Shown here one piece after another: positions 1 to 64,000 of a DNA stretch of 64,000 nucleotides (the stretch's first letter is position 1; each line of letters starts with the position of its first letter). Position numbers and translations under genes: made by a program. The notes below the pieces were generated by a model. The model was not told where the DNA came from and made no database searches. It saw only the letters and a program-made list of their open reading frames with translations. The DNA is from Phellopilus nigrolimitatus (Eukaryota; Basidiomycota; Agaricomycetes; Hymenochaetales; Hymenochaetaceae). The stretch covers positions 124,001-188,000 of the forward strand of contig JAJOHG010000041.1 in the NCBI GenBank assembly GCA_021029095.1, read 5' to 3'.

Positions 1-725
1 ACGCGGACGAAGACGAGGAAAAGCACGAGCTGCGGAACCAGGAAATCACAAAGAAAGCAAAAGAGAAACGTGAGCTGCAGTGTTTGCAGCACGTAGCACG
101 GTACTGACCTAGTATGCAGCACTAGAAGAAACCCGTACTCAACAGTGTCCTCGAGTTGCTCGTCGACGTTTGAAATTGCCTCAGTCGAGTTTGCGCAGCA
201 CGAATTCGCGCAGCACGAGAAACGGTTTGCCTGTCGCAAGAACTTGTCGAGCTCAACTCCAACTCACACCTTTTTGCTACTAACAGCTGAAACATATTTC
301 AATTGAGCTTTCTAGCATATCTCGTTCTTCATGATTTTTCTTTAGCATGTCAACACGCGACCAACTCACTCATGTGATGCGTATGGATCTTCACGTTCAC
401 GTTGCTGCGCAGCTGTGCTCAAATGCAATCGCGAGACTGACCTGCCACTGAGCTGCCATTGTTAAGGCAAATAAATGGTATACTCGCAGGTCAGAGATTG
501 CTACACGTAGTCGAGGTACAACTTCCAAGACACGCACTGCGGCACAGCACCGTGCAGTTCAATTCGAGTCATAAACGAATACCCAGTACTCAACTCATAC
601 CCAGTACTCAACTGGCAAATCTGATGTATCTGCAGCTCCATCCCTGTTCTTCTACGTCTGAAGGTTAACATGTTCCAGCATGTAAGTACGTGCTCCTCTC
701 GCAAATAAGCGTACATATGTAGAAT
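1..725. other. Non-coding flank of the Plavaka element
   Basis: No supported gene. An 18-bp unit containing 'acccagtactcaact' is present twice in tandem at about 580-613, and a related 'cccgtactcaaca' occurs near 137. Short 'gcagcacga' motifs recur between 80 and 225. I could not pair any of this with a terminal inverted repeat beyond the other side of the transposase gene. Confidence 0.5.
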
Positions 726-3700
726 TTAATATACTTCCTGGAAGGTTGTTTTGTCCGCAAAACAATTCACGTAGAACTGCTTTGCCAATTCAACAGCAGT
801 GTCGCACGTCCAATTTTCAGGACAATTTTCACCATATCTGGGAATAAGCTCCACTGGTCTCCAGATGTCATCCAAACGAATGATAACTCCCTTCCGACTT
901 CCGTCAGACCGGAGACGACGTTCAACGCGGAACATTTCAATATTGTCGTCCGCTACATGTGCTATTACTCCATCCTTTTGTTTTGAAGTCGAATTTCGTG
1001 CGGGTTGAAATACCTGTACGTATGCAAGAGGCACGCTGTCTTTCCGGAGATCATGATATACGCCTTCAAAAAGCAAACGAACTTGTCCAACGAAATGCCC
1101 TTGTTGTCTAGTCAATAAATATTCATCTCGCAGTCGATGTAGAGCTGTCATCACCTTTTATACCTTGCACCTTGGAATCGGGACTCTCTTTGCAGAGTAC
1201 GAAATTATATCTTCCGAGTGGCAGGTTTTTTGATGGTGGAGTAGCAAGAACTTTGACCTTGGGCAAGGCACTATCTTCATCTTGAGGATGCCTCAATTGC
1301 ACACTCACGTTCCACCACGTGTGCATAGTGTTGAACGGCAGAAGCACCCGAAGTCCGTTACGATCTACTCCAAAGTCAGCGGACTTGAAATACTGGATGA
1401 GTTCTTTGCGAAGGTCCGGGATACCGTAAAGAGCCATAGCCGCTATCAGGCCGAGATGTCTCTGTGAATGCCGTGAAGGAATTATGATCGCAGTTGTATC
1501 GTTACAAATTGCCCTTTTGTGTTCAAAATACGATGGAACAGTCGCGGGGAGAAATATGTTTACGAGATGCTCGTACGTGGATTGGCGCATGTGTCTGTCG
1601 TCCGATGTTATCATATTCGAGTGCCGTCGTTCAGCAGCAGTTGTTCCTGCAGGAAAGTCTGCAGTCGCGTCCGTCTGACATTTATTCCATTCCAGAAGCC
1701 AGTCGAATAAGCGCACGCGCTCTTGTCTATCGAGGAACCTGCACATTTGTGATGCATATTCCTTTCGGTTCGTGGACCTATAAGGGATCTTTGCCATCTC
1801 TATGTGACACCGTTCAGTCTGGTCACTTGAAAATTGTGCAACAGATCCGAGGGCTTTAATAAGTCGTTCCACGTTTTGCATCAGCTCGAGTTTCGGAATG
1901 TTGAATTTCCCCTTCTTCATCTTTCCGTCTCGTACTCCTGCCTTGCTCAAGGCAACCTTATTATCGTGAAATTGCTTCAGTGCATCCCGAAGGTAGGACA
2001 AGGTCTCTGTGGAATGGCTCTCGTATTGAGCAACGTAGATGAAGTCCATTAGCCCGCGGAAGGCTCGCATGATTTTTACATTGACAGATTTGTGTCCAGC
2101 AAGTACGGCAACGAAGACACGCTCTATATCTCGCTGCTCTCGCCCTGTATGCTGCTTGAAACGTGTAAAACCATCATCAAAATGACGGCATCCAGATCTG
2201 GGTTGAATCACGGACATGCGTCTGTCAATCTCGTCGTTCCCTAAAAGATACTTTGCCCATTTTACTGCGTGATCGACGAAGAACTTATGCCATTGGTGAA
2301 GCGCATCTGGAGCCAGGAAACATGAAGGATCTGCAGATTCCCAGTCCCGCCAAAATGGAAGGTGAACTCCGTTTAGGCCAACCAACTTTGCTTCTTTGAG
2401 GTATCGTTTCAGTTTATATGGATCGCACGATCTCGATAATTCTGATATTGCAAGCAACGTCTGAGCTCCTTTGCGTGGTGGATACAGCTGTCCCTTTCCG
2501 AACTGGTGATATTTTGCAGTTGATGTCGGCGACTCACCACTCGACACAGCAGCGATTACTTGTTGCTCTGGATTGTCAGAAATGTGGACGGCCAGGAGTA
2601 ATCGTGTGAGGCGTATGTTTCCAGAAGGATCTGCCATGCGCTCCGGAACGGCTGAGCATTTTTTCATGGTTGCGGTGACGATATCCATGCATTCATGGTA
2701 TAATCTGTTCGAAAGTAAGCCCTGTAGTTCCTGTTCATGAAATTTCGCAACAGGGATCTGTGCTATCATGAGCCAACAGTGTCCGGAGGCTTTCGTCCGA
2801 AGTGATTTAAGGATATTGCCGCATGAAATGTAAACGCAATGACATTCTTTATCCCCCTGATGATTTGTTAGATGGGTCTTGTCTGAACCGAGCATAACAA
2901 GTCCGAGCGTTTCCCCTGCACCGACGTTATCCTATACAAATAGTGTAAGTCCAGTTCGTCCTCCTCCACGAATCTACACATACCTGTACATCCCATACGT
3001 AATCTCCGGTCATGATTTCGCTGTACAACCGTTCTTTTTGTTTATCGTCCGTGTATACGCGTCGTGGAATGAAGTCCATGTGATTTTGGAACAGAGGGTT
3101 TCCGAATAGATATTTGAAACACTCCAGTCCATCCCTATACAATAGAGTTAACGGTTTCTTCGTCGTTCCGCCTTTCACGGAAACCTCTGTTTCCTTCCAT
3201 TTTGGCGGGCTCGGTAGCTTCTCGATCTTTTCTCTCATCTCCTTACAAGATGTGAATGAAATGTCGGGTTTTCGTGGTGCCTTTCTCGCAGAATTAAATT
3301 ATTACTAGCTCAATATATGCTTAGGAAGGGTAATATATCTCACCAGTTTCAGTTTGAAGAAAGCGTCTACTTTCTCCATGGATACATTCAAATCTTGAAG
3401 CCACTTTGCAAGCTCCCAATCTCGCTCATCATTAAAAGGGTGATATGGATTTAAATGTCGTTCCCCGGAGAACTGATCGGAATTCCAGGTTTCTGAAAAT
3501 CGGTTCTTGCCAAAATCAAAAACTTTCCCTGCCATTGGGTGGAGCTCGGTAAATTGCGCTAGATTCTCTTCACTGTTTCCAGCCGATCCTGCAGTTTCAC
3601 CACCTTCGCCATCAGCAGAAGAGCCTGTCGCCCGATGCTCCTCCAACACGTCAGCTCCATCTCTGGCATTGTATTCCAGGTGAAATCCGTGGAACACGTT

Positions 3701-3946
3701 CCCAAATCCACTGTCATCTACATCCTCTCCTTCTTCGTCACTACGGGGAGGGCCAGTGGAGTCACTCTCGTCATCTGACTCCCATGAGTCTCCATCGTCC
3801 GAAAACTCATTCTGATTCATCCACACCCAGCAACGTTTCGTCTGCGCTATGTGTTTGTTTAAATTGCCAGAAGTGCCGAATTTCTTCCTGCACTCGGGAT
3901 TCGAACATCGTATGGGAAGCTTCACCCGAGCGGTGATTTTCGGCAT
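726..3946 (-). mobile_element. Plavaka-type (CACTA superfamily) transposase gene, possibly degraded
   Basis: Four open blocks on the minus strand read as one transposase. Block 3946-3305 opens with a C2H2/C2HC-like finger (CSNPEC, then H and C about 12 and 19 residues later), followed by a Ser/Asp/Glu-rich acidic linker. Block 3238-2927 carries the 'PPKWKETEV...YRDGLECFKYLFGNP...VYTD' region. Block 2895-1123 (about 590 residues) has the core: 'SDKTHLTNHQGDKE', 'IPVAKFHE', 'HLPFWRDWESADPS', 'DALHQWHKFFVDHAVKW', 'QPRSGCRHFDDGFTRFKQ' and 'TGREQRDIERV'. Block 1154-726 carries the C-terminal 'HFVGQVRLLF...LAYVQVF...VELIPRYG' segment. This order is that of the DUF6830/Plavaka transposases abundant in agaricomycetes. 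The blocks would join through short introns or small frame breaks, and the overlap of the last two favours a break. I did not find matching terminal CACTA repeats, so element ends are unknown. The family call is firm; intactness is not. Confidence 0.85.
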
Positions 3947-4645
3947 GTCGTCTTTGAACGTCGATGCAGGGAAGCTTGGAGAAGAGATTTTAGAGCACTG
4001 AGACCAGAAGTTTCGTTTATAATTCTAAATGACCGTGTGCGCATGTTGAAAGACGTAAAGCCACTACGGTGTTTTGATGGACAGCCGTGCGTGAAGCTTG
4101 GCTTCTCACAATATGATTGTGAGTCTTCTGAGAGATAAGCGCCTCACCGTCTACGCGTGTTTACATGTCTATTATGTATATCAGTACAGCGTGAAATGAA
4201 GATTATATACACGTGCATCAGAACGTTTACTCTCAATATAAATTGAACTTCCCTGAACGATGCGCACATCATGTGGATACACGTAATCACGCATCTATTA
4301 TGTGTAAAAATCTTAACGTGAAGATCAACTCACCCGTGTGACGTGTCATGTTCCAGATAATTCACGAAATTTGTGCTTCATAATCCCATTAGGACATAAA
4401 TGTATAGCAATGTGAAATCAAGTAATCATAAATCGTTGCACCCCGCCATAATCTGGTCCAAGAACGCAGGATTACCACTAGTAGTTACATCTCAGTGATC
4501 GGCATGCGGGATTATCTGTATATTTTACTTACAGAGGGTCGACTCCACGTGGATCCAGGCGTCCAAGAAATTAAATTCCAGCGCAGATAAGACGCTACTA
4601 ATCAGGCGCGATACCACTTTCGTCTTTATCCATTGCCTTGGCGTG
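3947..4645. other. AT-rich intergenic stretch
   Basis: No gene recognised. The stretch is AT-rich with scattered 'acacgtaatcac' and 'ttatgtgtaaaa'-type motifs. It may hold the 5' terminus of the Plavaka element, but no inverted partner was found. Confidence 0.4.
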
Positions 4646-4649
4646 TCCG

Positions 4650-4905
4650 ATGGCTGCTCTTACTCGAGTTCGAGAGCGTCGGTACCATCGAAGACCTCAA
4701 GAAAAAAGACAAAGCCAAAAATGTTATCGCGCCCGGTGAATAGCGACTTAGCTTGCCCTTCATCTGCGTGGAGGCATGCAGATCGTCGTGAAGACGCTTC
4801 CGGGAAGGACACTGCAGACTCGAGAATGCGTGTCTTTCCGGAAAGCGTCTTCCAAAAAATCTGCCTGCCGCCACGCAGACAAAGGATGATCTGGATAGCG
4901 GTGCG
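4650..4905 (+). pseudogene. Polyubiquitin fragment (decayed)
   Basis: One reading frame gives 'LEFESVGTIEDLKKKDKAKN', which aligns with ubiquitin residues 15-34 (LEVESSDTIDNVKxKIQDKE). After a stop the same frame reads 'LALHLRGGMQIVVKTLP' (4751-4801), i.e. the end of one ubiquitin repeat (LVLRLRGG) joined to the start of the next (MQIFVKTLT). That head-to-tail junction is diagnostic of a polyubiquitin gene. A second frame then gives 'LPPRRQRMIWIAV', matching IPPDQQRLIFAG. Frame shifts and a stop show it is dead. It is the first of a series of plus-strand fragments of unrelated conserved genes. Confidence 0.75.
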
Positions 4906-4929
4906 GGGTGCTGAATACATTTACCAGCT

Positions 4930-5585
4930 TAAATTATCGTTATAAAAATCCCACCAAATGTACGTACCTTCGTTGTCGTGAATCGTGAATTCGTCGTTAA
5001 GCATCATCGTAGTCTACATTACCGACATAGTTTCTTAAGTTCTCGAACGACGCAAAATCAAGAAATGCACGTACCATTTGAAGGATAGAAATAAAGGGGA
5101 AATGCAAAGCTCGCGCCGTCAAGGACGAAAGTAAAAACCTGAGAGAGATTCCAGTCAGAACGAGCATAGTCATTATATGAAAGTGCGGCATACGAAAAAA
5201 ACAAAAAAACAAAAACAAAAAACAGGAAAAATGGCGACCCCTCTCTGCCGAAGTGTCTGCCAACTGCTACATGCGCTGCACGATTGCTTGGGTTCGGCGT
5301 GTCAGGGGACATCTTCAAGATGTGTTTTGATGCCAAAACGAATGTGAAGTACTTTATGAGTAAATTTTAAACGAAGAGACAGTAGGTAAGAAATAGATAG
5401 TGGTTACATGTAGAGAGAGAGAGAGGGAGGGTGTACGCAAAGAATGGATACGGCGTTGCGCTTGTTTGTATACTGCGCAGCATATTTGTCGCCGCATGTA
5501 CCTCTGGCCTGTATGCCGCAGAGTTAGCGATCTTGCAGAACACTACCTCTACCACGTCGAGATCGCTGTCTTCCAGGTGCTCAGC
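4930..5585. other. Spacer between gene relics
   Basis: No gene recognised. It contains an A-rich block (5195-5225) and a (GA)n run near 5410-5430. Short open frames on both strands here look like chance. Confidence 0.4.
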
Positions 5586-5589
5586 TAAT

Positions 5590-6000
5590 TCTAGCTGCGT
5601 CGGTGGCGACCGCGTGACGGTGCTGCAAGCTTTCAAACGGCGAGGATGAACCAGATGGGCTCGCACGCGGTGAGAAGACGAGCACGGTGATTGTCATATT
5701 GAGCCCCGGCGTTGACGAAGTGTCGCTCGATCTTGCAGACGGTGAGGAAGGGTCCAATGTGCTCGTACGCGGTGTGAGGACGCACATGGTGACGGCATGC
5801 TGCGCGGTGTTGGGTGTGCTGTGCAGCGACGGTCCTGCTGCACATCGCGTCAAAGAACACGCTGGAGGTCCTCGAGCGCGCAATCGACGACGGCATGAGT
5901 GTGCTCAAGACACCCCTGTGCGACTTGCAACTCGTATTGGCGTGGGGATGGCGGAGTTCGAGCTCGCGCAGCGAGTTGAGGCGCAACGAATGAGAGCCGC
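5590..6000 (+). pseudogene. CCT8 (TCP-1 theta chaperonin) fragment (decayed)
   Basis: Across three frames the segment reads 'VGGDRVTVLQAFKR' (family: EIGGDRVTVFRQL), then 'EKTSTVIVI', then 'NTLEVLERAIDDGMSVLK' (family: LDDLERAIDDGVNVVKA), then 'GVGMAEFELAQRVEAQRMR' (family: PGAGATEFELAKRVEAYG). The order matches the apical-to-equatorial return of CCT theta subunits. Several indels and an apparent small internal duplication (two 'lvRGV'-like stretches) break the frame. The rest of a roughly 550-residue CCT subunit is absent, so this is a partial copy and not a mutated whole gene. Confidence 0.65.
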
Positions 6001-6329
6001 AGCCGCAGCAGATGGGCAGTACCCTGTCGTAACCGACTGGATTTTATCCGGGAGGAGAAGGCTTCCAACAAGAACAGATCTTGCCAGGAATACCTTTCCC
6101 TGTCAACTTTGGCGGTCATGCTAGCGTCTTTCTCGGAGGCCAGCAGCAGGCTCAACGAAAGCAGCGCCGCCCCTGCCTCCCCAGCGAAGAATTCTGAACC
6201 CATAGCCAGGCGTTCGGTGGCGGCAGCAGCTCGGGCCGTGCACGCTAAACGACCGGGCTGGCTGACTGACGGCGCCTGACCTTCCGAGAAGCTCGCGGCG
6301 GCAGAGCCGTTTGTGTATTGCGCGCGCCG

Positions 6330-6940
6330 ATGCCCCGCCCGGACGCGCCACGAAAGCCCGAATTCGTCATTCTCGCGGTGAGTACGATTGCCAAGGACGT
6401 CGACGACCCGAATACGCTCGTACGCTGCCCTCGCGACACTCACAATGGGTTGTCTACATGCCAAGAAGATCATAAGCTACCTGTACGACCCTCTCTAGAA
6501 ATTTCTGCGCGACGAGAACCTATACATTCGCGAGATAGTCGCACTTTGCGTCGGGAAGCTGTATGACTTGAAGCCGGGTTAGTCGTACATACATGATGAT
6601 TTCATGGATCAACCACAGGATATGGTGTCAGATGGTGCGTGTCCTTTTCATACATTATCTGGTGAACGCTTGCATATTATCCTGCAGGTCGCCGCGAATG
6701 TTGTCACTGCAGATATCCGTGTTGCCACTTCATCCCTTCCCCAAACTCCGGAAACCAAGAAAGTGGCCGTTAACGGCTCATGATTCTCTGCAGAAGCTTC
6801 CCATTGTCTTGACTGAATGCACCGAGTGGGGACAAGTGGCTATTCTGATTGCACTGGTGCACTGCAAAGCGCAAGACGAGATCACATCTGCGAACGTGTC
6901 ATTGTGCAATTCCAACACGGCAATGAAAGTGTTTTTCTAG
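6330..6940 (+). pseudogene. AP-1/AP-2 beta-adaptin fragment (decayed)
   Basis: Open pieces read 'KPEFVILAVSTIAKDVDDPN' (family: PELVILAVNTFVKDxxDPNPLIRALAVRTMG). After a shift come a 'LRDENLYIREIVALCVGKLY' block (6508-6567; family: LRDENPYVRKTAAxCVAKLYDLKP), then 'VAANVVTAD', then 'LPIVLTECTEWGQVAILIAL' and 'KAQDEITSANV' (family: LNECTEWGRVAILNALAxYxAxDEKE). These are consecutive HEAT-repeat segments from the N-terminal trunk of beta-adaptin. Remnant intron sequence seems to lie near 6630-6690, which points to a genomic DNA copy. The gene's remaining two thirds are missing. Confidence 0.75.
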
Positions 6941-7164
6941 CTTTCTGCAAAGGCTGGTAGTTAATTCAACGACATAACTCAGATTATTTATGAATGGAGT
7001 GTGTAATCAGGTCATGATCACATGCGAAATGTACGGCGTGATGACCTCGTCAAGCAATTCGTTCGGACAATGGCGCCCCGCTCGTGACTCTATTACCTGC
7101 GCCGCCAAACGTGCGATGGGCGAGAAGTCCGGCGCATGCATGCACAATCGCCTTCACGCACAAA

Positions 7165-7475
7165 ATACGCCTGCGTAAGTGTTCGTGTTCGACGTCTGCG
7201 GAACGGCTGTTTCTGGTGGCGTTCGACTTCTCCAGCTCCGAGACGGCGGCGTACGACTACATGGGAAAGAAGTTTGGCCCGCTTCTCCAGATGCAGTGCC
7301 TCATAATGAGCAACGGCGCGAACCTCGAGCACGGAGGGCGAGCATGCCATTTTCGCCCCACCATATAACGTCATGGATGCGGAGATCGAGAAGGTGGTGG
7401 ACTTATTTGTGAAGAGTGTGGACGAGGTGCTCTCTGACGCGAGGCGATTAACTACTACGCGTCATTCTTCAGTAA
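7165..7475 (+). pseudogene. Class III PLP aminotransferase C-terminal fragment (decayed)
   Basis: Three successive frames read 'VFVFDVCGTAVSGGV' (family: FVFDVRGxGGFWGVEFDF), 'VAFDFSSSETAAYDYMGKKF' followed by 'GPLLQMQCL', and 'EHAIFAPPYNVMDAEIEKVV' followed by 'DLFVKSVDEVL' (family: GDHxLLAPPYxVTxEEIExIVDxxVxxVxEVL). This is the C-terminal small domain of class III (ornithine/omega-type) aminotransferases. The PLP-lysine region is absent. At least two frame shifts are needed to link the pieces. Substrate class cannot be assigned. Confidence 0.55.
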
Positions 7476-7890
7476 ACAGTCAAGATGAGTAGAAGGAGAT
7501 TTGTAAAAGAAAATAGAAGGAATATATCTTCGGATATGTTGATGCTTACAAAAAATATAATCAGAATAGCTTTTCAAACCCATATTCTTGGCACATATAC
7601 CTCCTCGTTATTTGTAGGTGGAGAAGGAGAATGGGTGAAATATATTCACTATTTGTAAGATTCAAACGCCACAGATAAAGGGTTAAGAGCCGTTAGCCTT
7701 TTTCGGACTCGCGGGTGGAGGGCACCGTTACTCACTCACCGACACTGACGACGTAGACGCCGACGGTGTCCAGCTCCTTGCCGTTCCCATCGCCGTCCTC
7801 GCCATTCTTACCGCCGCCCTTGTCCTCCACGCCGCCTCCCCCTGTCGTCGTCCGACTGCACACCCTCAACCAGGAAGGGAAAAAGATTGC

Positions 7891-7932
7891 CTTAAAAGCT
7901 CGTGTCTGTAGTAGAGACACGAGTTGTTTAAG
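7891..7932. repeat. Short foldback (hairpin) inside the relic array
   Basis: The arms 'cttaaaagctcgtgtct' (7891-7907) and 'agacacgagttgtttaag' (7915-7932) are reverse complements apart from two or three positions, with a 7-nt loop. It lies just upstream of the ATP-citrate lyase homology and may be a tiny foldback insertion or a mark of the fragment junction. Confidence 0.6.
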
Positions 7933-7944
7933 CCAGACGGTGAT

Positions 7945-8570
7945 CACTTATGGAGATGGCGGCATTGTTGTGCCCGAAACGTTTGAGGACCTACCGGACG
8001 TGCTCAGCGAGACGTACGACGTGCTCGTTGCGAGCGGTGAAGTCCGCCTCTGGACCACAAACCAGCGCAGGAGCTTGGGCTCGTCCACAAGCCTGCTGCG
8101 CTCTTCTCAACATTCTCGGATGAACGTGGCAAGGGGCTACTCTACGCGGGCATGCGCATCAAAGATGCGTTTAAGGAGGATATCGGCTTCGGCGGCTTCG
8201 TTAGCTTGCTTTGTATAAGCGCCCCCTCGGCGCACCATGAGCAACCAAGTTCATTCTGATGGTGCTGGTGTTTAAGGCTGACCGTGGTTCTGCTGTATCT
8301 GGGTACGTCGCCTTCAGTTCATTTTCATTGGTGCTATCTAAACTGCTTTTTCCAGTGCCAATGAACATGATTGTTGCTACTCGTGCGCTACTCGTGCGGG
8401 CAAGAACCTCATCTCTTCGCTCGCATCTGGTTTGCTCACTAATGGCTCCCGGTTCGGTGACGCTCTCGACGAAGCCGCCTCCATTTTCTCGAACACACGC
8501 GACACCGGCCTGACCCCGCGTGAGCTCGTCAATGAGTCGCGTAAGGCGAACAAGCTTAGTGCATGTAGGG
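7945..8570 (+). pseudogene. ATP-citrate lyase fragment (decayed, intron retained)
   Basis: The fragment reads 'IVVPETFEDLPDVLSETYDV' followed by 'LVASG', then after a frame change 'QELGLVHKPAALFSTFSDER', 'LYAGMRIKDAFKEDIGFGG', 'VLVFKADRGSAVSG', '(A)MNMIVATRA', '[20 protein letters not shown]', '[20 protein letters not shown]' and '[11 protein letters not shown]'. These are consecutive segments of the citrate-synthase-like C-terminal module of ATP-citrate lyase. An intron (about 8305-8355, ending ttttccag) is still recognisable at the 'AVSG' position, so the copy derives from genomic DNA. An exact 11-bp tandem duplication of 'gctactcgtgc' (8376-8386 and 8387-8397) breaks the frame at 'VATRAGKN'. 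The ATP-grasp N-terminal half is missing. Confidence 0.85.
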
Positions 8571-8574
8571 CCCC

Positions 8575-9420
8575 CTCTGCCCTTGCACCAGCAGCACACC
8601 GCCGCGCCCAATGGCAGCGGCGCGGCTTCCGCCACCGGCCTGCCGCCACTTCCAGCAAACGCGCAGCTCAGCCCATCCGTGACGCACGTGTCGGCAGTGC
8701 CGCTCGCGGACGCGCGCACGCATCCCGGACGTGTCCACGGGCAAGATCATGGCAGTTCAGGGGTGGATGGCGGTGGACCACGCGTACGAGTCGTGCTTCC
8801 GCAGGATGGCTGGGCGCGCAAAGGCGGAGCTCGCGGTGGAGCCTGCAGACGTGCTGGTGGGTGTGCAACGCACAGGTTGAGGCTGCGGTTGCCGCACGCA
8901 ATCTGAAGGAGAAGCTTGATCTTGTATACCCGCACGTCCCGGGCTCGCGCGAGGGCGGCGAAAAAATGTGAGACGGCGCGAGAGGCTGAAGGTGCCTGGG
9001 AAACTAAAGCCGGGCGAGGCGAAACGCGCGAAGCAGCTCGCTCCGAGACGTCTCGAATTCGACGCCGAGCGCCATAAAAATCCCGATGCGTTTGTGCAGA
9101 ACTGGAATGGTGCGAAAAGATAGCAGTCTCATTATTATATCTTCTTTTGCTGATCTCCCTTATCATTGTTGCTGATAGACCCGATCGTAACGCCCAAAGT
9201 CTTCGCGCAGTCGGTCATAGACACCGACTATGGCCTTTCTTCGAGCTATCACGCAACCATCATCAAGGTATGCTCTGCTTTGACGTGGAGACACGGGAGA
9301 TTTAATAATGGTCGGCTTTTACAGTTCGATATCACCGCGAATACAATAAAGCTATGACATCGAACATGCGGAGACTCCGGCGGAGCAGTTCCCAGAGATC
9401 TGCTGCAGCGACGCTGGAGA
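8575..9420 (+). pseudogene. SNF5/INI1 family (SWI/SNF-RSC subunit) fragment (decayed)
   Basis: Pieces in order are '[20 protein letters not shown]', '[20 protein letters not shown]', '[18 protein letters not shown]', then after a 2-nt shift at about 8969 'RERLKVPGKLKPGEAKRAKQ' and 'LAPRRLEFDAERHKNPDAFV'. 'NWN' is joined across a GT-AG intron (about 9113-9178) to 'DPIVTPKVFAQSVI', followed by 'DYGLSSSYHATIIK', a second intron, and 'YDIEHAETPAEQFPEI'. The 'LxPIRLEF...DTFVWNxxD...VTPExFAQ' core is the hallmark of the SNF5 domain of chromatin remodellers. Introns are retained while coding frame is lost. It is another partial plus-strand copy of a conserved gene. Confidence 0.7.
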
Positions 9421-9499
9421 ACTCAAGCAAGTCTCGCATTTTCATTCTTTTCGCAGTAATTTTCTTACCATTTCCATAGAGCCACCTATACAATACGAG

Positions 9500-9780
9500 A
9501 ATAAGGCAGTGCCTCTCTTTTCTTCATCGGGCACCCCTCTGATGAATCAGCGGTATAGGATGACGATCTGCGCATGTCCTTCCTGCCATCAATCGCGCCC
9601 GTTGCGCGCTCCATCGCCCAGATACAGTCGTGCCAGCCGATCATCAACTATCTCAGCGATGGCGAGCCTGATCGGCTCGACAAGGGCGGGCTCGTTTCCG
9701 CCATTCCTACAACGTACTACTCGTTTTGTTTCTTCTTGGCGAAATGAATGGCACGTCATAATGTGCAGTGCTCGGGTAGA
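9500..9780 (+). pseudogene. Unassigned open segment in relic array
   Basis: One frame runs 'DDDLRMSFLPSIAPVARSIA', 'QIQSCQPIINYLSDGEPDRL' and 'DKGGLVSAIPTTYYS' before a stop. It reads like real protein, but I do not recognise the family. It may be a separate captured fragment or the tail of a neighbouring relic. Confidence 0.25.
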
Positions 9781-9829
9781 CCCGTGATAATACCCATTGC
9801 ACACCGGTGCGTTATCCTCCGCGCAGGCC

Positions 9830-11165
9830 CGACGGCATCCTGCTCGATGTGGCCTCCACTCGCGCGCGCTTTGGCTCTGGCTCCGGCTCCGGCTCCGTCT
9901 CTTTCTCCCCCTCCCGCTTGGCGTCCCCGTCGCACTCGCGGGGACGACGCCTCTTTCCTCACCACCCCACCGTCCCCGACGCTCTCCATCCGCTCCACCT
10001 CTTCCTCGACGGACCATTACCCGACGTCACTCGCGCTGCGAGATAACCGGCCCGACGTGCACACGGGGCTCACGAGCCTCACACTCCCGCCTAACTCGCC
10101 GAACTATGGACACATGTGCAAGAGCCCCTTTGCGTCGACACTCGCCGGCTCCGACGGAGGAAGCCATCCAGCCTGATAAGCCCGACGATCGGAAATCCTG
10201 ACTGCTCGTCTGTCCGTAGTGCAGGGCCATGGCCTGAGTATCGATGGCTACCAGAGCCATTTGTGACGCACGAGCATCACCATCGCCGTGCCATCTTCTA
10301 CCGGCGGAGGCGACTGCTGCGGCGACGCGGATGCCTTTTCTTCAAGAAAGCACGGAGAAGGCCAGAAAAGCAAATCCGACACAGACATGGCAGAAGGAAG
10401 GAGGAAGGAGAAGGAGAGAGAGGAGTGGGAACGGCAGATCGTGCCCTGCAGCGACGAGCCGGTGCGGAGGCGGATATGGGTCCGTTCCCTGCGCAGCTCA
10501 GCGCGCTCGCGCTCGCGTAGCTTGTCGAGCCAAAGAGTCTGCATGTGCTCGAGGCACTCGGCGGCGTCGACGGGCTGTTTCGCTCAGGTGCGCGCCGCGG
10601 ACTGTCCAATCTACGGTCTTCGAATAGGGCGGAGCCCGGCGGTGGGAAAGGCTGAAATGGAAGCGGCAACGGCGCACTCCTCGCATTCTCCAATGCGGAA
10701 TCGGGGGCGCACGCTCGCACGCGGACAGCCAGTGCGCGTACGGGCAGAACGTGCTCCGCGCCCGCGCCAGCAAGACGCTGCTGCTGTTTATGTGGCTAAG
10801 GTGCTCGTGCTGCTGTGGCCGTCGTCTCACTCGCGCCTATCGATTGGATTGAAGGTGCGCACGGCTTATAGTTCAAATGAGGAAAGGATGCTTATTTTTT
10901 TGTGAAGGCGTGGCAATTATGGTTGCGATTGTCATCATATTTTGTCGTTGGCTCGATGAACGACTGGCAGAAGGAGAAGCAGTTCAAGAAGCTGGACGAG
11001 AAAAAGGGGTTTATCCGCGACAGTGCTGAGAAAGTCATTAACGTGAAGGTGCGTGTCCATTAAATCATATTATTTTGTTTTTGCTGATTTTCTGCGAAAA
11101 TGTTGTTAAGACGTGGCTACTACTAGTAGAGCCGGAGGAGGGCGTCCCGTGTGACGGCGGTTTTC
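9830..11165 (+). pseudogene. PMC1-type vacuolar Ca2+-ATPase fragment (decayed)
   Basis: The 5' part is a Ser/Pro/Thr-rich segment ('SPTLSIRSTSSSTDHYPTSL', 'ALRDNRPDVHTGLTSLTLPP') typical of fungal PMC1 N-termini. It is followed by a Lys/Glu-rich linker, then 'YGPFPAQLSAL' and 'LVEPKSLHVLEALGGVDGLF' (family: LVDPKxLxxLExLGGVxGLLxGL). Next come 'YGQNVLRARASKTLLLFMWL', 'EGVAIMVAIVII' and 'NDWQKEKQFKKLDEKKGFIR' followed by 'SAEKVINVK'. After an intron comes 'LLLVEPEEGVPCDGGFLT' (family: ALLEPGEIVPCDGVFLSG). These are the cation-ATPase N domain, TM1-TM2 and the start of the actuator domain. The phosphorylation (DKTGT) and later domains are absent. Many indels. Confidence 0.75.
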
Positions 11166-11869
11166 TTACAGGGAACAATGTCGTCCGTCAAGAGCTACAA
11201 CGGGCGGATCATTGTGGGTAAGCGCGTGCTTTTAACGACTTGTCTTCGAGATCCGCTGGGCTATATTCGTCTTCGGGCGACCCTCGCGACAGCAATAGAG
11301 AGCTCGACTTCGGCTCTGGAGCGTTACAGGTCTTTTTCCCAACACGCCCACAGTCCGACGCGCGGCTTTCGGACAGGGAGCAGGACGCACTCGTCCCTCG
11401 CTTCCATACGCTGTCGGCCTCAGACCCCGATCATGCTGTGCGCCCAGGTTTTGAGAAGTGCGGCGCCGCGATTGCAGTTCGTGCGAACTGCTTCGTGCTC
11501 AAGTATCGTTCTGTACGTTACACAGCCATGATTGCCTCCAATGTGGTCTTTACGGCTGTTCGTAAGTCACTTACACGCGCTGCCATTCTCGTCCTTACGG
11601 ACGGCGGGCGCAAGGATTTCAAGGAATCCTTGGACCCGGGGTTGCGTGGCATCCTTGATGCGGTTCCTGGCCATGTGCCGGGCGGGCGGGATGCAAACCG
11701 ACCACGCACTCCCGCCGCTGCTTTTTGTGCGGCTCCCACCCATGAGACCCGTTGTGTACCATGGCGACCGATGCAATCGAGAAGGAGATTAAGACGCTTC
11801 CTGGGCACCTGAACACCATCCTCATGTCGCGGTTCACTCACCATTCAAGCCTATGGCGCGCTACTAGTA
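11166..11869 (+). other. Unassigned, probably another gene relic
   Basis: A plus-strand open stretch at 11240-11812 includes 'VPRFHTLSASDPDHAVRPGF' and 'EKCGAAIAVRANCFVLKY', followed in another frame by 'MCRAGGMQTDHALPPLLFVR'. The composition and GC bias look protein-derived. The 'RPGFxxxGxxIxVRANCFxLKY' string is loosely like the N-terminal region of Argonaute proteins, but the match is short and I do not assign it. It abuts the hAT-like element on its left. Confidence 0.25.
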
Positions 11870-11877
11870 TCAGCTTA
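11870..11877. repeat. Left 8-bp target-site duplication
   Basis: The sequence tcagctta immediately precedes the left terminal inverted repeat and is identical to the 8 bp immediately following the right one (14490-14497). Confidence 0.9.
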
Positions 11878-11895
11878 TAGGGCATACCACGAGTC
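11878..11895 (+). repeat. Left terminal inverted repeat (18 bp)
   Basis: tagggcataccacgagtc; a perfect reverse complement of 14472-14489. Confidence 0.95.
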
Positions 11896-11945
11896 TTTAG
11901 AACCCGTGGAAACCCGTGACCCGACCCGGACTGCAGATCCACATT

Positions 11946-11975
11946 CACGGATCACCCGTACACGGGTGATCCGTG
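11946..11975. repeat. Subterminal palindrome
   Basis: cacggatcacccgt and acgggtgatccgtg are exact reverse complements separated by 2 nt. The palindrome is built from the ACCCGT/ACGGGT motif that recurs at both ends of the element. Confidence 0.85.
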
Positions 11976-12124
11976 GGAAACAGATTTTTGCGGGTCCGGG
12001 TTGAGAATCTGGGATTTTTCAAAACCCGTGGGTAGTTCACGGGTATTCGAGGTCTGAGTGTTCGTTCATTTTTATAATGTATTTATGTATGTATGTAAAT
12101 ACAATTTGTGTGCGTTGTTGCCAG

Positions 12125-13425
12125 AATTTGCACGAGATGTACGGCCAAGTTGTCCGTGCGGTCGAAGAGCTTCTTGTCCTGCGCAAGCAGACGCGTAGCA
12201 GTTCCCCCATAATGCCTTTACGGATCATTTTCCAGACCGCGGGAACACCAACCATGATGGTCGGCTTGAACTCTCGGAGGTCCCCAAGACATTTGCGCAT
12301 GGAGGCATCCGTGAGGGTCTTGACGCGACCGTAGCCGATAGTCATTCCGACGAAGTAAAGTGCAAGTTCGACAATATACTCAAGAATGTGTGCGAGTGGC
12401 AGATATGCAAGAAATGAGTCCTCGCGTCCGAGATGGTGCCCAAGTAGATTGAATACAGCGCCAACAGACGCAATTAGGTTCGAGTGTGTGTCACGATGCC
12501 CTTTGGCGCGCCTGTCGTACCAATCGTGTACATGATGCACACGACGACGTCACTCGTCGGGACACGGCTCGGGTCACCAGGCTTTGCCTTGCCGAGCTGG
12601 CACGCTCAGGATACATAGATTCTCTCGCGTCGACTTCAGCTCATCGAGCACTTTGCTTTTCGGTCGCCGTCATAGACAATGATCTTGACAGACGGCGTGT
12701 TCACGAGCACACGGGCGAGGGTCGGGAGAAGGTCCGTTTGGTGAAGATGCCGACACAGTTTGGTTCGTTGAGCGAGTGCGTGAGACCAGCCTCGCCGAGT
12801 GTGTCATATGCAGTGGCAATGATGGTGGAGATCGAGATGCATGCATGCGACATGAGCTGCCAGTTCAAACTACGAAAATTATTAATCACAGTTGAGTTGA
12901 GCTCAGAGAAACTTACGTTGTCGCCGAGTAAATGTTGAACACCTCGTCCTTAGCGACGCCGAGCTCTACGAGGCCAACGGCAATCTCATCGGCAGCTTCC
13001 TTTACCTCGACATAACTGAGGTACTTGTATTCGCTGAGCTGGAAGTACTTCCACTCTTTTTCTCAACGACTTCCTTCCCGCCGACGATCTTCTTGACGTC
13101 CTTCTCCTCCTCATGAATTTCGACAATGTCTCTCCATCCACACGCGTCTTTTGTCCGTGCGTGCGTGCGCAGTACTTGAGAACATCATAGACGGTCTTGA
13201 TACCGTCGAGCGGCTGAGTGATGAGGCTGTCCTTGTGGACAGCATTACGATGTGTGGCGGTCTCGCCGGGCTTCGGGTGTTCCTCGACGGAGACGGATGC
13301 GACGCAAACGCCGTTGACGGTTGGCCACTTGGCTGCGACACACCACACGGCTTCGCCGTCTACCGCACCTGGGAGCTCGAGCACCTCCGCAAGCGCGGTG
13401 CGCCCCACTTTCTGACCTGCCCACC
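12125..13425 (-). pseudogene. Captured long-chain acyl-CoA synthetase fragment (5' part)
   Basis: The minus-strand pieces, from the N-terminus, are 'KWPTVNGVCVASVSVEEHPK', 'PGETATHRNAVHKDSLITQP' with 'DGIKTVYDVLKYCARTHGQK', 'NWQLMSHACISISTIIATAY' with 'DTLGEAGLTHSLNEPNCVGI', then 'THSNLIASVGAVFNLLGHHL', 'DSFLAYLPLAHILEYIVELA', 'YFVGMTIGYGRVKTLTDASM' and 'FKPTIMVGVPAVWKMIRKGI'. This is roughly the first half of FAA1/FAA4-like acyl-CoA synthetases (activators of fatty acids with ATP and CoA). The catalytic C-terminal half is absent. An intron with gtaag...ttcgtag at about 12915-12868 is retained, so the capture was of genomic DNA. Frame shifts and loss of the start codon show it is not a working gene. 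Confidence 0.88.
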
Positions 13426-13459
13426 CCTGCCGAACCCCTGACCCGCATCCCCCGGCCCG

Positions 13460-13740
13460 CCCACAGTGTTTGTGGACGGCACGCTCACGACCGTGCTCCC
13501 GATGCACACGTCCTCGCTGGTCTTCCTCGGCGGTGGCGGCGCGAGCCCGCGCTACCCGCCGAACACGGTCGTCGTGTGGGGCGCCGGGCACGCGCGCTTG
13601 CGGAACTCGAGCTCCGCGAGCTCGCGTGCCGCTGCGGCTAGCTCGTCGTCGCGCTGCGCCGCCGTGCGGTCACCTTCGAGGTCGGTGCGGCGATCACGTG
13701 CGTGCAGGAGTGGGACACATGCGACAACCAGCGAGGTGCG
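13460..13740 (+). pseudogene. Captured PROPPIN (ATG18/HSV2-like) WD-repeat fragment
   Basis: The plus strand reads 'VFVDGTLTTVLPMHTSSLVF' and 'LGGGGASPRYPPNTVVVW', then after a frame change 'AELELRELACRCG', 'LVVALRRRVVTFEVG' and 'ITCVQEWDTCDNQR'. Fungal PROPPINs read '...LFLVGGGxSPxYPPNKVVxWDDxxGxxVAELEFRExVRGV...LVVxLRRRVxVFxxG...xxxTCDNPxG'. These beta-propellers bind PI3P/PI(3,5)P2 in autophagy. Only about 90 residues of one side are present, ending at what looks like an intron donor (gtgcgt). It lies head-to-head with the acyl-CoA synthetase piece. Confidence 0.7.
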
Positions 13741-13799
13741 TCTGCCGACCGTGCGTGGTAGCTTCTTGGTCTCACAGAGGAGCAATCTAAACATATCTT

Positions 13800-14225
13800 G
13801 GAAAAACATATCTAGGTCAACATGCAAACGCAGAACGACTTCTCGCTACACACGCTCGACGGGTGCACGCACCCCTCCAACGGGTCGTCAACGGGGACCG
13901 AAACCGGGCAGCTCATCTCGACGGACTGCTTCAACCAGACGAGCGGCAACCAGGGCTGCATTGTCGAGGTCCCGGGGAACTCGTACGGCGCGAACTTCGC
14001 GCCGGCGGGCGGCGGCGTGTACGCGATGAACTGGAACGACACGAGCATCTACCTGAGGTTCTTCGCGCGCGTGGGTCCATCCCCGCGGACCTCCCGACAA
14101 GCGCGCCGAACCCGGACGGCTGGGGCACGCCGACCGCACTGTACCCGACCTCGAGCTGCAGCACCGCGGAGTTCATCAAGCCGCAGACGCTCATCCTCAA
14201 CATCACCGTCTGCGGCGACTTCGTG
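13800..14225 (+). pseudogene. Captured GH16 beta-glucanase fragment
   Basis: After an intact 3' splice site (tatctag at about 13815) the frame reads 'VNMQTQNDFSLHTLDGCTHP' and runs on to 'CFNQTSGNQGCIV', 'NSYGANFAPAGGGVYAMNWN' and 'TSIYLRFF'. It shifts, then reads 'RGSIPADLPTSAPNPDGWGT', 'YPTSSCSTAEF' and 'LILNITVCGDFVG'. This is the C-terminal half of the fungal GH16 laminarinase-like family (secreted endo-beta-1,3(4)-glucanases), downstream of the catalytic ExDxxE motif, which is not included. Retention of the splice site again indicates DNA-level capture. One frame break, at about 14070, is needed. Confidence 0.85.
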
Positions 14226-14471
14226 GGCAGGCTGCGTGCCTGGCTGATATTGCTTAACAGTTTCTCTATAGTCTTTCTTTACTATGCTACACAACACTAC
14301 AAAAACCCGTGAGGACTCGTGAACAGACCCTTCGACCTCCGTGACCTGGACTCACGGGTTTAGGGGGACCCGTAGGTCCGAGTCTCAACGGGTCCAGGTC
14401 AACCCGGGTCCGGGTTGAGGATTTTGGGTCACGGGTAGATCCGCCAACAGGTCCGGGTCAACCCGGGGATC

Positions 14472-14489
14472 GACTCGTGGTATGCCCTA
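14472..14489 (-). repeat. Right terminal inverted repeat (18 bp)
   Basis: gactcgtggtatgcccta; exact reverse complement of 11878-11895. It is preceded by a subterminal run of ACCCGTG/CACGGGT-like motifs. Confidence 0.95.
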
Positions 14490-14497
14490 TCAGCTTA
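14490..14497. repeat. Right 8-bp target-site duplication
   Basis: tcagctta, identical to 11870-11877. Confidence 0.9.
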
Positions 14498-14729
14498 GTA
14501 ACTCATCCAAAAACAACCCCGTTTACATAGTTTTTGTTTCCCATTCGTCTACAAAGCACCTGTTGCGCTATATACTAAAAAAATGGGCAAGGATTATCAA
14601 GAATTTTAACTTACCATACTATATTGGTACGAGTAAATGCTTCCGGATCTCTAGGTTATTTTGTACAGTCCTTCCATTTGCTTCCCAGTCAATGAGCTAT
14701 TTCTTATGGGCCTTCCATATGCTTCCTGA

Positions 14730-15135
14730 GCTGACAAGCTACATACTACACAGCTACAGGGAGCTACAGACTCCTACAGTGCTGCCAAGCTATACAACTA
14801 TACAGCTACAGAAAGCTACAGATGCTACCAAACTATATACTACACAGCTACAGGGAGCTACAGACTCCTACAGTGCTGCCAAGCTATACAACTATACAGC
14901 TACAGAAAGCTACAGATGCTACCAAACTATATACTACACAGCTACAGGGAGCTACAGACTCCTACAAATGCTATGAAGCTATATACTACACAGCTACAGG
15001 GAGCTACAGACTCCTACAAGTGCTATGGAGCTATATACTGCACAGCTACAAGGAGCTACAGACTCCTACAGTGCTATAAGTGCCTATGCACTATGTGCAA
15101 TTGACGCTACAGACACTACACAGTGCTACAGTGCA
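14730..15135 (+). repeat. Compound CTACAG-rich tandem repeat
   Basis: A first block repeats with a 94-bp period (the unit containing 'ctacagatgctaccaaac' at about 14814 and 14908). It is followed by a block with a 52-bp period ('cagctacagggagctacaga' near 14939 and 14991, and diverged near 15043). Both are built from the shorter motif 'agctacaga'. The array then decays into 'ctacagacactacacagtgc'. Open frames through it are an effect of the repeat and not genes. Confidence 0.85.
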
Positions 15136-15149
15136 ATGCAGGAAATACA

Positions 15150-16110
15150 TTTTCCTGATGCTGGTCTGCTTCAGGATATCCCGCAAAACACCTTTTGTCT
15201 GGTCAAATTGTACATATTCCTGGGCTATATCAATGACTGAGAGCATATGGATCATCTCGTCAAGAAGATCAGAGAACTTCTGTTGGAGTTCCCTGACTTC
15301 GATTACTTTCTAGAATATACTTCGAGTGACCTGTTCTTAGAGGTAATGGTAGAAGCTGCATACCTTATAGAGAATGCCCACAATACTGATGACAATCTTT
15401 GCTGGTGTACTCAACTGTAAGGAAGACGTGTGAAGTAGTATACTACTCGAAACAATTTCTGGCACACACCTCAGACAAAGCTCCTCCAACTTCCAGGATC
15501 GTACGTACAATTCCATCAATCTCCGCAAGCTTAGCTAGAAGGGGGTTCTGCTGTTCCAAATCACCAGCAGCACGCCTGAGCATTTCAAGGGAAACTGTGT
15601 TCTCCTATTTGACCATTCTAAATGCAATCTCGGTGGCAGAAACGAAATTCCTACCGAGTCAGGGAGAGAGATGTCCAATGTCAAGCTCCCTTGATCAAAA
15701 AGCACGCGAAACACTGAAAACAAAATCGGAATGAAAACGAACACAGGACAGAGGGAAGCATTACCGTGGCTGAGACTTGGGTCCTGCTCCGACAGATAAC
15801 TGATAACGGTCTCGGCCTCATATGGGATTTTGTACGTTTTGTTTTTGTGGATTTTATACTTCTTGGTGATTACGAAACGTAGAGAATCCTTTGCCTCGAA
15901 ATAACTAGCAAATCGTCTAGAGGGTAAAACAAAAAAACGCAGGACAAGAGCGTAACATACATATTCGGTTTCCATTGAGAAGGATTTCCAGGCTTATCGT
16001 TCTGAAACTTGGAACGAGATTCCTTATCATCATTAACAAAGATTTCGATTGAAAGAGGCCGTTTCGCCGGCTTTCGGAGCTCAAGGCCCACAGCTACAAT
16101 GTTATTTGAT
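15150..16110 (-). pseudogene. Relic of a C2-domain / STAND (NLR-like) protein, N-terminal part
   Basis: Minus-strand segments read 'GLELRKPAKRPLSIEIFVND' with 'DKESRSKFQ'. After a probable intron they read 'FEAKDSLRFVITKKYKIHKN', 'TYKIPYEAETVISYLSEQDP', then across several breaks 'LAEIDGIVRTILEVGGALSE', 'AKIVISIVGILYKVCSFYHY', 'ELQQKFSDLLDEMIHMLSVI' and 'KGVLRDILKQT'. A C2-like beta-sandwich ('SxEIFVNDxxxxRxKF...FEAKDSLxFxI') followed by a helical region resembling the N-terminal domain of basidiomycete NACHT/STAND proteins ('...VxKLxDxMxxxYSF...ILxxILKQTxEC') is a known arrangement in mushroom NLR-like receptors. The nucleotide-binding domain is absent: homology stops at the tandem repeat. 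The call is by eye and moderate. Confidence 0.42.
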
Positions 16111-16429
16111 ATACGTCAAGGCTCTTCGCATAACACGAGGATTTACTTGCCTTGAAGATGCAGAAATGCATTTCTGCTCGTCAAATGCACCCGACGGCGG
16201 GACCGTAATCAGCGACAACACTCGCATCCAGCTTGGCGCGATGTAACGCACCGGTTTGCAGAGCCTTGCAGAGCAGACGAGTCGGCTTGACCTGTCGGAG
16301 TAGACATTCTGTTTGATACTGAGCGAGTTTGAGTCGAATTCGAGAAAGCGAGAGCGAGAGCGACGACGGGTGCGGTGGGCACGATGGTTGTTGCTATCGA
16401 TCAAGAGTCGTGTGCAACGTGCGAAAGGG

Positions 16430-17990
16430 TTTGGGACAAGCGCCCGTGTCCGAGAAAGGCTGCACTGGTGGCGCGAGTCAATAAAACGCTGACACTGCGA
16501 CTTATATGCAACTGCTACTGGATCCGCTGAATGATTCGAAACTATTGATGATATTCTACGTTCTAATTGCTTGTTTACATGTCTCGAGCTTCACAGCACA
16601 TCCCGCCGTAGATCGATAAATCGACGCGAGTTATCATGAGTAATTTTCGTCTTTTGGCAAGGTTAACCGCTACGCACACCCTATAATCTTCCACGGGCTA
16701 AGGGATGTTTCAAAGACGGCGTCTGCGCGTCGACAGAGCACGTGTGTCGAGTCCCCGTCAACTCGTCCAACACAGCTAGACTGCAGACTGTTTAGAAAAT
16801 ACCCCACTCTCCAGAAGGTCGCTCACCTCAGCTTTCGAGGCGAGCTCGCTGACACGCATGGCTTGCTGAGCAATCGCGTCTCGTGAGAACTTAAAGATCA
16901 TGCACTGTCTTCCGCAAGCTTGATAGTGACTCCTTTCAAAGACGCCGCACTGCAAGCAGCTGTTCGACCCATCTATTTCAGACCAGTACCATATCGAATG
17001 GCTTAGAGATAGGCAGAAGTCTAAAGACTGAGCAGAGCGTCGAATAAAGCAGCCATGGAAGGGAAGGTTGACAGCGACACCATCGTCTTTCCAGCCAACC
17101 TGGCTCCGCGGAGGTCTCGATCTGGTCCGCCGCCTTTGGACGGGTGAGTACACGGAAGACCCCCACGAACAACATCGCTGAAAAGTCAAGGGACCGTCAC
17201 TAAGGCAAGTCGGAGTTCTAAAGGTCGGCGTTTCTAAATATGTGTGAAGGATTGGCAACTCGGAACGAATGTCTACATAAATCGATGTCAGATTATTCGA
17301 GTTACGGAAGAAGAATTTGAGTTCGGTTTCGCACATACGGCACAGAGAGGATCCATCGTCAGGCAAGAAGATATTGGAGTGCTTTTCTGCTCGTATTTTC
17401 GACGTCAGTTCCTCCTCGGGCTGAAGTGGAACCACCGATAATAGACGCAGCTGACCATCATGTACCGCTATAGACCGTGCCACTAACGAGGCAGCATGAG
17501 TGGATGTGCTTGAAGAAACGACGAACAAATCATACAAAAAGCAGGTGTCTCAGCTCCCCAATATCGATCGCCGTCCATTTCCAAGTCGCCCTTGATTTCC
17601 GGGCCTGCGCCATTATCGTAGAACTCCTCTTTGCATTCGGCATCGGCCTCCCACCCCAGCCAGGTTCCGAGGATACTAGCATCTACGGACTAAGTTTACC
17701 AGACTCCACTGGCGCTTGCAGCTGCCGTGCCGGATTCGCCTAGTGGGAGCGCGGATGCGATAGCGAGGTGCTCACGTCGCGAGGCACATCCTCCATGTGC
17801 ATACCGAACGATTTTCAATCTCTCCGACGATCTAAACAGAAAGATAAATATTTATAAGCAAACCCATAGATGTATCAGAGATAGAGTAGAGGGAGGCACG
17901 CACGACGTAGGGCCTAATTAGCCCCAGGTAGACGATCTGCAGCTACTCAGCTTTGTGAACTGCGTGTTATCTTTGAGGAGTCAGGACTGC
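16430..17990. other. Stretch with no recognised gene
   Basis: A 253-codon open frame runs on the minus strand from 17537 to 16776. It contains a Cys-rich portion and 'VSELASKAEVSDLLESGVFS' near its end. I find no family match, and its composition (many Ser, Cys and Arg runs) looks like a chance frame. The remainder appears non-coding. Confidence 0.3.
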
Positions 17991-18429
17991 GCCTTCATAT
18001 GGTTGTAGTTTGCTGCAAGGTACTGTGTCGCCTACGCATCAGTTCCCAATCAGCAATGGGTTTTAAAGAAGAAGAAAGTAGGCAGAGGACGCACCTCAAC
18101 TTCGGCAGCTTGAAGGTTCTCGCACACATCTTGCAGCAAAAGGCGCGGATGGCACACGGTGTCCGGTTGACACCCAGCTCCTGCTCCTGCTTACTGATGT
18201 TCCGCACCGTCTTATGGCGAGCGAGCTACTCGTCAAGTGAGGACCTCGTACATAATTAGAGGGATGCGGAGCGCGGCGAGATCACCTGTCGGTGTTTGAG
18301 TACCGACGAGTATTTATTTTGGAATGTTTGTGAGAAATGACAGACCTCCATCGACATGCTGCACTCCGCTGAGATGTACATATTCGAAGCATGTGATTGG
18401 TAGTCGTGTGAACCAACTTCCACAAACGA

Positions 18430-18975
18430 CTTTCTTACTTTACATAGCGCCTCGCAGCGCGCTCTCGACCTCGCACCCAATCCCTAATGGCGCGATGGTC
18501 GTCGCGCAGGCGTTGTTCTTCCCGGCGCCCAGCCTCGCTGTACCGTACGAAGACAAGCTCGCTCGCGTCGACCCTTCCTCCCCCATAACGGATGTCGCGC
18601 TTCTTCTTGGTGCGTTTGTCCCGCCTAGCTTTGCGCGCAGAAAGGCTTACTTTCAAAATCGGAAAAAAAAAACGAAACAGCGCACGCACCTCCCGCCCCC
18701 ACGTAGCGTGAGCGACCCGCTCCTCTCGTCCACGCCGGACGCAGTGCTGCGCGCGCTGTCGTCGGTACGATTACCTCGTGCACGAGGCGGACGAGTTCGC
18801 GGCGCAGCTGCGCGGTGGGCGTTGCGGTGCGTCACTGACGCTTAGAGGACGTCGGCCGCGGCTTCGACAGGATCCCGACGAGCGACCGCCACCAGCGCAT
18901 GCTGAATAGCCAAGCGTGCGACGAGGCGTGTGGCATGGTCGCTCAGATCGTGCGCGGGACGCTGTTGTAAGGCAT
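18430..18975 (+). pseudogene. Alpha/beta-hydrolase-3 (HSL-type lipase/esterase) relic
   Basis: The plus strand reads 'NGAMVVAQALFFPAPSLAVP', 'YEDKLARVDPSSPITDVALL', then 'SVSDPLLSSTPDAVLRALSS', 'YDYLVHEADEFAAQLRGG', and after a shift 'EDVGRGFDRIPTSDRHQRML' with 'NSQACDEACGMVAQIVRGTL'. This matches the C-terminal half of alpha/beta-hydrolase fold-3 proteins ('...LFYPSLD...DPLLSPxxxxLxxLPRALVVTAEYDxLVHEADxFAxxLR...GVGHGFDKxP...'). The catalytic Asp (EYD, here 'YDYLVHE') and His ('GHGF', here 'GRGF', His lost) positions are visible. The nucleophile-elbow half is missing and two frame breaks occur, so it is non-functional. Confidence 0.6.
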
Positions 18976-19525
18976 CGTTTATCCTGCATACGGTACGCAA
19001 TTCACGAAAACAAAAGACTAAGAGCGTCTTTTTTTATAAGCAAGAAAGAGCGCGAATAATCGGCGTTCTGGGTTGGATCAGGATGGCAAAACTGTATGCT
19101 GTAGCGGGGAGCGATGTGGGACTTTCCCAATTATATTCTGTGCGTTTGTCCGGAGCACGACCTGCTTGAGCTCGTGCACCGTTAGTGCGGAGGGATCGCG
19201 AGAGGTCACCATAATCAGCATTCGCGATCATTTCGTGTATGAGCACGCAAATGCCAAGTCGCCAGACGCGATAAACAATCATAGAAGTGCCGACTTATTT
19301 TCAAAAGGTTGTAATGGCGTACATATAGTTGAAATAAATTTGTTCAGATCGAGTGACAGTACGCACAAGAAGCATTGAGGAAATTTAGACAGCATTGACG
19401 GGCCAAGATATGTTCTCTAGAACGTCAGGAGAAAGCTCTTCAAGCTTCGACTGCGGGCGTGTTCTAAGCTGCCCTTTTCTCTGTTCTTGCGGGCTTCTTT
19501 GACGATTCATCAAGGTGAACGGATG

Positions 19526-19544
19526 AAAAAAAAAAAAAAAAAAA
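19526..19544 (+). repeat. Poly(A) tract (19 A)
   Basis: An uninterrupted run of 19 adenines on the plus strand in the region 3' of RPAP1. Nothing around it suggests a retroposed copy. Confidence 0.9.
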
Positions 19545-19711
19545 GCGAACCTCAGAGGTTTCAACTCTTGCATAATACGTTCTCAATTCGTCCCATTTTC
19601 GGCAAATGCTGCCACCCAGAGTACAAAACTCATCTATCACATAAGAAAGAGAAAAATAAGGAATACAAAGAAGCTGCAAGCACTAGCAATACAGAATATC
19701 CCAGCAAGAGT

Positions 19712-22700
19712 TCATTGGATTTCCGCGAAAATCGATGATAGGTTTCCCGCCAACTGCGTGTCGCCCCACGCCTTGACGTATGTGAGCCTCGCGCTTTTCC
19801 GATCTTCATTGCACTCATAACATTTCGGAGGAAGATAAGCATTGTCGCCGTGCGTCTGTGTGTAATGTGCAATGTCCTTCACAACGTCCGGACGAGTCTG
19901 ACCGACGACGGCGTGGAGCAGCATCCGCGCACGCTTCTCGCGAACGACTCCGGATTCCTCCTGCAGATCGGGCCAGATGCTGCACGCGACATGGTGCACG
20001 GCGACAAAGCGCACAAAACCGGAAAGCGTCCACTTGGTGAGCGCGCGCAGGTACCATCCAAGCATCTCTGCGTTCGTCTCAGACGGCCACAGGTACGACT
20101 TGAGGTCCGGCGCGAGCACCTCGTCGATCGGCGTCTGAATGGTGCGCACAACGTGTCCAAAATCGCCCCAAAGGTGTTTGCGATAATCGATTGCATATGC
20201 CATACTTGTCGGCGGCAGAAGCAGGCGGGCAAATGTGCGATGTGATAATGAGATTGCATCGTACAACGCGATAAAATCGGTGTAGAATTGGTAGAACGGC
20301 GTCCCGGCGCCAAGAAACCCCTTTGATACGTCTTCCAGTGTCACTGACGGTGAAGGCGACGTTCTTGGCATTTGAGCTTCACCATATGAGAAGGGCTTCA
20401 AGAGCTCGTCCATTAATCGCCCGACGACTGTGTCGCGGAAGACCTCCTCACTCGAGTCGCTCTGTTGCTGATTGTGCTCAAGCATGAACACTTTCATACA
20501 CGTGAACGCCGCGTGCTCCATGCTCATTGTAAAATCATCAAAACCCCCTACTCTCAACGTAGTTTGCAGACGATTTAACAGTGAGAGAGAAGCCTGAACA
20601 AGCTCCGTCTCCGATGCGCTCCAGGACTCAGGTACTGCGTTGGGGTTAGTCAGCACAGCTGACGTCCCGGATCGCAGGAGGTGGTCCAGTGCGACGCATG
20701 GCCAGTCGCGGCTGAGCGGAAGACCGAAGTGCGCCTTGCTTGATGACGTGCGTGGGCGGAATTCTGCGGGAAGACACTGCGTCGTGCATAGCTGAATCGA
20801 GTTTGGAGTTGCGACGCGCGGCGACAAATAAATTTCTTCGTCTGGCCTAACCAGATTTTTGAAGAAAGGGCGAAGCAAAGCGAACTTGCCAGCAAGTTCA
20901 CTCTGTGCCTCCTCAACCTCAGAAGTCTCGTCGATAAGTCGCAGTGCGATTTCTTCTTCTCCTGGAAGAAGCCTTTCCAGTACGGCGATACCAAGCGGCA
21001 GACAGGCATTATCGGCAGACAAGGCGCGGGATAGCTTGACGCAAAATGCGAGGAGAACACTAGACGACTGCAAATGCAGACACCGAATCCTCGCGACTAG
21101 CTTACTCTGGTCGCCGCCTAACTTTTCCAGGCTTCGATTCCATATGGGGTGCGAGATGAGATCGTGCGCCAATGATAACAGAAGGGAGTGTGCATCAAGG
21201 ACCCAGGACGGTGCAACAGTCGAGTTTGCAGCATCGCCATCGGCAGAGCTTGAATCTCGTTTCTGCACACAGGCCAGACACAACCTCGTAAACTCGCTTA
21301 AAGTCCAACTCAGTGCATCTATATTCCCAAGATACGATGCCCACTCCTGGAAAGCGCATTCATCATTCGGCGGATTCGACAGCATTTGTCGCAGAGACGT
21401 AATCACGCCAGTGATCACTGCTTTTTCCTCCTGCAAGCCCGACGACCACGTCTCTGCGACGGCCATACAAACAATATTTCGCTCGCCCTGCCCAGCCTTG
21501 GCGCTGTTCACGCGGCATCCCTCCAGCCACGCAGCGAGGGCACCCCATAGCGAAGCCCAGACCCGCTCATTCGAGCTCCTCCCCTTGCTTAGAAGCATCT
21601 TCCTGAAGCCTAGAAGATCGTCGCCCCACGTCCACCCGATGACCTGACTCCATAGCAGGTCGTGGGTCGGTGTCGTCCGGTGTGGGTCGCGTGCGCATAC
21701 CATCCAGGCGTCTAAAACGCACAACCAGGCTATTCTCAGCTGGTCCGACACCTCTCCAACTTCCGAGAACAGAGATGCCGAGAGTCTCCCGAAGTGTTCC
21801 GCAGCAGTTGTCGCGACGCCCGCGTACACGCCATACCGCGCGAGGACGGCGTACAGATCGAGCGTCCCACATAATAGTGCCTCTGCAAGAGGACGCGGGA
21901 AAGGGGAGGTCGACAGAGGCACATTGGTCGTGACGAACCTCAGGAGCGCATCGGCGGGGCCTTCAAGAGCCTTCGCATTTGCACGCGAGGAGATCGCTAG
22001 TGTGTGGAGCAGGCGAAGAGCAAGTGGGTCCGGGAGCGAATCGTTCGCGGAGGGCGGGATGGGTGTAAGAAGAAAGGCGCGAACAATGTTACCGACGAGC
22101 TGGGGCGTTTCTGAGATCGCGTTGGCGATCTTGACGGAATGCCGTGCGAGTCGATGTGTGATAGAGAGAAGCTGAGACAGGGATTCGCGTGGGAGATCGG
22201 AAACGTCGAGATGCGATGCTATTTGACCGAGTAACGTGGGAAACGGGAGGGAGGACAGAGGGTCATTCGTCGAGATCGCATCCTTCGACTCAAGTTCTTC
22301 ACTCGTATTCAAATTGAGCGGTCGAAGCTCAACACCTTCTAATCGTTCCGCCAATTCTTCGTCCCAAAAGACAACACATGTCCAGATGAGGTTGATGGCC
22401 TGTACTACCAAGCTTCCCTTCTCTGCCAGCGCCGCCAAGCCCACCGCCAGAGATCTGGCTCGTATACTCTCCTGATCTCGCAGTCCCTCTACCTCGGGTT
22501 CCCTGAGCACAAGCCGACGCATGAGCTTCGTAAGCACACCGAGGACAGATGCGCGCTGCGCAGGCACGCTCGAGCGCGCAAGGAGGAGCAAATCCACGAA
22601 AGTATAGCCTGCCGCAGCCGATGGCCCGCCATGGTGATGGAGACCCAAGTGTGTGGGAAGCTCAGCCCACTGCTCTGGCGGGACGAGCGCGCCCGACAGA

Positions 22701-24255
22701 TCAAAGCGCGGTTCGGCGTGATGCTCAAGTTCAGACGCATTTCCGGCCTCGATCCATTCCAGATTGGGATCATGGGCAGGCATATTTGGGAAGAAACGAC
22801 GCCGGATATCCTCCGGGGTTCCCTCCTCAGGTACAATTTCTGCGCTCGACGAATCCGCGGTCTGAGGAAAGTCATTTCCTTTGATGTCCTCTATCAATTC
22901 GACATCGCCGCAGTTCACATCCGGAGGAGGAGGGAGTAAGAGGCCAACTGGCCGACGCGGAGATGACGGTTCGGACTGGAAGACATGCACATCGTCCGGT
23001 GTCACATCTGCAAACCGCAGTTTGCGTGTTTTTCCGGGCGTAGAGCTTCGTGAAGTTGGCGGCGTGCTTGAGACGAGTATCCCGCGAGGAGAAGCGAGTC
23101 CTATTGCGTTGCTTTGTCAAATTTCCTACGAGAACATCGGAATGTTACGCACTGCTATGAACGTGAAGCCGATTTGGAGTGGGTTGAAGTATTTCATCGT
23201 CTGAAGATTATGAGTTCGCTTTATATTTCAGAAAGAACACGCTCCATACCATCTCTTTGCCTCTTCTTTCCCTGATCGCTAAGCACGGAAGGATCCTCAG
23301 GAGTATCGGTGTGTATAGGTTCAACGTGTGTTTCAGTACCGAGCTTCTCTACAGACCACAAACCAAAAGTCAGCCACAAAATTTAGCAGTCTAGCAACGT
23401 ATTAGATTTCCTTACTCTGGCTACTTGCGGGAGAATGAAGTACATCTACGAAAAAGCGGAGAGTTAGCCACAGGAACAAAAACGTCACAAGCAAGTAGAA
23501 CATTGGGATATATGTTTCGCGCATTGCAGTGTTTGACCTGCACGGCACTTCATGTAACATGCAAGTTACAACGCGGGAGTAGCGTGCAACAGACATGCAG
23601 TAGGCACCCACTGTAAGAAGCTACACGAAAACCATTCCAAGCGCACCTTTTTCTGGTAGCTTCCCAGTCCGCGCATCCCTTGCTCGCCGAAGCAATTCAC
23701 CCACTTCCGGACCGAGTTGTTCGAGAATTTCAGCTCGATGGCGTTCTCGCTCGGCCTCAGTCATATTATCGACCCTGCGCTCGTTGTCCTGTGTCATTTG
23801 CACCTTCCATCTTTCTTCGTCCGAACCGAGAGTTGTTCTAGGTGTCGTCGACTTTCTCCGGGGCTCGAGGTCGCTATCTGACCCAGCCGACGTCTGGCCT
23901 TATCGATTCGAAAACGCGTATAAATGTTGTGTGAGCTGGCGAGCATGGAGACGAGTCGCACTAACTCACCATTCGAGAACGGTCTTTCTCCCTCTTCCAC
24001 TTGAGGCTCAGAAAGCAGCGCCCCACTTCGCTGAACAACCGGCACATCTCTTACCCTTGATTCTTCCGCGTTCTGCGTTCCGGGCGCGCTTCGTTTCGCC
24101 TCCCTAGCTCGAGCGAACGCGCTCTTCGAACGGTGCTGGACAGACGGAAATCCTGTCAACGGCGCGGATGATGCAACATTGAATGATGATCGGGCACCAG
24201 ATGGGCGCTCTACGACCGAGCCGACGAGTGATGGAAGTGGTTGTGGTCTCGACAT
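19712..24255 (-). CDS. RPAP1: RNA polymerase II-associated protein 1 (RPAP1/Rba50 family)
   Basis: Five exons read by eye: 24255-23970, 23877-23647, 23445-23416, 23348-23250 and 23100-19712, all GT-AG and in phase, giving about 1344 residues. RPAP1 (yeast Rba50) helps assemble and import RNA polymerase II together with the GPN GTPases. The N-terminal RPAP1_N domain is seen as 'EERWKVQMTQDNERRVDNMT' and 'ERHRAEILEQLGPEVGELLR' (residues about 120-170). The RPAP1_C domain is seen as 'EPRFDLSGALVPPEQWAELP', 'THLGLHHHGGPSAAAGYTFV' and 'LARSSVPAQRASVLGVL' (about 340-410). The rest is a long helical, HEAT-like C-terminal region. Exon 3 is only 30 nt. The start ATG gives 'MSRPQPLPSLVG'. No frame break was seen. 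The F-box gene downstream of its promoter is divergent (+). Confidence is high for family and structure. Confidence 0.92.
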
Positions 24256-24592
24256 GAAATGTGGTAAAGCAAATGCATTGCAAATTCCTGGCTGGGTAAA
24301 GGTTGGCACTGCACCAGCACCACTCCGTTTCCGTTATGGTTCACGTGACACCTTTAGTGGCTTCAACGAGTCAACCTCAAGTCCAAGCGGTTTCAGACTT
24401 GAACAGGAACCGTCACTCAACCGATTCGAATTTAACACAAAGGATTGAAAGCATTCGGCTCCCGCTTGTCTGACTATCTTGGTCTCGCGTTTGCCTGCAA
24501 TCTGCTGGTAAGTTTCAAAATCCCTTTGGGCGGACTTCCTGACATTGACATCTTGTTCACCATGCGAAGCAAAGGCAACTTATCTGGATCAT

Positions 24593-26301
24593 ATGCTTTT
24601 AAGAATCGGTCGGGAAGGAGGACTCAGCATTGCCGATCTTCCCACAGAGATTCTACAGCTCATAATTGCCTACTTGAAATGGAACGGGTCCGATCCGGAG
24701 ACACCCACAGTTGTCAACTATGCCTGGAGGGCATACCTACACTCGATCAAAGGTCTCGTTCTCGTATGCAGACGCTGGTGCGCTCTCGCCACTCCGATCT
24801 TATACTCTTTTGTCTATCTTCGCGACGTAGGTCAGCTGTCGGCTTTAGTCCGGACGCTCCAGGAGGATCGCCTTGCACAGCCTAGCCTTCAAAAACGCCA
24901 CGACTGTTGGATCAAGCACTTATACATCATGTTTTACATTCCGCCGAGCTGGTATGAAGTTTGTCGCTCAGATCTTTTGCGCCTTTTTGTATCGTGCTCA
25001 GCATCAGTGCAAACGATCGTACATGAGCCTAACTTGCAATACCAGATCTGTCGGGACTTCTCTTTTTTCAAAATAATTGAGTCGAAACTACTTCAATATC
25101 CCCTTCCAGATCCTCGAACTTCTACGCGTCGACATACTCACACCAGCAAGATGTCTTTCAGGATATTTGCTGCCCATTCGATTTTTCCGGCTCTCAGGGA
25201 ACTGCGCCTCGACATGTCCCTTCCTGCCCAGCACATACTGGCCAGAAAGATAACCGAGAAAGGTTATCCTTCCTCGCTTAGAGGTGCTCGTTTGTGATGT
25301 GTCTGAAGCTGAGGAATTTGAAAACTGCTGAAATCCTCATCAAGTACTGCTTTCTCCCGAAATTGCGAACATTGCGCGTACGTGCATGTATAAAGCCTAA
25401 ATTCGAAGATTATTCCTGCCCCGATGTTGAAACCCTGATCAGAGTAATGCAAAAGCTTTGCGCATCCTATGGAACATCCTTAACAACTTTGACGCTCGAT
25501 TTTGGTTCATGCGCATTACCAAGGCGTCAAGCGATGGACTGGATTTTCACGCAGTGTCCCAGACTCGAGTTGCTCGAATGCTCAGATCACGTTGCTCCCT
25601 CGCTCATCCGATCCGCAGTAGAAAAACTGTCGTCAGACAAGAGACCCGTGCATACCTCCCTGCGGCGCATTGGGTTGCTGGCGTCGGTGGAGTTCGATTT
25701 TGATGCTATGACGCCAGAATTGAGTACAGCGTTCCCAGCATTGGACGCGATAGTAGTCCATGACTATTATTTGCTCACCATCCCTGACCCATTCACCGGG
25801 ATTGAAAATATCGTCTTATTACGGCATAACTTGCACGACTGGATTGCAGTCGCTAGAGACAAAGGTGTACGACTACTCGACTCCGAAGATCGAAACATCT
25901 CCATTGTTGATGATGTCCCTGGCTTGGATGTCGATAACATCGAGGATGATCCCGACTACGGAAGCGGCAGCGAGTGTAGTTTCGCCTACGGAACTGATAA
26001 CGAGGGTAATTACGTTTACGAAACTGACAGTTACGATGAAGACTATTATTCAGAAGGCCCGGACTCGGACTCGGAAGAAGATTGGGATGGCGAACATATG
26101 ACGAGGGAGCTGGCGCCAGAGCCTTCGAACGCGGAGCAATCCGGAGTTGGACGTGAGGAGGCGCAAAGGATATACACGAACTGGCTTGAATTGGGTGCAG
26201 ATGTATGTGCCGTCCATTACTTCACTTTTTTGAGCAGTTATTGATCTTGACAGATGCAGATGGTTGACACCGACTCAGACTCGGACGCGTCAGCTGCTTG
26301 A
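24593..26301 (+). pseudogene. F-box protein, paralogue 1 (two frameshifts)
   Basis: Member of an F-box family with four copies in this window. The N-terminal F-box reads 'IADLPTEILQLIIAYLKW...LVLVCRRWCALATPILYS', followed by 'YLRDVGQLSALVRTLQEDR', a leucine-rich-like middle ('LPRLEVLVCDV', 'PKLRTLRV', 'SLTTLTLDFG') and an acidic Asp/Glu/Ser tail ('YSEGPDSDSEEDWDGEHM'). A final intron (26203-26253) is followed by a tiny exon ending 'DTDSDSDASAA', a structure shared with the paralogues. Compared with the copy at 45976, the frame must shift by +1 at about 25270 and again by +1 at about 25315, within 50 nt. The gene is therefore either recently dead or carries sequence errors. F-box proteins are substrate adaptors of SCF ubiquitin ligases; the substrate is unknown. 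The start is taken at the first in-frame ATG ('MLLRIGREGG'). Confidence 0.7.
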
Positions 26302-26309
26302 AGATGCCT

Positions 26310-27280
26310 ACTAAAGGATATACACACGATTGTTAAGAACATATGTTGTCGCTGCTCCGGTGGTTGAAGGATATATGTTTGCTGTGTAGGCCATATGTTC
26401 ATTTGACTTGTCCTGACATTCCGAAGCTATCGCGCGTTCGCAGTTCTCGCCGTAAACTCTCTGACAAGAAATTTTGTATATGCATGTACTGTACATGTGT
26501 ATTGCCAATAATAGACCAAAGGGATTTTTTATTTATTATGTCTTTACGAAATGATCCATGATCCATGGTGACTCAAACCTACCAATCTTCTCTCTAACAA
26601 TCTGACGAAAGCTAGCACAGAGCTTTTTAGGAGGTTTAGGAGTGGATTGTGCGCAGTCCGACGACACTTATAGCCGTTGACCAAAGCATCGCACTGGCAT
26701 ACTCTCCTGGAGACTGTTGAAAATATGAGAGGCGATGTCGCCAGCAGTCGCGCAGTGTGTCCGTCTGTCCCGTTGGCGGTGGGCAAACGCAAGATAGCTA
26801 TATGCTAGTTGCTTACTAATCTACCCGATTTGTTCGTTGACCGAAACAGATTTCTGCGTGTTCGCTGAAATTCCAACAGAGACTCCGTCCTTTTTGCTCC
26901 TCCATTCCGATTTTATATTCCATCGCTCAGCTTCGCCGACAATTGGCTATCGGCGTTGGACATCGTAATAAAATTGCAGTGCTCCTCCAAGCATGAAAAA
27001 TGCTAGTGTCACACTAAAACATTCATTATCTCGTTTTTCGTCTGTTGCGACACGTCTTCGTCTTACACTCAGCATCAATCGAAGCACGTATGTAGGTACG
27101 TCTTGACAATTATGCCTGGAACTTCTCCTCAATGGGCTAGAGCTTGAATGGAGTCCTTGGATGAATAACGATGGTCGCCACTAGAACGAGACAGGTGAGG
27201 GTTTTATTATAGAATATTTGCGTAAAGCTAATTTGAAAAACATAGTGACTGGGCGCCTAATCACACTTCTTACTCCCCGT
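26310..27280. other. Intergenic, no gene seen
   Basis: Short open frames on both strands (for example 26792-26544, minus) show no family features. No repeats stand out. Confidence 0.4.
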
Positions 27281-27284
27281 GACA

Positions 27285-27440
27285 TCGAACCTTCAATTCC
27301 TTGCCAATCGGTTTTCAATTGACTTCCTGGGTATTCCGCCGTACTTCCAGGACAATTCTTCAAATAAGTTATACTTAAGATCACGGAAATACGTTCCGTC
27401 ATGATGCGTAGTTCCGCTTTAAGCGTACTGTCTTCCACTT
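27285..27440 (+). repeat. Duplicated block Y (copy 1)
   Basis: Runs from 'accttcaattccttgcc' to 'ccgctttaagcgtactg' and matches the reverse complement of about 38880-39035 with few differences. Copy 1 lies upstream of the truncated secreted-protein gene. Copy 2 lies between the second P450 and the third secreted-protein gene. Confidence 0.8.
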
Positions 27441-27630
27441 AAACAGAAGAATCGGTTGACAAGCGCTTGACCATTCAGATTTCTTGTTGGTCGGGAAATC
27501 CGAGGCTATTTGCATGTGCTGGAGTATCTTCTCTTTAACAATTACTCTTTTTTTGCTTTGGTTTTCGCTAATACTGCAACCAAATCCTCCAGATCCTCCA
27601 GATCCTCAGCGCCGAGTCCCCATTAGAAAG

Positions 27631-27915
27631 ATGAAGTTCCTCAAACTAATTGACTTTGCCTTTTCCTCGCTCTCGGTTGCTGTTTTGGTGCCCCCGGTGT
27701 ATTACCCGCCAGACGGCACCTACTACGTGAAGTTGAAGCAGCGACCAGATTCACAAAGAATATCTCTAACTGTTTTTCTCATTTTCCGGCAAGGTAAGCC
27801 GCCGTCAGCCAGTGAGTTATATAATAAGATCACACCTACAAACAGCAGCCAACAAAACATTACTCAAGTCAACAAATCGCTTTTTATGGACGGCGATCGC
27901 GTCCAAGCTCTGTAG
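27631..27915 (+). pseudogene. Truncated small secreted protein, family copy 1
   Basis: Begins 'MKFLKLIDFAFSSLSVAVLV' followed by 'PPVYYPPDGTYYV', closely matching the first 33 residues of the copies at 32303 and 37866 (signal peptide, then 'PPxYYPxxGxYYV'). After that the homology ends, and about 60 residues of unrelated sequence follow to a stop. The conserved body ('AHxTIAEGNPIxGYxMT...' and the C-terminal 'NQRWxFVPxDQI') is missing. It is therefore a 5' stub fused to foreign sequence, next to the P450 and duplicated block Y. Confidence 0.65.
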
Positions 27916-28151
27916 TGAGCTTCAAAGCCGACATGAATTGCTCAACTTTGAGCTCCCCTGATAGGCGAAACGGCCTCTCAGCAGCTCATCTACGACAGGC
28001 TCATGTTAGTATCGGAGGACCGCCACGACGATATTTCCTCAATACCTTTCTCGAAGTGCGATGTGTCAGATATTCTTTCCTTCGCTGGGCGCTGTGAAAC
28101 CTCGCGTTATCGGCTTTACATATACGTCGAATGGTGCCAGTGCTGCGCAGC

Positions 28152-28405
28152 GTGAATTCGATAGCGAGAGAAACCAGGTTTGTCGTAGGTTCTCTGGTCA
28201 TGACCGACATGAACGCGTTCTCCTGAGCTTCGGAATTTCAAATCCATCCTCGAGCATTCTTAAAGCCGTCATAACTACACACATTGAATTCGCAGGAAGC
28301 CAAGTTTGTCGTAGATTCTCTGGTCATGGCCGAAAGGAACGCGTTATCCTGAGTTTTTGACAGTCAATTCCGCTCTCGAGCATTCTTAAAACCGTCAGTG
28401 ACCAC
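28152..28405 (+). repeat. Tandem duplication in the P450-A upstream region
   Basis: A unit of about 126-132 bp containing 'tttgtcgtag.ttctctggtcatg.ccg' and 'ctcgagcattcttaaa.ccgtc' occurs twice (about 28153-28284 and 28285-28405). Arm B has it once (about 41870-41950), so this is an arm-specific promoter-proximal duplication. Confidence 0.8.
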
Positions 28406-28485
28406 TCACATGAATTGAATTCGAAGACATCGCTCTCTCTGCCTTCCCCCATCACTCGTCTCTCTCAACTTCAGCTCGCTTCAAC

Positions 28486-30810
28486 ATGTCGTTGTCTTTG
28501 GCTCAGGCCCTGCTGCTCTCCGTGTGCTCATACGCGCTCTGGCGCGTCGTGCGTCCATTTGTAATCAAGACCCCTCTGGCGGACATACCTGGCCCACCGA
28601 AGGCGTCATGGTGGAAAGGTAAACATGCAGTTATCTTTGCTGAGTTGATCTAACAATGACCGCGACTGCAATGCGTCGCGTCAGGCAACTTCCACAAGGT
28701 TTTCGACAGAAACGGCTGGCAGTTCCATCACGATATCGTTGAGAAGTATGGCGGTGTGGTCAAGCTGTCCATGCTTTTCGGGGTAAATATTCGTCTTTTT
28801 CAATTCATTTCTGGCTTACTGACTAGTAGTACCGTCGGCGTGTTGCAGGATGAACAGCTATACGTGACGGACCCTCTCGCGTTACATCATATTGTTGTCA
28901 AGGACCAGTATATTTACGAAGAGTCGAGCTCGTACATATCGTCCGTCGGCCACCTAATCCCTCATTAAGCTAGTGGTTGAGACCTTTTCAGGACGAATTC
29001 GCTTATTTATGGAAAGGGCCTTGTCTCTACCCTTGGTATGTTTTGACTTTAGAAGAGAGTTCAGGAAGCCGTGCTCATTTTCCACCTGTGTTTATAGGAG
29101 ACCACCACCGGAAGCAGCGCAAGATGCTCAACCCTGTCTTTTCGTTGAAGCATATGCGGGATCTCATTCCGATATTTTACCCCATTGCGCACGAGGCAAG
29201 CCCTTTGTACAGTTTTTCCGTTGAATCTAATCGAGTGTTCTCCCGCGTTTACTCCAATACAGTTGCGCGATATTCTTTCTCGTCAAGTCCGCAGCGGCGC
29301 CGAGGAAATTAATGTGATGAGCTGGATGTCCCGTGCAGCTCTTGAGTACGTCGGACAAGGTGGACTAGGTTATACATTTGAAGCTCTCAGCGGGACCAAG
29401 ACAAACACGTACAGCGAGGCGATCAAGTTACTTAGGTGACCAATCATAAACGGCTGTCCTCGTATCATAATTAAATTGTTTCTCAGCTTAACGAACTTCA
29501 GTCTGATGCTACCTCGTCAACTCCTGCCATGTGTCGACAACTTAGGGACGCCTGCGATCCGCAAGAAGATATTCGAATGGATACCGTACGATAAGTTCAA
29601 GATCATGCGCGAGCTTGTGGGAATCATGGACGTCACTTCGAAAAACATATTCCAGTCGAAGAAGAATGCATTGCTGGAAGGCGACGAAGCCGTCAAGGGA
29701 CAGGTTGGTAAGGGCAAGGATATCATGAGTGTTCTATGTGAGCATCTCTTACTTGGTCTTCGACGCGCGGGACTGATATATGCACTAGTAAGAGCCAATA
29801 TGGATGCTAAAGAGGAAGATCGTCTGCCCGAGTCGGAGCTTCTCGGTCAGATGAGGTACGCGGGCATCTCTGCTGTTATCGTTTTCTCGAGCTCTGACAA
29901 TGTGCGTGCAGCACCTTCATATTTGCTGGGCACGAAACGACGACAGGAGCGGTATGCCGCATCCTACACCAGCTGTCCCTTAATCCAGAGGTGCAGTCGA
30001 AACTTCGGGACGAGGTCACGGCGGCACGCAAGGAGTACGGCGACCTTGACTATGACATGCTCATGGGGCTACCGTACCTCGACGCTGTATGCCGCGAGAC
30101 GATGCGAGTTTTCCCTCCTGTTTCTCGGTTAACCCGGACGTATGAGCGTTTTGCATATGTTCATAACGCAGTTATTGATTTTCGCTGTTTGAACAGGACG
30201 AGGAAGGATGTGGTCATGCCTCTGCTTTGGCCGATCAAGTCGGCCGACGGGGAGTCAGAGATAAAGGAAATCCCGCTCAAGAAGAACACAGATGTGATCA
30301 TCTCGATCATAGGAGCGAACCGAAGCAAGAAAATCTGGGGCGAAGACGCGGAGGCGTGGAAGCCTGAGCGCTGGTTGCAGCCGCTGCCTGAAAGCGTGGC
30401 GAAGGCCCGTCTTCCGGGTGTGTATGCGTCGATGTGAGTTTGAAACTCTGTACTTTTGGTTATATCGGCTGAAAGAAAAATTATAGGATGACGTTTATTG
30501 GAGGCGGTCGGGCTTGCATGTACGTTAGGAATAGCCCATTCGGCGAATACGTTCTTAGCTGACCACCATTCCAGCGGATTCAAATTTGCCGAAATGGAGA
30601 TGAGTGAGTGGTTTTAACCAACCAAATGATCTCTCATACGTATATCCTTGCGGCGCAGAAATGGTCCTTTCGATTCTGCTCGAGGCGCTCGTCTTTGCCC
30701 CCGGACCAGACATCTTCTGGGCGATGAGCATGCAGGCGTCGCCTGTGCTTAAAGGCCAATCTGGCTTATATCCGCAGCTTCCTCTGAAAGTCTCGCTCGT
30801 CAGCCACTGA
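28486..30810 (+). CDS. Cytochrome P450, copy A
   Basis: A multi-exon, E-class microsomal P450. It opens with a membrane anchor ('LAQALLLSVCSYALWRV') and proline hinge ('ADIPGPPKASW'). Exons follow with 'HHRKQRKMLNPVF', the I-helix oxygen-binding motif AGHETT ('FIFAGHETTTGAV', about 29915), the ExxR motif ('CRETMRVFPPV'), the PERF-like 'WKPERWLQPLPESV' and the heme loop 'FIGGGRACIGFKFAE', whose Cys coordinates the heme. The codon for the residue after Cys is split by an intron. I could splice all segments in frame with short GT-AG introns (for example '...YEESSS|TNSLIYGKGLVSTLG|DHHRKQ' and 'SVLLRANMDAKEEDRLPESE'). The C-terminus is 'PQLPLKVSLVSH'. It is about 94% identical by eye to copy B. 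The subfamily and substrate are not assigned. Small secreted-protein genes flank it on both sides. Confidence 0.88.
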
Positions 30811-31424
30811 TCGGCTTGTACGTTATGTGTATAACTCGTGAGTGTGCTGTGTTGGAATCTGCTGCTCTTTCAGTATGCTCGGGAGGCGTAGAGAATACGG
30901 TAGGTTTGAGTCTCCGTATGTAAATGTAAATGCATGTAAATGTAAATGCAAATGTATTGCTTGTCATGTACCTGTACTTTGTGCTTTCAACAGGCTCAAA
31001 GAAATATAATAGCACTAACTTAACTAATACTCGCGACTAGGAATGGTATGTAAGGAAAAGCGAAAGGTAAAAAAAAAACCCCGATAAGTATTAAGAGAAA
31101 ACAGCTAAGAGGCCTGTCTTTCTTTCTTTCTTCTCGTTCCTGCTTGATGCTCATCAGAGAGAGGGGATAGGCGCGCAAAATCATGACCTTCGTGCCAATC
31201 GCGAAATAAATGAAAAAACCCTTCTTTCTTCTGCATAAACCGACAGTTCCAATTCATTCTCAGCAGTCCATTGTCTGTACCAGACGCGAGCTTCCGCTTC
31301 GAACATAACACGAAACGGGGCAGCCCCCTCCTACATACAATCTCACTAACCCACATAATCCTCCTCCTGTATACATACATACATGTATACATATGTACTA
31401 TATGTACAAGCAAAGAGAAGCCCT

Positions 31425-32303
31425 CTACCCGATGACAGGCACGTCGTTCTCGGAGTCGAAGTCGTCGATCTGGTCGATGGGGACGAACATCCAGCGCTGG
31501 TTCGTCGCGCTGTCGTCGGCGGCCTCGGCGGTCAGTTGCGTGCCGGACTATATATATATATATATATATATACAACACGGTGTACATGAGGCGTAAGCAT
31601 TTGACACCTTGGCACGACCGGGAGAGGGGGGACGGGGGATTAGAACGGGACTCACGGTGCTGCTGTTGAGCGTGATCGCCACGCCGCCGTCGACGATCCT
31701 ATATGCACCATATAATATAATATTGCAAGACGTGGGGAAATACGCACATGTACTGCAGGGGCTCGCCCGCGACGGGCTGGAGCGTCCACGCCTCGGCGGC
31801 CGCGCTGTGGACGAGCGCGCCGTTCTGCGGCGCACGGGTTCAGAGTGGTTTCAGATATCCTGTGCAGGGATGAAAGGAGAGCGGGCTGCTCACGGAGTTG
31901 CGCACGTAGCCGCCCGCGCTCGCGTTCTGCTGCACGGTCTCGAGCACGCGGATCGTGGCGATGTACCCGCCGGTCGTCGCGTCTGCCGCCTCGACGAGGA
32001 ACTGCCCCCAAAACACGCATATCAATATGGTCATCTCTATCATGGGGGGGGGGGGGGGGGGGGCGGGTTACGGCTAGCAAGACGCACCTGCTCGTTGGTG
32101 TACTTCGGCTGCGTCATCGAGTAGCCGATGATGGGGTTTCCCTCGGCGATGGTCTCGTGCGCGTTGTTGAAGAAGAGCTGGTGCGGCACGCTGTAGACGT
32201 AGTACGTGCCGTAGGGCGGGTAGTAGATCGGCGGGACGACGACGGCGCCCGCGCAGAAGGCGAGCGAGAGCGCGGTGAGCGCGGCGAGCTTGAGGAACTT
32301 CAT
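31425..32303 (-). CDS. Small secreted beta-trefoil-like protein, family copy 2
   Basis: Starts 'MKFLKLAALTALSLAFCAGA' (signal peptide), then 'PPIYYPPYGTYYVY', 'FFNNAHETIAEGNPIIGYSM' and 'KYTNEQ'. Later exons give 'FLVEAADATTGGYIATIRVL' with 'ETVQQNASAGGYVRNS', 'NGALVHSAAAEAWTLQPVAG', 'MIVDGGVAITLNSS' and 'GTQLTAEAADDSATNQRWMF', ending 'VPIDQIDDFDSENDVPVIG'. This is about 170 residues in five exons. A 'GxYY' start, 'NEQF/NQRW' motifs and repeated short strands suggest a ricin-B-like beta-trefoil fold, which is an inference. Exon 2 is preceded by an intron holding a run of 20 C on the sense strand, and the last intron holds a (TA)n tract. The coding sequence is very GC-rich, unlike copy 3. Confidence 0.75.
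31549..31571. repeat. (TA)n microsatellite
   Basis: An uninterrupted TA dinucleotide run inside the last intron of the secreted-protein gene (copy 2). Confidence 0.9.
32044..32063 (+). repeat. Poly(G) tract (20 G)
   Basis: Twenty consecutive G on the plus strand, i.e. poly-C in the sense strand of the secreted-protein gene's first intron. Its length is likely to be unreliable in short-read data. Confidence 0.9.
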
Positions 32304-32614
32304 TCTTAAGAGGGGGAGGGATGAGGGATGTGCTTGGGAGCTTGGGGGAATGGGGGTGTGCTCGCTGGTCTGTCTTTTATGCGCGAGCTGGGCGCTTGGA
32401 CGGCGCGACATGCCGGGGGAGGGACGGAGACCTAGACCATTATGAGATAAATGGCATCGTCCTGGAAGGACAGACTGTTCATCTTTGCATTGAAGCTGCG
32501 CTGGCTGGGAGGGAGAAGCGACATAAATATTAAAAAAAAGACCCTAGAAGTGTTAGGAGAGAACAGCTGGGAAGCATTTCTTTTCCTGCTTGACGCCCGC
32601 GAAAAAGGAAAAGT

Positions 32615-32762
32615 GCGCAATCTTCGACCGAGTTGTGGCTTCGCCTATTGCCGAGCCTGCCGGGAGAGCCGGCCGCTGTTACATAGGCGGAGTTCCAAAT
32701 GACCAGATCAGCGCGCCGGCGCCTCCTGCTGTCTATCTCGCTGTAACGGGGCGCGCACTTCG
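32615..32762 (+). repeat. Duplicated block X (copy 1), upstream of CCDC25
   Basis: Contains 'gagttgtggcttcgc', 'gagcctgccggga', 'cataggcggagttccaaatgaccagatcag' split by substitutions, and 'cgctgtaacgg'. It matches the reverse complement of about 39040-39185. In this copy it ends a few bases before the CCDC25 start codon, so it includes that gene's promoter. Confidence 0.8.
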
Positions 32763-32768
32763 GCCGGG

Positions 32769-33960
32769 ATGGTACTCTTCTTCTCCTCGACAGGTATGCA
32801 CGTTAATCCGTCAGACGTATACGGAGCAGCACTGTAGCTAACACCCCCCCGCAGCGCTCGCAGCTGCGGACGGCCCCGACGCCGCCGCACCGCCGCCCGT
32901 CACGCTCTACATGGGCAAGGACAAGTTCGAAAGTGCGTGCTCGCCCCCTCTCGTCTCGAGCGCGCAGGGCTGAACACGCGGGCGCACACGCCAGACGAGG
33001 ACCTGATCAGGTACGCGTGGCCGCAGGACGTGTGGTTCCACGTCGACAAGCTGTCCTCCGCGCACGTCTACCTGCGCCTGCCCGACCGCGCGGACGGCGC
33101 GCCGCCGGATGCGGCGGCGATGTCGTGGGACGCGCTCCCCGAGGCGCTGCTCGCGGACTGCGCGCAGCTCGTCAAGGCGAACTCGATCGAGGGTGTGTGG
33201 CGCCGGCCGGCCGGCCATTCTCTTTTTGTTTTCTGTGTCGCGGTAGCTGAGGGCGCGCTGGCAGGGAACAAGAAGGATAATCTAATGGTAATATACACGC
33301 CCGCGAGCAATTTGAAGGTGGGCGCTGGGCGGCGGCTTCGTCGGCTAAACTATGCGATGATAATAACTGCTTTTTGTTTTTGTGGTAGAAAACGGGAGAC
33401 ATGGCCGTCGGACAAGTTTCTTTCAAGAGCGACAAAAAAGTGCGTTCCTTCCCTTTCTTTTTTTCCACTCCTTTCATGCCGTCCTGAACTCAAAAGTAAC
33501 AGGTGAAGCGAAGTGCGTGCCCCTCCCCTCCACCTAGACATAGACAGAGATGAAGAGAAGTCCCTGCTTATTTCATCTCCGACCGACCTCGACAGTACAC
33601 GTCGCGAAGCGCGAGAACGCGGTCGTGAACCGGCTGAACAAGACGAAGGTCGAGCGCGCGGTGGACCACGAGCAGGAGCGCGTCGACCGGCTGAAGCGCG
33701 AGAGCACCGCGAGCCGCGCGGTCGCAAATGCCAAGGTGAGTGCCTCTGCTCACTGATACATGTGCGCGCAGTCGTGACTCATATTCTACAACGCATAACA
33801 GAGAAAAGAGGCGGAGGAGCTCGCGCGGCAGCGCGCGGCGGAGAAGGCGGCGCGAGACTACGCGCTGCTGGACCAGGTGGACGACGAGGACGAGGGCGGA
33901 GAGGGCGGGCCGCAGCGGAAGCAGCAGAGCGTGCAGGAGATGATGGACGACTTCATGTAG
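32769..33960 (+). CDS. CCDC25: CCDC25 / Jlp2 family protein (NFACT-R, DUF814)
   Basis: Eight exons assembled by eye: 32769-32793, 32855-32932, 32995-33193, 33265-33317, 33389-33439, 33503 onward, then the 'HVAKRENAVVNRLNKTKVER' exon and a final exon ending at 33960. The product starts 'MVLFFSSTALAAADG', then 'VTLYMGKDKFENEDLIRYAW', 'PQDVWFHVDKLSSAHVYLRL', 'LLADCAQLVKANSIEGNKKD', 'NLMVIYTPASNLKKTGDMAV' and 'GQVSFKSDKKVKR'. It ends in a charged coiled-coil-like tail 'RKEAEELARQRAAEKAARDY...VQEMMDDFM'. This is the complete NFACT-R fold of the CCDC25/Jlp2 family, related to the RNA-binding part of ribosome quality-control NFACT proteins. There are no frame breaks. The sequence is GC-rich like its two neighbours. 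Confidence 0.93.
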
Positions 33961-34068
33961 AGCCCCAATGTATTGCTTAGATAATCTCAAGTACGACTTG
34001 CTTCGTCATGGCACGACCTGACCCGACCCTCTCTCGACTCTGCTGCTCTGAGTCTGAAGCGACCCGCG

Positions 34069-35914
34069 ATGGCCTCCGATCCCGATCCCTTCGTCTTCGC
34101 CGACTGGCCGCCCGCCCTCTCCGACGAGCAGCGCGCCGAGCTCACGCGCCTCGCGACCACATACGCCCTCGCGCACGGGCTGCTCTACCTCCCCCTCCCC
34201 GACCCCGCTGCCCCGCCCGCGCCCGCGCCCGCTGCGGCGCCGCAGTCCGCGATCCACGCCCCGCTCGCGCTGCTCCCCGCGCCCTTCCCGCGCGCACTGT
34301 TTGCAGGCGCGCGCCGCCTGCAGCGCGTGTACAACGTGCTCTACGCGCGCGTCGCGCTCGACGCGCCGTTCCTCGACGCCGTCATGGGCGCCCTCGCGGA
34401 CGTCGACGACTTCACCGCGCAGCTGTGGCGCAGCTGGCGCCGCCTGCGCGACGACGCCGGGATCCCGGAGGTGCGTTCGTGTGTCCGCCGCTTATTATGC
34501 ACAAGGGCGCCCTGGCGATTGTTGAGCCCCCGCAGCCCCTGCACCTCGGCCTCTTCCGCTCCGACTACCTCCTGCACGACGTGCCCGGCGCGCCGCTCGC
34601 CCTAAAGCAGGTCGAGTTCAACACCATCTCTTCCTCCTTCGGCGCGCTCGCCGAGCGCGTCTCCGGCCTGCACAAGTCAGTCCCCCCTGCTTTCCGGCCG
34701 CGATCTCACGGCGATCTGACGTCGTCCTGGAAGCTACCTCCTCGCGGCGACGGACTATTACGGCTGCTCGCCGCACCTCGCGCGCGCGAACCTCCCGCCG
34801 AACCGCACGACGGCGACGCTCGCCGCGGGCCTCGCCGCGGCGCACCGCGCATACGGCGTCACGGGGTGCGTGCGTCAATCGCTGCCCTGCGACCGCGCCA
34901 CTAACTAAATTACGGATTACGGCGCCAACGCAGGGCGCACATCCTCTTCGTCGTGCAGCCCGGCGAGCGCAACGTGTTCGACCAGCGCTGGCTCGAGTAC
35001 GAGCTCCTCGAAAAGTAAGTGCCCCACGCGCGCATCGCATCTCCGCTCCCGCTCAGGCGCGCACGCGCGCACACACGCAGGCACGCCATCCGCGTCGTCC
35101 GCCAGACGTTCGCGGAGCTCCGCACGAGCGCCGCGCTTGCGCCCGACCGCACGCTCACCGTGCCCGCGCCGGGGCTCCCCGCGCCCGTCGAAATCGCGGT
35201 CGTCTACTACCGCGCGGGCTACACCCCGGCGGACTACGACGGCGCCGCGGACTACGCCGTGCGCGAGCGCCTCAGCCGCGCGCGCGCGGTGAACTGCCCG
35301 ACGCTCGCGCTGCAGCTCGCGGGCGGGAAGAAGGTGCAGGAGGTGCTCGCGCGCCCGGGCGTGCTCGAGCGCTTCCTGCTCCCCGCCGGCATCGGCGGCG
35401 GCAGCGGCGACGAGGGCTTCGGCCCGGAGACGTTCACGCCCGCGGACGTCGCGGCCGTGCGCGCGAGCTGGGTCGACATGTGGGCGCTCGACGCGCCGGG
35501 CGGCGCCGCGCGCGCGCAGGAGGACGCAGCGGCGCTCGTGCTGAAGCCGCAGCGCGAGGGCGGGGGCAACAACGTGTACCGCGGCTGCGATCCCGGCGTT
35601 CCTCGCGGGCCTGCCGGAGCGCGAGCGCGCGGCGTGGATCGCGATGGCGCTGATCGCGCCGCCGGCGGGCACGGGCGGGTACCTCGTGCGCGCGGGCGGG
35701 GAGGAGGCGCGCCGCGCGGAGGTCGTGAGCGAGCTCGGCGTGTTTGGATGGGCGCTGTTCCGCGGACGAGGGGAGAGGGATACAGGTGGACGGGGAGGGC
35801 GAGGAGGGGGAGGAGGGTGGCGCGTGGCTTGTGCGCACGAAGGGGAGGGAGAGCGACGAGGGCGGCGTCGCAGTCGGCTTCTCGGTGCTTGATTCGGTGC
35901 TGCTTGTGGATTGA
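34069..35914 (+). CDS. GSH2: Glutathione synthetase (frame broken twice in this sequence)
   Basis: ATP-dependent joining of gamma-glutamylcysteine and glycine. Exon 1 (34069-34470) starts 'MASDPDPFVFADWPPALSDE' and includes 'LALLPAPFPRALFAGARRLQ'. Exon 2 (from 34536) has 'PLHLGLFRSDYLLHD' and 'KQVEFNTISSSFGALAERVS'. Later exons give 'NYLLAATDYYGCSPHLARAN', 'GAHILFVVQPGERNVFDQRW', 'IAVVYYRAGYTPADYDGAAD' and 'CPTLALQLAGGKKVQEVLAR'. The Gly-rich ATP-grasp loop is 'LKPQREGGGNNVYR', followed by 'IPAFLAGLPERERAAWIAMA', 'VVSELGVFGWALF', 'WLVRTKGRESDEGGVAVGFS' and 'VLDSVLLVD'. An extra G at about 35583, right after 'NNVYR', and another +1 shift between 35755 and 35789 interrupt the frame. The gene is otherwise textbook, so base errors or a fresh null allele are both possible. 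Confidence 0.9.
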
Positions 35915-36038
35915 ATGCATGTGTACAGAATACAGAACTGGATTACATTCGATGTAAATGGGCGGATGGATGTATATGTAGGCTACTCTAGAGACGATGA
36001 GAAGGAAACTGAAAATCGCGAAGCAGAAAAGTAATTAG

Positions 36039-36906
36039 TTAGATTTTGAGCTCCCAGCTGACGCCGCACCCGCACCCGGCGCCCTTCGCCTGCGGGTTGT
36101 CCGCGATGCGGAAGCTGCTGCCGATGAGCTCCGTCGCGAAGTCGAGCGTCGCGCCCTTCATCAGCGGCAGCGACACGGCGTCGACGAGCACGTTCGACGG
36201 GCGCAGCGTCGGGTGCGCGAAGAGGCTGCATAAACGGTCAGATTCGTAAGATTGAAGGGGAGAAAGAAAAGAAAGGAGCGCACTAGTCGTCCGGATTCCG
36301 TGCGGACGTCAGGTCCATCTTGTACTGGTACCCGTGGCACCCCCCGCTCTCGACGCTGATCCGCAGCGCAACGTCCGTGTCGCGCTCCCGCGCGGCGATG
36401 CGCCGCAGTTGCTGCACAAGCAAACGGAAGCCGTTCAGGACTGTCTTTCTGAATGAGAAGAAACAAGAGACGCAGCGCACCTCCGCCGCGCGCTCCGTGA
36501 GGACGAGGCGCGCGTCCGCGCGCGAGAGGGCGGGCGCGTCGAGCTCTGCGTCGTCGATGTCCGCCTGCGTCGGCGCGCGCAGCAGCTCGCACTCGCTTGC
36601 GTGCGCATCCGCGTTTGGGCGTCCGTGTGGCGGAGGCGGCGGTGGACCTGCGTCCGCGCCGCGCGCCTCGGCGGGCGAGGCTGCGCGCGGTGTGTGTGTG
36701 GTGTAGAGCAGCCGCTGGCGGGGCGCCTGCGCCGCGCCACTGCGGAGCGCGCGGCGGCAGCAGCTGTGGGCGTGACCGCCGATGCTGGTGCTGGTGCTGG
36801 GCGGGGAGAAGAGAAAGGGCCGGAGGGAGAGGCGGCGGGCGGCAGTGGACATGGTGGTGTGTGGTAGAGCGAGTCTCGACGCCGACGTCCGCCGAGAGGC
36901 GGCCAT
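36039..36906 (-). CDS. ISA2: Mitochondrial A-type iron-sulfur cluster assembly protein (ISA2-like)
   Basis: Three exons. The first encodes an Arg/Ser/Ala-rich, acid-poor presequence ('MAASRRTSASRLALPHTTMS' or from the second ATG at 36852, 'MSTAARRLSLRPFLFSPPST') and then 'LSRADARLVLTERAAE'. The second begins 'QLRRIAARERDTDVALRISV' and carries 'ESGGCHGYQYKMDL'. The third has 'YLFAHPTLRPSNVLVDAVSL', 'MKGATLDFATELIGSSFRIA' and 'NPQAKGAGCGCGVSWELKI'. The three conserved cysteines (CHGYQY and CGCG) are present. A-type proteins mature [4Fe-4S] clusters for mitochondrial aconitase, lipoate and biotin enzymes. It converges on the glutathione synthetase gene, leaving about 125 bp between stops. The ISA2 assignment over ISA1 rests on the 'SVESGGCHGYQYKM' form. 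Confidence 0.92.
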
Positions 36907-37078
36907 GACCGAGCAGCGCCTGCTTACGCAAGCAGGGAGTCGGCGAATCACGAGGATTGTGTAAGTCATTTTCCCACATATATTATTTTGGTTATTTTCA
37001 CTTCCTCCGAGATTCATAATAATATCACTTTGCCAACACAAACATTCTCTAAACAATCTCCCGACTGTATATAGTCTT

Positions 37079-37866
37079 CTACGCTTGGATAGGCACACCG
37101 TTCTCTGCGTTGAAATCAGCGATCTGATCAACGGGGACGAACACCCAGCGTTGATTCTCGGCGTTGTCGTTAACGGTTTCGGCGGTCAGCTGAGTGTATT
37201 TCTGAGTATATATGGAACAAGGGGTGAGGTTGGCAAAAAGGTCGAAATTGCGAGGTGTAGACTCACAGTTCCGTTATCTAGAGTAATCGCCAGGCCGTTA
37301 TCGACGATCCTATATGTGGCTCCGTTGAGTCAGATAGAAAAACGTGAAAACTCAGACGGACGTCTACCTGAATTGCAGAGCCTCATTATTGACTGGCTGA
37401 AGAGTCCAAGATTCGGCGGCCACGCTATGCTCAATCACACCACCCTACGAGGCTCAATCAGATATTAATACATCTTATAAGAAAACGGAATGCATTCACG
37501 GAGTTGCGGCAGTAGCCTCCCGCGTCCGGGTCTTCTTGTGCGGTCTCCAATACTCGAAGAGTGACGATATTACTTCCGCTGTCCGAGTCAGTGGTCTCGA
37601 CGAGGATCTGTGCAAACTTGTCGTTTCAAATAGATCAAAATATTATGAGCCCTGCTCACCTGCTCGTTAGTATAGTGGTTTGGGGTCATCGGGTAACCGA
37701 CGATCGGGTTTCCTTCTGCGATGGTGTTGTGTGCATTGGTAAAGAAAAGCTGGAACTGTACGTTATACACGTAGTAAGAACCATTTGATGGGTAATATAC
37801 TGGCGGAATCAAGGCCGCGACCGAGAGCGAGAGACTAGCAAGAGCAATGAGCTTGAGAAACTTCAT
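37079..37866 (-). CDS. Small secreted beta-trefoil-like protein, family copy 3
   Basis: Paralogue of the gene at 32303. Signal peptide 'MKFLKLIALASLSLSVAALI', then 'PPVYYPSNGSYYVYNVQFQL', 'FFTNAHNTIAEGNPIVGYPM' and 'HYTNEQ'. Later exons give 'ILVETTDSDSGSNIVTLRVL', 'ETAQEDPDAGGYCRNS', 'VIEHSVAAESWTLQPVNNEA', 'IVDNGLAITLDNGT', 'QLTAETVNDNAENQRWVFVP' and 'VDQIADFNAENGVPIQA'. The exon pattern is the same as copy 2 and it appears intact. The sequence is far less GC-rich than copy 2 although the proteins align throughout. This indicates that the two copies have lived under different local base composition or have different ages. The function is unknown; a secreted lectin-like or inhibitor-like role is only a guess from the fold. 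Confidence 0.75.
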
Positions 37867-37999
37867 GTTTGCGTGTTGAAGACTTGAGGTGAGGCTAAGG
37901 CTGCAGTAATGGACCTTTTTTACTCGGAAATAGTCGAGATTAATGATGCTACCGGACCAGAAGCATAAGAGCGGACTCGGAGTCTCAGATACGCCAACC

Positions 38000-38830
38000 A
38001 CAATCCATCAGCTTCGAATTCAATGCTAAACAAAATAAATGCTGAATGTCCAAATGCTTGTCTATTGGCTTCCTATGAAAGTTAGCTAGATTCCACACGT
38101 CACGGATGGGACATACTTCCGCGATCTAAAACGCGGTTATCCTGGAAGTATGCAAGAATGTAATTGACCTGAAAACAGATAGGCGGAGAACTGAAAGTTG
38201 AGTATTACACGGGGAAGTAAGCAGCTTGATTAGGCGCTCAGTCAGGGGAATGTTCAAGCTAGCTTTACAAAGACATATGACACCTACCTTTCTTGTTGCA
38301 GTGCGAATTCGCTATTATCCCAAGGGTCTTATTCAAGAATTTAGCGCTGTGAAGTGTCGAAGGTAAATTTCAAGGTGGACTCGTATGTATGTGTCTGTAA
38401 GGGTTCAGTTGATTACCAGCGAGACACGAAGAGGTATAAGATATGTTAGCCTCCTACAAATAGTCTGTCAGAACAAATATTTGACCTAGTACTTGCGGTG
38501 TTTCTGAAACCTAGGAGGAGCAAGGCGATCCTCCAGACGTGCCCGGACCAATACAGATAGCTGACCTATGCGACGAAGGTTGATTGTAATATATTATAGG
38601 GTCGAAACGAGGATAGGAAACGCACCGAGACTGCAGACTGGAACGATAGCTTGAAATGAGAGACTATGCTCCATGGCCGTGAGTATCGCGGGACCCGTGC
38701 GGCTCCATTTCAACTTGGGAACTGTGCCAGCGAATGGCTCGCAGAAAGAGGACAGGCAGCACTGAGCTGTTTTCTATGGACACAAATCAAGAAAATCTGA
38801 CCCCATGCCAGGGGCTTCGAGCTGCCTACC
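38000..38830. other. Intergenic, no gene seen
   Basis: No supported open frame or family. It lies between the promoter of the third secreted-protein gene and duplicated block Y. Confidence 0.4.
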
Positions 38831-38833
38831 CAC

Positions 38834-38856
38834 AAAAAAAAAAAAAAAAAAAAAAA
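38834..38856 (+). repeat. Poly(A) tract (23 A)
   Basis: Twenty-three consecutive A, adjoining duplicated block Y copy 2 (starting about 38880). It may mark a duplication breakpoint. Confidence 0.85.
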
Positions 38857-38879
38857 CTCCGAATGATCAAGCGCTTGTT

Positions 38880-39185
38880 CTGAAAGGCAGTAAGCTTAAA
38901 GCGGAACTGCGCATCATGACGGAACGTATTCTCGTGATTTTAAGTATAACTTGTTTGAAGGACTGTCCTGGAAGTACGGCAAATTCCCAGGAAGTCAGTT
39001 GAAAAACAATCTGACAAAGAATTGAAGGTGTGCGCCGTTACAGCGAAGTAGCTGCAGGTATTTGACACAGGAGAGCTGATCTGGTCATTTGGAACTCGCC
39101 TATGCAGCGGGCGCCTTTCCCGGCAGGTTCGGCCTAAAACGATAATACGCGAAGCCACGACTCGGCCGAAGACCTTCTGCGCGCT
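38880..39185 (-). repeat. Duplicated blocks Y and X (copy 2), inverted
   Basis: 38880-39035 is an inverted copy of 27285-27440 (block Y). 39040-39185 is an inverted copy of 32615-32762 (block X, the CCDC25 promoter region). The two blocks are far apart in the left half but fused directly here, so this is a rearranged mosaic and not a simple copy. Confidence 0.78.
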
Positions 39186-39257
39186 TATCCTCTTCTATTG
39201 ACCTACATACAAGTCCTAGCCGCAATTGTTCGTGCGCAAGGATCAGTTTCAGTGCCA

Positions 39258-42190
39258 TTATATTTCTTTCGGACGGTCGAAAATACAGGTAGTGACAAGC
39301 AATACATTTACATTTACAAGCTGAGACTCAAAACTACCGAATGCTCTTCGTCTCCCAAGCGTCCCGACAGAGCAGCAGATTCCAGTACAGCGCACTCACG
39401 AGTTATACACAGAACGTAAAAGTCGATCAGTGGCTGACGAGCGAGACCTTCAGAGGAAGCTGCGGATAGAATCCAGATTGGCCTTTAAGCACAGGCGACG
39501 CCTGCATGCTCATCGCCCAGAAGATGTCTGGTCCGGGGGCAAAGACGAACTCCTCCAGCAGAATTGAAAGGACCATTTCTGCGACGCAAGAATTAATGTT
39601 TGAGACCATTCGCTTAGTTAATTAAAACCACTCACTCATCTCCATTTCGGCAAATTTGAATCCGCTATAATGTTGGTCAGCTAAGAACGTATTCTTCGAC
39701 AGACTATTTCCAACGTACATGCAAGCCCGACCGCCACCAATGAACGTCATCCTATAATTTTTATTTCAGCTGATATAACCCAAAGTACAGAATTTCAACT
39801 CACATCGACGCATACACACCAGGAAGACGGGCCTTCGCCACGCTTTCAGGCAGCGGATTCAACCAGCGCTCAGGCTTCCACTCCTCCGCGTCTTCGCCCC
39901 AGATTTTCTTGCTTCGGTTCGCTCCTATAATCGAGATAATGACATCCGTGTTCTTCTTCAGCGGGATTTCCTTTATCTCTGACTCCCCGTCGGCCGATTT
40001 GATCGGCCAAAGCAGAGGCATGACCACATCCTTCCTCGTCCTGTCAAACAACGAAAATCAATTCCTGCGTTATGAACACACGCAAAATTCCCGTACGTTC
40101 GGGTTAACTGAGAAACTGGAGGAAAAACACGCATCGTCTCGCGGCATACAGCGTCGAGGTACGGTAGCCCCATGAGCATGTCATAGTCAAGGTCGCCGTA
40201 CTCCCTGCGCGCTGTCGTTACTTCATCCCGAAGTTTTGTCTGCACCTCGGGATTAAGGGACAGCTGGTGTAGTATGCGGCATACCGCTCCCGTCGTCGTT
40301 TCGTGCCCAGCAAATATGAAGGTGCTGCACGCACATTGTCAGAGCTCGAGAAAACGATAACAGCAGAGAAGCCCGCGTACCTCATTTGACCGAGAAGCTC
40401 CGACTCGGGCAGACGATCTTCCTCTTTAGCATCCAGATTGGCCCTTACTAGTGCATATATCAGTCCCGCGCGTCGAAGAGCAAGTAAGAGATGCTCACGT
40501 AGAATACTCATGATATCCTTGCCCTTACCAACCTGTCCCTTCACGGCTTCGTCGCCTTCCAGCAATGCATTCTTCTTCGACTGGAAGATGTTTCTCGAAG
40601 TGACATCCATGATTCCCACAAGCTCGCGCATGATCTTGAACTTATCGTACGGAATCCATTCAAATATCTTCTTACGGAACGCAGGCGTCCCCAAGTTGTC
40701 GACCCACGGCAGGAGTTGACGAGGTAGCATCAGACTGAAGTTCGTTAAGCTGGGGAACAGTTTAATTGCGATACGAGGACAGCCGCTTAAAATTGGTTAC
40801 CTAAGTAGCTTGATCGCCTCGCTGTACGTGTTTGTCTTGGTACCGCTGAGAGCTTCAAATGTATAACCTAATCCACCTTGTCCGACGTATTCAAGGGCTG
40901 CACGGGACATCCAGTTCATCACATTAATTTCCTCGGCGCCGCTGCGGACTTGACGAGCGAGAATATCACGCAACTTTATTGGAGTAAACGCGGGAAAACA
41001 TTCGATCAGACTCAACGGAAAAACTGTTCAAGGGGCTTGCCTCGTGCGCAATGGGGTAGAAAATCGGAATGAGATCCCGCATATGCTTCAACGAAAAGAC
41101 CGGGTTGAGCATCTTGCGCTGCTTCCGGTGGTGGTCTCCTATACACAAAGATGAAGAATGAGCACGGCTTCCTGAACTCTCTTCTAAAGTTAAGATATAC
41201 CAAGGGTAGAGAGAAGACTCTTGCCAAAAATAAGCGAATTCGTCCTAAAAAAGTTTCAATCACTAGCCTAATGAGAGATTAGGTGGCCGACAGACGATAT
41301 GAACGCGCCCGTCTCTTCGTAAATATACTGGTCCTTAACAACAATATGATGTAATGCGAGAGGGTCCGTCACGTATAGCTGTTCATCCTGCAACACGCCG
41401 ACGGTGCTACGAGTCAGAAAGCCAGAAACGAGTTGAAAAAGACGAATAATTTACCCCGAAAAGCATGGGCAGCTTGACCACACCGCCATACTTCTCAACG
41501 ATATCGTGATGGAACTGCCAGCCGTTTCTGTCGAAGACCTTGTGGAAGTTGCCTGACACGACGCAGTGCAGTCGCGGTTATTGTTAGGTTAATTCAGCAA
41601 AGATAACTGCATGTTTACCTTTCCACCATGAGGCCTTCGGTGGGCCAGGTATGTCCGCCAGAGGGCTCTTGACCACGAATGGACGGACTGACGCGCCAGA
41701 GCGCATATGAGCACACGGAGAGCAGCAGCGCCTGAGCCAAAGACAACGACATGTTGAAGTGAGCTGCAGTTCTGAGAGGCGAGTGATGGGGGAATAGAGC
41801 GCGCGCTGCCTTCGAATCCAGTTTATGAGCGTGGTTGCTGACTGACTTTAAGAATGCTCGGAATCAATTTCCAGAAGCTCAGGAGAAGGCGTTCCTGCCG
41901 GTCATGACCAGAGAACCTACGACAAACTCGGGATCAAATTCACGCTGCGAAGCACTGGCACTATCCGATTTGGCTTTTGAACCTTCCGCATGATCAAGTC
42001 GCTTGAGATCTTATATATGTAAAGCCGATAACGCGAGGTTTTACAGAGCCCAGCGAAGAAAAGAAGGTCTGATACACCGCACTTCGAGAAAGAATATTAA
42101 GGAAATGTCGTCGTGGCGGTCTTGGCGGTCTTCCGAGACTATATGAGCTGTAGATGAACTGGTTGAATGTCAATAAGAGGCCGCATCGCC
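39258..42190 (-). repeat. Inverted segmental duplication, arm B (contains P450 copy B)
   Basis: Reverse-complement counterpart of 27960-31012, covering the P450 gene, its upstream region ('ttcgcagcgtgaattt'-type motif, one copy of the 126-bp unit) and the downstream flank. Confidence 0.85.
39427..41752 (-). pseudogene. Cytochrome P450, copy B (early frameshift)
   Basis: Same exon order as copy A. It includes 'MLPRQLLPWVDNLGTPAFRK', 'SELLGQM', 'CRETMRVFPPVSQLTRT', 'WKPERWLNPLPESV', the heme loop 'MTFIGGGRAC' split by an intron, and the C-terminus 'PQLPLKVSLVSH'. Heme, ExxR and I-helix motifs are all kept. However, within the first exon, just after 'MSLSLAQALLLSVCSYALWR', copy B has one extra base relative to copy A (ggcgcgtcagtccgtcc against ggcgcgtcgtgcgtcc). 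This throws the anchor and proline hinge out of frame. Unless translation starts elsewhere, this copy is dead or soluble. The high overall identity with copy A indicates a recent event. Confidence 0.8.
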
Positions 42191-43380
42191 TACTTACTGA
42201 TCACAGTAGGGAACTCAAAATTGAGCTCATTATTCATGACCTTACACGGCCTCAAGTCTGTCAGCGCGCGTCGCGCGAGCCGTCGATCTCTTCGGACTCT
42301 TCAAGTGTTTTAGGGTTATAATATACGGGTTCTCTTGCTTTGTCATTGGTGACCGAAAGGTCGCCTTTCACCATAGTGTCCAAGACAAACCTTTCATTGT
42401 AGAAAATCTTCAGCAGTTATGTCATATACAGTATAAGTATCATATATGGGATAATGAAGCCCATTATTGTTTTCTGTGAAAAGACACAGATTGTGAGGTA
42501 CCTTTGCAGTAGGATACCATCAAAACAGTATTAATGTTATAACCCTAAATCACCTGAAGCGTCCGAGGAGATCGACGCCTCTCATACGCTGACCAAGAAC
42601 TTGAAGCCGACATACCGCTACATCTGTATAATTGTTTTCGTTTGGCGGTGTAGACTATAAATGCCGCCTAAAATATAGGTTAGGCCGGATGCGCGTGACA
42701 ATTCGTATTAAATTGAGAAACGCGCACGAACCGTGTGTCGCGAAGCTGACGACGGCCGATCGACAATCGACCATCTCGCCTCATCACATTACCTGTTGAA
42801 TGTCGCCTCCGATTAGCCAGAGGACATGAAATGGAGATCTAAAGGACAATCGGTGGTCACATTGAAGGATGACAAAGATGTGGTTGTATTGCATAAACTC
42901 CGAGTTAAGTTCGCGAGCTACAATCGCAAGAAGGAAAGGCCGGTAGATGATACATCATGTGAATAGATCGTACAGAGGAATAAATAACAAGATATGGGGT
43001 ACTGCATGGTAATAATTGACACGAATCTGCTGAATTGGATCCCTGAGCAATGATACAGAAGTGAGGATTTGCACGATAGAGAAATGGGACGATCTGTCAA
43101 CATGTAGCCCAAATAAAATAGAAATAGTCGAGATATACGCCTCTTCATATTTACCAATCCTTACCAAGAAGGCCCTCCAAATTCCGAATAACGATCTTGA
43201 ATTACGTCGGGAGTATCTGCATTTTCTTGAATGTCCATCAAAGCCGTTGAAAATTCATCAACATCATGAGCGTCATAGAGGTCCACGATTGCGTCCTCCC
43301 CATTCGTGACCCAAGCCATGCCCGCGTATGAAACGATTCTACGAAGGTTTCGCCCTTCGCATGAGCCCAGCTTCGAGTCG
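42191..43380. other. AT-rich stretch, no recognised gene
   Basis: A 46-codon plus-strand frame at 42826 ('MKWRSKGQSVVTLKDDKDVV' onward) looks protein-like and could be the tail of an old DDE transposase, but it is too short to assign. Nothing else was seen. Confidence 0.3.
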
Positions 43381-43385
43381 AAAGC

Positions 43386-45630
43386 TCAGCCACCCCCTAG
43401 CGACAGTAACAAATCTTGGTCCAGCGAGGACGGCCATTTCTTCGCCGGAAGCTCTAGTTCTGCCTCTTTAACGAAACCCGGACTGAGACCCGTCTCAAAA
43501 CCGGCACCATCATCCTTTCTCATAACTGTGCGTCGCCGCCCGCGTGATTCCTCGTCTCCGTGCTTATTCTTTTGTTCATCGACGGCATGGTTGTTATTAT
43601 GACTGCCAATGCGGCCAAATCCAAAAGTTCCAGCATCGGGCGGCGTAGTCGGGCTCGCGGACCACGAGCGCGAGCGAGAGTGTGACAGAGACTGGGACTC
43701 CGAACGTGAGCGCGAAGTCGAAGACATACGGGAGCCCGAGTTGTTCACACCACGCCGACCGCCAGTAGCAATCAGTGCGGGGGGATAAGAGCGAAAAGGC
43801 GACAAGGAGTGGGAAACGTCTTCGGGGAGATACGGGCTATTCATCGTGTTCGAGACGGAGGCAGACATGGGAGGAGCACCCACAACTCTCTCTGCAATCG
43901 TCTTTCCATTTCCATGTGATGACTGGCGAGCTGCGCGGGAGTGAGAGCGCGATGCCGAGGACAAGCACACCGGGGTCAGCGCTTCCCCGTATGCTGACGG
44001 GTCTTGTGTGTGCAAGTGCGTATGGTCTGGATATGGCCGGGTGCGCGAGTGCGGACGCGATTTCCTGTATTCGCCCGTGCCATGGACGAGCTCGCGCTCG
44101 TCCATAGGGGAGACCGAAACATCCACATCTCCTGCAACGCCCCAGCCAATTCCCCAAGCGACATCATCAACCATGTCAATTGTCCAGCGATCAAGAACTA
44201 TAGGTTCGAGACACCCTTTAAGAACGCGCTCGGCGCCGTGGCCGATACCAGGAGGGAGGTCGTATGTGGCTGGTTGAAAAGAAAGCATAGCAATGATCAC
44301 GTATTACATCTGACAAACAACTCCAAGGCTTACCGTGCAGGATCTTCATTTGCAGCCGAGGTTCAAAGCCATCCCAAAATGGGAGCCGACCAGAAAGGAG
44401 CGCATATAGAAGGACGCCAAGCGCCCACATGTCTTGCGCTGGGTTAGGTTGACAAGTTTGGGCGTGAAATGGGCAGTTTCCTGATGATGGCGGCGAGAGA
44501 AGCTCCGGGGACGCATATGGAAGTGAACCCGGATGGAAATGGTGGAAAGGCAAAGAGGTTGGCAAATCGCTTGAATTGCCATGGGGTGTGGAGTTCCGGT
44601 GTCGCGAGGGTCCACAATGGCGTTTGATTGGAATGTGCGCGGACGTGGCGTGCGAGATGGTCGAGTGCCTACGCACGCGATCAAGAGCATGTTCATTCCC
44701 TGCCTCGCGTTCGCACCCGCATTGATTTTCCAGCGGCGCAGCCGAGTTCGAGATGGATCTCGACAATCCAAAATCACTGATACGACACATTCCTGTCTCA
44801 TCAACAAGAACATTCTCGAGTTTGATATCGCCATGCACGAGCCTTGCACCTTCATGAAGGTAACGCAAACCACGAACGACTTGTCGGAAAAGCATGCCGG
44901 CGTCGTCCTGGGGGAGAGCGGGACGGCCGTCGCGCTTCAAAATATCAAACAACGAGCCGGCCGGGCAGAAGAGCGTGACAAAAAAATCGGCGTACAGCGT
45001 CCGTTCTGCGGCAAAGAGGGGAAGAATGTGTTCATGATTGAGCGTACGCCAAATTTCCACTTCATTGTCCAGCTGCCGACGCGCCTCGCCTGAATTCTCC
45101 TGCCGATCCATGTCCAATCTCTTCACAATCTTGACGGCTACAACTGCGCCACTCGCAGAAGTGGCTTTTCTGACCGTTGAGAAGCCGCCACGGCCAATAA
45201 TCTGTCCAAGAGTGTACCCAGTAACAGTTTCGCCTTCCGTGTCAGGCAGAGGCGACGTTCTTTTCGCGGGAGTGAACATGGATAAGAACATTTGAGCAGG
45301 AGAAGCCATGAAGGCAGGGTCAGGTGTTTGCTGCGCATTATCACCGGCACCATCTTGCGGAAATGCACTCGTCGCCTCCGGAGCTGAAGCAGCTTTGAAG
45401 ATGTCTTCTTCATGCCTCACGCCTTCATTGTCGACTTGGGGAACTTCAACAACAGTCCCAAGGCTCGGGTAGCGTGAACGTATTCTTCCAATATGACAGG
45501 GGCCGTCCTCGTCGTCGGACGTCGGGATCCGGGATAGGGAAGGCCTGCTTGAAGATGAATTCAGTGTGGAGTCGCCACGAGAAGAAAAGGAGCTATCGAC
45601 GTGAAATTTTGATGGTGTATCTATAGGCAT
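43386..45630 (-). CDS. Serine/threonine protein kinase with Ser-rich C-terminal tail
   Basis: Two exons (about 45630-44331 and 44285-43386) joined in phase by a short intron. A disordered N-terminus of about 135 residues precedes the kinase domain: glycine loop 'IIGRGGFSTV', ATP-binding Lys in 'VAVKIVK', catalytic loop 'LVHGDIKLENVL', metal-binding 'ISDFGLS', an unusually long Ser/His/Pro-rich activation-segment insert (about 85 residues), then 'GSLPYASPELLSPP' and 'DMWALGVLLYALLSGRLPFW', and the domain end 'CLEPIVLDRWTI'. The catalytic loop has HGD where most kinases have HRD, so activation-loop phosphorylation may not be required. The C-terminal tail of about 250 residues is rich in Ser/Arg/His repeats ('SRSRSESQSLSHSRSRSWSA'). 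The fold is certain; the subfamily is not assigned. Confidence 0.9.
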
Positions 45631-45975
45631 AGACACGTTTACTAATATCTTTGTAGAGCGTAGATATAAGAGAATTGGTGCTCGTCGTCGTCGTCGTGGT
45701 AGGAGGACAAGTTACAAGAGGCCAAGCCGTGCTGAGCGGAGCCGGAGCGCCGCGTCAGGTGAAACTTTTGTGACGTTTCGGCCGACAATGGCCGTGACTA
45801 GGCGTGAGAAATTATTTACATTCACGTGGATGTCCAATAGGTGACTCGTCCTGGTCTTTGACAGACGTTATTGCACAACCGATTTCTTATCACGACATAT
45901 TCAATTCAGTCTCTGGCGATATTAGCTACGGAATGCTTACGATGGGTCTTGAGAGTGAGTCTATTGATTTCAAAT

Positions 45976-47631
45976 ATGCAGTCGGTTTCTGAAGGCCGCC
46001 GTATGCTTTGTCCAGAATGCTGCGGCATGGCACGTCTCCCTCCCGAAATACTCCAATACATCTTCTCTATGCTCGAATGGAATGTCAGATCCAACCCTCT
46101 TCTACCCACAGGCGCTGTGCGTCCTTGGTTTGAATACGTTCGCTCTTTCAAAAGCATCACTCTCGTTTGTCGCATCTGGTGGACTCTCGCCGCACCGACT
46201 TTGTACTCAATTACCTGCCTTCGCCGCGTTGGGCAACTTTCTGCGTTGGTCCGGACACTCCAGGAAGATAGACTTGCTCCCCCTAGGCTTAAAAGGCATT
46301 TCGATTACTGGATCAAACACTTATATATCAGGTTTTTTGTTCCAGTTCATTGGCAAAAAATATGCCGTTCGGACCTCGTACGCCTCTTGGCGTTGTGTTC
46401 AGGATCCGTTGAAAAACTTGTATACGATCCGATCGTGTACGATCCGCTACGTGTCGAATTGTCTCTTTTTCATGTTATCGACTCGCACACGTTTCAATAT
46501 CCCATTCCGGATTCGCATCTCCAGCTCATCGATGACACTACGCCAGCGAAGGTCTCAAATATTTGTAGCCACATCATCTTCCCCGTTCTAAAAGAGCTAC
46601 ATCTCGATCTTTCTCTCCACATATCACCCTACACACGACGTAGGGGTGAATATGAAAAAGCCATTCTTCCTTGTCTAGAGGTGCTCGTATGCAACATGTC
46701 CATGTCTTCGACTTCTGAACGCACCAAGAACCTTATTACGTCTTGGGTCCTTCCAAAATTATGGCATATTGCTATCGCCCCTAGCTCCATGTCATCTAAT
46801 CCACTCAACACTAAACACTTGGCCGGTCAGTCCGAAGAACTTTGCGTGACTTATAGAGCGACTCTTAAATCCGTATCACTCAATCACGGACACAGCTATG
46901 CACCTAACACAGGGTCAAGTAAAACACTCCAGTCTCTTTTCACGCAATTCCCTAGACTCGAGTCATTCGCGTGCTCAGAGGGATTGTTTTCTGCACTACT
47001 CGAGACGTTGGTTGAAGCACTATCGTCAGGCAAAAGTCACGTCAACGCAGTTTTGCGGCGCATTGAACTGCTTTCGATGCCTCGTGAACCAGAAGTAGTT
47101 AGCAATGCCATACACGTATTCAGGCATGCGTTCCCGGCTCTCGATGCGATAACATTACACCATGCTCTGTTTTCCGTTGTCCCTGTGCCGTTGTATGCGA
47201 TTGAAGACAGCGATTCTGCGGTCGGCGAGTTTTTGTCTGATTGGGTCGCCGTTGCCAAAGATGAAGGCGTGCGGTTGCTGAACTGGGAAGGCCGGGAAAT
47301 CTCGATCGCAGACGACATGGAAGAGGACTCGGACTCAGAAGAGGATCCTGCCTATGAACCCGTCAGCGATCCAGAAGACGGATATTCTGAAGGTCCAGGC
47401 TCAGAATCAGAGGATGAGTGGAACGGGTTTCGCATAGAGGACGAGCGCTCACCGACTGTCTTTGAGTCCAGCGTCAGTCGTACGGAGGTGCTGAGGATTT
47501 TCGAGGCAACCCTTGACACAGTGGACTACCAGGTGATCTTTTCAGCTTACATATTTCGCTATAATCGCTGAACTTTTCGCTAGATGTTCAGCTCGGACTC
47601 CGATGAATCCATGAGCGAGATGTCTGTATAA
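45976..47631 (+). CDS. F-box protein, paralogue 2 (intact)
   Basis: The only frame-intact copy of the local F-box family. It starts 'MQSVSEGRRMLCPECCGMAR', then the F-box 'LPPEILQYIFSMLEWN...ITLVCRIWWTLAAPTLYS', the family signature 'LRRVGQLSALVRTLQEDRLA', 'YWIKHLYIRFFVPVHWQKIC', 'LPCLEVLVCNMS' and 'ITSWVLPKLWHIAI', and an acidic tail 'EEDSDSEEDPAYEPVSDPED'. A terminal intron (47533-47583) leads to a micro-exon 'MFSSDSDESMSEMSV'. The C-terminal acidic stretch plus Ser/Asp micro-exon is shared by all four copies, so it is probably functional. As an SCF adaptor it would recruit an unknown target; the divergent LRR-like middle is the likely binding region. It diverges from the kinase gene with a shared intergenic region of about 340 bp. 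Confidence 0.82.
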
Positions 47632-47639
47632 TTCTCATA

Positions 47640-48580
47640 GCAATATTCGACTAACCCAATGCAAGCATAAAGACTGTGGAATACAGTATTTTGGGTAGGA
47701 TTTCCTGAGGATTTGTGCTAGGCACATCGCGAAGCGGTGAAGTAGCAGATATTGTCATAGAAGAGTCAACGGATTTAGAGAGGCGTAGTGAAGTACGTCT
47801 TCTACTCCTGGCTATCAATCATTAGGTCAGTATTCGTAGCCGGAGTATGGAATAATTGTATATTTCTTCACATCTGCAAAGATCGTAGGTTCGGTTTACG
47901 AGAGCTGGGTCAGACATGAACCATCGGTTTGTGGCCCGCGTTCCTGTAAAGTTTTTGGCGGAGATCATGCACGCCTATTTGCGGCATGCGCTTCAGTCAA
48001 AATTAAGGCGTTTGCGTACGAGCCCGGCTGCCATCCGGAAATGCCAGCCTCTTCAGTCGATTGAAGTAGTTTTCTTGAAAATGATCAAGTCTAAACGACC
48101 CGTATCATCACCGAGCTCACGCCCGGTATCACGATGAAATACAAGCTAGCGGGTATAATGCCATCGTTGTAATAACCCACAAACTCGCTCAGAATTCAGT
48201 GCTACGGCCACAGCCATGACCAAAAGCCGCGCCAATGAATGGACCGGGAAGAAGCAACTTGAAGTAATGCTACCATGAGGCTGTTTGGACTTTGAACAAC
48301 TGTTTTTTACCAAATTGTTAATAAGCTCGCTCTTTCAAGGGCAACTGGATAATTCACATCGTTTTGAAGTTACATTTCGTTCACTTACTTGTAATGTGTT
48401 ATGAACCATAAGCTAAGCGGGAGATCGGCAGATGCAATCAATGGATCAATATTATGTAATAACGGGCAAACGCGTTTCAAGCCACTCACGCTTTGACCTG
48501 ATCACAGCTCATCTCATCGCACAATCACCTCGACTTCATCCTATCATTCCCGCCTCCTATCGTTCGGCGAAGACTTACGG
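47640..48580. other. Intergenic, no gene seen
   Basis: Short frames only. 48175-48580 is the upstream region of the E2 gene. Confidence 0.4.
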
Positions 48581-48585
48581 CTGGC

Positions 48586-49482
48586 ATGGACGCGAGACTT
48601 CGCCGGGTACAGAAGGAAATTCTGGGTGTGTGCTTTTTCGTCGTCTTTCAGAGATGCTCGCTCATCCGAACATGATTTGACCGTGCTATAAACTCCGCGC
48701 GCCGACCACCAGATTGCAAGAATGACAAGTCATCAAGGATCACTTTAGAACTTATAAATGACTCTCCGTACCACTTGAAAGGTTCTTTTGAGGGCCCAGA
48801 AGGTACTCCTTACGAGGGCGGTCATTACGAAGTGGTCAGTCCGGCTCGCGTGCATTTTGTAACCATCAATGACAGACCATTGTATCCATCCTCGGGGCGA
48901 CCAAAAATAGGACATCGTAGTTCCGGAATCATACCCCTTCCAACCTGTCAAGATGAAATTCATCACCAAGGTGTACCACCCGAATGTGTCTTCCGCGAGC
49001 GGCGCGATCTGCCTCGACATCCTCAAAGACGCGTGGTCGCCGGTGCTCACGCTCAAGTCAACGCTCATCAGTCCTGCAATCTCTGTTATGCTCACCCGAG
49101 CCGAGCGACCCACAGGATGCTGAGGTTGCAAAGCATTACTCAACGAGTCGCCCAAGTTTCGACGACACCGCGCGCTACTGGGCGCAAATATATGCGGGCG
49201 CGCCTTCGAAGTCAGGGAAGAAGGGACCCAGCGCGGAACCGTCGCGTTCCGGGACGCCGCGGGATGAGGTGGCTATAGCTGGGTTGGAAAAGGCTCATGT
49301 GGATCAGTTCGAGGGGCTCGGGTTTGAGAGGAGCAAAGTGGTAAGCATGTGTGTCGGTCCGCTTGCCGAGATGATAATTCTAACGTTCAGCATAGATTGA
49401 CGTGCTTCGAAGACTTAACTATCGCGGTGCGAACGTAGCTAATATCAATGAAGATAGAGTAGTTGAAGAACTGCTCAAATGA
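48586..49482 (+). CDS. UBC1: Ubiquitin-conjugating enzyme E2 with C-terminal UBA (Ubc1/UBE2K type); one frame break
   Basis: Exon 1 (48586-48625) encodes '[13 protein letters not shown]'. After an intron, exon 2 (from 48713) gives '[20 protein letters not shown]' with '[20 protein letters not shown]', then '[20 protein letters not shown]', '[20 protein letters not shown]' (active-site Cys in GAICL, HPN present) and '[14 protein letters not shown]'. Then follow '[20 protein letters not shown]', 'RYWAQIYAG', a linker, and a UBA domain split by an intron: '[20 protein letters not shown]' joined to '[20 protein letters not shown]' and 'RVVEELLK'. Ubc1/UBE2K makes K48-linked chains and is extended by its UBA. 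An extra C at 49073, between 'TLIS' and 'LQSLL', shifts the frame by +1 in an otherwise perfect gene. Confidence 0.9.
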
Positions 49483-49975
49483 TCCTTCGGTATATCCGGT
49501 ATATAGGCGTTTTCCGTGGTTGAATTGTTCTGTCACGATTGCTTTCATGTAATTGCAGAAGTCTACAATATTGTAAAACAATCCATTTACATATTCTCTC
49601 CACGGCAAGGTAATCGGTGGCTTGCTGTTTCGATGCGTCGTTGTGCACCGAGATCGAGCCTGAGCCGCCAATTCAGTCACCTTTGTCGACAGTGCTTCTA
49701 CGGTTTTCTCGCTCAATCATTTCTAAGCCTCGTGTTCCAACCTTTATAGAGATCCAGTCTCTGATGTCTAACTAGACGGTACCTACTGTCAAGCCGTTAC
49801 TGGGATCGTCCACTACGTATCTTTTGCCTCGCCGCAATCTTCGACACCTGCCACTGAAATCAAAGCTTTGAGATTTCGACCACAAAACGCTTCAAATTAT
49901 AGGCACTTCAACTACAAATCGCGAAGGATACTTTATCACGGCTCAAATTCGGAAAGATTCGTCTGCAAGCCCGAG
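49483..49975. other. Intergenic, no gene seen
   Basis: Nothing supported between the E2 stop codon and the next F-box gene. Confidence 0.4.
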
Positions 49976-51724
49976 ATGGACGTGGACATAGCCAAGGTCA
50001 AACGCGAGATATCAGTCCTTATATCTTGCCAGACTAATTTTTTGAATTGGCTTTATTCAAGAACAAAGATTTTAACCACAGTACGCGACCGAACCCAAGG
50101 GGCATCTCTCGTCTACCGCCCGAGGTACTATTGCTCATTTTTTCAGAGTTCAACTGGGATGGCTCTACTCCGTCGATTCCAGTTGGCCGTGATTGCCCAT
50201 GGTTCCAGTTCGTTCGCATGAGAAAAAGGCTCGCACTTGTCTGTCGTACATGGTCGAATATTGCCACGCCGACTCTCTACTCGCTCGTATATCTACACCG
50301 GGTGGGTCAGCTTTCCGCTCTGGTACGGACACTCGAGGAGAGTAGATCTGGTCGCGGAGGCTCCAAGCTCGGCTTCGGTCGCTGGGTAGAGCACATTCGC
50401 AGTACATTCTACGTTCCGCAGATGTGGGAAGACGTCTATCGCACAGATCTCCAGCGTCTGGTCGCATTTTGCCCCGCTGTCAGAACTTTGGTGCACAAGC
50501 CTGTTTGGGACACCCGCATAACCCCTCACCACGACCTGGCCTTGTTACAGTCACTCGACATGAAAAAGCCTCTTCTGTGTCTACGTGAATTGTGCATAGA
50601 TGAACCTGTGCTGTGGACCGTGGGCGCACATAGCTGCACACTGTCATCCTTTCAAAACCTTGCAAAGCTGCACTTGACGGTTGACCCATGGGTCTACTCA
50701 TATAGCAACGATACTCTAATCAATACTATCGCTGAAATCTCCCTGCCAAATCTTGCGACCTTGATTTGCGACGTTCCTTCCAAGATCGGATATGCGAACC
50801 TCGAGATCATTGCTCGGCACTGGGTGATCCCTGCTCTCCGACACCTCGTCATCAATCTCTTCTGGTCATGGGAGCCAGTATTGAGTTTCATCGCACTCGA
50901 AGCCGCTTGAGTCTCTTTGCGCTGCACATGGTGCACAATTGCGCACCCTGTGCTTTGATAATCGTCCGTGCCACACCATGATCGCACCGAGCCTTGCGCT
51001 TGTTCTGGCTCACTGTCCCGCCCTCGAACAGCTCACGTACCCACACGACACAGTTCCTGTCTTGTCTTTGGTTCCGAAGCAGGATCGCAACGCTGGTACT
51101 CGCGTGGTGTACGCTATGTTGCGTCGTGTCAAATTCTTTCCGGAGCTACTCTCGACGCGTATTTCGGGGACGCCGGTCGAAAAGCATATTGAAATGCTTT
51201 CGCAACGCTCCTTTTTTCCTGCGCTAGAAGCCATCGTTCTTCTTGATCCCCGTCTTCGCGAGATGCCGGTTGACACAAGCATACTTCCGAGTGCGTACGT
51301 CGTTACCTTGCGCGAATGGACTGCCGTTCTCGCGCAACTCGATATTTGTCTACTAAATTGTGATGAGCAGCCGCTCACTATCGCCCTCGAGGAAGATGTG
51401 TCGAATGGGGAACGCGATAGCGAGATTGGCGATCTCAGCTACGAGGACGATAGTACCATCGCGTTTCCATCCTCAGATTCGTCAAAATCAGATTTGGAGA
51501 GCGACTCTGGAAGCGACTCGATGGTGTTTGAAAGGAACTTCTCGACTGTGCCTCCACCTTTACTCGGAAGAGAAGAGGCTTTGACGATATACGAGCGCAC
51601 GCTCGACCGGGAAAGCGAGGTTAGTAATGTTTTCATTTCGATGATATATATGACGGTGTATGCTCACGGCGATGTACTTCAGATGTCTGACTCAGAACCA
51701 TCAGATGCGTCGGCGAGTCTCTGA
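49976..51724 (+). pseudogene. F-box protein, paralogue 3 (one frameshift)
   Basis: Probable start 'MDVDIAK' at 49976, joined by a short intron to 'NKDFNHSTRPNPRGISRLPP'. The F-box is 'LPPEVLLLIFSEFNWDG...LALVCRTWSNIATPTLYS', followed by 'LHRVGQLSALVRTLEESRSG', 'FGRWVEHIRSTFYVPQMWED' and 'LPNLATLICDVPSKIGYANL'. At about 50906 ('FIALEAA' then stop) one extra base shifts the frame to 'LESLCAAHGAQLRTLCFDNR', which continues to the acidic tail. A terminal intron (gttagt...cttcag) precedes the micro-exon 'MSDSEPSDASASL'. It is closest in sequence to paralogue 4 (53637-55476). A single indel separates it from an intact gene. Confidence 0.7.
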
Positions 51725-51999
51725 GCTTATCACAAATAAGACAGCAAAGTAATCGAGTTGTATATCATCGCCGTGAATGTATCCCGATTATTCGACTACA
51801 TAAAATTTAAAGTGAAAACTGACCCGGTGTTGTCACCAGTAGAAAAGGTGGTGTAAAATGTCTCCATTGTTCTGGACAGGTCCGATGAGCATTTGAGGCA
51901 GAAGGACGGCAGTACGAGAGAAAAGGCGGCCGAGGCGAGGGAAAGTGTCCTAAACGCCTGTTCGAGCGTGATATTGATAGCAAGTTTAGACTTGAGTGA

Positions 52000-52250
52000 C
52001 TACTTATTCTTAAAGGTAAATCTACTTTTCGTACATACCAGACGTGATCTTACGGTGCGCGAAAAGGTATTGAGATACTCACAGTTAAAAGCCAGCGATG
52101 TTCCGGTGGTATTCACATCGATGTTATACAACGCTGGAATAGAGTTTAGCGAGTGCCATATGTTGCCAAACGCATGAGCAAGATCTGGGGCTCGGGAACG
52201 AACCTGAGTGATCGTGAAAGATCGCGCCGTGGACATCTAAGCGTGTTGGA
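52000..52250 (-). other. Short open segment 3' of F-box gene 5
   Basis: Minus-strand frame 'MSTARSFTITQVRSRAPDLA' with 'HAFGNIWHSLNSIPALYNID', up to a possible intron donor (gtgagtatc). It could be a small separate gene or the remnant of a further exon. No family recognised. Confidence 0.2.
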
Positions 52251-52289
52251 TCTGTGCATATTCTGGGCATCGGTCTGCAGCAAAATCGA

Positions 52290-53200
52290 TCAAAGGTCCA
52301 CGGAGAGTGATTGCGCAACAAGTTGATTATCCTCTGGCGCATCCAGCGCCCGGACGATTGCTTCGTGCCTAAGACTCTCTGTGGTAAAGGCCGTATTATT
52401 ATCATCTTTTTCGGCGTCAGGTTCTTCTGGGTCAGTTAAGAGAAGAACAGTTCCTTTCCTGCCGTTATTTCCGCCTTCGAATTCCATAAAAATCCAACAG
52501 AAGTGATCAAAGTACGCCTCCAAGACAGGTACGTAAAGCTCGGAGTCAATGGGCGGGTCGGGAAGTTCGAAGATATTACGATGCTTCGTCAAAGGGCCTT
52601 CTTCAGAAGAATAGGAATAGAAGACGTAGAACGCGCTCGTCCGCATGCGAACTAGTTCATGGCAGGACAAAAACAATACTGCCTTCTAAATGTTCAAGGA
52701 CATGAGTCGCTCGTTGCTTGATCCGAGGAGAAAATTGTATCGCATGTCCCAGGATTGAGACGATACATCCCACATTGAAGTTGACACCCTGCGAAGGATC
52801 TGGATGGCACCTGACCGTCACACAACAGACGGTCGAAGGTTTTGGCTTGCTGCAGCCTTTATCAAGAGCATCATTCCGTAGCACGACCTCCTTGAGTTCG
52901 AGTTGCGAAAGCGTAGGGAGCGACAAAAACATATCCACACGAGCGCCCGGGACCTCTTTGTACAGCCCAATGCACGGAAATGCCATTTGACAAGTCGCTT
53001 CATACAAGGGTAAAAAGCCGGCTTGTCGGAGTAAGAGGTAGAGTTGGACAGAATGGCTCACGGACCAATAGATTTAGGAGTACTCACAAGGAGCACCGAA
53101 GGAGATTGCTTGGCTTCGACGCATCGGAATATCTTTTCAAGAATTTCGGCTGGGAGACTTTCAAGTTTCGATAGCGGTCTTAACAGAGGCCAGTCTCAGG
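52290..53200 (-). pseudogene. F-box protein of a different family (one homopolymer frameshift)
   Basis: An F-box exon at about 53190-53090 reads 'KLESLPAEILEKIFRCVEAK' with 'QSPSVLL', joined by an intron to 'FLPLYEATCQMAFPCIGLYK' and on to 'GCIVSILGHAIQFSPRIKQR'. The frame ends at 'GSIVFVLP' in a T5 run near 52666. With T4 it would continue as 'VLSCHELVRMRTSAFYVFYS' down to 'LDAPEDNQLVAQSLSVDL'. The start exon is not clear, because an in-frame stop precedes the F-box exon and points to another upstream intron. It is not related to the VGQLSALVR family nearby beyond the F-box. An SCF adaptor role is inferred. Confidence 0.5.
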
Positions 53201-53636
53201 GGCTTGAACTCATTTGATTTCTCATTTCTGAGGAATGAGGAACGAACAGAACCAGAACTGAACAGATTTTTGGAACAGAGGTTTAGAAAAAAGCTGATTG
53301 ACAAAAGAATTCAAGGGCGAAGTCGGCAATTGCCGCGACGAAAAGCCAAATATTGGACAATATTCTAGATCCGCACCGGGTCAGAACTAAAATAAATTGA
53401 AACCAAGTTCACGCAATGGCGTTGAATCTTCATTTTCGTCAGTCCCTTCAGCACAGTCTGAAGTTATGCGAATATAGACCTACCTGGTGCACATCTGTAG
53501 GATAACACGAGCAAATTGCGAGTCTAGGAGAAATATATGTATAGTTTGCTACATATCTTCCGAACAGATTCTCTCGACGAGTACTTGACAAATAGGTATC
53601 GATCCAACGAGCGAAAGCATTCAAAAACAGTGACTC

Positions 53637-55476
53637 CTAATAGAAAGATGGCAGCATTTCCGATGCTTCCGAATGCCAGTCCAAGTGAGATTCCGAGTCC
53701 GAATATATGGTCTACAGAGCACAGTCAGTGTATACGTCCAAGAACCTCATTAAGTCAAGCTCACATCGGTGTCCGAAATGATTGTGTCCTCAAATATCAT
53801 TAGCGCATCCTCGCGCCCAATGTGCGGTTTGGGAGACGGAGGCGCCATTTCTGTAACCATCAATTCGCCATTCCACTCGTCAGCCGAATCCGAGCCAGGG
53901 CCATCCGACAAGCCAAAATGAGAGCTTATATCCCCATCGGACTCATACTCGGAGCCGCTGGTGTCGTCCTCGTATCCCCCTGACATGTCAGTGTAGTCAT
54001 CATCAACGCACAGGAGCTGGCCTTCGAGATTCAGCAAGCTGACGCCGCCTTCTTTGCAGAGCACGCTCCCCTCCAGTAAGGCGCTCGCATAATCAAGACT
54101 GATGTCAGTCTTTGTTGTGACGGGAATCTCGATCAGGTGGGGATCGAGCACCACCACTCTGGAGAGCGCGGGATACGCTGTACGGCACACGAGAGGCCTG
54201 AGATGCGAACGCAGCGATCTTCCCGGATAACTCCTAAAGGAGGATGGGAACAGGAACTCAACCTGCTGCAGCGCTCGATGGACACATTGTGGTTGAGATG
54301 GCTCTATTTGAGACAGACTTTGGTATAGATCTGGAGATGGTGCTCTTGGTAAAGGTTCCAGATAAAAATGCGAGTAAGCAAAGTGCTGGAGGATGGGACA
54401 AAGCGCGAGGATGAAGCCCACGCTTAGTAACCGCTCCGGATTCTTGTACGAGTTCATGCAGTCTAATAGTAAAGATCTCAAAGTAGGGCCATACGATTTG
54501 CACATGCTCTGGAGGCCATTCAACAAAGCATGATGCGTAGACGCATTATGTGTACCAGAATAAAGACTCACACCGAGGCGACGCAGCTGCGGTAGAATCC
54601 ACGTGCGGCCAATAAGACCCAAGTTCGGAACGCCAACAGCCTCAGAGACTGTGCATAGAAGAACTTCGAGGCTAGGAAGAGTTAGGTTCTGCGCTCTTCG
54701 CAAATCCGACATAGGAATTTCGTGATCGAAGTCCAAACTCAGCTCTCGGAGGTTCTGAAAGAACGCGTATGGCTGAGGACGTGTACCATCTACCCATTTT
54801 TTGTGCAAGCAATAGTCGAGGCGTATGTCGCACGTCAGCTGGGACGGGGCATGATAAGCGTCCAGCGCATCAAAGATGCATAGGATCGATAAGTCGGCGG
54901 GGCCTTCTCGCACATCCCAAGTAGGTTCATAAGCCAACGTCTTGAGGAACGGGCACATGATGACGAGTTGGGTCATATCAGCGCAGAAAACGCTCTCCCA
55001 GATGTTCGGAACGTAGAACTTGAGAAATATGCGCTCTACCCAGCGTCCGAACCGACGTTGGGATAAGACGATCGGCTCTCTTCGAGCGCCCGGACGAGCG
55101 CGGGGAGCTGGCCCACGCGATGGAGGTAGATGACAGAATATAGAGAGGGCGTCACAACGGCTCTCCACGAACGGCAAACGAGAGCTATCCTCTTCCTTGT
55201 TCGAAGCGACCGCAACCAGTTGCAGTCGTCTCCAACAGGGATCGACGGCCGTGCCCCATCCCACTTGCAACCACACTCAGAGAAGATGAGCAAAAGGAGC
55301 TCAAATGGGAGATACGCCGCGCCTTTCGGAGATGGGTCGCTAGCGGAAGGTGTCGGACTTTGTTCGATGCCCTCGTCTTCATTGATAGTCATTACGTCTG
55401 TCGGAAGTGAGTTGCCAGGGGAAGGTATCGGACTTTGTTCGACACCCTCATCTACATCGATAACCCTAACCATCAT
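53637..55476 (-). pseudogene. F-box protein, paralogue 4 (one frameshift)
   Basis: The N-terminus holds an imperfect internal repeat ('DVDEGVEQSPIPSPGNSLPT' and 'NEDEGIEQSPTPSASDPSPK'). Then come the F-box 'LPFELLLLIFSECGCKW...IALVCRSWRAVVTPSLYS' and 'YLHRVGQLPALVRALEESRS'. A -1 shift at about 55075 is needed to reach 'FGRWVERIFLKFYVPNIWES' and the long remainder ('LPSLEVLLCTVSEAVGVPNL', 'TWILPQLRRLGVSLYSGT' and the acidic 'GYEDDTSGSEYESDGDISSH'). The terminal intron and micro-exon ('TIYSDSESHLDWHSEASEM') are conserved. It is inverted relative to paralogue 3, its nearest relative. Broken by one base, so recent decay or an error. Confidence 0.7.
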
Positions 55477-55489
55477 GTCTGATGGATAG

Positions 55490-56030
55490 TATTAGCAACG
55501 CAACGCAATTCACCCAGATACTAATTGTTGAGGCTCACCGAGTTATGCTCGTGTCCTTCTTATGTGTGGCTGAAAGACTGAACGATAAACTGTGTTGAAA
55601 TGTCTTGCTGGCGCGACCTGCTTTGAAATTCACAGCAAACACGTGCTTTCAACAATGTCGAGACTCAGAGCATTTCGAAAATTTCATAAATACAAGGGAA
55701 ATATATATCTAGAACAAGAATGAGAATGAGAAGGGCTGTCATGAAGCACGGTCGGGCGTCGTCAAGAGTCCACAATTCCAAGTACATGTGGCTGAGAGCA
55801 AGAAAAAAGTCGAGTTATAACGTAATACATGTTGCTGATATGACAGTTCTGGATAGGTTAGGAAGACAGGGATGAAAAGAGTCTGAGAAATACGCGCGTA
55901 GTTTACGCCCCCAGCGTAAGGACCTAATACTCGTTCGTCAGTCACTTGTCGTCAACCCCACCAGACCAACGACTTTTCCGTCACCGTTCTGTCCCACTCT
56001 CCTGTCTCTTCAACCCACCACCAGCTCTTA
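55490..56030. other. Intergenic, no gene seen
   Basis: Upstream region of F-box paralogue 4 and 3' region of the proteasome gene; nothing else supported. Confidence 0.4.
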
Positions 56031-56038
56031 TCATCCCA

Positions 56039-58320
56039 TTAATCCTTCTTCAGCGCCTGCTGGATCACAAACACGCGCTCTCCATCCGTGTGGGTCGTGA
56101 GCTCACGCACCGACTCACTGGGCAGCGCCTCCAATCCCTGAGGTGATCGGCCCTTCGCAAGCACGATGTACATCTCGAGGCTGTCGCCCACCTGTTATGA
56201 TTTCGCCGGAGGAGCGAAAAGAGCAGTTTTAGACCATTACGAAACCGCGAAGGTTGTCGGCGGCCGAACGAGAGAGCCGTAGTCCATTTGCATTGGTGCA
56301 GACGACCAATACGAGCAAGTGCGCGAATGGGACGGAAGCGAATACCGGGAGATAGGTCGACCATGCCCGACATTTGCGCAGAGAGGACGGCGTTGTGGAG
56401 CGAACGATAAGGCGATTCCGTGGTGATCGTTCGCGGCACGGAGACAGAAGGCAAGCGGTCGCAAAGTCAAACCACGACAGGGGAAAAGCGCAGTGGAAAC
56501 GTGCGAATTCATGGAGGTACGAGGGGAAAAGCAAGCGATAACGGAAAAATCTCGGTCAGCACAGACATTTCAAGCGATCAAAACACAAGTAAATCAAATC
56601 ATCAAGAAGAGAAGGGAAACCAGATTATTGGCATAGACATATAGTCGCGGAAAAGGGAAGGCTCGTGACAATCAAGCACGGAAGCTGGACGAACCTCGAT
56701 GTGACGCTCCGTCGCGCCAGTAAAACTGTCTGTTACAAGTGAGATGACGCGCTCAAGCGGAAGGTGAATCGGATGTCCGCCAGCAACACCAGGTGCGGGT
56801 TGCTGGTTCTTGAAGTATATCTATTTAAGAAAAGTCAGTATCAAAGATCTCACTCAAAATCAATGATATCATGAAAAAGTAAAGTGGGGTGGCTAAGGCA
56901 ACTGATGATAATTAGGAATGGAAAAGACTGCAAATTTGCGCTTCGCGGCACATGGAAGAAGGTCGGGGAAGTTTCGGACGAATATGGCATGTAAGTTCCC
57001 TGATTTAGAGATATTTCTAAATGTGGAATCACATGACGGAAGTGAAGAGCGACAGATGGAAATTCGGCGTGAAGGTTGCGCCAAAATATAAAAAGCGCAT
57101 GGACCACAGTTAGTCGCAAATTTATCACAGTAAATAAATAGATTTCAGGAACGATGGAGCGCCAAAATATAGCTTAAAAGTGGGTGAAATGGAAAATGAC
57201 AGAGATTGACGCTTCGCACCTGGTTGTCGAGGAAAGGCTGCACAAGAGATTGCGCAGCGCCTGCAGCACGGCATGCTTCACGCTCATACGAGCCCACCGG
57301 GTCGAAAGAATATACCGCACCCGAGCCTACGTGGACGCGGACGTGTATCCATGATGCGTGGAAAGCAAAACAAATCCAAATCCGGTCCGAAGAAGTAATA
57401 TGTCGCGGCCATGTCGGTGGTCATAAGTTCCGTGGAGCCCGAGCGAAGCGAGGGAACATTTGGGTTTCCGTGGAGAAGAAAAGTCGGATACCAGAGAAAG
57501 GAGGCGAAGAAGCAACGGGTCGCGTGCGTAAAAAGCGAGGACAGAGGGGCGCGTGCAGAACGTGGGGCGTCGAAGCAGAGATAAGATGGAACCCATAACA
57601 TGCAAGCGGAAAAACATTCAGTTAGTAAAGTTGCAAATGTCACCTGAGGACAGAATTGCGCCAAAAACAAGTGCGAAACTCGGCAAATCTCGCGAGATCG
57701 AGCGTGCAGAGCGCGAAAGGAGAATGGATAGGCAAGCGAAGTAAAAGTAAACGCACCATCATCTTCAATCCCGCCGAGAATATTGTACACATAGTAAGGG
57801 AAGAAGCGCTGAGCGTAAAGCATCGTCTGTATTAAACGAGCGATGGCGCGGAGAGGCATGTCTTTCGCGTGCGCATGACGATACCACTGCAGTGGGTTAT
57901 GGGTTATATTTGAGCATCTGACGACGATCAAGGCAAACGCATACGCACTTCCAGCCGCTGTTTAACCTTCTTCACGAACATATTTCCGTCCGCTGCGAAA
58001 CCATTTACTGCTAGTACGGCCTTGTCCGTTCTGTTCGGCCCAGTCAAACGCGTCAGTTAGCTCGCTCAACACGAGCTTATACCCTCTGCAGAGCAAAAGA
58101 AGATAAGACGCGGTTGGTATGCTCACAAACGGAAGACCTTGGGCGCGTAACGGGTTTGGATGTTGAAACCCTCCGTCTGACGCGTATCACCAGCAATAAC
58201 AGAGAAGTCCGCGCCGGCGATGGCGAGGATGGTGCCTCCATTCTCCGAGTACGGGTTGAAGTGTCGCTGCATAGGTTGGCCGCCGTGCGTTTGGGGTATG
58301 GCCATGGTCGCGCCGGGCAT
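56039..58320 (-). CDS. PRE7: 20S proteasome subunit beta6 (PSMB1 / Pre7 family)
   Basis: A non-catalytic beta subunit of the 20S core. First recognised exon: 'MPGATMAIPQTHGGQPMQRH' with 'FNPYSENGGTILAIAGADFS' and 'VIAGDTRQTEGFNIQTRYAP'. Then 'TDKAVLAVNGFAADGNMFVK', 'WYRHAHAKDMPLRAIARLIQ' with 'TMLYAQRFFPYYVYNILGGI', 57326-57221 'GSGAVYSFDPVGSYEREACR' with 'AAGAAQSLVQPFLDNQ', 56820-56695 'IYFKNQQPAPG' to 'FTGATERHIE', and from 56191 'VGDSLEMYIVLAKGRSPQGL' to 'ERVFVIQQALKKD'. Three introns are very long for this genome: 57756-57327 (430 nt), 57220-56821 (400 nt) and 56694-56192 (503 nt). Start at 58320 or the next ATG at 58305; a further 5' exon near 58525 is possible but unproven. The gene looks intact. 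Confidence 0.9.
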
Positions 58321-58529
58321 AACAATGTAGTTGATCTGCGGGCGTCGATGCTAAGCGTCGGGTGTCAGACGATGAGATCTGTACGGCGTAAGAGCAGAAC
58401 GTTGCGCAGCGACGACGAGCGAGATGATCTGTGGGAGAGCGAAGGAGGAAGACGGGAAAGGGCAGGAGACGGACTTGTTTTGAGTGAGCTCGAATATAGG
58501 CCGCGTCATGTCTTCTGAGTAGCCGCACG

Positions 58530-61360
58530 TGAAGTAATTCCCTGATTTGGCCTCAGAACCGGTCGGCGTTCTCAGACTGTTTTTCTCTTCTCAGCACGGC
58601 GTTTCTTAGCTATGGCTCTATCTGCTCTCCCGAGGTTTCCCCATACATTCATCCTTCGAAAGAAAAAAGGGAAGGGGAAACAAAACGATCAATGAAAATA
58701 AAACATACGTATCTGATGAGCTTAGCTGATCGACATCTAGACTCGCTCTGTGGCTGACACCTGCGTTCAATCTTTTCTTTCGTCTTTGTCACTCTCCTTG
58801 ATCCTCGTTCGTTAAGGCGTATTCTCGGCCATCTAGCAATGGTACCTTTCATCTCCCGCCTAATCTCTGTGGGACACGCCTCTAATAACCTGTATACACG
58901 CGTAGCATTATGAAGCATGCATCGAAAAAAAGTAGAAGGAGAAGTATCGCTGCCCATGCCCCCATCTTATACGGCCTCTTGCGTGGGTGGTTCGATTGCA
59001 GCTGTGTGTCGCGTTCCTGACGTCCCACCCATTACGCGCGTCTAGCCGGATCTCGACCTTTTGCAAGTGAGTCCTCGTCCTCGCCTCAATGTACCATCGT
59101 GTTGTTGCCCCTGGTCAATGCAACGTCGAAGTTTCGAAGGCGTCTATTGTCGCTGCTGTAATTTCGTCCATCTATGAAGCAATACTGCAGTGACTCAGCA
59201 ATACCCATGCCGAGCGATGTTGGGCGCCCCGTGACGTGCTAAGCATTCCCTGGAGCCCTCGACATCTACTCGGCTACATGCCGCTATTCATCTCCATATT
59301 TTCGCAACGCTTCCTCGCTCTCAAATTTGGCCGCTCCTTCGCCTTCCGGCTATCTTGGTCCTCCTTATACTGTTAATCCCAGTAGATCCTGGGCATCTAC
59401 TATCTCATCCCCTCTTCATAGTTCACCCCCTATCATCATGCCGATCCCGTGTGCTTCCCACTGGTGCCGGGCTACTCTCCATCCTGGAGTCTTCTTCTAC
59501 TCTCTCTGGTGTCTAAGCTTCCCTATTTCCGATCGAGGCTTTCCCGTCGCACGCTCCGCCCCGCTCAACAACCACGCTCGCTCCCGGAGCCTACCGTGGC
59601 ATCGCTTGTGGATAAACGCTGACATAGGAACGTCCGAGGATCTGTCAGCGAACGTGGTATACTATTTGCCGTGCACATGTACGTATGCGCATCCTGGCAC
59701 GGGACTGAACGGATATATGTGCGCTGAGTCAGTGCTGTTTCTCACAGACATGCGAATACTTGTGTCATAGGATGCGTATGTTTAATTGATTGTGATATGT
59801 TGATAAACTCGACGGAGAAAAATATAACGCAGCTGCAATTAAGCTACTATGCCTCTACGCCTGCTAGCAGGCAAGTATAATCTTTGAATGAGCATCTATC
59901 ACATAGTCAAATCATCCTTTATTATTCCGATTCCAATCTCTCAACAGGCACGTTGTTCAGATGTGCTTAGCCGTCGGTGGACATCTCGGGCTATGTTTAC
60001 ACTGGTCTTTCTACTGTACCCGTCGAACAGATATAATTGGCCTAGGGACTACACTCCAACAAAATAAAATTTTCACACGAGGAATTGGACGCGGTCCTCG
60101 GACGCGTTCCACGGAAATCACGACGCGTATCGCGTATCGACAGCGGCTCGGTCCCAAATTTTTAGCTCCGACACTCACGCGACGAAAGACATTGAGTACA
60201 TGTAAATGTAGCTTCAATACAGCTTCCCAAGCTCCCGTGTACACCAGACTGCACTCAGATGGTGAATATACATATCCAGTCATGGCCGCTCCTTGAGACA
60301 ACCTTGAGACACCCTCTCTGTTTTGCTTCCACAGCAACTCGGAGCCTTCTGGGTGTTTCAATGGGTCAATACATGATTGAACTGAGTATACCTCGAGTTT
60401 CGTAAAACTTGCTTTTGCACTTCGTTCATTCATTGGTTTATCGAGAGGTACAGTAGTTCTCTTGGATCTAGCGAAGATTTTTTCCCGGTTGAGATACTGG
60501 GGAAAATTTGAGATTGACCATGAGAAAGGCTGAACAGATTCTCTTGAGATTTTGTATACATGTTGCTGAGTGAACAAATAAAAGAAAAAAAATTGAGGAA
60601 ATCATACAAGAAATGGTTAGGGTGGTCAAGACCGAGGACCGGACCATGACTTTAACCAGGTGTTGTCATTTATCTATGACATTCCGAATGAGTCTTCACT
60701 TCCGCAATTTAGGCAGTTGACCTGAGGCGGTACGATTCTTTGTTTAGCGCGGCGAAATTTCAGGAGTCCAAATTATCAAAACATTGTTCGAGGACTCCGT
60801 ATAAACGGAGCAGAGTAGCGTTGCGTTCGCCGGTAAATAGTCTGAACGGAGCGATTGGTTTCCAATATTGATTGATCAAGACGTTGTCATAGAATTCCTG
60901 AAATCCTATCAACAGACACAGCAATTCCCGGAAATCGTCCTTAGCGAGGTGCAGTGTTCAAGTTATAAGGGGGAAACCAAAGCAAAGATGAATCAAAGAA
61001 AAATCATAGACCCGGACCCCTACGTACAATATATCGCGTCGACAACTCCGTGTTCGAGTCGCACACTCATTCGTGTCCCTATAATGTCTATCTCCCGACT
61101 CATTCGACTGGACTACAGCAGATTACTAGCAACACAATAACTTTTGGAGAGTGTGAAAGAACGAGGGTCAAAGAGTGGAAGGTCTGCGGCAGCAGGGTAT
61201 AAAAAAAAAACGAGTCCAAGACAATGATAAAGTGTTGGGTAGCGTGCCAGACACAGGGGTTGGTAACGACGAGCGCGGATGAAAAGAGGTGTCCGACAGT
61301 TCGTAATGAGGTGACTATGAAATCGAGGAGACACGGTGCTGGGTGAATACGAACGATGGA
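58530..61360. other. Long intergenic region, no gene seen
   Basis: About 2.8 kb without a recognisable protein or RNA gene. Plus-strand frame 59327-59770 and minus-strand frame 60577-60011 are the longest, but neither shows family features or splice-consistent extension. Confidence 0.4.
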
Positions 61361-61368
61361 TATGCCCT

Positions 61369-62214
61369 CTATAACGCCAGCAACGCTCCGCCGATGATTG
61401 CACATAGCATCATGGTCGCACCTGCGGCGTCGCCCCACCGGCGAGTAGCGGCACCTGTTTTAACTCCCGACCTTCGGCGTAGCCTTGAGTTCACCGGCGT
61501 CACGAAACCGTTCTGTTCGGTAAATCCCTGGCTCACGTTGCGGAGGAGCTGTGTGGGCAACATGTTCGGCTCAGTCGAAACCTGGAACTGCGGCGCGAGC
61601 GGAGAGCCGTCGAATTGGAAGAGATGGAGTTTGTAGCCGTCGACAGGGTCCTGGAAGATGCGCCAAGACTGGTACAGTTCAGTGATGTTGAAATTCTGCA
61701 CGAAGTTGGATGTCGCGGCGCAAGGATCCTGGACTTGCTGGAAGCCATCTCCCATGGGATGCGTGACTATTGAGCCATTAGAAACGAGCTCATACGTCCC
61801 ATGGATCCAGCTGATTGAGCCAACGATGCATGAAGGCTGCGTTCCGTTTGCAGTGAACTGATAGCGCGCAATCTCATAGAAGTTATCGTTGGTGCTATAG
61901 AGCATTGTCAAGGAGAGCCATAGACTGATGATAGATTGTCACGAACAAAGAGTAAGAAATACCGGTAGTTGAAGGGTATGTGAAGGTCACGTTCGCCGGG
62001 TTGGCAAAGCCCTAGAGTCGATGGTTAGCACTACGCGATACCGCCATAAAGGTGTACGCACGGGTCCTGTAACAACATGCTTCGAACCTGACGCCCAGGT
62101 GCCCTGCAACGATGTTTTGTTGTGTATGCTATCGTAGACGACTTGCGCCAATACAGGGAACGACAGCGAGGAGAGCAGGAAGGCGACTAAGGATACGATG
62201 TGCATGCTATGCAT
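61369..62214 (-). CDS. ROT1: ROT1-like ER protein
   Basis: Rot1 is an ER membrane protein needed for protein folding/glycosylation and beta-1,6-glucan synthesis in yeast. Three exons. Exon 1 has a signal peptide ('MHSMHIVSLVAFLLSSLSFP' then 'VLAQ') and 'VVYDSIHNKTSLQGTWASGS' with 'KHVVTGP'. Exon 2 is 'GFANPANVTFTYPSTTGISY'. After a short intron, exon 3 is 'FTNDNFYEIARYQFTANGTQ', 'PSCIVGSISWIHGTYELVSN', 'GDGFQQVQDPCAATSNFVQN', 'LYQSWRIFQDPVDGYKLHLF' and 'QFDGSPLAPQFQVSTEPNML'. The C-terminus has a hydrophobic anchor ('ATMMLCAIIGGALLAL'). All frames join cleanly, so the gene is intact. Confidence 0.93.
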
Positions 62215-62229
62215 GACGGGCGTTCGTAA

Positions 62230-64000
62230 TCTTCGTTAATGTGCAAAATGGTTGTGGTCGAAGGAAAAGAGGCTTGCTCGCTGCGTGGAGTCTGGACGGT
62301 CAGGGTGACGACGACGACGGTGGGAGTGCGAAGGCAGTTTGCCCATCTTGACACACTTGACGCATTTGGCAGCGCCCGCCACAAGCGCAGTTTTCCCACG
62401 CGGCGCCGTCCCCACCGCCCGCCGCAGACCATTTGGACAGCATTTCTCAAACGCTTACTTATCTGCCAAAAACGTTATATGTCAGTAATACACACTCGAA
62501 AGCGCTCTGATACTTGAACACGACGCGGAACTTGCTCTAACATTTCGTCTTCTTCCTCTCTCCATGACGAGTCCACAGAGCTTCACATCGAGCTTTGGCT
62601 CTAGTTCAATTGTGCTCAGACCAGTTTCTAGACAGGATAAGATTCGGGGCATCCGGTAAATTACTCGAGATCAAATGACAGCTGACGAATTTATTATTAT
62701 TATTTGTTCAGTCAGCTCAACTCTTTTCAGCGAGCGTAAAATATGATGCGTATTCCTTTTGAATCCGACTGTCAGCGCTTCCAAAAGAACAGGAGCATAT
62801 CACACTTTTACACGGAGTCAGACAATTTAATCCATTGAATTGCTGTTGAATGGTGTGTGCGTGTCCTAATAGTCATCTGCCCTTACAAGTGCTCACGAAT
62901 CATCGCGAGCACATCGCTGACGCATCTCGTGCTCAAGTTTCTTGTAGGTGCTGGTGTACAACCGCGGACAAACTGACGGAGAAATGCATCTGACCTCTGA
63001 ACAGACCTTGTCTTCTGTACTTAGCCCTCGGAACGCTTTGAACACAGTTTCCTGAGAAATCTATCGGTTTTGCAACGCAGCCTGGACCGGACTGAATCAA
63101 TCTATTCATCATCTTTTTATACAAACGTAATACTATCTGGGATGGGCCGACTATACGGCAGTTCAGCCTAGACTCGATAACCAGCCAACACCACCTGACT
63201 GCGTCTAAAAGGCATGTTCTCCCTAAAAATGACTCTGAAACTAAAACAGGCCAATCTCTAGACTGCATAGGCTACGCTTGGCATCACTCTTTCTGAATCG
63301 ACTTCTCCCCGAAGAAGCGGCTCACATCCAGTGCCTTCCGCCGTGCTTTCCTCGGAATTCTGTCATATCCATTTACAGTGCTCTAATTTCACAATCTTCG
63401 AAAGGCTTTACATATTTGATAATACCCCTCGTCACCCCTGGTGATCATCATCGAAACGAGCTTCTATGCGGGAGGGGACTGACGAGATTAGGACGATGAC
63501 CCTCCTTGAGCCTTGAGAACTATTGGTTTCCGAGTAACGAAGCAGGCGGTAATCCCTCTGGATCCTGTAATGAATGATAACGCTTTTTCGAAAGATTGTC
63601 ACATCCCGTTGAGCGATCAGAGTTCAATGCCTACTTGCGCTCCATATTTTCCTTGTCTCTTCGGAAAGTTCCTCTCGAAATTGCACCGACGCGTCAAGAA
63701 CCGACGAACCGTCGCAGTGCATTCAGCGTACTCTCACTCAACAATCGAAGCCAATAATTCCAGGGATATCCCGCATAAACTACATGTTGTTTAAATTCGC
63801 ATATTAAATGGCATTATTGAATTAAGGATTTCTCGTTTACTATGACAGGTAGGCAACTTTATTGGTATTAGATCTTCCCCGCCTCCTTTTTGGCTACGAA
63901 ACAAGTCGTCATGTAAAAATTTCGGGGCCAGCAAGAGACAGAGGACGTGTTTTCATGTTCAAGGTGTGCCACTACGACGAGCCCTGGCGATGATGAACAC
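62230..64000. other. Right-hand flank, no gene seen
   Basis: Upstream region of ROT1 followed by AT-rich sequence; no supported gene, repeat or RNA. Confidence 0.4.

Follow-up and report, generated by a model that had tools for sequence, protein, structure and literature searches.

How do pieces of several host genes come to lie side by side between the perfect inverted ends of a DNA transposon? This question was raised by a sequence-only reading of the window, the whole 64,000-nt stretch of Phellopilus nigrolimitatus DNA analysed here, which had described a hAT-type element with an interior of three gene fragments. We followed up this element (positions 11878-14489, 2,612 bp) in the genome from which it comes, and conclude with high confidence that it is a non-autonomous, gene-carrying Pack-hAT of an amplified hAT family, a mosaic of genomic DNA from four donors that moved as a unit. 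Sister elements, which share these ends, contain mosaics of other host genes and have been amplified as well.

The element has hAT ends and a likely transposase source elsewhere

The 18-bp terminal inverted repeat (TIR), TAGGGCATACCACGAGTC, is perfect at both ends of the element (11878-11895 on the + strand; other end 14472-14489), and identical 8-bp target site duplications (TSDs), TCAGCTTA, flank it on the left (11870-11877) and on the right (14490-14497), which confirms both features as first described. At up to 3 mismatches, the TIR was found in the window at these two element ends only (shuffle mean 0.02), leaving no internal TIRs in the element. The subterminal regions had also been called rich in ACCCGTG, and the counts bear this out: eight motifs lie in the ends (first 200 bp plus last 220 bp) and none in the 2,192-bp interior, with a mean of 0.07 and a maximum of 2 in 2,000 mononucleotide shuffles.

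An autonomous hAT with the same termini, which the earlier reading had suggested looking for, was sought, and a candidate was found on contig C603 (C603:962483-968038; 5,556 bp, TSD TTTCAATA), where the element contains exons of a hAT transposase. When joined by eye, these exons matched Dimer_Tnp_hAT at 24.2 bits (cut-off 21.4) and, in the PDB, the Hermes transposase (E 8.6e-4); scanned singly, three of the four had no Pfam match, and a PDB search with one exon by itself was negative. A whole-genome PF05699 search listed seven hAT fragments, with the C603 element absent from them; in that element an intron seems to interrupt the dimerisation domain. One exon matches further copies on C488 (98%), C4 (87%), C423 (86%, two) and C290 (83%), as well as more distant ones; among these, only the sequence of the C423 element was read. 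Judged by its sequence, the C603 element is likely an autonomous member of the family.

The window element shares with it the ACCCGTG-rich 5' terminus (11878-12047, + strand; element positions 1-170 against 1-172 of the C603 element, 91%) and the 3' terminus (14285-14489, + strand, 92%), and thus retains only about 170-205 bp per end of the transposase-encoding element. Its 2,612 bp consist of 2,099 bp of donor pieces, 375 bp of hAT ends and 138 unassigned bp. With all of it accounted for and the similarity to the C603 element limited to the termini, we found no transposase sequence within the window element, in agreement with the earlier reading. The 8-bp TSD, the short TIR with subterminal ACCCGTG repeats and the hAT transposase in a same-ended element are the marks of a hAT; host-gene fragments with donors elsewhere, the lack of a transposase of its own and movement as a unit are those of a Pack-TYPE element, here a Pack-hAT. 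Helitrons have no TIR, and a Helitron identity is ruled out by the perfect TIR and the 8-bp TSD.

The interior is a mosaic of four host genes

We searched the interior of the element against its own genome (56.4 Mb, 635 contigs) and found it to consist of abutting pieces of four host genes, whose donors are four unlinked loci on separate contigs. The identity percentages given for these donors mix age and paralogy. The first piece, an 80-bp fragment of an ABC-transporter gene (12123-12202, - strand; donor C101:206340-206421, 90%, with a Pfam ABC_membrane match in the donor), had been missed by the sequence-only reading, while the three fragments that it had named were all recovered with genomic donors at the DNA level. 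These are an intron-containing fragment from the 5' part of an acyl-CoA synthetase gene (12206-13335, - strand; donor C13:487790-488935, 95%, Pfam AMP-binding in both element and donor); a fragment of a PROPPIN (WIPI/ATG18-like) gene (13340-13743, + strand; nearest donors C159:10638-11080 and C223:816043-816485, 81%); and a fragment of a GH16 laminarinase gene (13751-14235, + strand; donor C235:316715-317200, 92%), which matches further GH16-like loci more weakly (71-75%). With its nearest genomic relatives just 81% identical, the true PROPPIN donor may be missing.

The three junctions between these pieces comprise 3, 4 and 7 unassigned bp. Two longer stretches, 75 bp at 12048-12122 and 49 bp at 14236-14284, had no donor match in the search against the own genome. 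By eye, the reverse complement of 12048-12122 resembles sequence in two sister families.

The names of the PROPPIN and GH16 pieces rest on their donors, since the element's own scanned ORFs in these regions, like two short synthetase ORFs, had no Pfam match. The PROPPIN donor gene matched Pfam PROPPIN and, in the PDB, WIPI3, with the best stretch outside the captured piece, elsewhere in the donor gene. The GH16 donor had no Pfam match and matched a laminarinase in the PDB (1e-30); its best PDB relative is presumably from Phanerochaete.

The synthetase piece retains an intact 47-nt GT-AG intron (12870-12916, - strand), with the same stretch present in the donor alignment, and the GH16 piece opens with an apparent intron of 65 nt (13751-13815); reading frames and homology, rather than cDNA, underlie both calls. 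Since the synthetase intron was retained, the source was genomic DNA, as the sequence-only reading had argued. The synthetase donor gene, like that of a carbamoyl phosphate synthetase (CPSase) piece in a sister family, extends past the captured part, and the direction of transfer was therefore from host to element. Substitutions relative to the donor number 38 in the synthetase piece, with 17 C>T/G>A changes against 14 in the opposite sense, which gives no sign of RIP; small indels add 16 gap columns, and the piece looks like a relic.

The element has transposed as a unit

The window element recurs at C500:2585-5196 with a single mismatch over its 2,612 bp, and the TSD there is a different one, TCTGGAAG. 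An empty site, another proposed check, was found at C622:5159-5478, which matches the joined flanks of the window copy end to end. The stretch retrieved there agrees with the left flank at 99.0% over 617 bp and with the right flank at 99.7% over 296 bp, and has a single TCAGCTTA, no insert and none of the interior. Two copies at two sites, between different TSDs, show that the element moved as a whole. The flanks of the window copy also partly match other places, e.g. C68:230872-231101 (78%, across the joint), and such diverged partial matches indicate that they are part of repeated sequence; the C622 site may be a paralogue, i.e. a duplicated segment, rather than an allele or other haplotype. 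Five flanking ORFs of the window had no Pfam match. In the left flank, positions 11570-11818 are an Argonaute-like relic, 75% identical to an element on C43.

Sister elements carry other host-gene mosaics

The sequence-only reading had also proposed a genome-wide search for inverted pairs of the 18-bp terminus. At up to 2 mismatches the genome contains 259 TIR matches, compared with 0 for the reversed control pattern. The exact copies number 141 (20+37+84) and form 55 convergent pairs (<10 kb) plus 31 unpaired TIRs, all copy counts being lower bounds. By size, 20 pairs span less than 600 bp, among which copies of 463/474 bp are common, 32 span 1.7-5 kb and three more than 5 kb. For 36 of these pairs (31/32 mid-size, 2/3 long and 3/20 short) the sequence on either side was retrieved, and the 8-bp TSDs were identical in 35 of these 36; a recount on adjacent pairs, which excludes the outer pair of a nested element on C434, gave 34 of 35. 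The single exact-TIR pair lacking matching TSDs is the C423 element, located at one arm of a mirror-image duplication. In all 31 fetched mid-size elements the TSDs are identical on both sides and mutually different between elements. Four inexact-TIR pairs were also inspected; three have identical TSDs, and the fourth, beside C98 with 1-mismatch TIRs, does not. So many elements with perfect TSDs, spread over many contigs, rule out an artefact of a single contig.

Their interiors sort the 31 mid-size elements into 15 families. Nine of these have 2-5 sequenced copies at different TSDs; seven of the nine include at least one pair separated by only 0-2 mismatches, with the FG and FJ pairs differing by 163 and 111, respectively. 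Common interior blocks define six lineages (FC/FN/FO/FD/FJ/FK; FF/FG/FH/FI; FM/FL; FA, the window family; FB; and FE), so that the earlier proposal of repeated capture by one hAT family holds. Most mid-size elements match the C603 element only over about 160-174 bp of one terminus and 176-243 bp of the opposite one. Exceptions are the FD copy E90b (first match 150 bp), FH on C43 (178 bp), FE on C38 and C379 (up to 223 bp), FK on C605, where the match is split, and FL on C434, which holds inner ends.

Recognisable host-gene content was present in 10 of the 15 families. Besides the four genes in FA (ABC transporter, acyl-CoA synthetase, PROPPIN and GH16 laminarinase), it comprises FHA (FC), WD40 and glycyl-tRNA synthetase (FD, the latter piece missed by Pfam and found by NCBIfam and the PDB), the CPSase large subunit (FE), ribosomal protein S19e (RPS19; FF and FG, with FG also showing a weak S1 match), the Argonaute Piwi domain (FH), EF-G (FL), ARPC3 (FM) and CNOT1 (FO). 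In one scanned ORF each, FB, FI, FJ, FK and FN had no Pfam match, and neither did the single ORFs of the outer C434 element and of the extra 5' block of C423.

Donor searches covered 5 of the 15 families (FA, FB, FD, FE and FH), and the donors of the four sister families are again separate loci. FE derives from C2 (1.3 kb, 94%) and C625 (130 bp, 95%; also C604 and C415), and FD from C156/C379, C190 and C1/C176 (85-94%), plus a repeated-sequence piece (best C612, 89%). In FH, S19e comes from C33/C633 (92%), and the source of the Argonaute part lies in a large set of paralogs, at best 86-90% identical. The donors of FB are on C312 and C1 (89%); the C1 piece has many weaker matches besides and may derive from a repeat. 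The glycyl-tRNA synthetase in FD, CNOT1 in FO and Piwi in FH were each recognised in just one family of their lineage, which points to serial gain and loss.

Alternative explanations

Could the mosaics be maintained by selection as new chimeric genes? Judging from reading frames, we consider this improbable. The best case is FE (C38 and C379), where an ORF joins the C625 piece and the CPSase piece in their native frames, up to an apparent native intron, and open frames of 197-248 aa are retained over the CNOT1, ARPC3 and Piwi domains in FO, FM and FH, respectively. However, in-frame stops follow in the CPSase part of the FE copy, the synthetase piece of the window element has small indels against its donor (the 16 gap columns mentioned above), and open frames can reflect mere recent capture. 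The earlier suggestion that the family could assemble chimeric genes therefore stands only as far as this predicted in-frame two-donor ORF in FE.

Quite improbable, too, is composite transposition, in which two short hAT copies would have moved together and trapped the intervening genomic DNA. Short copies are indeed common (the 20 of 55 pairs below 600 bp), and C434:196381-200639 encloses an entire inner element that is flanked by a TSD of its own, AGAGACGC, and bears the EF-G piece, so that nesting is one route by which cargo is gained. A single such event would, however, trap one contiguous stretch and not four pieces from four loci, and the window element lacks internal TIRs at up to 3 mismatches; no remnants of full short copies were seen at its inner borders. 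We therefore reject composite transposition as the main route, and keep it as a contributor because of the one nested case.

Capture from mRNA, i.e. as retrocopies, has a precedent in the histone H3 copy of the Pseudocercospora fijiensis hAT, which is intronless (PMC6710886). For the present family we regard it as very improbable, since it is contradicted for the two pieces with introns, namely the synthetase piece with its 47-nt intron and the CPSase piece of FE with its apparent one.

Finally, there is next to no chance that an ordinary element inserted into pre-existing gene relics, or that its boundaries were drawn around unrelated repeats: relics do exist nearby, as the Argonaute-like one in the left flank shows, but the entire 2,612 bp recur on C500 with another TSD, the four donors lie on separate contigs and are not found in the same order elsewhere, and the interior is absent from the empty site, so that the element did not insert into old relics.

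Proposed mechanism and significance

For a Pack-hAT assembled from genomic DNA, the shared ends suggest that a transposase of the C603 type moves all members of the family in trans. How the gene pieces were acquired is less certain. They might be taken up when an excision gap or a broken or stalled replication fork is repaired, with repair copying switching to unrelated templates, and through repeated uptake the pieces would accrete, get lost and reshuffle between lineages. At the three internal junctions of the window element no clear microhomology was seen; such a repair and template-switch step is only compatible with the junction sequences, which neither prove nor exclude it.

Most captured pieces are probably decaying passengers. 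A bolder reading, which we consider doubtful, is that this hAT family acts as a continuing exon-shuffling machine, given its multi-gene genomic chimeras, some of them in native frame with apparent splice sites (FE), and its capture of part of an Argonaute gene; amplified copies could then give rise to new proteins, or to small RNAs that target host genes, among them those of the silencing machinery.

In the cited literature, the shuffling of gene fragments by cut-and-paste transposons has been described chiefly from plants, and nearly all animal cases exist in a single copy. Here, one fungal genome contains a likely transposase source, short as well as chimeric copies, donors that can be recognised and an empty site, which makes the capture step datable and testable. 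In addition, gene prediction in such genomes can take transposon cargo for gene duplicates.

Comparison with known systems

Pack-MULEs belong to the Mutator-type superfamily and have long TIRs, and those of rice include multi-donor chimeras from genomic DNA. The likeness to the rice elements (cited in PMC8647823) lies in the transposon-borne gene fragments, the host there being a plant. Pack-hATs proper have been reported in maize (Gisby and Catoni 2022, PMC8903248). The plant Pack-hATs and other Pack-TYPE elements share hAT ends, host-gene fragments inside and non-autonomy with ours (PMC8903248), whereas here the host is a fungus, one element unites four unlinked donors and 9 of 15 families are multicopy. 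Metazoan Pack-TIRs, 208 of 370 of which are associated with hATs, likewise have hAT ends around copied host DNA, and gap-filling and template-switching models have been put forward for them (PMC8277862). Only four multicopy cases are given there (PMC8277862), in contrast to the 9 of 15 families with 2-5 sequenced copies, different TSDs and multi-gene mosaics found here.

Among basidiomycetes, Pleurotus Helitrons with captured genes are also gene-carrying transposons, and no fragments of host genes were found in their intact copies (PMC4289320); unlike the present family, they are described as rolling-circle elements without TSDs (PMC4289320). Fungal hAT7 and other DNA transposons carry TET/JBP genes (PMC12730594). 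The hAT7 elements are similar as fungal hATs with a captured gene, but theirs is an accessory gene beside the transposase gene, with 7-bp TSDs (PMC12730594), as opposed to fragments in transposase-less elements and 8-bp TSDs here.

The capture of histone H3 by fungal hATs has been reported in Dothideomycetes, namely Pyrenophora tritici-repentis (PMC3538342) and P. fijiensis and its relatives (PMC6710886). Gene capture by fungal hATs thus has a precedent, which corrects the earlier statement that no well-described fungal hAT counterpart was known. P. tritici-repentis has two forms of the element, one of 5.6 kb that encodes a transposase and a recombined one of 2.3 kb (PMC3538342). These systems resemble ours in the amplified carriage of host-gene sequence, and the P. 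fijiensis group also has an 8-bp TSD and an 18-bp TIR (PMC3538342, PMC6710886). Each element type there, however, carries one captured gene (PMC3538342, PMC6710886), whereas here there are many genes and introns are kept. The P. fijiensis copy is, moreover, damaged by RIP (PMC6710886), and our synthetase piece shows no RIP-like excess; the intronless state that marks the histone H3 transduplication does not apply to the synthetase and CPSase pieces, which contain introns. Among the matches listed in the open-licence literature, none described a fungal hAT family that takes up several genes from genomic DNA. Already known are thus plant and animal Pack-hATs and fungal histone H3 capture; what is new, within this coverage, is a fungal hAT family that has repeatedly captured several genes from genomic DNA.

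Other copies of the hAT family in the genome

Of the 20 pairs of exact, convergent 18-bp terminal inverted repeats (TIRs) lying less than 600 bp apart in the Phellopilus nigrolimitatus genome, 18 belong to a subfamily of this hAT whose members are short and MITE-like, with lengths of 463 bp (n = 12) and 474 bp (n = 6). At a further 463-bp pair, whose TIRs carry one mismatch (L062:3456-3918), the flanking 8-mers were compared and did not match, and the left flank resembles a broken TIR end.

On contig C423, two transposase-bearing elements of 6,592 bp each occupy positions 5721-19284, their coordinates forming mirror images about a 380-bp spacer; either the region was duplicated as a palindrome or the arrangement is an artefact of assembly. 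The one of the two that was examined has differing flanking 8-mers and, relative to the 5,556-bp transposase-bearing member on C603, about 860 bp of extra sequence near one end. On contig C434, one gene-carrying hAT element sits within another (C434:196381-200639, L070:182-4440); the nested element has variant TIRs with 2-3 mismatches, the target-site duplication AGAGACGC and an EF-G piece.

Sequences within and beside the window element

Two GTGCGT motifs bracket the junction between the PROPPIN and GH16 pieces (window 13732-13815), one at the end of the former and the other at the start of the latter. Both are splice-donor-like, and a spliced PROPPIN-GH16 fusion is conceivable, though the PROPPIN part carries indels.

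Just to the right of the element lies an imperfect tandem array (14735-15076) with a period of 52 or 94 bp, corresponding to about 7 or 3.5 copies, respectively, which appears to be shorter in the empty-site copy on C622.

The left flank contains an Argonaute-like relic (11570-11818), matching the Argonaute part of the sister-family element on C43 at 75%; a Pfam search with two ORFs from this interval returned no match. The Piwi-bearing piece of the C43 element matches more than 20 Argonaute-like loci in the same genome, for example on C390, C4, C90, C625 and C13, a count for which 40 of 81 candidates were scored and which may include haplotype copies. Judging from these matches, the Argonaute family appears to be strongly expanded in P. 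nigrolimitatus.
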